Source: a virus. From it: a stretch of DNA of 26,980 nucleotides. Each line of letters starts with the position of its first letter. Position 1 is the stretch's first letter. Of the stretch, positions 1 to 26,980 are shown piece after piece. Below the pieces are notes generated by a model, which searched no databases, was not told the DNA's origin, and saw only the letters and a program-made list of their open reading frames with translations. The stretch is from positions 1 to 26,980 of IMG/VR virus record IMGVR_UViG_3300030118_000001, one strand, 5' to 3'. A program made the position numbers and the translations under genes.

Positions 1-2941
1 CTCTAAATGTTTCTCCAAAATCAAGTGTTGGGTCTTGTGCAGTGTCCCTAAATTCCTCTCCTCGCATACCCATAGCACGTTGCGTGTCGATAATCTGCGC
101 ACCCGGCACTGCCCATGTGGATAGGTAGTTGCCTAATGCTCTGCCTGTGGCACGAGCGAGTGCTTCATCACGAGTCAAATCACCTGAACCTGCTAGGTTT
201 ACTACTTCTTCTATGATGCTATTACCTACACCTGTTCTTACATTTGTACCTAAGAATGTTTCATAGAACTCTTTGGCATTAAAGAAGTCATCAAACGTAC
301 CATTCATAAGACGCTTTGTCGCTTCCCCTAAATACATGTACTGACGCAGCGGGAACTGTGGTGTTGTATCCATCACTGTGCCATCACCCATACTTAATTC
401 CTTATAATCTGCAGGTGCATCTTCTGTGCTACGTGCTTGATATGCAGCGTACACACCTGCCATACCTACAAGGTTACGCGATATGCGTCTTCTATCTGCT
501 GCAGACAGTTTAGTGCCTTTAGGTAACTGGCCCATCAACTTCTTAGTCAGAGGTATAGAAACACCGCCCATGTAGTTACCCATCAACTCAAGGCTGTTGA
601 ACATGAAACGTGGAAAAGGTATTGCTACAGTCAAACCGTTACGAGTGATAAAGTTTGTTATCTCTCTGAACAGAGGAGTCTCTGGCTGTTTGGCATACGT
701 TACATCAAGTGCCTTGTTTGTTGCGTCTGCTACTAGTTCATTGAAAGAACGTGCGCCGGGTGGACGTACCGATGTAGAATCATTTAGCAGGTCACGAATC
801 TTCCCTTCATTCAGAGTGTCAATAAGGTCAATCTTATATTCACGTTTAGTTAAACGCTCTAGTTCACCCAAAAAACTACCACGGCGTACAAGGTATTCTT
901 GGAATCTGTTAGCACTGTTAAGTACACTGACTGCATCCTCTAGTTCCGACAGCGTTCCATCTACAACCTTTCCAAAACGTGTAGTCGCTTGTCCACGCCC
1001 AGTGGCTTGCTGTAATTCATTAAGCTGATTAAACATAAGGTCAAATTGTTTAGATAATTCTGGTCTATCTAAGATAAAATCTACATAGTCTTTAGTATCT
1101 AGTCTGCTTTCTGGTCCAAACATATATCGCATGTGACGGAAGCTGTCTGCCCAGTTTGCCCTTCCTAATGCTGCTGTAGGTGATATAGATTCAGCTAACG
1201 CTTTTGTCTTTCTTCCAAGTCCTTGTGCCTCACCAGCATTATACAAAGCTGTGTCCATTACATTACTAAGCGTATCCAATGGCGCACGAATACCTGCAGA
1301 TGTTACGTTACGTGCAGCAGTGGCTAACTGCGACACTAACCCACCACGGCGTATACCTTCAAGGCGCATGATATTATTACGTATCTTACCCTGTTGTGCC
1401 TGTGTAGCTACACGCTGTAGTTCCTGCATCTCATTCAACGGTCTTGCACGTTTAATCTGAGATAATTTCTGTAGAGTCTTACCTGCTTCAGAGCCAGAGC
1501 CTACGACAGTCAAGATGTAATCTTCAAACGATACGTTGTACTTGTTTAGCGTATCTATGAGTTCATCACCTGCTATTAGTTCTTTGTTAACAGTCAGGTC
1601 AAGTAGATTATCAATTACAGTTTTATCATTATCAAACGCTGTAGGATACTTTGACTTTAAGTCAGCCGCAGCAGCAACCAGACCGTTAAGTTTATCAGAC
1701 TTGAGTACGGGCATGGTAATCTTGTCTTCTTGACCTGCCAATAATGCAGCGTCATCTAACTCAACATCTCTACCTAAAGCTATCTGAACTCTATTACGTG
1801 TGTCTCTAGTATCTAATTCTTTGGCTGTCTCTCTACCTGCATCTCTAGCTAAGTCACCGTCTAAGACTTTCTTTCCGCCCACTTCTCGTGATATGGTTTT
1901 ACCTGTAGTGCGTTCAAAGTCTTCAATAAAGGCTTGTCTGATATCCTCGTTTTGGTTGGCTATAACTGCAGCATCGTCTGCTTTCTTAGTCACCTCTTCT
2001 GCTGTGGCTTCTTTAGCTAGATTAATATTCATCTTGCGATTGAGTAGCTTTTCACGAGCAGCTTCGCCACGTTTCTTTGCTTTCGCTATCTGTTTAGCTT
2101 CTCTAAATGTTTTACGTACTACACCTGCTCCAGCAGCACCCGGAACTACAGCTTCAGCCATCTCTAACATCATTGTTAAATCTGTACCAAACTTTCTCCC
2201 TGCAGTTTTAGGGTCAAACGGCAATAATTCCTTGCCCGTTTTACCTAGTAACTTATTATCCTCTGTAAATGTTTCGTGCATATAACGAGTAAATGCCTCT
2301 CCTGTATCTTCTACAGTTTCTGACACAGCAGTAACGCCAGCAACCAATAATGCCAACCCCTCTTCACCTAAACCTGCAACAGCCTTTACTGTGCTACGTA
2401 GTGGTGCTGGCACTTTTTCTTCAAAAGCTGTGCTATCAATGAAGTCTCTGTTACCTTGCTCACCATACATAGCTGCAATCATATTACGAGTTTTGTCAAA
2501 GTCAAACACAGCGTCAGTTTGCTCTGACACTGTTGGGGTAGGCGCATCAATAGGTTCTAGTTTGGGAAGTGCTTGAGTGTCCCCGGTAGGTACTTGTGGG
2601 ACAACTTTGAAACCTTCGGGTAAATCACCAGTACGCATGTACTGTTCTAATGGCGTTTCCTCTGGCTCTTCGGGAACTTGTGGTTCTTCTTGCACAGGAG
2701 CAGTTTCTATTTGCTGCCCTTGCCGTCTAGCTTTTAGCCTATCTTTTAAAGACACAACCGTGGTTTCAGGAGCAGCAACAACTTCATCCTGTTCTGGCTG
2801 TGGTTGCTGTAGTCTTCTGGACTTTAATTTATCCCTAAGACTTTGACCTTCTTCTTCATCGTCTTGTACGTCTAGCGAAGTATCATCGTCTGTAAAAGAC
2901 TGTAGCCTTCTTTCTTTTAGTTGCTCTCGTAAAGAAGACAT
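1..2941 (-). CDS. Giant internal virion/ejection-type protein, N-terminal 980 residues (cut by left edge)
   Basis: Reading the minus strand from ATG 2941 gives 980 codons without a stop to position 1, so the gene continues outside the window. The first 75 residues hold three copies of a basic motif SL(R/K)(E/D).LK.RR: 'SLREQLKERRLQ' (3-14), 'SLRDKLKSRRLQ' (34-45) and 'SLKDRLKARRQG' (64-75), separated by acidic and Gln/Pro linkers. Next is a helical region with 'ARNVTSAGIRAPLDTLSNVM' near residues 540-560 and a long Arg/Glu/Ala-rich body. 'ITNFITRNGLTVAIPFPRF' and 'YLSTWAVPGAQIIDTQRAMG' lie late. Such large helical proteins after tail genes are ejected with DNA in T7-like phages; here this is inference. 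No catalytic domain recognised. Confidence 0.78.
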   Translation of the reverse strand, partial: MSSLREQLKERRLQSFTDDDTSLDVQDDEEEGQSLRDKLKSRRLQQPQPEQDEVVAAPETTVVSLKDRLKARRQGQQIETAPVQEEPQVPEEPEETPLEQYMRTGDLPEGFKVVPQVPTGDTQALPKLEPIDAPTPTVSEQTDAVFDFDKTRNMIAAMYGEQGNRDFIDSTAFEEKVPAPLRSTVKAVAGLGEEGLALLVAGVTAVSETVEDTGEAFTRYMHETFTEDNKLLGKTGKELLPFDPKTAGRKFGTDLTMMLEMAEAVVPGAAGAGVVRKTFREAKQIAKAKKRGEAAREKLLNRKMNINLAKEATAEEVTKKADDAAVIANQNEDIRQAFIEDFERTTGKTISREVGGKKVLDGDLARDAGRETAKELDTRDTRNRVQIALGRDVELDDAALLAGQEDKITMPVLKSDKLNGLVAAAADLKSKYPTAFDNDKTVIDNLLDLTVNKELIAGDELIDTLNKYNVSFEDYILTVVGSGSEAGKTLQKLSQIKRARPLNEMQELQRVATQAQQGKIRNNIMRLEGIRRGGLVSQLATAARNVTSAGIRAPLDTLSNVMDTALYNAGEAQGLGRKTKALAESISPTAALGRANWADSFRHMRYMFGPESRLDTKDYVDFILDRPELSKQFDLMFNQLNELQQATGRGQATTRFGKVVDGTLSELEDAVSVLNSANRFQEYLVRRGSFLGELERLTKREYKIDLIDTLNEGKIRDLLNDSTSVRPPGARSFNELVADATNKALDVTYAKQPETPLFREITNFITRNGLTVAIPFPRFMFNSLELMGNYMGGVSIPLTKKLMGQLPKGTKLSAADRRRISRNLVGMAGVYAAYQARSTEDAPADYKELSMGDGTVMDTTPQFPLRQYMYLGEATKRLMNGTFDDFFNAKEFYETFLGTNVRTGVGNSIIEEVVNLAGSGDLTRDEALARATGRALGNYLSTWAVPGAQIIDTQRAMGMRGEEFRDTAQDPTLDFGETFR

Positions 2942-4506
2942 TAGTAATCTCCGGCATATAAATCTCTACCTGTCCAAATTGCGTAGGATGTAATATCACC
3001 CTCTTTATATTGAATGATGTCACCTTTTTGATACGCCTGATTATTGTAAGCGTTTGTCATTAGTTCATCTGCTGTACCATCAAATTGCTTCAGCCGTTTT
3101 TGTTTCTGTGCTGGTATTCTTAGTTGGCCATCAATAAATTTACGCACATCTTCTGCTAGTATATCTTCTTGTGCATTAAGTGCCGCATTCATAGTTGCAT
3201 CAGTCCTGCCATATGTTTTCTCCACAGCATTGATAACTTGTGCAAAACTATCAAAGTACGACTCAGCATTACCTTGTGTTATTTCCGCAACTTTATCTTC
3301 TATTGAATTATAAAGACCTGCCTTACCCATAGTCCGTTTTATTTGTGCATTAAAGACAGCGTTTACACTTTGTGGAGAGAACTGGCTATCATCTGCAGCC
3401 TCTGGGTTAGCTTGTTTCCACGCTTGCGTACCAGAAATTGCTCTTTCTTTTAGCCTCTCATATCCATTACGCTGGTCAGGAGTAAGACCACCTTGAGCCA
3501 ACTTCTGTTCAGCATACACAAACATTTCTTCAAAGTCTTTAAACTCTGGTGGAGATTTTTCTTTTTGTATCTTCAACTCATTTAGAGTAATGCCTTGCTC
3601 TGCTGCTCTCTTACTCAAGATATGATTTTCAGCTTCACGTTCAAAGCGCACATCGTTTTGAGCATCTATTCTTTCTTGTCTTGCTCTGTCATAAGCAGCT
3701 TTTTCTGCGGCTGTGGCTTCTGCCCTTACTGCCCTAGCCTCTGCTGCTTTTTCAAATTCCATAAGTTGATTAACACGGCTTTCGTTTTGTTTAAACGCAG
3801 ACACTTTCATATCAAATTCCACGTCTTCCCTGCCACGTATTTTTCTAGTGTATGCAGCTTCCTCTGCAGCAGACTGACGTGACAAGTCTATACCACTTAC
3901 AGTTGCTAAATCTGTCATACGCTCTGGACCAGCAGCAGGTGCTGAACTTTCAAATCTCTGATTAAGTCTTTTGGCTGCTGCCTCTGCTGCTTTGTTTTCT
4001 GTGCCGAATAACCTACCGATTGGGTCATCTACAGCGAAATCTGCTGCAGATACCTTGCCAAGCGTAATTGTAGGTGCATCTAGGCCAAGTTGACCTAGTG
4101 CAGCTTGCCTTGTCAAAGATGTGTCACCTTTTGTAAATCCTGTAAAGTCTCTTGTTGCATCATATTGCTGTCCAGCAGGAAGGACTTTACGTGTGGCTTT
4201 AACGTCAGCAATATATTCTTGCACGTCTGCTGCAGTGCCTAATCGTTTAAATGCTGCGAAAGTTAAGTCAACATCGCCGCCCAATTCTTTAGCCAACGCA
4301 TCAAAAGCTAGTTGTGTTTCTTCATCAAACTTTTGTTTTTTAGCTTCAGCAGCGTCTAGTTTAGCAGCTCGTCTCGTCTGTAGATATTTACGTGCCTCAC
4401 TTAGTTCGCTATTACGTCTTTCTAAAGCGTCACGCATAGACCTGTCTACGCTACCTGCTAAACCAGTAATAAAACCCGTGCCAAAACTTCCACTAAACAA
4501 TCCCAT
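2941..4506 (-). CDS. Alpha-helical internal virion-type protein
   Basis: This 521-aa, strongly helical and charged protein opens 'MGLFSGSFGTGFITGLAGSV', a small hydrophobic Gly-rich motif that could insert into membrane, and goes on to helices such as 'RRAAKLDAAEAKKQKFDEET'. About 220-320 is a long Ala/Glu/Arg coiled-coil ('EFEKAAEARAVRAEATAAEK', then 'RARQERIDAQNDVRFERE'). The C-terminal 200 residues are more globular, ending 'YKEGDITSYAIWTGRDLYAG'. It lies directly upstream of a giant protein and overlaps its start (TAATG). Size and helix content resemble phage internal-core or ejection proteins, inferred. It has no lysozyme or transglycosylase motif. Confidence 0.72.
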   Translation of the reverse strand: MGLFSGSFGTGFITGLAGSVDRSMRDALERRNSELSEARKYLQTRRAAKLDAAEAKKQKFDEETQLAFDALAKELGGDVDLTFAAFKRLGTAADVQEYIADVKATRKVLPAGQQYDATRDFTGFTKGDTSLTRQAALGQLGLDAPTITLGKVSAADFAVDDPIGRLFGTENKAAEAAAKRLNQRFESSAPAAGPERMTDLATVSGIDLSRQSAAEEAAYTRKIRGREDVEFDMKVSAFKQNESRVNQLMEFEKAAEARAVRAEATAAEKAAYDRARQERIDAQNDVRFEREAENHILSKRAAEQGITLNELKIQKEKSPPEFKDFEEMFVYAEQKLAQGGLTPDQRNGYERLKERAISGTQAWKQANPEAADDSQFSPQSVNAVFNAQIKRTMGKAGLYNSIEDKVAEITQGNAESYFDSFAQVINAVEKTYGRTDATMNAALNAQEDILAEDVRKFIDGQLRIPAQKQKRLKQFDGTADELMTNAYNNQAYQKGDIIQYKEGDITSYAIWTGRDLYAGDY

Positions 4507-4997
4507 TATGTTCTCCTAGCCATCAAACCTGTCGGCCTATCTTCTTTTTCCTCAACGGGTTCTTCCTTCACTTCTTCTACGTTAGTATCTTTAAGTTTCT
4601 TTTTGTATTCCATAGCGTACTTAGCAAGCAGTGAATCACGAGGCTTGTCTGAGTCTGGATTAGTAAGACCTGTTTCGTATTTAATTCCTGCGCTATCGCC
4701 TAACATCATAATCATCTCTATAAGCACAGGGATTACCAACATGCCAACATCTACTGTGTGTTTGCCCTCCATCACGCTGGATAATTGCATACTATTTGCT
4801 ATTGTTGTAACAGGCACACCCATCTCAAGAACCTCAATAATTTGGTCCATGAACTCTTCAGAAGTCATACTGCCCATATAATATTCAATAGCCTCATCTA
4901 CAGTAGAAAACTGTGATGGTGTTTGCCAAGGTCTATCACCTAACTCATGTGTTAAGGACATGCCGGGAATTGGGGCATCAAATTGTTCTTCAGCCAT
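4506..4997 (-). CDS. Conserved hypothetical protein of the ejection region
   Basis: This is a 163-aa acidic protein. Start ATG 4997 ('MAEEQFDAPIPGMSLTHELG') is chosen over the 8-codon longer frame because it sits just after the upstream stop region, overlapping it by 8 nt, as elsewhere in this operon. It has 'PIPGMSLT.E.GDRPWQTPS', 'DEAIEYYMGSMTSEEFMDQI', 'LEMGVPVTTIANSMQLSSVM', 'GKHTVDVGMLVIPVLIEMIM' and a charged Lys/Glu tail. This layout recurs in marine podoviruses beside internal virion proteins; the function is not known to me. A stretch of hydrophobic residues ('VGMLVIPVLIEMIMMLG') may be a buried helix rather than a membrane anchor. The stop overlaps the next gene by 1 nt. Confidence 0.7.
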   Translation of the reverse strand: MAEEQFDAPIPGMSLTHELGDRPWQTPSQFSTVDEAIEYYMGSMTSEEFMDQIIEVLEMGVPVTTIANSMQLSSVMEGKHTVDVGMLVIPVLIEMIMMLGDSAGIKYETGLTNPDSDKPRDSLLAKYAMEYKKKLKDTNVEEVKEEPVEEKEDRPTGLMARRT

Positions 4998-5205
4998 TCT
5001 TACTCTCTTCTCTGAAGTCACGTATAACTTTCATTTGTTTTGCTACACGAACTGCTGGATTAGATAAGTCTAAACCAGATTCTGTTTTACCCATGCTTGT
5101 TTTTGAAAGTAAACCACCTTTTGGTTTTTCAGGTGTATCGCTAGGCATATTCTCTATATCCATATTATAGTATGCTCTAACAACATCAGGAAGCGCACGA
5201 GACAT
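4990..5205 (-). CDS. Small hypothetical protein
   Basis: This is a 71-aa, basic, soluble protein ('MSRALPDVVRAYYNMDIENM', Pro/Lys/Gly-rich centre, then 'NPAVRVAKQMKVIRDFREES'). It starts at ATG 5205 with GAGGAA upstream and overlaps the previous gene by 20 nt. No family recognised. Position between two ejection-region genes suggests an accessory structural or assembly protein; this is inference only. Confidence 0.6.
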   Translation of the reverse strand: MSRALPDVVRAYYNMDIENMPSDTPEKPKGGLLSKTSMGKTESGLDLSNPAVRVAKQMKVIRDFREESKNG

Positions 5206-7432
5206 GATGTTTCCTCTTTTTCTTTTCTACAACCATATCCATTAGTTGTTTAGTTGCCCACTTGAGTGGTGGGACTTTAGATATTAGTTTAGCATATTTT
5301 TCGCCGTGTGCCATGTATAATGTTTTAAACCACTTAGGCGCATCATATTGTAGCCATGTACGGAATATAAACCATTGTACATTTTGCTTGCCATATATTT
5401 CACGAGCAACCCAGCATAATCCACCAGACATAATCCACGCACTGCCAAGCGTACCAATTAAACTACCAACTGCCTGTCCTGCTGCGCCTGATGAACCTTC
5501 TTTAGCCACCTGACTCCTTGTATTAGCATCCAGTTCTGCAATGGCTAGTGCATTGTTACGGTCAATTTGACTTTCTGCAGATGTCCATGCCCACTCCATT
5601 GTATCAGCATAGTAGTTCCACAAGTTGCTATACGCCTGTTTACTAATGTCTAGTATGGCATTCGCATTAAGTTCATTAGCACGATTAATGGCTGCAGTGT
5701 CTGCAGTAGCAATCTGTCTACGCCACTGCGCATTTGATTGTGCAATTACAAGGTGGTTCTGTGCATTAAACTGGTCACGTTGATTGTTTAGTTCAGCGTT
5801 AAATCTTGCTATTGTGTTTGTTTGCCCAGCATTAAATTGTGACTGTGCATTTTGCTGTGTAGCATTAAACTGTGCTATTTGATTAGACAGATTAGCAAAG
5901 AACTGGTCAACCTGATTTTGACTAGAAGCATTAAATTGTCTGGCTGCATTTTGAGCAGCAGTGTCTGTCAATAATGACTGCGCACGTTGTTGTGCTTTAA
6001 ACAGTTCTGTTTGTTGAGCATTAGATAAATTAGCCATATCAATCTGCAAGAACGCTTGTGCATTTTGTACAGCAGCTTGCTGCCTATTACTAAGATTAGC
6101 AGTATCTAATTGTGCTAACGCTGCTGCCTCTGACATCACAAGAGCCTGTGTATTTGACAAGTTCTGCAAGTTCATTGTGTTTGCTACACGACTATTTTCT
6201 AACTGCACTTGTTGGTCTGCAGTAAAGTTTTGATTAGCTACGTCTGCAACACGTGCAGCATTTTGCACTCGCATCTGAAATGCTTGGTCAAAGTCTTGGC
6301 CTATAAATCTAGCACGTTGTTCTGCAGCAAGCATAGCAGCTTGTTGACGGTTAGATAAGTTTTGTGATTCAAATCTAGCTACTGTCTGTGCATCTGCCTG
6401 CGCTATTGGTAAAGCACTTTCCATAGCTGCCTGTACAATAGCTTGTCCAGCTAATGATGAAGCACCAAGACCACGCTGTGCCATGGCTGCATTAGCACTG
6501 CGTATAGCACCTGCAGCCCATGCTGGTGTGTTACCACCTACGAACTGTTGCATCAGGCTATCAAGCTGGTTCTGTACCATAGCCTGTGCTGATGGATTAG
6601 CTGATGCTGCAGCAGCCTGTGTTTGTGCAGTCGTTTGTGCAACAACGGCAGCGTCTACACCTGTGCCTGTAACTAATTCACCTGCTTGTATTTGTCTTTG
6701 TACGGGATTATTTATAAGAGTAGCATTGCCCTGTGCAGCCTGTAGATTGCCCACAGAGGACGCTGTTTGCTGGGCGGCAGTAACCTGTGTGCGAGGGTCT
6801 GTAGGGTCAGCCTGTGCCGCTTGTGTGGCTGCTAATGCAGTATTTATGGCAGGTGATGCCTGTGCAGCAGTCATGGTGTTAGCTTGTGTAGGTGTAGCCT
6901 GCTGTGCTTGCGCAGTTAGAGCCATAGCTGCAGGTGTAGCGACTGTGCCTGTTAGTTGACCAGTGCCGGGTGCTACATATTGGAAAGGGTCAAGCTGATT
7001 AATGCCCTGTGCTACAGTTTCACCACCCACAGGCACTCCGGGGCTGTACATCTGTTGCACAGAGAAAGGTTGTATACCCGGTTGATTAGGAGTAGGTGTA
7101 GGCACAGTAGCAATAGGTGTACCCATTTGACCTGTGGCACCCGTAGTAGCTACTGTTGGTGTAGGTGTTGGGGTTGAGGCCGTAGGTGTAGGACTGGCTA
7201 ACGGACCAGTTGGTGAGGGCATTACAGGATTAGGCAAAGTACCACCTGTCTGCATCTTAACCACACCACCACGTGCCATCATCTTCGCGGCATTAGTATA
7301 CGTATTCATCTGCTGCTGACGCTGTGGGTCTTGTTCGATGAAATCTTGGAATTTACTCATGTCACCAGAATAGCCCATAGTCTTAGCAATCTTGTTCATA
7401 GCCTCTGGCTTAAATGCTTTAAACTGCATCAT
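5186..7432 (-). CDS. Large virion protein with 11-residue repeats and CWVAREIYG C-terminus
   Basis: This is a 748-aa protein. Residues 1-64 are helical and end in 'MARGGVVKMQTGG'; 65-120 are Pro/Thr repeats. About 160-355 is Ala/Gln/Thr-rich. From 358 to about 570 an 11-residue periodicity is visible: NLSN at 358, 424, 446 and 468 (steps of 66, 22 and 22), and (Q/R)FNA at 499, 521, 532, 543 and 554. This suggests a right-handed hendecad coiled coil. A small hydrophobic stretch ('GQAVGSLIGTLGSAWIMSGG', 653-671) precedes a C-terminal domain from Cys673, 'CWVAREIYGKQNVQWFIFRT', then 'APKWFKTLYMAHGEKYAKLI'. Similar C-termini occur in marine phage and bacterial proteins without a clear role. Likely an internal virion or tail protein; function unproven. 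Confidence 0.78.
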   Translation of the reverse strand: MMQFKAFKPEAMNKIAKTMGYSGDMSKFQDFIEQDPQRQQQMNTYTNAAKMMARGGVVKMQTGGTLPNPVMPSPTGPLASPTPTASTPTPTPTVATTGATGQMGTPIATVPTPTPNQPGIQPFSVQQMYSPGVPVGGETVAQGINQLDPFQYVAPGTGQLTGTVATPAAMALTAQAQQATPTQANTMTAAQASPAINTALAATQAAQADPTDPRTQVTAAQQTASSVGNLQAAQGNATLINNPVQRQIQAGELVTGTGVDAAVVAQTTAQTQAAAASANPSAQAMVQNQLDSLMQQFVGGNTPAWAAGAIRSANAAMAQRGLGASSLAGQAIVQAAMESALPIAQADAQTVARFESQNLSNRQQAAMLAAEQRARFIGQDFDQAFQMRVQNAARVADVANQNFTADQQVQLENSRVANTMNLQNLSNTQALVMSEAAALAQLDTANLSNRQQAAVQNAQAFLQIDMANLSNAQQTELFKAQQRAQSLLTDTAAQNAARQFNASSQNQVDQFFANLSNQIAQFNATQQNAQSQFNAGQTNTIARFNAELNNQRDQFNAQNHLVIAQSNAQWRRQIATADTAAINRANELNANAILDISKQAYSNLWNYYADTMEWAWTSAESQIDRNNALAIAELDANTRSQVAKEGSSGAAGQAVGSLIGTLGSAWIMSGGLCWVAREIYGKQNVQWFIFRTWLQYDAPKWFKTLYMAHGEKYAKLISKVPPLKWATKQLMDMVVEKKKRKHHVSCAS

Positions 7433-7656
7433 TTACTTAATGCCCTATCTAGTTTATCTTCGACACGATGTAATGCTTCCATGACACGGTTCATGTCTTC
7501 TCTTAATTCATTCTTTGTAGCGTAGTCTTCGCGTGTTCTATTTAATAATATATCTATGCGCTTAATCTCTGACATTTGATTGCGAAACATCCATAGCGCA
7601 GGCGCAATCACCAGCGTTAGGATAATGTTCCAGAACATCATGCTTGAGAGTTCCAT
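7429..7656 (-). CDS. Small single-pass membrane protein with coiled coil
   Basis: This is a 75-aa protein. Residues about 6-23 ('MMFWNIILTLVIAPALWMF') form one hydrophobic segment. After it comes a charged, heptad-like helix ('MSEIKRIDILLNRTREDYAT', then 'LREDMNRVMEALHRVEDKLD'). The topology (short N-terminus, one membrane helix, long cytoplasmic or periplasmic helix) suits an inner-membrane protein. In T7-like maps a holin or spanin gene lies near this point, between fibre and ejection or terminase genes, so lysis is one candidate and DNA-entry is another. No diagnostic motif decides. The stop overlaps the next start by 4 nt. Confidence 0.68.
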   Translation of the reverse strand: MELSSMMFWNIILTLVIAPALWMFRNQMSEIKRIDILLNRTREDYATKNELREDMNRVMEALHRVEDKLDRALSK

Positions 7657-7673
7657 TAGCTTGCTACCCCTGT

Positions 7674-8243
7674 TTATCCTAAAGATGTAATGATTAGTTG
7701 GGGTTTTCTTATTTGACCGCTGGAATCAGCAGAACCATCCCAATTTCTAAATGTATGAAATTCAGCTTCATAACTAGTGCTATAAGACCGTCCTTGTATT
7801 TTAAGAGTTTTGGCACTTGTCCAAGTGGCTTGTCTACCAGTGGCTGTATCTGCACTACCACCGATTGGTATTAAAAAGGTATGACGATACTCATCATTTT
7901 TAGCGCCATAAGCTTGAATAGATTGTCGCTGACCCGTCACTTCATCGCTATCAATAAATGACTTGAAGTGGGTAATTGTATCTGTGTCCGTAAAATCATG
8001 AGAAAAAATAAACTCATATACAACCATAGTTGTGCCGCTTGGTGGAGTATAAGATATAGATGACCCTGTAATATCTGTGAATGTATTAGTCATTACTTGT
8101 TGAGCCGTTACATTCGTTGATGTGTATGTGGCACTACCAACAGTGTAATCATTGCCATCACAAAGCATGACAAGCTTTTCTTTAACAATACCGCCAAGAC
8201 TCCCACCACCTATGAATGCCGCTAGTTCTGCTGCTTTACTCAT
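7674..8243 (-). CDS. Hypothetical beta-rich fibre-region protein
   Basis: This 189-aa protein is the last of the array. The N-terminal helix 'MSKAAELAAFIGGGSLGGIV' is followed by a beta-rich body: 'TNTFTDITGSSISYTPPSGT', 'TMVVYEFIFSHDFTDTDTI', 'YRHTFLIPIGGSADTATGR', then 'TSAKTLKIQGRSYSTSYEAE' and 'FHTFRNWDGS'. The pattern 'f.di.g..isytP..gt..V.Yef.f' is found in phage proteins near tail fibres, including jelly-roll-like receptor-binding candidates. No catalytic residues are apparent. It lacks the HGDLA terminus although it is coupled to the preceding family member. Confidence 0.65.
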   Translation of the reverse strand: MSKAAELAAFIGGGSLGGIVKEKLVMLCDGNDYTVGSATYTSTNVTAQQVMTNTFTDITGSSISYTPPSGTTMVVYEFIFSHDFTDTDTITHFKSFIDSDEVTGQRQSIQAYGAKNDEYRHTFLIPIGGSADTATGRQATWTSAKTLKIQGRSYSTSYEAEFHTFRNWDGSADSSGQIRKPQLIITSLG

Positions 8244-8617
8244 GCTAGGTCTCCGTGAAAATTAACAGAAACATCTGATGCATCCACTGCACTTCCATTT
8301 CCATAAATTCTTATGGTAACTGTGCTTGTAGCGTAAGTTAATGCTCTAAAAGCACCACGGTTACTTGATGTCATGTTACTTGAGCCAGCACAAGAATAAG
8401 ACACAGAGGACATGTTATTAGTCAGATTTGGATTATAATTTCCGGTGCCAAAATCTGTGACACTGCTATGATTGAAGCTATCATTTAAGTAGTCACTAGA
8501 TGCAGTACCATCAAAATGCGCCCACGCCTTCGCACTACCCTCTGCAACAGTAGACAAGGCCACGCTGTTATTACCGCTGGCATCCTTTAGGGTGTTAACT
8601 CTAAGTTCACTTGCCAT
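8240..8617 (-). CDS. Array family member 6 (block 2, third position), HGDLA C-terminus
   Basis: This is a 125-aa member. The start is at ATG 8617 ('MASELRVNTLKDASGNN'), which overlaps the preceding TAA and has the embedded ribosome site; the frame extends 11 codons upstream only in another register of the previous gene. Motifs: 'STVAEGSAKAWAHFDGTASS', 'NDSFNHSSVTDFGTGNYNPN', 'LTNNMSSVSYSCAGSSNMTS', then HGDLA. It pairs with the gene at 11589-11960, third of block 1. It ends ATGA into the following non-family gene. Confidence 0.72.
   Translation of the reverse strand: MASELRVNTLKDASGNNSVALSTVAEGSAKAWAHFDGTASSDYLNDSFNHSSVTDFGTGNYNPNLTNNMSSVSYSCAGSSNMTSSNRGAFRALTYATSTVTIRIYGNGSAVDASDVSVNFHGDLA
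8249..8254 (-). promoter_or_regulatory. Ribosome site embedded in HGDLA codons, junction 6
   Basis: GGAGAC encodes Gly-Asp and lies 5 nt before ATG 8243, with ATGA overlap; Leu is CTA. The downstream gene belongs to a different family, so the terminal peptide serves whichever gene follows. Confidence 0.65.
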
Positions 8618-9045
8618 TATGCTAAGTCTCCGTGTCCAATTCCGTAACACTGGGCTAACTCAATAGCAGATGGACCAGAGCCACCGCCGTTGCCGACAGT
8701 ACAAACACCTAGCAAGCTAGAAGAAGTGCTTTCAGTAGAAAATCCTGAAGTGTAATTTGTACCCGACGGTCCTCCGCCCCCTTTTGTTGTGCCAGCAATA
8801 CGAATAAAAAATCCATCATCAAAATTGTTAGTGTTGTTTAATGCGTAATCTCCAGTGCCGTTATCTGTTATAGAAGCAAGGTTGAGACTGTTTTTAATTG
8901 CATTACTGTCAGTGGGGTCAAAGTTAGCCCACATTTTTGCTAATCCTTGCTCCAGAGACTGTGTGACACTAGCACCAACGGTAACAGTGACGGTTTTAGC
9001 GGTTGTGTTGCCTCTTAGGTCATCTACTTTAAGAATACTAGCCAT
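8617..9045 (-). CDS. Array family member 5 (block 2, second position), HGDLA C-terminus
   Basis: This is a 142-aa member with 'MASILKVDDLRGNTTAK', 'VTVGASVTQSLEQGLAKMWA', 'KNSLNLASITDNGTGDYALN' and 'NTNNFDDGFF', a Gly/Ser-rich variable part with GGGG and 'VGNGGGSGPS', and the terminus HGDLA. It is the counterpart of the gene at 11960-12349. The glycine-rich insert suggests flexible exposed loops. It starts in the previous stop and ends TAATG, so it is translationally coupled on both sides. Likely virion-associated; no function known. Confidence 0.72.
   Translation of the reverse strand: MASILKVDDLRGNTTAKTVTVTVGASVTQSLEQGLAKMWANFDPTDSNAIKNSLNLASITDNGTGDYALNNTNNFDDGFFIRIAGTTKGGGGPSGTNYTSGFSTESTSSSLLGVCTVGNGGGSGPSAIELAQCYGIGHGDLA
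8626..8631 (-). promoter_or_regulatory. Ribosome site embedded in HGDLA codons, junction 5
   Basis: GGAGAC encodes Gly-Asp and precedes ATG 8617 by 8 nt; stop and start overlap as TAATG. Confidence 0.65.
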
Positions 9046-9440
9046 TATACAAGGTCTCCATGTACTGCAACAGAGTTAGCTGTTGAATCGCCAAGACTGC
9101 CACTATCAGAATAATTTGCCAATGGTATTGAGGAGCTTGTTAACGCATCAGAATAAGAACTACTTGTGGCTAAATCTATCCCAAGCATCCTGCTTCTATT
9201 AACAGAGGTTGTTACAGCATAGGTTGAACCATCAGTAGCAGTTATATTATTAGTGAAGGTTACTGAAGCTTTTCCTGTAGAAGTATCCGTAAAAGATGAA
9301 AAATTAAATGAACCACGAAATACGTTAGCTGTATTTTGGTCATAAAGACAGTATGCTTTAGAAGCACTCTGTTTAGTCAGCGCAACAGGACCAGTGCCAG
9401 CCTTATCTGCAATAGTATCTACATTCAATACACTGGTCAT
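9045..9440 (-). CDS. Array family member 4 (block 2, first position), HGDLV C-terminus
   Basis: This is a 131-aa, more diverged member. The start is set at ATG 9440 ('MTSVLNVDTIADKAGTG'), overlapping the preceding TGA, with GGAG upstream. It keeps 'SASKAYCLYDQNTANVFRGS', 'FNFSSFTDTSTGKASVTFTN' and ends HGDLV. The middle ('RSRMLGIDLATSSSYSDALT') is not shared with others. It occupies the same place as the gene at 12346-12783 in the other block, though similarity to that gene is lower than for the other two pairs. No motif suggests an enzyme. Confidence 0.7.
   Translation of the reverse strand: MTSVLNVDTIADKAGTGPVALTKQSASKAYCLYDQNTANVFRGSFNFSSFTDTSTGKASVTFTNNITATDGSTYAVTTSVNRSRMLGIDLATSSSYSDALTSSSIPLANYSDSGSLGDSTANSVAVHGDLV
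9054..9059 (-). promoter_or_regulatory. Ribosome site embedded in HGDLV codons, junction 4
   Basis: GGAGAC encodes Gly-Asp of the terminal HGDLV, 8 nt before ATG 9045; Leu is CTT and the last residue Val, yet GGAGAC is unchanged. Confidence 0.65.
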
Positions 9441-9895
9441 ACGATACTCCAATAACCGTTAACAGTAACGGTGGCGTTCTGTGTAATGGGGCCAGCCGAC
9501 ATACCATTCTCATCGCTGTCAATCGTGATGTCAGCAGAAATAGTCTGCCCATTCAGACGGATGATGCTGTTGTTACCCTTGAATGGATAGCGTGTGTCAC
9601 TCTCTGTTTTAGTGTAACTGCTTGCTACAGCAAAGGTGTCATACACCACCATTTCAACAATGTCGTTCAGGCTGGCGGCTGTAACTAACACAACGCTTGT
9701 GCCTGTTGTAGCAGCATAGTCAGTACCCGGCTTGAGAAGCACACCGTTTTGATACACATCCATGTACAGGCTGTCTGTATAGCTCAGTGTCTTTGCATCA
9801 CCATCACTGCCACTGAATGTCGTTTGACTAGCTGTAGCCTGATATACAAATCGGTTGCGAACACCAAACTCTGGGGATTTTCCTATGTATGGCAT
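9437..9895 (-). CDS. Fibre-tip-like protein, head gene of array block 2
   Basis: This is a 152-aa protein starting 'MPYIGKSPEFGVRNRFVYQA' at ATG 9895; the longer frame adds six residues that overlap the upstream gene without need. The central beta module 'DSLYMDVYQNGVLLKPGTDY', then 'GTSVVLVTAASLNDIVEMVVYDTF', is the fibre-associated module also in the gene at 12780-13232. The C-terminus 'SAGPITQNATVTVNGYWSIV' is a widespread ending in marine phage fibre proteins. The end reads TGG AGT ATC GTATGA, giving a GGAG ribosome site for the next gene. The N-terminal motif may dock the protein on the tail. Confidence 0.72.
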   Translation of the reverse strand: MPYIGKSPEFGVRNRFVYQATASQTTFSGSDGDAKTLSYTDSLYMDVYQNGVLLKPGTDYAATTGTSVVLVTAASLNDIVEMVVYDTFAVASSYTKTESDTRYPFKGNNSIIRLNGQTISADITIDSDENGMSAGPITQNATVTVNGYWSIV

Positions 9896-10218
9896 TATGG
9901 TTTCTCCGGCCACTTAACATTGTCTAATGATGTTGCAGTTTTTGTTATATCTCGTAAGTCTTGTCTATACTTTTTCTGCGCATCAGTCATTGTTAAATCG
10001 CTAAGTCCCCACCAGTCGGTTTGATATAACAATGAATTTCGTTCTTCACGCAATGCAAACAACAAATCTTCTGCACTTTTAGTCGGGTTCACAAACGCAC
10101 CATCCTTATTTTTTACTTGACCACAAACAACAGTATCAGCCACTTCAACAAAACCGTCAGCGGCATCAGGTTGCTTTTGGATAACTACATTATCACTATT
10201 TAATAATACCCAAGCCAT
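9895..10218 (-). CDS. Tail-fibre assembly chaperone-like protein B
   Basis: This 107-aa protein has a small beta N-terminus ('MAWVLLNSDNVVIQKQPDAA') and the helical segment 'FALREERNSLLYQTDWWGLS', 'DLTMTDAQKKYRQDLRDIT', then 'LDNVKWPEKP'. The signature 'LR.ERN.LL..TDWW...D..MT....YRQ.LRDI' is a strong match to phage tail fibre assembly/chaperone-type proteins. It should act transiently in fibre folding. The last codons CCG GAG AAA CCA TAATG give GGAGAAA as ribosome site for the head gene of block 2, again overlapping the stop. Confidence in the family is high, in the client unknown. Confidence 0.75.
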   Translation of the reverse strand: MAWVLLNSDNVVIQKQPDAADGFVEVADTVVCGQVKNKDGAFVNPTKSAEDLLFALREERNSLLYQTDWWGLSDLTMTDAQKKYRQDLRDITKTATSLDNVKWPEKP

Positions 10219-10221
10219 GCC

Positions 10222-10719
10222 TTATCCAATCTTCATTATGTGAACAGTTGTGAATGTTTCTGGGTCTGAATTTGCCGCGAGACCTAAACCACCACTGGAA
10301 TATGCTGCAGAAACTTTCATCCGTATCTCATAAGTATTACTGGCTGAAATAACCACCCTAGCCCTACCCGTAGATAACCCAACAGTATAATTTGCTCCTG
10401 CAGTGGAGTGGCCGCTTGTTCCTGTTTCAACATTCGCGCCTGCTGTCACATCATAAAGCAAAGTGGCTGCTGCATTTGACCTAAAATGAGGACACTCCCA
10501 ATCAATAATATAAGTTCCTGCAATAAGTGTAAATTGATTGGATGAAATTGTTACAATATTATCAGGGTCAAAAACCTCTGTATTTAAATCTCGTGTTGTA
10601 AATGATGTAACTGATGTGCCACCAGCAGTGCCACTTGATTTTTGGTCAGAGACAACAGCAAAAGAAATTGGGCCTGCACCCGCGCCAAGACCGTCTGATA
10701 ATATCCTAGTTAGTGCCAT
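10222..10719 (-). CDS. Possible jelly-roll (C1q/TNF-like) fibre-tip protein
   Basis: This is a 165-aa, beta-rich protein. The segment 'QFTLIAGTYIIDWECPHFRS', then 'AAATLLYDVTAG', 'NYTVGLSTGRARVVISASNT', 'YEIRMKVSAAYSS' and 'TTVHIMKIG' follows the strand order and the 'f.l.aGtY.i....p' signature of C1q/TNF-like trimeric jelly-roll domains used as fibre tips and receptor binders. The N-terminal 50 residues are Gly/Ser/Thr-rich. The assignment is by pattern only. It sits between two chaperone-like genes, suggesting that it is a client. The start ATG 10719 has a weak ribosome site. Confidence 0.58.
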   Translation of the reverse strand: MALTRILSDGLGAGAGPISFAVVSDQKSSGTAGGTSVTSFTTRDLNTEVFDPDNIVTISSNQFTLIAGTYIIDWECPHFRSNAAATLLYDVTAGANVETGTSGHSTAGANYTVGLSTGRARVVISASNTYEIRMKVSAAYSSGGLGLAANSDPETFTTVHIMKIG

Positions 10720-10729
10720 AACTTATCGC

Positions 10730-11104
10730 CTATACGTAAGGGCTGTCACCCAATAGAGATGTATCCCAAGCTGCCTTGAGTTTAGCAATTGTGTCTGCAT
10801 CTGTAATTGCAGAAGCAGCAGGTGCATCACGCAGTGCTTTCTTCTTATTTACAGAAGCAGTCTTTGCATCTGCATCGTCAGCCTCTAGTGCTTTCATATA
10901 CACTACGTCCTCTGCTTCTAGCAGTGGCGCACGAACTTCACGGATTTTACCCTTGAATATTTCTTTGGCTTTTGTCATGTCCTCAGATATGACTTTGCCA
11001 TCTAATGACCATGCATTGCGAAAGTGACGGTCAGAAGGAACGGTAGCTGATGCAGCATCAATCTGATTCCCGTCCTTGTCTACGATGTATGTTTTTGGTG
11101 CCAT
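10730..11104 (-). CDS. Tail-fibre assembly chaperone-like protein A
   Basis: This is a 124-aa protein. The first third is a small beta part ('KTYIVDKDGNQIDAASATVP', then 'RHFRNAWSLDGKVI'). The rest is helical: 'DMTKAKEIFKGKIREVRAPL' then 'LEAEDVVYMKALEADDADA', 'KKALRDAP', 'KLKAAW'. The arrangement 'K.R..R.PLL...D...A...D......K.ALRD' is that of phage proteins often annotated as tail fibre assembly or tail assembly chaperones. Such proteins help fibres fold and trimerise and are not usually in the mature particle. It lies among fibre-like genes, as expected. The gene at 9895-10218 has the same helical pattern. Confidence 0.6.
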   Translation of the reverse strand: MAPKTYIVDKDGNQIDAASATVPSDRHFRNAWSLDGKVISEDMTKAKEIFKGKIREVRAPLLEAEDVVYMKALEADDADAKTASVNKKKALRDAPAASAITDADTIAKLKAAWDTSLLGDSPYV

Positions 11105-11115
11105 TAGTTTTCTCC

Positions 11116-11589
11116 TTATGCAGCCAATTCAGTGACGCTAAGTTCTTCAGTAATCTTCCAAGCATTGCGCCACTCACGTGTACCCGGAAGCTGTTCTTTG
11201 CGGCATATAACTATCTTAGGTTTGTTGCCCTCATTCCAATTGCGCCATACATGCTGTGGGCAATCTTTCATAATTAAGTATTCTATTGCCTGTTCTTCTG
11301 TCATAGCTTCTACAGGCTTTGTGTTGTGCAGCAAATGACCACGAGTGTGCTTCTTAAAGTCAGGTTGTGCTTCGTCTTTGGCTAGTTCCCAATAGACTTG
11401 CACTGGTGGTAAGATACCACCCTGCAATGCACAAGCCATCCAGTTAGGGTCAGGCACAAGCACTTTTGCACATTCGTCTATGTTGTCTTCGTATACTACG
11501 CGATATTCAGACTGATAGGCTTCTAGGTTTTCCTTTGCCCAGCAAAGCCTATCCCATAAGTGTGTGCCTTGAAATTCTGGTGTCTGCAT
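11116..11589 (-). CDS. Hypothetical protein between the two array blocks
   Basis: This is a 157-aa soluble alpha/beta protein. The start is placed at ATG 11589 ('MQTPEFQGTHLWDRLCWAKE'), overlapping the previous stop. Visible features are many Trp and aromatic residues, 'KVLVPDPNWMACALQGGILP', 'MTEEQAIEYLIMKDCPQHVW' and a C-terminal 'REWRNAWKITEEL'. It is unlike the low-complexity Ser/Thr-rich neighbours in composition: it has more Trp, Cys, Glu and Lys. It does not look like a fibre; a cytoplasmic assembly helper or regulator is more likely. I recall similar proteins beside tail genes of marine phages but know no function. It is followed by a strong AAGGAG site for the next gene. Confidence 0.65.
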   Translation of the reverse strand: MQTPEFQGTHLWDRLCWAKENLEAYQSEYRVVYEDNIDECAKVLVPDPNWMACALQGGILPPVQVYWELAKDEAQPDFKKHTRGHLLHNTKPVEAMTEEQAIEYLIMKDCPQHVWRNWNEGNKPKIVICRKEQLPGTREWRNAWKITEELSVTELAA

Positions 11590-11960
11590 TATGCTAATTC
11601 TCCATGACAACTAAAACTTGTATCATTTTCATCTGAGAAACTACCTGTATCAACAGTGGCTATTCTCACAGTGCCTGTTGCTTGTCCTGCGGCTCTAGCG
11701 TTACTCGTCTGACTTATGTTGTAGTCTGCGTCAGCCGCCGCCGCAAAGTGTGCATTAACCATGTTACTGGAAAATTGAGGATTAAAATCACCTGTGCCGT
11801 TATCTGTCAAACTGCTACAATTGAGACTGTCGTCCAAAGTCGCATCACTACCCTCAAAATGACCCCAAGCCTTCGCACTACCCTCAACAACGAACTTTGT
11901 GTCTACAGAGCCGGAGGTGCTGTGTTCTAGGGTATCTGCTTTGATTTTTCCTAGTGCCAT
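11589..11960 (-). CDS. Array family member 3 (block 1, third position), HGELA C-terminus
   Basis: This is a 123-aa family member with 'MALGKIKADTLEHSTSG', then 'FVVEGSAKAWGHFEGSDATL', 'DDSLNCSSLTDNGTGDFNPQ' and HGELA. It matches the third gene of the other block (8240-8617), which has 'VAEGSAKAWAHFDG' and 'GTGNYNP'. The segment between the core and the terminus ('HFAAAADADYNISQTSNARA') is not shared and may be the exposed variable face. The end reads GGA GAA TTA GCA TAATG, so it also carries the next ribosome site. The function is not known; it has the size and composition of a small beta-structured fibre protein. Confidence 0.72.
   Translation of the reverse strand: MALGKIKADTLEHSTSGSVDTKFVVEGSAKAWGHFEGSDATLDDSLNCSSLTDNGTGDFNPQFSSNMVNAHFAAAADADYNISQTSNARAAGQATGTVRIATVDTGSFSDENDTSFSCHGELA
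11598..11603 (-). promoter_or_regulatory. Ribosome site embedded in HGELA codons, junction 3
   Basis: GGAGAA encodes Gly-Glu of the terminal HGELA and precedes ATG 11589 by 8 nt, with the stop and start overlapping as TAATG. Unlike junctions 1 and 2 the next gene is not a family member. Confidence 0.62.
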
Positions 11961-12349
11961 TATGCGAGGTCTCCAAAACCTAACTCATTCACATTGTCAT
12001 AGTCATAAGCGGCGGCGGTATCTATTCTTTTTGTAATAATATGAACTTTATTTGTGGATGGATTATCTTCAATCATTACATTTCCAACAGTAAATGTTTG
12101 ACCTGCGTTAAAATAAGCAACAGATGAAAAATTATTTGTGTAATTTATTTCCGTTTTTGCTGTAGCTGTATCTGTTAAAGAAGCTACGTTTAAACTGTCT
12201 ACAATAGCCACCGTGCCACTTTGGTCATAGTGACAAAGCATTTTAGCAATGCCATCTTGTAATTTCTGTGTAGCACTAGCACCAACGGTCACGGTAAGGT
12301 CATTAGCAGTACTTACGCCAGTGAGTTTGTTTGTTTTTACCTCACTCAT
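11960..12349 (-). CDS. Array family member 2 (block 1, second position), FGDLA C-terminus
   Basis: This is a 129-aa family member. The N-terminus 'MSEVKTNKLTGVSTANDLTV' leads to 'VTVGASATQKLQDGIAKML', then 'VDSLNVASLTDTATAKTEIN' and 'YTNNFSSVAYF', a variable strand-rich segment, and FGDLA. Its closest relative in the window is the gene at 8617-9045, which has 'VTVGASVTQSLEQGLAKMWA' and 'NSLNLASITDNGTGDYALNN'. Both stand second in their block. It starts within the stop of the previous gene and ends TAATG into the next. No enzymatic motif. Likely a virion surface protein, by context. Confidence 0.72.
   Translation of the reverse strand: MSEVKTNKLTGVSTANDLTVTVGASATQKLQDGIAKMLCHYDQSGTVAIVDSLNVASLTDTATAKTEINYTNNFSSVAYFNAGQTFTVGNVMIEDNPSTNKVHIITKRIDTAAAYDYDNVNELGFGDLA
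11969..11974 (-). promoter_or_regulatory. Ribosome site embedded in FGDLA codons, junction 2
   Basis: GGAGAC encodes Gly-Asp of the terminal FGDLA and lies 8 nt before ATG 11960, which overlaps the TAA stop. The Leu codon is CTC here, so the GGAGA bases are kept while the next codon varies. Confidence 0.65.
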
Positions 12350-12783
12350 GCTAAGTCTCCATGTAAAACAACACCAGCATAGTTAACATCTTCCATTGAT
12401 GTATTAGCATAGGCAGTAACATATCTAGCAGCAGTAGTGGTTGCGGGTGTTGAAAGTTCAGCTTGACTAATACATTCTTGACTGTTTGATGCTAGTCCAC
12501 ACATTCCTGACCTACAATACGAGGCATTGCTCATAGCCGATGATATTGTGACTGTGTAATCTCCTGTTCCATTATCTGTAAGACTTGAGTGATTTAAACT
12601 ATCTCGCACAGCAACAGTGCTTGTTCCATTCCAGTTAACCCAAGATTTACCCAGACTTTGTACAATATTTTGTGTAACGCTAGTGCCGCCATCTGATTCA
12701 TATACAGAGGTATTTTTAACTCTAATGTCTACACCAGCAGTGCCGCCAGTTTTTCTAATTGTATCTGCAAGCAATGTACTCAT
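12346..12783 (-). CDS. Array family member 1 (block 1, first position), HGDLA C-terminus
   Basis: This is a 145-aa protein of the repeated family. Order of motifs: N-terminal 'MSTLLADTIRKTGG', then 'GGTSVTQNIVQSLGKSWVNW', 'RDSLNHSSLTDNGTGDYT', a variable Cys- and Ser-containing segment (about 85-125), and HGDLA. The core 'K.W..F.GT...A.RDS.N.SS.TDNGTGDY' is a sequence I associate with small marine phage fibre-like proteins. The variable part before the fixed C-terminus contains three Cys, which is unusual here. The terminal codons GGA GAC carry the ribosome site of the next gene, and stop and start overlap as ATGA. Function is unknown; a trimeric fibre tip or adhesin is the working idea. Confidence 0.72.
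   Translation of the reverse strand: MSTLLADTIRKTGGTAGVDIRVKNTSVYESDGGTSVTQNIVQSLGKSWVNWNGTSTVAVRDSLNHSSLTDNGTGDYTVTISSAMSNASYCRSGMCGLASNSQECISQAELSTPATTTAARYVTAYANTSMEDVNYAGVVLHGDLA
12355..12360 (-). promoter_or_regulatory. Ribosome site embedded in HGDLA codons, junction 1
   Basis: GGAGAC is both the Gly-Asp codons at the end of the gene at 12346-12783 and the Shine-Dalgarno sequence 5 nt before ATG 12349. Confidence 0.65.
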
Positions 12784-13232
12784 AGCGTCACCAATGTCCC
12801 ACCGCTTTCAACGGTTAGTGTAACACCAGAAGCCACAGTAAACGGACCAGTTACGTTGGCGTTCTCTGTGGCTAGGATAGTGGTGTCTACAGTCAGGCTT
12901 TGATTGTTCGTGCGGAAGATACCGCCAGACTTAAAGTTGCCTCTGTTTTCTGAGGCAGGTGAGATAGACCCAGCAGACGTACCCATGTACATGACAAAGA
13001 TATTGTTGCCTGAGTTACTTGATGGTGCTTCATCAAATGTAAGTGCAGTTCCATTAGGGACAGTATATGAACCATCAGGCTCTTGTACCACACCATCTAC
13101 GGAAACGATTATATCTTCTGCACGAGCCGTTTGATTTAGAGTAAAGACAGTTGTTGAACCATCTCCACTAAACTCTTGGCGTGTTGGCCTAGACTGAAAG
13201 CTGGCGTTAGGTAGGTTGCCTAAAAAGGGCAT
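12780..13232 (-). CDS. Fibre-tip-like protein, head gene of array block 1
   Basis: This 150-aa protein starts 'MPFLGNLPNASFQSRPTRQE'. Then comes a domain of the type 'FSGDGSTTVFTLNQ...IIVSVDGVVQEPDGSYTVPNGTALTFDEAP', a beta module repeatedly found in phage fibre and fibre-attached proteins. The C-terminus 'NVTGPFTVASGVTLTVESGG' is a frequent ending of marine phage fibre proteins. It resembles the gene at 9437-9895 in start motif, central module and C-terminal form. Each of the two is followed by three members of another family, so the pair mark two copies of one block. It overlaps the neighbours on both sides by 1-4 nt. Role: probable structural or receptor-contact protein, inferred. Confidence 0.72.
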   Translation of the reverse strand: MPFLGNLPNASFQSRPTRQEFSGDGSTTVFTLNQTARAEDIIVSVDGVVQEPDGSYTVPNGTALTFDEAPSSNSGNNIFVMYMGTSAGSISPASENRGNFKSGGIFRTNNQSLTVDTTILATENANVTGPFTVASGVTLTVESGGTLVTL

Positions 13233-13561
13233 TAGGTTATCTCCATAATACTCAAGGCTGTGTCTGCACTATTAGCAGTATCAGAAACAATACTGATTGT
13301 ATGTGTTGTCTCCATCACTATTTTATTACCTGACATATATTCAAATGCACCACCTGCAGGTATCGGTATATTTTTAGCCAAGAACACAGTAGATGCTGCA
13401 CTTAGCTTTATATCTACTGTGATTTGGCTTGACGTAGTATTAGAGATAGTCAGGCCAATAACCACAGTAGTTGTTGACGCAGGAACGGTATAGATATTCA
13501 TCGCTGCATTAGCTGCAGTGCTAGACCCATCAAACGTCTTTACTTTGAAGGTATTAGCCAT
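13232..13561 (-). CDS. Small beta-rich virion-region protein
   Basis: This is a 109-aa protein. A likely beta-sandwich is suggested by 'MNIYTVPASTTTVVIGLTIS', 'ITVDIKLSAASTVFLAKNIP' and 'IPAGGAFEYMSGNKIVMETT'. The 'TVPA.TT.V..GL...N' opening and 'NIPIPAGG.FE...G.KIVL' middle recur in short phage proteins near tail fibres, whose function is not established to my knowledge. The terminal peptide MEIT is read from ATG GAG ATA ACC TAA and contains the GGAG Shine-Dalgarno of the next gene, whose ATG overlaps the stop (TAATG). It could be a tail or fibre accessory. Confidence 0.7.
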   Translation of the reverse strand: MANTFKVKTFDGSSTAANAAMNIYTVPASTTTVVIGLTISNTTSSQITVDIKLSAASTVFLAKNIPIPAGGAFEYMSGNKIVMETTHTISIVSDTANSADTALSIMEIT

Positions 13562-13571
13562 AACTTACTCC

Positions 13572-14021
13572 TTACGCTACATCATCTAGCAATGCTGCCA
13601 CTACACAAGTTACTGTGCTTGAAGACGAGATTGCGTGAATGTCTCCGACAGTAGTGTTTGGCAGATTAGCATAAAAGCTATGACCAGCTTTAATCTTGAT
13701 AGCGTCTCCTGCACTTGTTGAAGCAGTGCCAGCATCAAGGACAATGTATACGTCATTGCTTGAATCTGTGTTTTTAATAAACAGGAAGTTGACCTTATCA
13801 CCAGTTGCAATTGCTGTAGGTGCTGTATCATCATCTACTGCAGTATAGTCAATAAAGTTACCTGCCATCAAGTCTGTGCTAGAGTTAGACACACTTGTTA
13901 GCTTGTAATACCATTTATCGTTTGCATCTGCAGGTGATATTGTCATGCTGCCAGAAATAGTCTTGGCAATCTCATCAGGCAATACCGTTGCCTGTACGGT
14001 TACTGAGGCATCGTCTGCCAT
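13572..14021 (-). CDS. Hypothetical virion-region protein, first of the array
   Basis: This 149-aa acidic protein is probably all beta ('KTISGSMTISPADANDKWYY', 'GDKVNFLFIKNTDSSNDVYIVLDAG', then 'IKIKAGHSFYANLPNTTVGD'). The last part, with a charge-poor strand and 'AGHSFYANLP', resembles small beta-sandwich proteins seen beside tail genes in marine phages. It has no transmembrane helix or catalytic motif. It is the first gene after the perfect-consensus promoter and has a good AGGAG site, so it should be strongly expressed, which fits a structural component. I do not recognise a named family. Confidence 0.7.
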   Translation of the reverse strand: MADDASVTVQATVLPDEIAKTISGSMTISPADANDKWYYKLTSVSNSSTDLMAGNFIDYTAVDDDTAPTAIATGDKVNFLFIKNTDSSNDVYIVLDAGTASTSAGDAIKIKAGHSFYANLPNTTVGDIHAISSSSTVTCVVAALLDDVA

Positions 14022-14055
14022 GATATACTCCTATTGTTATATCTAATATACTATA

Positions 14056-14084
14056 ATTATACCACAACTATAGTATTTTGTCAA
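14056..14084 (-). promoter_or_regulatory. Perfect-consensus sigma70 promoter for the small-gene array
   Basis: On the minus strand TTGACA (14084-14079), a 17-bp spacer and TATAAT (14061-14056) match the housekeeping consensus exactly. It lies in the 70-bp gap after the fibre gene. The start point would be near 14049, giving a leader of about 28 nt before ATG 14021, which has AGGAG upstream. It shares TTGACAAA and TATAA(T/C)TATAGT with the capsid promoter. Confidence 0.82.
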
Positions 14085-14104
14085 GCACTTTTTATCCAAG
14101 TGCT
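14084..14104. repeat. 7-bp hairpin at the fibre stop codon
   Basis: AGCACTT (14084-14090) and AAGTGCT (14098-14104) are perfect inverted arms with a 7-nt loop that contains the fibre stop codon; the stem abuts the -35 of the next promoter. It is only moderately GC-rich and has no U-run after it on the minus strand, so it would be a weak terminator at most. Confidence 0.4.
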
Positions 14105-16308
14105 ATAGCTAACGCCGTGGCATCTGCTGTAGTAGCAAACCCACTGACCGTTATATTAGTTAATTGAGAACCATCTACTGCTGGTAGTTTCGCAGAACCA
14201 TCAAGTACAACAACATTACCTGCAGATGTTCCTGTGTCTGCAACTGCTGCTGTACCTAATCCAAGTGTAGTTCTTTGAGCAGAGGCATTTGCATCATCTA
14301 GCAACGCTTTACCTGCCGCTGTTAAGTCATATACTGCTGCAGTGCCAGAACCTGTAAATTGAATACCTTTGTCAGCGGCAGATGTTAATCCAGCAAGAGC
14401 TTGTAACTCTGCATCAAGACGTGCGTTAGCTACCGTGCCAGAAAGCTGACTAGCGTCTATTGTTTTATTTGTAAGAGTTTGAGTAGCTGATGCACCAACT
14501 ATTTCTTGGTCTCCACCCGGTGGTAACGTCAGCACATTTGTTACACTTGCAGAGTGTGGCTGCGACTTAACAATTTGTCCGTGGCTGTTGCTTTCACAAT
14601 TAAACTGTATAGCACCGGGGTTGCTGTTACCACGAACTGTTACGTGTCCTGTGCCTTTTGCTTCAAGGTCAAAGTCAATATTAGAATCATCACCTGTAGC
14701 AGATATCTTTGGTGCGTTACCTGTAGCAGCATTTGTTACATCAAACTGATTGACTGCAGAGCTTGTTGTCTGGAATATAATTTGTTCGTTGCTATTTTCA
14801 TCAGCAATAAAGTGTGCATCATCAATAAGTATATTGTGGCTATTTGTATCTAAGTTACCACCAAGCTGTGGGCTACTGTCCTCTACTATGTTTGATAGAC
14901 CGCCACCTGCACCCGATACTAAGTTGCCAACTGTAACTTTACGTAACGCTGTTGCATCGTTATCATATACTAAAACTAGGTCGTTACTTGAATCTATAGA
15001 TGTTTCTGCAGTTTGACCTGTGATGACATTAGCGTTGACCATCGCAGTCTCGACAGCACCGTTGGCAATAGTTACAGCACCGTTGCTTGCAATAGTTACA
15101 TCACCTGACACAGCCACAGGATTAAAGTTACTTCCGTCAGCAACCATAATGTGACCAGAGGTATTTGTACCCATAGTCAGGTCATCACCAGAAATAGTCA
15201 AGTCTCCAGCTATTGTTGCATCAGCACCAGAAAAAGTGATAGCTGTTGTAGTGCCTGACTTAATTATAAGATTACCAGATGTATTTGTTAAAGAGCCATA
15301 GGTTGTCCCTGCATCTTTCAAGAACACATCACCGCCATCTGCATCAAGCACGATGTCTGTACCAGCATCAAGAGTAATTGTGCTGCTGCTATCTATTTCT
15401 TCAATGATGGGTGTGGTGAGAGTTTTGTTAGTAAGAGTTTGTGAGCCAGCTAGTGTAGTAACTGTGCTGTCAATAGCAAAGGTAACAGCGTTGCCAGAAC
15501 CGCTGGTATCAATACCTGTGCCACCTGTAAAGGTAAGAGTTTCACTATCTAGGTCAATGTTTAACGCACCGCCTGAGTCTGCCTGAAAATCTAAATCTTC
15601 AGCAGTAATCTGTGAATCTACATAAGCCTTGATAGATTGTTGTGTGGCAAGATGAGATGCACTATCCGAAGACATATCGTCTTCATCCTTGATAGATGTG
15701 CCACTAATCGTACCATTAAGAACTGCGCTTGTTAATGTTTTGTTTGTAAGAGTTTTAGTTGTAGCAGAAAGATATGTGTCAAATGTATCAACACTTGTAT
15801 GCCGCATTGTGCCAGCATCGTTAGTTACAATACCATCACTACCAGCCACTGCTGTAGTGCCTACGGATGAACCACCATCCATAAGATTAAGTTCAGCACC
15901 TGTTACAGTTAACGCTGTGCCGTTAAAATTAATAGCATCTATGTTTGCAGTGCCATCAATAAATAAGTCTTTGAACTTTTTACTGCTAGAACCAAGGTCA
16001 ATATCATTATTTGTGGTAGGCTCAATCACACCATCTTTAACAACAAACTGTTCTGTGGATGAGCTTGATACGTCAATACTAAATTCTATTTGATTGTTGC
16101 CATCATCAACAACAACTTTGTTAAGAGGCGCAGTAACACCGGGGTCTCCAATCAAGCCAATGACTGGACCTTCGGCTGCAGTGCCATCATGTTTGTGTCC
16201 TGTGGTGTTTACAAAAGCTGCTAGTATCTGATTAAATTCATCATTACTATCGGCTGCTTGGATAACATCACCGTCACTAAATGTGGATTGTCTGGTATAA
16301 CCTGCCAT
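14092..16308 (-). CDS. Tail fibre / tail spike-like structural protein
   Basis: This 738-aa protein is rich in Thr, Ser, Ala, Gly, Asp and Asn. Residues 1-55 form a conserved attachment-type N-terminus ('[20 protein letters not shown]', then GHKHDGT at 37-43). The rest is repetitive beta: TLTNKT occurs at 186-191, 291-296 and 611-616, each entering a 'T.P.I.E/A..L.G' segment, and there are many '[18 protein letters not shown]' and '[17 protein letters not shown]' turns suggesting a fibrous shaft. The C-terminus is '[20 protein letters not shown]', then a '[12 protein letters not shown]' stretch common at phage fibre ends. It follows the nozzle gene with 3 nt between stop and start, so it is probably the main fibre. 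No endopeptidase or depolymerase motif was seen. Confidence 0.8.
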
Positions 16309-16311
16309 AAA

Positions 16312-17817
16312 TTATCTCCTCGCGTCAGCCTGAAACTCTAGTTGAAAACCTTTTAAAGAATATGGGATAGATGTGCCTCTATCATTCACACGTAACGCCA
16401 TTGCAAAGCCACTACCCTCTACAGGTTGTCTAATTATTGGGTTTATGTTACCGCCATAAGTAGCCGTGCCATATAAAGATGAGCCATAAACAGCTACCAC
16501 TGATGTACTATTAAATGGGTATGCTGCAGGTCTTGGAGCATTACCTGTTTCATAGTCATATCTAAGAAACAAATCTGCGTTTACGATACCTTCAGGCGCA
16601 TAGTTTATAGTTACTCTTTGAAATCTTTTTCGTATGCCAGCATCGCCCATTATAAAATCTGGAGAACGATACCTGCCCGTTACGTCACTACCATCAAAGT
16701 TATTACCTTTTTCTTGACGATATATAAATCCGTCAAAGTCTCCGTGTAATACTATACTATCACCTGACACAACTATACTATCTGTGCTATTTGCTCGTAT
16801 ACCTCGTAGGTCTGCAAACTCGTAATTATTTATTTTGCGAACACAGATTAAACCTTTTGTTGTGGCTCTAGGGATACTAGCGTTAGAAAAGAAAATTCTA
16901 TATTGCGTTTTGTCTGGTATGACAACACTATTAAACTCATCTACATCAGATACACCTGAAAATCTTTCTTGCACAGGTTTACTAATTGTACCTAGCTCAA
17001 CATCTCCAATTTTTTCTGTACCTGCAATAGTTCGTAAGCCATCTTTACTTAGGAATACAACATCTCCTGCAAACTCTTGTATAGTAAAACCGTTAGAGCA
17101 ACCTATCTCGCGTGTTATGGGTTGAACAGTAAAGTCAGCTATTGTATTTCCTGCTAGTCTAAATATTCTTTCTTCACAGAAGATATATAAAAAGTCTCTA
17201 AACGGAACTAATCCAGTTATGGGACTATCTACACCTATGGTTCCTGCGCCGTTTGCTGTAGAAAAATCATCATCAGTAAATGGTGCGGTAAATACTAGCT
17301 CTTGTGGGTTACTTGACATGCCTGCAAAAAACAAAGCATCTTTAAATCCAGTAACGATAGAAGGGTCTGCTGGTGCGCCTGTGCCTGTTAAATCTGTAAC
17401 TGTTGTATTGTCATACTTAGACGCTGGGTTAGACCCATCTGCCCACACTATAAAATCTGTGCCTGCTAAATTATATCTGAAAAATGTATATCTGCCTGCG
17501 CTTGTTCTGCCTGAGTCAATCTGTGTCCAACTTCCGGTTGTGCCGCCTTTATGTACCTTGCCACCTCTAGCTGCAAGCACGTTACCTTTAAAATATGCTG
17601 ACATTAAAATAGGCTCAGAAGAACTTGCATCTTGCGGAACTATATTACTGTTCCATTTTTGATAGCCAGATATTCTTCTGTAACCACCTGTAATAGATGG
17701 CTCAAAGTTTTCTAACTCTGTGGCTGTACCCGGTTGTTGTGCAAATGGAGTTTGGTCTAAGACTAACCCACCCTCACATGCAAATATAAATGGATTAACG
17801 CCAGATGCATCTGCCAT
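16312..17817 (-). CDS. Tail nozzle / packaged-DNA stabilisation protein (P22 gp10-like)
   Basis: This is a 501-aa, almost entirely beta protein. The N-terminus 'PFAQQPGTATELENFEPSITGGYRRISGYQKW' is the hallmark of P22 gp10/T7 gp12-type nozzle proteins that close the connector and hold packaged DNA. The centre contains blade-like repeats ending in 'FLYIFCEERIFRLAG', 'DVVFLSKDGLRTIAG' and 'DSIVLHGDFDGFIYRQ', consistent with a beta-propeller. The C-terminal part 'KRFQRVTINYAPEGIVNADLFLRYDYETG' resembles the tip domain. The last codons AGG AGA TAA contain the Shine-Dalgarno sequence of the next gene, the tail fibre. It would act at the distal tail, joining the adaptor to the fibres. Confidence 0.78.
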   Translation of the reverse strand: MADASGVNPFIFACEGGLVLDQTPFAQQPGTATELENFEPSITGGYRRISGYQKWNSNIVPQDASSSEPILMSAYFKGNVLAARGGKVHKGGTTGSWTQIDSGRTSAGRYTFFRYNLAGTDFIVWADGSNPASKYDNTTVTDLTGTGAPADPSIVTGFKDALFFAGMSSNPQELVFTAPFTDDDFSTANGAGTIGVDSPITGLVPFRDFLYIFCEERIFRLAGNTIADFTVQPITREIGCSNGFTIQEFAGDVVFLSKDGLRTIAGTEKIGDVELGTISKPVQERFSGVSDVDEFNSVVIPDKTQYRIFFSNASIPRATTKGLICVRKINNYEFADLRGIRANSTDSIVVSGDSIVLHGDFDGFIYRQEKGNNFDGSDVTGRYRSPDFIMGDAGIRKRFQRVTINYAPEGIVNADLFLRYDYETGNAPRPAAYPFNSTSVVAVYGSSLYGTATYGGNINPIIRQPVEGSGFAMALRVNDRGTSIPYSLKGFQLEFQADARR

Positions 17818-17826
17818 TTAAAACTC

Positions 17827-18543
17827 CTAAAATGTAGCTACGTTAATACCATATCTTTGCGAGTGTGGCATATATGTTGACCTAACATAATCTGTTCTAT
17901 TCAAAAGAATAGATTGCATGTGCTTTATGCCCTCTTCAAACCTACTAAAGTTTAGTCCATACTGCTGCGCCTCACCCCTGTATTGATAGCCATACGCAGT
18001 AGCACCATCTGCGATAACTTGCCTAAACTGCTCTGGTATGGTCGGAACATCTGTAGCTGCAGTTAAGGCTGTAGGGCGAGAATATCTTTCGTACTTTAAT
18101 TCAAATGCCTTATCGGGAAAAGGGTATAAGCCATAGTTGTTATCAGGTGTGCGAAATACATACGTAGGAATACCACCTGAACCGCCTGTTGTTTCTTGGT
18201 CTATAAATCTATCTACATATTCTTTGTAATCAAGAACTCTTAAAGTAACACCTGCTGTTCCCAGTGTATCATCTTTACTTATACGAAAAGTTTCGTAGTC
18301 TACGTGTTGTGTTCCTGCAGGTACAGTATAACGAGTTTGACTTGCAACTAATGTTTCAGTATGTGTTGCATGACTAAAAGGCCAGCCATACTCTCGTTGA
18401 TTAATATAATTAATGGCATCGTTTACTGCGTTTTGACATTGTATCTGAAACCCTCTAGCAGATGTAAAATTAGATGCTGTTAGGGCTGGCTCATTCATAC
18501 GAGCAAGAACTTCATTTGTCAAACCAAGGTAATCATATGCCAT
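17827..18543 (-). CDS. Head-tail adaptor / tail tube protein (gp4/gp11-like)
   Basis: This 238-aa protein matches the podoviral adaptor that docks beneath the portal (functionally T7 gp11 or P22 gp4). The opening 'MAYDYLGLTNEVLARMNE', the helix 'CQNAVNDAINYINQREYGWP', then 'YTVPAGTQHVDYETFRI' and the late 'YGLYPFPDKAFELKYERY' followed by 'PTIPEQFRQVIADGATAYGY' form the usual order: an N-terminal helical bundle, a central beta domain and a C-terminal helical part. The C-terminus is aromatic and basic. It is followed after 9 nt by the stabilisation protein, the standard adaptor-nozzle pairing. The assignment is firm for a connector, less so for the precise family. Confidence 0.75.
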   Translation of the reverse strand: MAYDYLGLTNEVLARMNEPALTASNFTSARGFQIQCQNAVNDAINYINQREYGWPFSHATHTETLVASQTRYTVPAGTQHVDYETFRISKDDTLGTAGVTLRVLDYKEYVDRFIDQETTGGSGGIPTYVFRTPDNNYGLYPFPDKAFELKYERYSRPTALTAATDVPTIPEQFRQVIADGATAYGYQYRGEAQQYGLNFSRFEEGIKHMQSILLNRTDYVRSTYMPHSQRYGINVATF

Positions 18544-18567
18544 AGCAAATCCTTTAATGAAAGTGAG

Positions 18568-18587
18568 GGGGCAAGTTGCCCTGCCCC
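18568..18587. repeat. GC-rich hairpin between head and tail genes
   Basis: Perfect 6-bp arms GGGGCA and TGCCCC have an 8-nt loop; an alternative inner pairing GGGCAA/TTGCCC exists. It is the only strongly GC-rich stem seen between genes. On the transcribed strand it is followed by CTCACTTTCATT, not a U-run, so it is more likely an mRNA-processing or 3'-end-protection element, or a weak attenuator, than an intrinsic terminator. Confidence 0.45.
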
Positions 18588-18598
18588 ATCACATTATG

Positions 18599-19093
18599 TT
18601 ATGCGAGTGTGTCGCGGTCTACCTCATCGGCGGTCAATGAACCGGGGTCATCAACATCCATGCAGACAGCAAACATGCGGATTTTACCGCCTGTTGTCGT
18701 ACCTGTCATTGCTTGGATTTCAACATCAATAGTGTCTGAAGTGCCGCCAATAAGAACAGGAGTTTGTCCTGCCTTAAATGCGTAGTCACCTACAGATGCG
18801 CCATCAAAGTCAAATCCGTCAACAAAGTTATCCAAGTCCCCACCAGTAACACCAAAGTCAAAATCTGTGTCGGTAGAAGTACCAGCGTGAGCTTCAGTAA
18901 CTTCAAAACCAGCACACATGATGAGTGTATTAGCTGGGATAGTCAGACCCGGAATCACGTCGTTAGCAGCAAGGGCAGTACCCTTATCTGTAACAGCTTG
19001 TGAGAAATCCAACTCTGCTGAAAGCAGGTAAGGTTTACGACCACGTGCATCATTTCCACGTGCTACAGAAGTAGTATTATCACCTAAAGCCAT
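18599..19093 (-). CDS. Capsid decoration-like or head-accessory protein
   Basis: This is a 164-aa, acidic, beta-rich protein with the strand-like run 'VIPGLTIPANTLIMCAGFEV' and repeated Asp/Gly turns ('DFDFGVTGGDLDNFVDGFDF'). It has no signal peptide or membrane segment. It lies immediately after the capsid gene and has its own AAGGGAG Shine-Dalgarno site. This is the slot used by head decoration or stabilising proteins in many tailed phages, and function is inferred from position and composition only. It ends with a charged tail 'SLTADEVDRDTLA'. A GC-rich hairpin follows the gene. Confidence 0.65.
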   Translation of the reverse strand: MALGDNTTSVARGNDARGRKPYLLSAELDFSQAVTDKGTALAANDVIPGLTIPANTLIMCAGFEVTEAHAGTSTDTDFDFGVTGGDLDNFVDGFDFDGASVGDYAFKAGQTPVLIGGTSDTIDVEIQAMTGTTTGGKIRMFAVCMDVDDPGSLTADEVDRDTLA

Positions 19094-19106
19094 AATTCAG
19101 TCTCCC

Positions 19107-20204
19107 TTACGCCAAGCAATAAGCCGCAGTTGCGATTGCTTCAGGACGAAGAATCTTGCGGCCATACAGATGCATACCACGGACGATATCAGCAAAGCTG
19201 TCCGGGTCGCGATAAGTCTCAGTCTTGTTAATCTGCTCTGCAGTTGCAACAGCAGAAGAATGACCAGCCACGATTATGCCCATGTTTGACGTGTTAGGAC
19301 CGCCTGTAGTTGCAGGGCCAGTACCCAGCGAAGGCAAGTTGTTAGACGAATAAACTTGGAAACCGTGAAGGTTGTTTATTACAAGACCATTCTGAAGACC
19401 AGAGCCACCAAAGTCGGAGTTCAGAAGACGTGAATCTTCGTCCTTCAACACCTCAATGAAAACTGGGTCAAGAACGAGCCAGCGTCCTTGGGTATCAACA
19501 TTTTGTTGGTCCATCAGACGTGACATACGTGCAATGATTTGCAGCGGGAATGCGTTACCAGCAGTGCTAGACTTAGCAGCCGTTGCGCCACCTGCACGTG
19601 GCTCAATACCAATACAGTTGTTTGCAGAACCTGCAGAACCAGATGTATTAGTAAAGTCAGATGCGTCCAAAGACATAGACGCAAGCAATTCAGCACCGAC
19701 AAGGTTTGCACCGCTTGATGCAGTTGTTACAGCTTTAGCACCATTAACAGAGGTGTTAACAGCGTTAGCAACACCATGAATAGCTGATTGCTTAAAGCCA
19801 GACAAGTAACCAAGAACTTCTTGGTCCATCTGGTCAGCGAGGCGATACGCAGCACGGTCACTTGCCAAAGATTGGAAGTTTACGTGTGAGTGTGCCTCTT
19901 CGATATCATCAACCTTAAATGCAAAGTAATTAGCTTTGTCAATTACGAGGTTGAAATCTTCATCGTCAAGGTCTTGCGGCGTGATAGTTGTACCACGTGC
20001 ATATTCCTTAACGGTGATTTCGGGTTCCTTAATAATCTTAACGGAATCCCCCATCTGCGCGATTTCACCAAAGTAGTCATTGTTGGTGATTGCTTCAACA
20101 ATAGATGCCTTGCGGAAAGCAAGCTGCACCTGTTTGCTGTATATAATGGGAGAGAAATTACCATTAGGAAGATTACCATAACCAGCAGCAGTAGTAAATG
20201 CCAT
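19107..20204 (-). CDS. Major capsid protein
   Basis: This 365-aa protein is predicted to be the icosahedral shell subunit with the HK97-type fold. The start is set at ATG 20204 ('MAFTTAAGYGNLPNG'), 7 codons inside the longest frame, because GGAGAT lies at the right distance upstream. The N-terminal part 'PIIYSKQVQLAFRKASIVEA' with 'YFGEIAQMGDSVKIIKEPEI' (N-arm and E-loop region) and 'LADQMDQEVLGYL' (long spine helix) are typical of coat proteins of marine podoviruses with P22-like architecture. 'QNVDTQGRWLVLDPVFIEVL' and 'GSGLQNGLVINNLHGFQVYSSNNLP' are common late-domain signatures. It has its own promoter, leader and strong Shine-Dalgarno sequence, as expected for the most abundant virion protein, and a decoration-like gene follows 13 nt later. 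Confidence 0.9.
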   Translation of the reverse strand: MAFTTAAGYGNLPNGNFSPIIYSKQVQLAFRKASIVEAITNNDYFGEIAQMGDSVKIIKEPEITVKEYARGTTITPQDLDDEDFNLVIDKANYFAFKVDDIEEAHSHVNFQSLASDRAAYRLADQMDQEVLGYLSGFKQSAIHGVANAVNTSVNGAKAVTTASSGANLVGAELLASMSLDASDFTNTSGSAGSANNCIGIEPRAGGATAAKSSTAGNAFPLQIIARMSRLMDQQNVDTQGRWLVLDPVFIEVLKDEDSRLLNSDFGGSGLQNGLVINNLHGFQVYSSNNLPSLGTGPATTGGPNTSNMGIIVAGHSSAVATAEQINKTETYRDPDSFADIVRGMHLYGRKILRPEAIATAAYCLA

Positions 20205-20340
20205 GATTAAATCTCCGTTTAGCATTATTTTACAGATGCAAACTCACAAGACTATTAGAGGCTGATTTGCTTGGGTGTGACTGTACGGGTCAGGCCAAGG
20301 TCTTCAGGTAATCCGTAAGACTTTGCTGTTTGCGACATTC

Positions 20341-20372
20341 AGTGTAACAATGTTGCGCAATAAAGTTACACT
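20341..20372. repeat. Nested dyad at the 5' end of the capsid leader
   Basis: AGTGTAAC (20341-20348) and GTTACACT (20365-20372) are perfect 8-bp inverted arms. An 8-bp palindrome TTGCGCAA (20353-20360) sits exactly on the same symmetry axis. It begins only a few nt after the predicted transcription start, so it could be a 5' mRNA stem-loop or a protein-binding operator. The remaining leader (20340-20226) shows no other clear element. Confidence 0.6.
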
Positions 20373-20381
20373 AATCTGACT

Positions 20382-20405
20382 ATAGTTATACTGATATATA
20401 ACTAT
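20382..20405. repeat. 9-bp inverted repeat overlapping the capsid promoter
   Basis: Arms ATAGTTATA (20382-20390) and TATAACTAT (20397-20405) are perfect reverse complements separated by 6 bp. They cover the -10 and most of the spacer, the position of a repressor or activator operator. The region is AT-rich, so part of the symmetry may be chance. Confidence 0.5.
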
Positions 20406-20412
20406 TTGTCAA
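20385..20412 (-). promoter_or_regulatory. Sigma70-type promoter for the major capsid gene
   Basis: On the minus strand TTGACA (20412-20407) is followed by a 16-bp spacer and TATAAC (20390-20385), one base off consensus. The -35 overlaps the final codons of the oxygenase gene. Transcription would start near 20377-20380 and leave a leader of roughly 175 nt before the capsid ATG at 20204. The downstream bases TATAGT are shared with the promoter at 14056-14084. Confidence 0.72.
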
Positions 20413-21070
20413 CACTTTTTTCTTTCGGCACTTCAATAAAGTTCATATTCATGCTGAAAGACCTACGCTCACCCTTTGTGTAGAAAGGATATACGCAGTG
20501 AAATAGTTGTGAAGGAAACACATAGAAGTCACCCACTTGAGGTTTGACTACAAAGTTTGTACAGGTATATCCTGATGGTGTGCCTGATGCAAACTGTATA
20601 TGTCCATTAGCAGGATGATGGTCTTTGTAGTCCTCTTCCCACTCTTCTTCTATACCTTCGGGTAGCTGCAAATAACCTACACAAGACAATCTTGACCCTG
20701 TGTGTATATGTAATGGGTTGTATTCGTTTTCAAATTGTCTAACAAACCAACCTGAAATTACCTGCAGTCCATAATTATAGTTTTCTACATCTAATGATTT
20801 TGCTCCAAGAGAGTTTCGTATTTCTGAGTAGGCTTGATATTTACCTACAAATTGTCCCAAACCCTCTTGTGCAATTTTTATTATTTCATCATCAAACGCT
20901 AACTCTGCTTTTACTTTGCCTACTAAATTATCTGAATAGTCATCTAATCTATCAGACATTTTACTATTCAAACTTTCGACTAACTCATCTGGCATACGAT
21001 AGTATCCCATAGTTGGACCGAAAGGAGCAAAGAGTTCCATTTCTTTTTGTGGTTTATATATGATACTCAT
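20402..21070 (-). CDS. 2OG-Fe(II) oxygenase family protein
   Basis: This 222-aa protein has the layout of the putative 2-oxoglutarate/Fe(II) oxygenases of the phage and marine-bacterial type (the PF13759-like group). Its N-terminus is 'MELFAPFGPTMGYYRMPDEL'. Then come 'NPLHIHTGSRLSCVGYLQLP' with His121 and His123 as iron-ligand candidates, 'VGDFYVFPSQLFHCVYPFY' with the distal His191, and 'GERRSFSMNMNF' where Arg203 is placed to bind the 2OG carboxylate. Such enzymes couple 2OG decarboxylation to hydroxylation of a protein, nucleotide or small substrate; the substrate here is unknown. It overlaps the scaffold stop by 4 nt and precedes the capsid gene, so it should be made with head proteins. 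The -35 of the capsid promoter lies in its last codons. Confidence 0.82.
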   Translation of the reverse strand: MSIIYKPQKEMELFAPFGPTMGYYRMPDELVESLNSKMSDRLDDYSDNLVGKVKAELAFDDEIIKIAQEGLGQFVGKYQAYSEIRNSLGAKSLDVENYNYGLQVISGWFVRQFENEYNPLHIHTGSRLSCVGYLQLPEGIEEEWEEDYKDHHPANGHIQFASGTPSGYTCTNFVVKPQVGDFYVFPSQLFHCVYPFYTKGERRSFSMNMNFIEVPKEKSVDK

Positions 21071-21951
21071 CGTGCAGAACCACTTACATCATATACAAAC
21101 TTACCAGAGCGAATAGCTTCCATGATTTCATCAGAATGCTTTTCGTATTCTTGTGCAGACATTTTCTGTACTTCTGACTCTTTTATGTATGTAGAAGTCT
21201 CATCCTGTTGTGGCTTGCTTCTTGAGTCTTTTGTTGATACAGACTTAGCTGCAGCTTTATCTTCTTTAGGCTTTTCTTTTTTATTAAGCCCCATATCAGC
21301 TTTATACAAGTCAATGGCTCTAGCAGCAGAACGTGCATCATTATCATTATCATACAGCGCATCTTGTACCCACTTAGGCTGTTCTTCTGCCCAGTCGTGA
21401 AATTCATCGCTGTCGCGTATCTCACCAAAGTCAGGATGTATACGCATTAGTTCTGCTTCAGCTTTTTCTTTTGAAGCACTAGATTGCAACTCATCAATTG
21501 CTTTCATTCTTTCTTCAAGGGCAGTAGATTGCTCACGTGCCTTCTTCATAGCAATTGTTTCTACTATCGCTGCTACATCTGGATAGTCTGCTGCCCATTG
21601 TTCAATATCTTCATCAGACTTAGGCAGTTTCATTTCTTTTTGTGCAGCTTGGCTTAGTTGTTTTTTAAGAGCCTCTATCTCTTTTTTAAACTCTTCAGCC
21701 TGTTGCTGTTGATGTCTACGCAAGTCAGAGTAACGCTTCTTAAATGTTTTCTCTTCTGCGTTTGCAGGTTCAGCTTCTTCTGGTTCAGCAGCAGCTTCTT
21801 GCTCTACCTCACCCTTTTGTTCCTTCATCAACTGTTCTAGTTCTTCTTCTTCCATCTTGCGTTTTTCTTCGTTAGTGTATTTACGATTTGCAAACGCAAC
21901 TTTCTTTTCGGGCTTCATTTCTTCAGCCATGATTGTAGCTTGTTCAGCCAT
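21067..21951 (-). CDS. Capsid scaffolding protein
   Basis: This 294-aa, extremely charged and helix-rich protein (Glu, Lys, Gln, Ala) lacks aromatic-rich globular segments except around 'HPDFGEIRDSDEFHDW'. It fits the scaffold that directs procapsid assembly with the major capsid protein and then leaves. Residues about 20-110 form long charged helices ('NEEKRKMEEEELEQLMKEQK', 'FKKRYSDLRRHQQQQAEEF'), likely coiled coil. The C-terminus is basic and helical ('SAQEYEKHSDEIMEAIRSGK'), as in scaffold capsid-binding ends. The ATG at 21951 has GAAAGGAAG upstream; the frame extends 8 codons further only through a TTG at 21975. It lies before the capsid gene, as in T7/P22-type phages, but is separated from it by an oxygenase gene that overlaps its stop by 4 nt (ATGA). 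Confidence 0.75.
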   Translation of the reverse strand: MAEQATIMAEEMKPEKKVAFANRKYTNEEKRKMEEEELEQLMKEQKGEVEQEAAAEPEEAEPANAEEKTFKKRYSDLRRHQQQQAEEFKKEIEALKKQLSQAAQKEMKLPKSDEDIEQWAADYPDVAAIVETIAMKKAREQSTALEERMKAIDELQSSASKEKAEAELMRIHPDFGEIRDSDEFHDWAEEQPKWVQDALYDNDNDARSAARAIDLYKADMGLNKKEKPKEDKAAAKSVSTKDSRSKPQQDETSTYIKESEVQKMSAQEYEKHSDEIMEAIRSGKFVYDVSGSAR

Positions 21952-22017
21952 TGTACTTCCTTTCGTTGGGGCCAACCGTAGCCACGCCGGGGTGGGGGAT
22001 TAGGTAGCCAACATATT

Positions 22018-22043
22018 GTGAGGTTGTTTTATAAGCCCCTCAC
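22018..22043. repeat. Inverted repeat after the Hint-domain gene
   Basis: GTGAGG (22018-22023) and CCTCAC (22038-22043) are perfect arms around a 14-nt A/T-rich loop and overlap the stop codon of the Hint-domain gene. The gap to the scaffold (22039-21952) also has a C-rich run and a small GTTGG/CCAAC stem near the scaffold ribosome site. No U-run follows. A 3'-end or leader structure is possible. Confidence 0.35.
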
Positions 22044-24244
22044 GCAGCTTGTTGTCTTACTTCTCTGTATCTACCGTGGACAGTATATGTGCTGCCCTCA
22101 GTGTATACATCGAAGCTATCACCATCAATTACGATGGATACCGTTGGTGTCATGCGGTTAATATAATTTAGAGACGTAACCTTAACACCGTTAATAGTGT
22201 CTCCTACGACTAATTGTTCTGGACGTGTCCAGTCAGCTTTACCAAGACCACCAGACTTGGCCCATACAGGATGGTCATTAGTTATTTCTAGTTCATTATT
22301 AATTACGAAGTAACCACTACGCATATGTTTATGCAGAACTTCTTTAACAACAGAGCCATCAATAATGTCACCGACTTTGATGTTTGTTACAAAGTCAATT
22401 ACGCCGTTGAGTTTGACTTTCATGTTTTCAGTCAAACACTCATCGCCTGAACCAAATCCAGTACTTGCTCCCGATGAATCAACACCAACACCGCCCGGAC
22501 TAGCATCATCACCACCTCTTTCTGGGCTAGGTGAAGAGGTTTCACGGCCATCGCGTGCAGCAGCATCAGCAGCAGCCCTTGCCGCCGCTACATCAGCATC
22601 TGTAATATCCCTGCCAACCAGTCCTGCATCTCTAGCTACATTACCTTTTGCTCTAGCAGCTTGGGCAGCAAGAGCATCTGCTCTAGCCCGTGCAGTTTTA
22701 GCAGCTTCAAGTTCTGCATTTAACTGCGCACGTGCTTGTGCTGTCATCACATTTGTTTTTTGCCCGGTAACAGGGTCGGTGCTTGTTACAGGATTTCCTT
22801 TACCATCTCGTACTACGCCCCTGCCTGTTGCTGTTTCATTTGCATCAGCTTCATATGCATCCGCTAATGCTCTATAACCTGCTATGGCCCTAGAAACAGT
22901 TGCTGGATTACTTAAATCTGCTGCATTATATCCAACATCTTCTATAGCAGTAGTAGCAGCAGCCTTTAGTGCTTCTGCATATGCTGGACTATTCATTTCT
23001 TTTGCTAAAGCATCTCTATAATCTAAGCCTTCTTTTTGAGCATCCAGTGCTGCATTTATCATATTTCCATAATATGTAGCTTGCGCATTTGTTGTAATTT
23101 GTCCGGGTCTTGCCATACCCAGAGAAGTTAAAGCTGCCACTTTTCCTGCTTGTCCAGCTTCAGCCATATCCTTCATATCAGCATCTAAAAGACCAAGATT
23201 TTTACCAATCGCAGTTCCTACACCCGTAACACCAAGCAAGGCACCTTGATACATTGCTAGATTTTTAGTAGCATCACGCATAGTCGGATTGCTAAAACCA
23301 AATTCAGCATTACCACCAAAAGCATTTGCATTATTAGCAATATCCGCTGTTAAAAATCCACCTGTTTTTGATAAAGCAGCAGGGGTAGAGGTAAGACGAG
23401 TAACTGCTCCCGTTACACGTGTTGTATCTAGTCCATCTCTATCCCCACCATCATCACGAACCTGTGTTTGACCAAGGGTAGGTGTTACGGTTGTCTGCTC
23501 TTCTTCAGGTTTAGGCTGGTCTGCCATAGGCTTATATCCCTCTGGTATAGGATAAATAGGCTGCCCATTTTTAAATGGTATCTGTAGTGTTTGTCCTGCA
23601 TCATTTTGATATGTTCTTAATTCATCATACTGCCCAGCTTGACTACCAACTGTTTCTGCAAAAGTCGGTAAGTTAGTTGTTTGCAAAGCTGTTGTAAACT
23701 GAGGACCACTAAATTGTACAGGTTGAAAATATGGAGTAGGTATACCTGCACTAGTGGGAGTAAATCCTGTCGGCTGCTGTTGATACTGTTGAAAGCCTGT
23801 AATACCAGTACCCGGCAATGTGTATACACCCGTTTGTGGATTAACTTGATTAGGGAATGATGGGGGTATAAAACCACCTGTCTGTAAGTTTAACTCACCT
23901 TGTCCATCGTCTTCTACTTCAAGGTCATATTCGTCAAAAGGTAAATCATCTGGCATAGTGGCCTCTTCACTATTACCCATCTGACCCATAGCTTCCATTT
24001 CAGCTAAACCTTGTTTTGCTTCTTGACGCATACGCATTAAATTTTCAAGGCCAACATAACGCACTACATCTGCAGGAACAACAAATTCTCCCTCACTCAA
24101 CTGTGCAGGTATATCATCGCGTACTTCTTCTTGCGTTGAACCCGGTGGTACTTCATTACCAGACACGGGGTCTGTTGTGCCACCCTCATCCATGAGACCA
24201 CCATCATCAAAGAGTTCCATTTGTTTTGCCATACTTTTAGCCAT
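22040..24244 (-). CDS. Large structural-region protein with C-terminal Hint (hedgehog/intein) domain
   Basis: Starting at ATG 24244 this is a 734-aa protein; AAGGG lies 9 nt upstream, so this ATG is preferred to 24253. The N-terminal 60 residues hold a Gly/Asp-rich 'MELFDDGGLMDEGGTTDPVSG' and an 'AQLSEGEFVVPADVVRYVG' segment seen in many marine phage virion-region proteins of unknown role. A Pro/Gln/Thr-rich stretch and an Ala-rich helical part (about 430-570) follow, then a Gly/Ser/Asp linker. From Cys603 the last 132 residues match the Hint fold: block A 'CLTENMKV...KVGD', block B TNDH (Thr655, His658) and block F-like 'YTVHG' (His723). The intein-terminal Asn is replaced by Gly724 and there is no Cys, Ser or Thr as +1 extein, so full protein splicing looks impossible. 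N-terminal thioester cleavage remains possible. It sits between portal and scaffold. Confidence 0.8.
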   Translation of the reverse strand: MAKSMAKQMELFDDGGLMDEGGTTDPVSGNEVPPGSTQEEVRDDIPAQLSEGEFVVPADVVRYVGLENLMRMRQEAKQGLAEMEAMGQMGNSEEATMPDDLPFDEYDLEVEDDGQGELNLQTGGFIPPSFPNQVNPQTGVYTLPGTGITGFQQYQQQPTGFTPTSAGIPTPYFQPVQFSGPQFTTALQTTNLPTFAETVGSQAGQYDELRTYQNDAGQTLQIPFKNGQPIYPIPEGYKPMADQPKPEEEQTTVTPTLGQTQVRDDGGDRDGLDTTRVTGAVTRLTSTPAALSKTGGFLTADIANNANAFGGNAEFGFSNPTMRDATKNLAMYQGALLGVTGVGTAIGKNLGLLDADMKDMAEAGQAGKVAALTSLGMARPGQITTNAQATYYGNMINAALDAQKEGLDYRDALAKEMNSPAYAEALKAAATTAIEDVGYNAADLSNPATVSRAIAGYRALADAYEADANETATGRGVVRDGKGNPVTSTDPVTGQKTNVMTAQARAQLNAELEAAKTARARADALAAQAARAKGNVARDAGLVGRDITDADVAAARAAADAAARDGRETSSPSPERGGDDASPGGVGVDSSGASTGFGSGDECLTENMKVKLNGVIDFVTNIKVGDIIDGSVVKEVLHKHMRSGYFVINNELEITNDHPVWAKSGGLGKADWTRPEQLVVGDTINGVKVTSLNYINRMTPTVSIVIDGDSFDVYTEGSTYTVHGRYREVRQQAA

Positions 24245-24467
24245 TAACTGCATCCCTTAATGTTTTAATATTACGCAACACCGCAATCGCTCCCTGCGCA
24301 CGGTGCATTAAAATTACACTATCGCCTTGCTCTAATGTACGATGTTGTTGTTCTATCAGTGTATCTATATAACTACTGAAGTGGTCCCACTGACGCTTGT
24401 TGCTGACCAGCGGCTTGAGCTTGTTGAGGAGTTCCTTGTTGTCCACTTGCACTAAATCCTTGTTCAC
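24237..24467 (-). CDS. Small conserved phage protein overlapping portal 3' end
   Basis: This is a 76-aa soluble protein, predicted mostly alpha-helical ('LLNKLKPLVSNKRQWDHFSS', then 'IEQQHRTLEQGDSVILMHRAQG'). Its first 95 nt lie inside the portal gene in a different frame, exactly where the portal encodes its low-complexity Gln-rich tail, which makes dual coding tolerable. The body with conserved-looking Trp, Phe and a 'QGAIAVLRNIKTL' helix resembles short proteins often placed just after portal in marine podoviruses. Those have no established role; a minor morphogenesis or packaging role is a guess. There is no ATG between 24467 and the late MHRAQG methionine, so the overlapping start is preferred. 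It ends inside the start region of the next gene. Confidence 0.65.
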   Translation of the reverse strand: MNKDLVQVDNKELLNKLKPLVSNKRQWDHFSSYIDTLIEQQHRTLEQGDSVILMHRAQGAIAVLRNIKTLRDAVNG

Positions 24468-26508
24468 CCGGTACGGGAGCCTGTCCTACACCTATGTTGC
24501 CGCCACCTGCGCCTGTCGGGTCCATAGCATCAGCACCCGGTGGTGCTTGCCCTTGCTCTGGCATTGGTGCTTGGAAGCCCTTCATAATTTCTGCTTGCAG
24601 TGCAGCTTCACTCATATTGTTAGTAACTTTGTCGGGGTCTAAGTCCATAGACTTTGCAATCTCACGGATTACATATTGGAACTTAGCAAAAGGTGCGAGT
24701 GCAGGATTGCTTGCAATTTGCAAGAACTGCATTAACCGCTGGCTACGAACTTCATTAGCCATCAAACTTTCTGTGCCACGTGCCTTAACCTCTAAGTCAC
24801 CTTTTATCTCAGGGTCAAAGTCAAACTGCATATTAAATCTAAACAGACCCTCACCTAAAGGCCGTAACAAATAATCATCTACATTTTTTATAACAGTCTT
24901 TGTACCACCAGCAGCAGCATTCATTAACATAGATATGCCAGACGCTGTACGTCCTACACCGGATACACCTGTCTGCCCATGAGCAAACGATGGGAAGCCT
25001 GTGCTTTCATCTGCCAGCACACGAGCCTTGTCGAATAACATCATGTTTTCTTGTGCCACATTTGGAAACTTTGTTCCAAAGATAGCTTGACCCGGTGCGC
25101 CACCTTGTCTACGGAATATCTTGCCCGGATATAATGACAGGTCTTGACCCGGCACTAGGTTAGTTTCATCCACCTCAACAATCAAGTTGCCTGATAACAC
25201 AGCGTTGTCAACCGCCATACGCATAAAGCCATTCATCAATGTCTGTGTATCGTCCATGTTTTCTGCTATACCAACGCCAAAGAATGAATATGGATTTAAT
25301 TCATACGGTGCAGCAGAGTATGGTATCTTTGCTGGCTTAAATGGATTAAGCACCATTCGTAAAAGTCTATTATTACAGACCCAAATATTTGCCTGCAGTT
25401 CGTCAAACTCTTTTAATTCATTTGGTATTTCTACTTCTTGTTCTTCAAGAAGCTCAACGTCAACCATACCCCAATACTCAAGAACTTCAAAACGGTCAAT
25501 ACCATGCTCTGGTGCATAATCAGTTAAGTCTTCTTCCCAATACTTCTTAGTATAGTTTTCGCCCATTTGGACAACTTCATCAATAACACCGCTTCTAAAA
25601 TATGGACGCTTCTTTAAGTTACGTAATTGTGTACGAGACATCTTGTGTCGTTCAATTATAAACTGCGCTTCATCCATGTTGTTTGCATCTGGGTCTGGAT
25701 AAAAGTTCCAAACAGACACGTGATTTACTTGTGGTATTGTTTTAAACAATGGGTCATAGTTACCATCATCACCCCAGTTAGGATATTCTTTATCTATGGC
25801 AAACGGACCTTTCATTACGCCTGTGCCAAACAAAGCCATTTCAAACGCTGCACTACGTAAATGTTTAGTTGCACCAGACTCTTCTAACTGGTCATGTATT
25901 TTCTTTTGCATTTTCTTTGCAGCAATCATCGCTGGACTAAATGCAATAGCGGTAGGTGTTTGTCCCGGCCCCTCTTTTAGTTTATCCTGTACTGGCTCAA
26001 GTTTGTTTTCCAGTACCCCAAGTTTTTCTTGAAGACTTTGGGCGGTTGCACCCATTGGGAAATCCATGCCGTCTCCTTCAAAACCATAGGGACTTGAAAG
26101 CATAGTTTCACTACGCAATTGTTCTGGTTCTTTAGGGTCAAAATGTACATCAGCTACAACTCCTTCTGGTAATTCAGTAGGCTCTATAGACAAAGGAAAA
26201 CGCTGGTTAGCGAATAGAACATCAACAATCTGTCCATATGCCGCCAGCGTTTTTGTTTTTGTAACTTTAATAAATATACGAGATTTTTCTGCTTCAGTAA
26301 ACTGAACGTCTGGGCCATATAAACCGCGATAATTACGGTACGCACGTAGCCAACGCTCTTCATCCTGATATCTATAATCTTCAGAACGCTTATATCTATC
26401 CATGATAAATGGTATAATATTAGTTACGTCAGTATCTGTTTGAGATGTATCGTCTGTATCTTCTAGGGCGATAGCATCATCTTCAATCATAATTTCTTCT
26501 TCAGCCAT
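24373..26508 (-). CDS. Portal protein (head-tail connector)
   Basis: This 711-aa protein should form the ring at the capsid vertex through which DNA enters and leaves, and on which the tail is built. Residues 30-110 carry the podoviral portal-like segment 'RYKRSEDYRYQDEERWLRAY' and 'KTLAAYGQIVDVLFANQRFP'. The central part has 'WNFYPDPDANNMDEAQFIIE', characteristic of P22/T7-type portals, then 'PYSFFGVGIAENMDDTQTLMNG' (stem and wing region) and a Gly/Ser-rich 'GVSGVGRTASGISMLMNAAAGG' loop. The C-terminus is low-complexity Gln/Pro/Gly ('GQQGTPQQAQAAGQQQAS'). Start ATG at 26508 has AAGGAAAA upstream. It lies directly after terminase and before the scaffold. Its 3' end overlaps the next gene by 95 nt in another frame. 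The portal assignment is confident, the exact subfamily is not. Confidence 0.9.
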   Translation of the reverse strand: MAEEEIMIEDDAIALEDTDDTSQTDTDVTNIIPFIMDRYKRSEDYRYQDEERWLRAYRNYRGLYGPDVQFTEAEKSRIFIKVTKTKTLAAYGQIVDVLFANQRFPLSIEPTELPEGVVADVHFDPKEPEQLRSETMLSSPYGFEGDGMDFPMGATAQSLQEKLGVLENKLEPVQDKLKEGPGQTPTAIAFSPAMIAAKKMQKKIHDQLEESGATKHLRSAAFEMALFGTGVMKGPFAIDKEYPNWGDDGNYDPLFKTIPQVNHVSVWNFYPDPDANNMDEAQFIIERHKMSRTQLRNLKKRPYFRSGVIDEVVQMGENYTKKYWEEDLTDYAPEHGIDRFEVLEYWGMVDVELLEEQEVEIPNELKEFDELQANIWVCNNRLLRMVLNPFKPAKIPYSAAPYELNPYSFFGVGIAENMDDTQTLMNGFMRMAVDNAVLSGNLIVEVDETNLVPGQDLSLYPGKIFRRQGGAPGQAIFGTKFPNVAQENMMLFDKARVLADESTGFPSFAHGQTGVSGVGRTASGISMLMNAAAGGTKTVIKNVDDYLLRPLGEGLFRFNMQFDFDPEIKGDLEVKARGTESLMANEVRSQRLMQFLQIASNPALAPFAKFQYVIREIAKSMDLDPDKVTNNMSEAALQAEIMKGFQAPMPEQGQAPPGADAMDPTGAGGGNIGVGQAPVPGEQGFSASGQQGTPQQAQAAGQQQASVGPLQ

Positions 26509-26519
26509 ATTGCTTTTCC

Positions 26520-26980
26520 TTAGTATCCAAAGGTCGCATCTGCTACTTGCATACCACCACCGGGTCTACCCATTGGGTCGTAGTCAAATATACTAAATCT
26601 TGGTCGTGACATTATACCATACCTAAGAGCGTCGTACAAGTGGTCTTCACTCTTTGTGTCAATGTCTTCTGGGTTTTTCTTGTCCAACGGTATTGAGGGA
26701 AGTTGGGATATGACATGTGTGCAAGTATCAAAGAAAACAAGTCTAGGCTCCTCTGTAAATTCATCTATCTGCAATCTACGATGCACTTCGTTTTTACCTG
26801 CTACGCGACTGCCACGACTTCTGTCTGATGGTCTCCAACGACATCCTCTGCTAATCATTTGTTCTGCCAAAGAAGGACCAGTATCGCCACGTTTATGCCA
26901 CAGAGAGCTATCCAGAACACCGTACTTAATATTACCATCTTCAGCTTCCGCTTCTAAAATCATATCTGCCAAGTCTGTGG
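26520..26980 (-). CDS. Terminase large subunit, C-terminal part (cut by window edge)
   Basis: This is the C-terminal nuclease portion of the large terminase, the motor that packages DNA into the prohead and cuts the concatemer. The reading frame is open to the right edge, so the N-terminal ATPase is outside the window. About 150 residues are visible. An Asp in 'VLDSSLWHKRGDTG' and another in 'DHLYDALRYG' are placed like the metal-binding acidic residues of the RNase H-like terminase nuclease. The segment between them, with 'RGCRWRPSDRSRGSR' and 'FFDTCTHVISQLPSIP', is typical of phage TerL C-termini. The portal gene follows 11 nt after the TAA stop, the usual TerL-portal order. Family assignment rests on these motifs and on position. 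The methionine-like codon near 26972 is an internal TTG, not a real start. Confidence 0.88.
   Translation of the reverse strand, partial: TDLADMILEAEAEDGNIKYGVLDSSLWHKRGDTGPSLAEQMISRGCRWRPSDRSRGSRVAGKNEVHRRLQIDEFTEEPRLVFFDTCTHVISQLPSIPLDKKNPEDIDTKSEDHLYDALRYGIMSRPRFSIFDYDPMGRPGGGMQVADATFGY

Follow-up and report, generated by a model that had tools for sequence, protein, structure and literature searches.

The window (the whole stretch of viral DNA analysed, a record of 26,980 nt) holds structural genes only. Six genes of one family lie on its minus strand, and their ends were checked base by base (codons in brackets, read down to the lower coordinate of each gene):

12346..12783, minus strand: family gene at the slot-A position, N-terminus MSTLLADTIRKTGG..., end LHGDLA (CAT GGA GAC TTA GCA TGA), ATGA overlap with the next gene
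11960..12349, minus strand: family gene in slot B, N-terminus MSEVKTNKLTG..., end FGDLA (TTT GGA GAC CTC GCA TAATG)
11589..11960, minus strand: family gene in slot C, N-terminus MALGKIKADTLEHS..., end HGELA (CAT GGA GAA TTA GCA TAATG), leading into the xTPEFQGTHL gene
9045..9440, minus strand: family gene in slot D, N-terminus MTSVLNVDTIADKAG..., end HGDLV (CAT GGA GAC CTT GTA TAATG)
8617..9045, minus strand: family gene in slot E, N-terminus MASILKVDDLRG..., end HGDLA (CAC GGA GAC TTA GCA TAATG)
8240..8617, minus strand: family gene in slot F, N-terminus MASELRVNTLKDASGNN..., end HGDLA (CAC GGA GAC CTA GCA TGA), ATGA overlap into the MSKAAELA gene

This check bore out what the earlier note had claimed of the six ends, namely their peptides, their codons, the overlaps and the followers of other families at junctions 3 and 6. 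The slot D gene likely starts at the ATG at 9440, not at the TTG at 9452 given in the mechanical list of open reading frames. The six genes are paralogues with a mutual identity of 30-42%, and all six matched the tail-fibre profile phrog_11355 (E-values from 3e-7 to 3e-16); no Pfam family scored above cut-off for them. Homologues were searched with single-protein queries, the alignment of the six proteins being too divergent for a pattern search. At all six junctions of the window a Shine-Dalgarno sequence is embedded inside the upstream reading frame, at a working distance from a start codon that overlaps the stop:

12346..12360, minus strand: junction 1, GGAGACTTAGCATGA, encoding G-D-L-A-stop and comprising the Shine-Dalgarno GGAG and the slot B start
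11958..11974, minus strand: junction 2, GGAGACCTCGCATAATG
11587..11603, minus strand: junction 3, GGAGAATTAGCATAATG, serving a gene of another family (MQTPEFQGTHL...)
9043..9059, minus strand: junction 4, GGAGACCTTGTATAATG
8615..8631, minus strand: junction 5, GGAGACTTAGCATAATG
8240..8254, minus strand: junction 6, GGAGACCTAGCATGA, serving a gene of another family (MSKAAELA...)

The spacing between GGAGA and the A of the ATG was 6 nt at the two ATGA junctions and 9 nt at the four TAATG junctions, which corrects an earlier figure of 5-8 nt; counted from GGAG, a four-base site, it was 7 or 10 nt. Other families of the array put GGAG in other frames, at ends such as WSIV, PEKP and LEAE. Three neighbouring genes are relevant here:

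9437..9895, minus strand: tail gene of the MPYIGKSP type between the two triads of family genes, end GYWSIV, with GGAG in another frame (TGG AGT) for slot D, ATGA overlap
9895..10218, minus strand: tail-fibre assembly-like gene (phrog_8716/4912), end WPEKP, with GGAG in the third frame (CCG GAG AAA) for the next gene, TAATG
12780..13232, minus strand: collar-like gene preceding slot A, end GTLVTL, with GGTGA (TTG GTG ACG) before ATGA, a possible alternative Shine-Dalgarno

The homologue set comprised 779 distinct (nonredundant) family ends from viral contigs. GDLA was the end of 744 of them and an ATG overlapped the stop in 761, counts that do not represent independent events because coupling and GDLA lie largely within one clade. 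The terminal Gly was encoded by GGA in 752 of 773 nonredundant ends (97%) against 24% at internal Gly codons, and in 646 of 665 once the homologues were clustered at 80% protein identity. The conserved Gly of the internal DNGTGD motif was free in its codon in the same genes (GGT 83, GGA 80, GGC 34, GGG 13). Synonymous bias reached 1.89 bits at the terminal Gly codon versus 0.07-0.08 bits at codons -10 to -8, and residue -5 and the Leu codon varied freely beside the fixed GGA. Coupled genes carried GGA in 881 of 895 cases, compared to 11 of 31 uncoupled homologues at the equivalent Gly (Fisher p = 1e-24, uncorrected for relatedness). GGA was also present in 294 of 298 ends followed by a gene of another family, in agreement with the proposal that each gene carries the start signal of whatever follows. 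In all six ends where Asp was replaced by Ser, the Gly codon had changed from GGA to GGG, giving GGGAG, so that GGAG was preserved. GGAG was likewise kept in variants with Ala or Gly in place of Asp, and in one homologue (L231) the peptide was lost through an earlier stop, yet the untranslated TGGAGACCTAATATG was kept. A preference for GAC over GAT was considered as a second RNA signal and discarded, being largely explained by a general avoidance of GATC (2,167 observed versus 7,207 expected; internal Asp before C: GAC 398, GAT 41). On comparative grounds, the terminal Gly codon is under an RNA-level constraint tied to its use as a ribosome site, a role well supported by the GGA bias, the overlapping ATG, the Ser/GGG switch and the other Gly codons found in uncoupled relatives.

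Uncoupled members had been expected to lose the GGAGA bases. This was the case in distant relatives: FGD ends used GGC where the following ATG lay 31-32 nt off (3 of 3) and GGA where an ATG stood 2-3 nt past the stop (6 of 6); contig L449 holds both kinds. It was not the case in the close family, where GGA is mostly still present in genes followed by one that has a site of its own beyond the stop (L114, L410, L405, L456, L128 and L147, which are few and related cases), plausibly because the module arrived recently.

Codon comparison also shows selection of the GDLA peptide as a protein. The Leu was encoded by TTA, TTG or CTN and never by TTY (0 of 295, while CTY made up 343 of 564), and Asp outnumbered Glu by 754 to 11 at the position after the Gly although both yield GGAGA; these two observations exclude a role in RNA alone. 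Moreover, 18 members that have no overlapping ATG still end in GDLA. The suggestion that the peptide is kept as much for its RNA role as for the protein thus stands as regards the Gly codon, but RNA is not the main reason for its conservation. GDLA may cap the last strand of the fold.

Family genes fill six ordered slots, A-B-C then D-E-F. In each slot a conserved N-terminus particular to that slot is followed by a hypervariable beta-domain and then by GDLA. Within slots, identity was 69-87% for the N-terminus, 11-12% for the last 40 residues (GDLA excluded) and 95-100% for GDLA. The same variable domain was found in different slots, with a DNA identity of 80-99%: 77 cross-slot pairs shared variable DNA at least 80% identical, and the overlap type had changed in 46 of them. 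The left edge of identity lay no more than about 12 nt from AK(A)W in 46 of 68 cases, and the right edge was the last base before the TAA/TGA divergence in 37 of 68; over all alignments, breakpoints piled up at the junction. Identity starts with the AKAW codons and usually ends with GGAGAC...GCAT, which makes the GDLA/ribosome-site junction the right-hand boundary of an exchange module. Apart from that of slot C, the module boundaries below were inferred from the cross-slot edges:

12361..12651, minus strand: slot-A exchange module, a predicted 8-strand beta domain
11975..12247, minus strand: slot-B exchange module, from AKML to before GGA
11604..11876, minus strand: slot-C exchange module, from the AKAW codons to just before GGA, 96.8% identical in DNA to a slot-F module in contig L030
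9060..9362, minus strand: slot-D exchange module, from SKAY to before GGA
8632..8940, minus strand: slot-E exchange module, from AKMW to before GGA
8255..8533, minus strand: slot-F exchange module, from AKAW to before GGA

In slot A the predicted strands span residues 47-141, coinciding with the module, and GDLA occupies residues 142-145. The family thus has the constant N-terminal part, the exchanged C-terminal domain and the breakpoints at domain edges of modular receptor-binding proteins. Each gene had been viewed in the earlier note as a cassette, an idea that this boundary supports; swaps between slots do break at the junction, but the moving unit is the C-terminal domain with its GDLA/ribosome-site end and not the whole gene.

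The predicted fold matched phage tail-fibre entries in BFVD and, weakly, the phiAB6 tailspike in the PDB (E 0.015, TMq 0.47); a sequence search against solved structures returned one chain only, non-significant. Genes 28-42 of Puniceispirillum phage HMO-2011 match the slot types and junctions in annotation and gene ends, and the region is very probably the adhesin array of an HMO-2011-type marine podovirus. Phages of this type are further marked by core replication genes, among them an unusual DNA polymerase, which are outside the structural gene content of the record. The constancy of GDLA and GGA held over 669 clusters formed at 80% identity and extended to a Microcystis cyanophage.

Taken together, these results very probably describe a six-slot adhesin array in which the GDLA codons are both a ribosome site and a selected peptide, and in which the beta-domain is exchanged up to the junction. 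As suggested by fold and variability, the slot-specific N-terminus would dock at its own place in the tail and the hypervariable C-terminal beta-domain would be the receptor-binding head. The GGA-GA codons place GGAG 7 or 10 nt upstream of the following ATG, itself overlapping the stop, and on the comparative evidence this GGAG may be where ribosomes bind for the next gene, coupling its translation to that of its neighbour. The beta-domain moves between slots and between phages via recombination, and the exchanged piece usually runs from the AKAW codons, at the first strand, as far as the GGAGAC...GCAT junction. Since GCAT can be continued either as GCA-TGA (ATGA) or as GCA-TAATG, one domain fits before either type of follower with stop, start and ribosome site intact, and because the GDLA codons probably double as the next ribosome-binding site, a swapped domain would bring a working start signal for any follower.

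A further step, which we regard as doubtful, is that the array evolved as a combinatorial diversification system whose seams, GCGAAGGCKTGG at the domain start and GGAGACYTNGCAT at the domain end, are kept partly for the exchange of heads among the six slots. Under that proposal frame, stop, start and ribosome site stay intact in whatever an exchange yields, and the triads might be two three-part (possibly heterotrimeric) adhesive tips with independently shuffled heads. We consider it unlikely that the junction is chiefly a recombination site, as a homology arm or recombinase target, with the ribosome site incidental or secondary. The accumulation of breakpoints there is what such a site would produce; the AKAW codons of the left edge are also fixed (GCGAAGGCKTGG; AAG 83% versus 43% internally) with no RNA role in sight, and GCA reaches 86% in TAATG junctions, although nothing in that overlap calls for it. 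However, the Asp-to-Ser variants hold GGAG in a register other than that of the DNA consensus, bases 1 and 3 of the Leu codon vary, non-family genes at like junctions keep GGAG in other frames and in a different sequence, and the HMO-2011 annotation contains a tyrosine integrase and no entry labelled as a shuffling recombinase.

Two one-sided readings were tested and rejected, each as highly improbable. If GDLA were needed only by fold or assembly, with GGA-GAC as inherited codon usage, the conservation of Asp and Leu as amino acids, the 18 members that keep GDLA without overlapping ATG and the FG(D/N/S) ends of uncoupled relatives would be accounted for, but not the GGA excess over internal Gly codons, including that of DNGTGD, nor the appearance of GGG exactly where Asp becomes Ser, nor GGC in distant FGD ends without a near ATG. 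Conversely, a peptide that was a mere by-product of ribosome site and overlap would explain why the Gly and Ala codons suit GGAG and ATG; it does not explain a Leu kept while its codon varies, the rarity of a Glu that would serve the RNA equally, or an Ala kept in TAATG junctions, where the last base of its codon is unneeded. Recent duplication or gene conversion leaving functionless likeness at the ends of paralogues that do exchange DNA was rejected as scarcely credible, given variable domains 11-12% identical beside a nearly invariant GDLA, the freedom of residue -5 and of the Leu codon next to GGA, and a constancy that extends over the 669 clusters to the cyanophage.

The preferred reading, a six-slot array with dual-coded junctions, gives a grammar of host-recognition genes for a large group of marine phages, made of slot address, exchangeable head and dual-coded seam, and this seam explains why hypervariable tail genes have an invariant tail peptide. 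It offers a clear example from nature in which one short sequence is at once protein, ribosome site and exchange boundary; the GDLA/GGAG pattern reaches far beyond the window, and the seams allow adhesin heads to be read and tracked in metagenomes.

Tail-fibre mosaicism in phages P2, lambda and T4, invertible segments and shufflons also join a constant part to exchangeable C-terminal parts, as reportedly treated by Haggard-Ljungquist in 1992 and Sandmeier in 1992 and 1994, works that PMC3945230 cites. In contrast to invertible segments and shufflons, all six copies are here expressed-type genes on one strand; neither inverted silent C-terminal copies nor an invertase were seen in the list of open reading frames of the window or in the HMO-2011 annotation. 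That annotation names no reverse transcriptase of a diversity-generating retroelement, and variation here consists of whole-domain replacement. A close likeness is with the tail-fibre array of HMO-2011 (GU557055), which shares the slot types MSTLKADTIQSTGG, MALGKIKADTLEHS, MTSVLNVDSIADKAG and MASELRVNTLKDA and the GDLA junctions. Passages of two papers on HMO-2011-type phages (PMC9038755, PMC6918029) describe tail-fibre variation in general terms only, and among the papers searched we found no text joining HMO-2011 with Shine-Dalgarno and no description of such an array in ribosome-site terms. The ordered slots, the swapped variable domain and the GDLA/ribosome site as module edge are newly described here. 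Modular phage receptor-binding proteins (PMC10408124) similarly have a constant anchor and an exchanged receptor-binding domain, which is flanked by conserved DNA motifs proposed as recombination hotspots. Their right-hand motif is, however, a noncoding 20-nt sequence downstream of the gene and a predicted terminator, whereas here it is coding and provides the following gene with its ribosome site, and a single array type offers six parallel slots among which domains move. Finally, Palleja et al. 2009 (PMC2784483) described the Shine-Dalgarno of close or overlapping co-directional genes inside the last codons of the upstream gene, with stop choice or spacing adapting to the embedded site. Our junctions resemble these pairs in embedding the site in the upstream 3' coding end, but where that work concerned gene pairs genome-wide, here a single peptide and codon solution recurs in hundreds of divergent paralogues, where it also marks a boundary of the exchange module.

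The virus record is complete in the window (26,980 nt), with the structural genes on the minus strand. Between 7.7 and 13.6 kb, gene types, gene order and several gene ends are similar to those of the Puniceispirillum phage HMO-2011 tail-fibre array. All six genes with the (H/F)G(D/E)L(A/V) end matched phrog_11355 (tail fibre); no Pfam match above the family cut-off was found for any of them. They are indeed paralogues, 30-42% identical to one another, and their terminal peptides and codons agree with the earlier note; only the distance from GGAGA to the next ATG, given there as 5-8 nt, had to be corrected, to 6 nt at the two ATGA junctions and 9 nt at the four TAATG junctions. N-termini of the family group into classes that occupy ordered slots, A-B-C and then D-E-F:

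Window, minus strand: terminase and portal, coat-like protein, tail genes
Slot A: N-terminus MSTLKADTIQSTGG
Slot B: N-terminus MSEILVNKLTG
Slot C: N-terminus MALGKIKADTLEHS and relatives, then the xTPEFQGTHL gene
Slot D: N-terminus MTSVLNVDTIADKAG
Slot E: N-terminus MASILKVDTITG
Slot F: N-terminus MASELRVNTLKDASGNN, then the MSKAAELA gene

The two paralogue trios lie in fixed order at 8240-9440 and 11589-12783, with a chaperone-like gene and other tail genes between them; such an arrangement might reflect two tips, each a heterotrimer. Also in the virion region, positions 22040-22500 encode the C-terminus of a 737-aa gene (stretch DECLTENMKVKLNG...ITNDHPVWAKSGG...), a candidate Hint (hedgehog/intein-type) domain.

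Viral contigs were scanned with several family members as queries, yielding 779 nonredundant gene ends in a first round and 1,024 in an enlarged set. Since the search peptides were spread along the protein, neither GDLA nor any particular codon was favoured in choosing these ends. GDLA formed the last four residues in 744 of the 779. Overlaps in the 779 were of the TAATG (461) or ATGA (300) type. The terminal Gly codon was GGA in 752/773 cases as compared to 24% for internal glycines, and codons were mixed at another conserved glycine of these genes, the internal one in DNGTGD. When Asp was replaced by Ser (AGT/AGC), Gly was GGG in 6/6 variants, giving GGGAG and thus retaining GGAG one base further on, while variants with Ala or Gly in place of Asp kept both GGA and GGAG. 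This compensation is the strongest single argument for a constraint at the RNA level. GGAG was lost in a few variants (GGG GAC, GNLA, GVLA), so the constraint, though strong, has exceptions. Codon constraint and compensation are both evident from these sequences, and a requirement at the RNA level fixes the terminal Gly codon; GGAG would be used by the ribosome, and translation of the next gene would be coupled to the upstream slot gene.

No overlapping ATG followed 107 family or related ends, 89 of which lacked a G(D/E)L terminus and finished in IFR, VFGN, IFGD and similar. The matching Gly codon in uncoupled ends was GGG (13), GGA (11), GGC (4) or GGT (3), against GGA in 881/895 coupled ends, a comparison whose p value is not to be taken literally as the sequences are related. 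The cleanest contrast was provided by FGD/HGD ends: GGA in 6/6 when the next ATG lay 2-3 nt past the stop, GGC in 3/3 when it lay 31-32 nt off, both arrangements occurring in consecutive genes of one contig (L449). In another locus (L231), an earlier stop removed the peptide and TGGAGACCTAATATG still precedes the next gene. The expected loss of GGAGA without coupling was thus observed at the distant-ATG ends but not in six close relatives, few and related to one another, which keep GGA although a separate site (TAGGAGG or similar) lies past the stop for the gene that follows.

The suggestion that the peptide is kept as much for RNA as for protein holds for its RNA part, given the Gly codon; a protein role is visible too. 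Terminal Leu was encoded by CTC, TTA, CTA, CTT and TTG, with a pyrimidine third base in 343/564 CTN and 0/295 TTN codons, so that Phe is excluded. Asp outnumbered Glu by 754 to 11, and GAA or GAG would suit GGAGA equally. These patterns show a protein-level constraint on GDLA. An AlphaFold2 model of the slot-A window protein (76-sequence alignment, mean pLDDT 81) showed eight strands within residues 47-141, GDLA directly following the last predicted one. FG(D/N/S) ends were also found in uncoupled relatives, suggesting that the Gly-Asp end probably predates its use as a ribosome site. CTC made up about 35% of terminal Leu codons (e.g. window 11966-11968) versus 4% internally, CTG being nearly absent, and the codon differed between slots (CTA ahead of B, CTC ahead of E); the Shine-Dalgarno sequence does not account for this choice. 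Internal Asp codons before C were almost always GAC. In the window and related loci GATC was found 2,167 times for 7,207 expected and GGCC 2,012 times for 4,194; avoidance of GATC suggests restriction or methylation pressure at this site.

Within slots, identity was 69-87% over the first 25 residues, 11-12% over the last 40 (GDLA excluded) and 95-100% over GDLA. Variable DNA was at least 80% identical in 174 gene pairs, 77 of them cross-slot; that of the window slot-C gene was 96.8% identical to a slot-F gene of locus L030. Placement was possible for 68 cross-slot pairs: identity began within about 12 nt of the AK(A)W codons in 46 of them, and in 37 it ran exactly up to the point where TAA and TGA diverge. 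Alignment ends across all loci accumulated at the GDLA junction; a second, smaller pile-up 75-150 nt past family stops is consistent with the left module edge in the following gene. Overlap type switched between ATGA and TAATG in 46/77 cross-slot pairs, so the stop codon travels with the next gene; GCAT, common to both types, lets either follow. These sequence comparisons show the order of the slots, exchange between slots and the edges of the exchanged DNA. Each gene had been proposed to be a cassette carrying the start signal of its follower: the swap edge does usually fall at the junction, but the moving part is the head domain with its GDLA end, not the whole gene. The left seam has fixed codons (GCGAAGGCKTGG). 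At this AKAW edge GCG AAG GCK TGG was strongly favoured over synonyms (e.g. window 11865-11876), a preference explained by no ribosome site. Head domains would recombine through short homology, the slot-specific N-terminus docking the protein and the head binding the receptor. Fold searches brought up numerous tail-fibre proteins of phages in BFVD; in the PDB, matches to tailspikes and a pyocin fibre were weak. Both results are in keeping with a tail-tip role for the modelled fold.

Genes of other families that precede slot genes place GGAG in other frames:

GYWSIV end: TGG AGT
WPEKP end: CCG GAG AAA
ALEAE end: TTG GAG GCT
LVTL end: TTG GTG ACG, which may use GGTGA

A GGAG, GAGG or AGGA 4-mer lay upstream in 850/869 coupled family junctions and 393/669 others, compared to 7% of random 12-nt stretches. 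The same junction design as in slot genes was seen in Microcystis and Nostoc phages (L346, 2923-4051; L348, 2617-3755), in genes annotated as amylase or hypothetical: one junction has HGDLA with GGAGACCTCGCATGA, the other pairs HGSLA with GGGAGC plus GGGGAGA in a shifted frame.

Shine-Dalgarno sites embedded in the upstream gene are already known in general (PMC2784483). The searchable, non-subscription literature on HMO-2011-type phages treats tail-fibre variation in general terms and does not mention the site. In coliphages, conserved motifs flank exchanged receptor-binding domains; the motif on the right lies in noncoding DNA there and is a putative terminator (PMC10408124), whereas the right seam of the array is coding and dual-coded. 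As far as the literature searched shows, what is new is the union of an embedded Shine-Dalgarno sequence and a module edge in one dual-coded seam, repeated over six slots.
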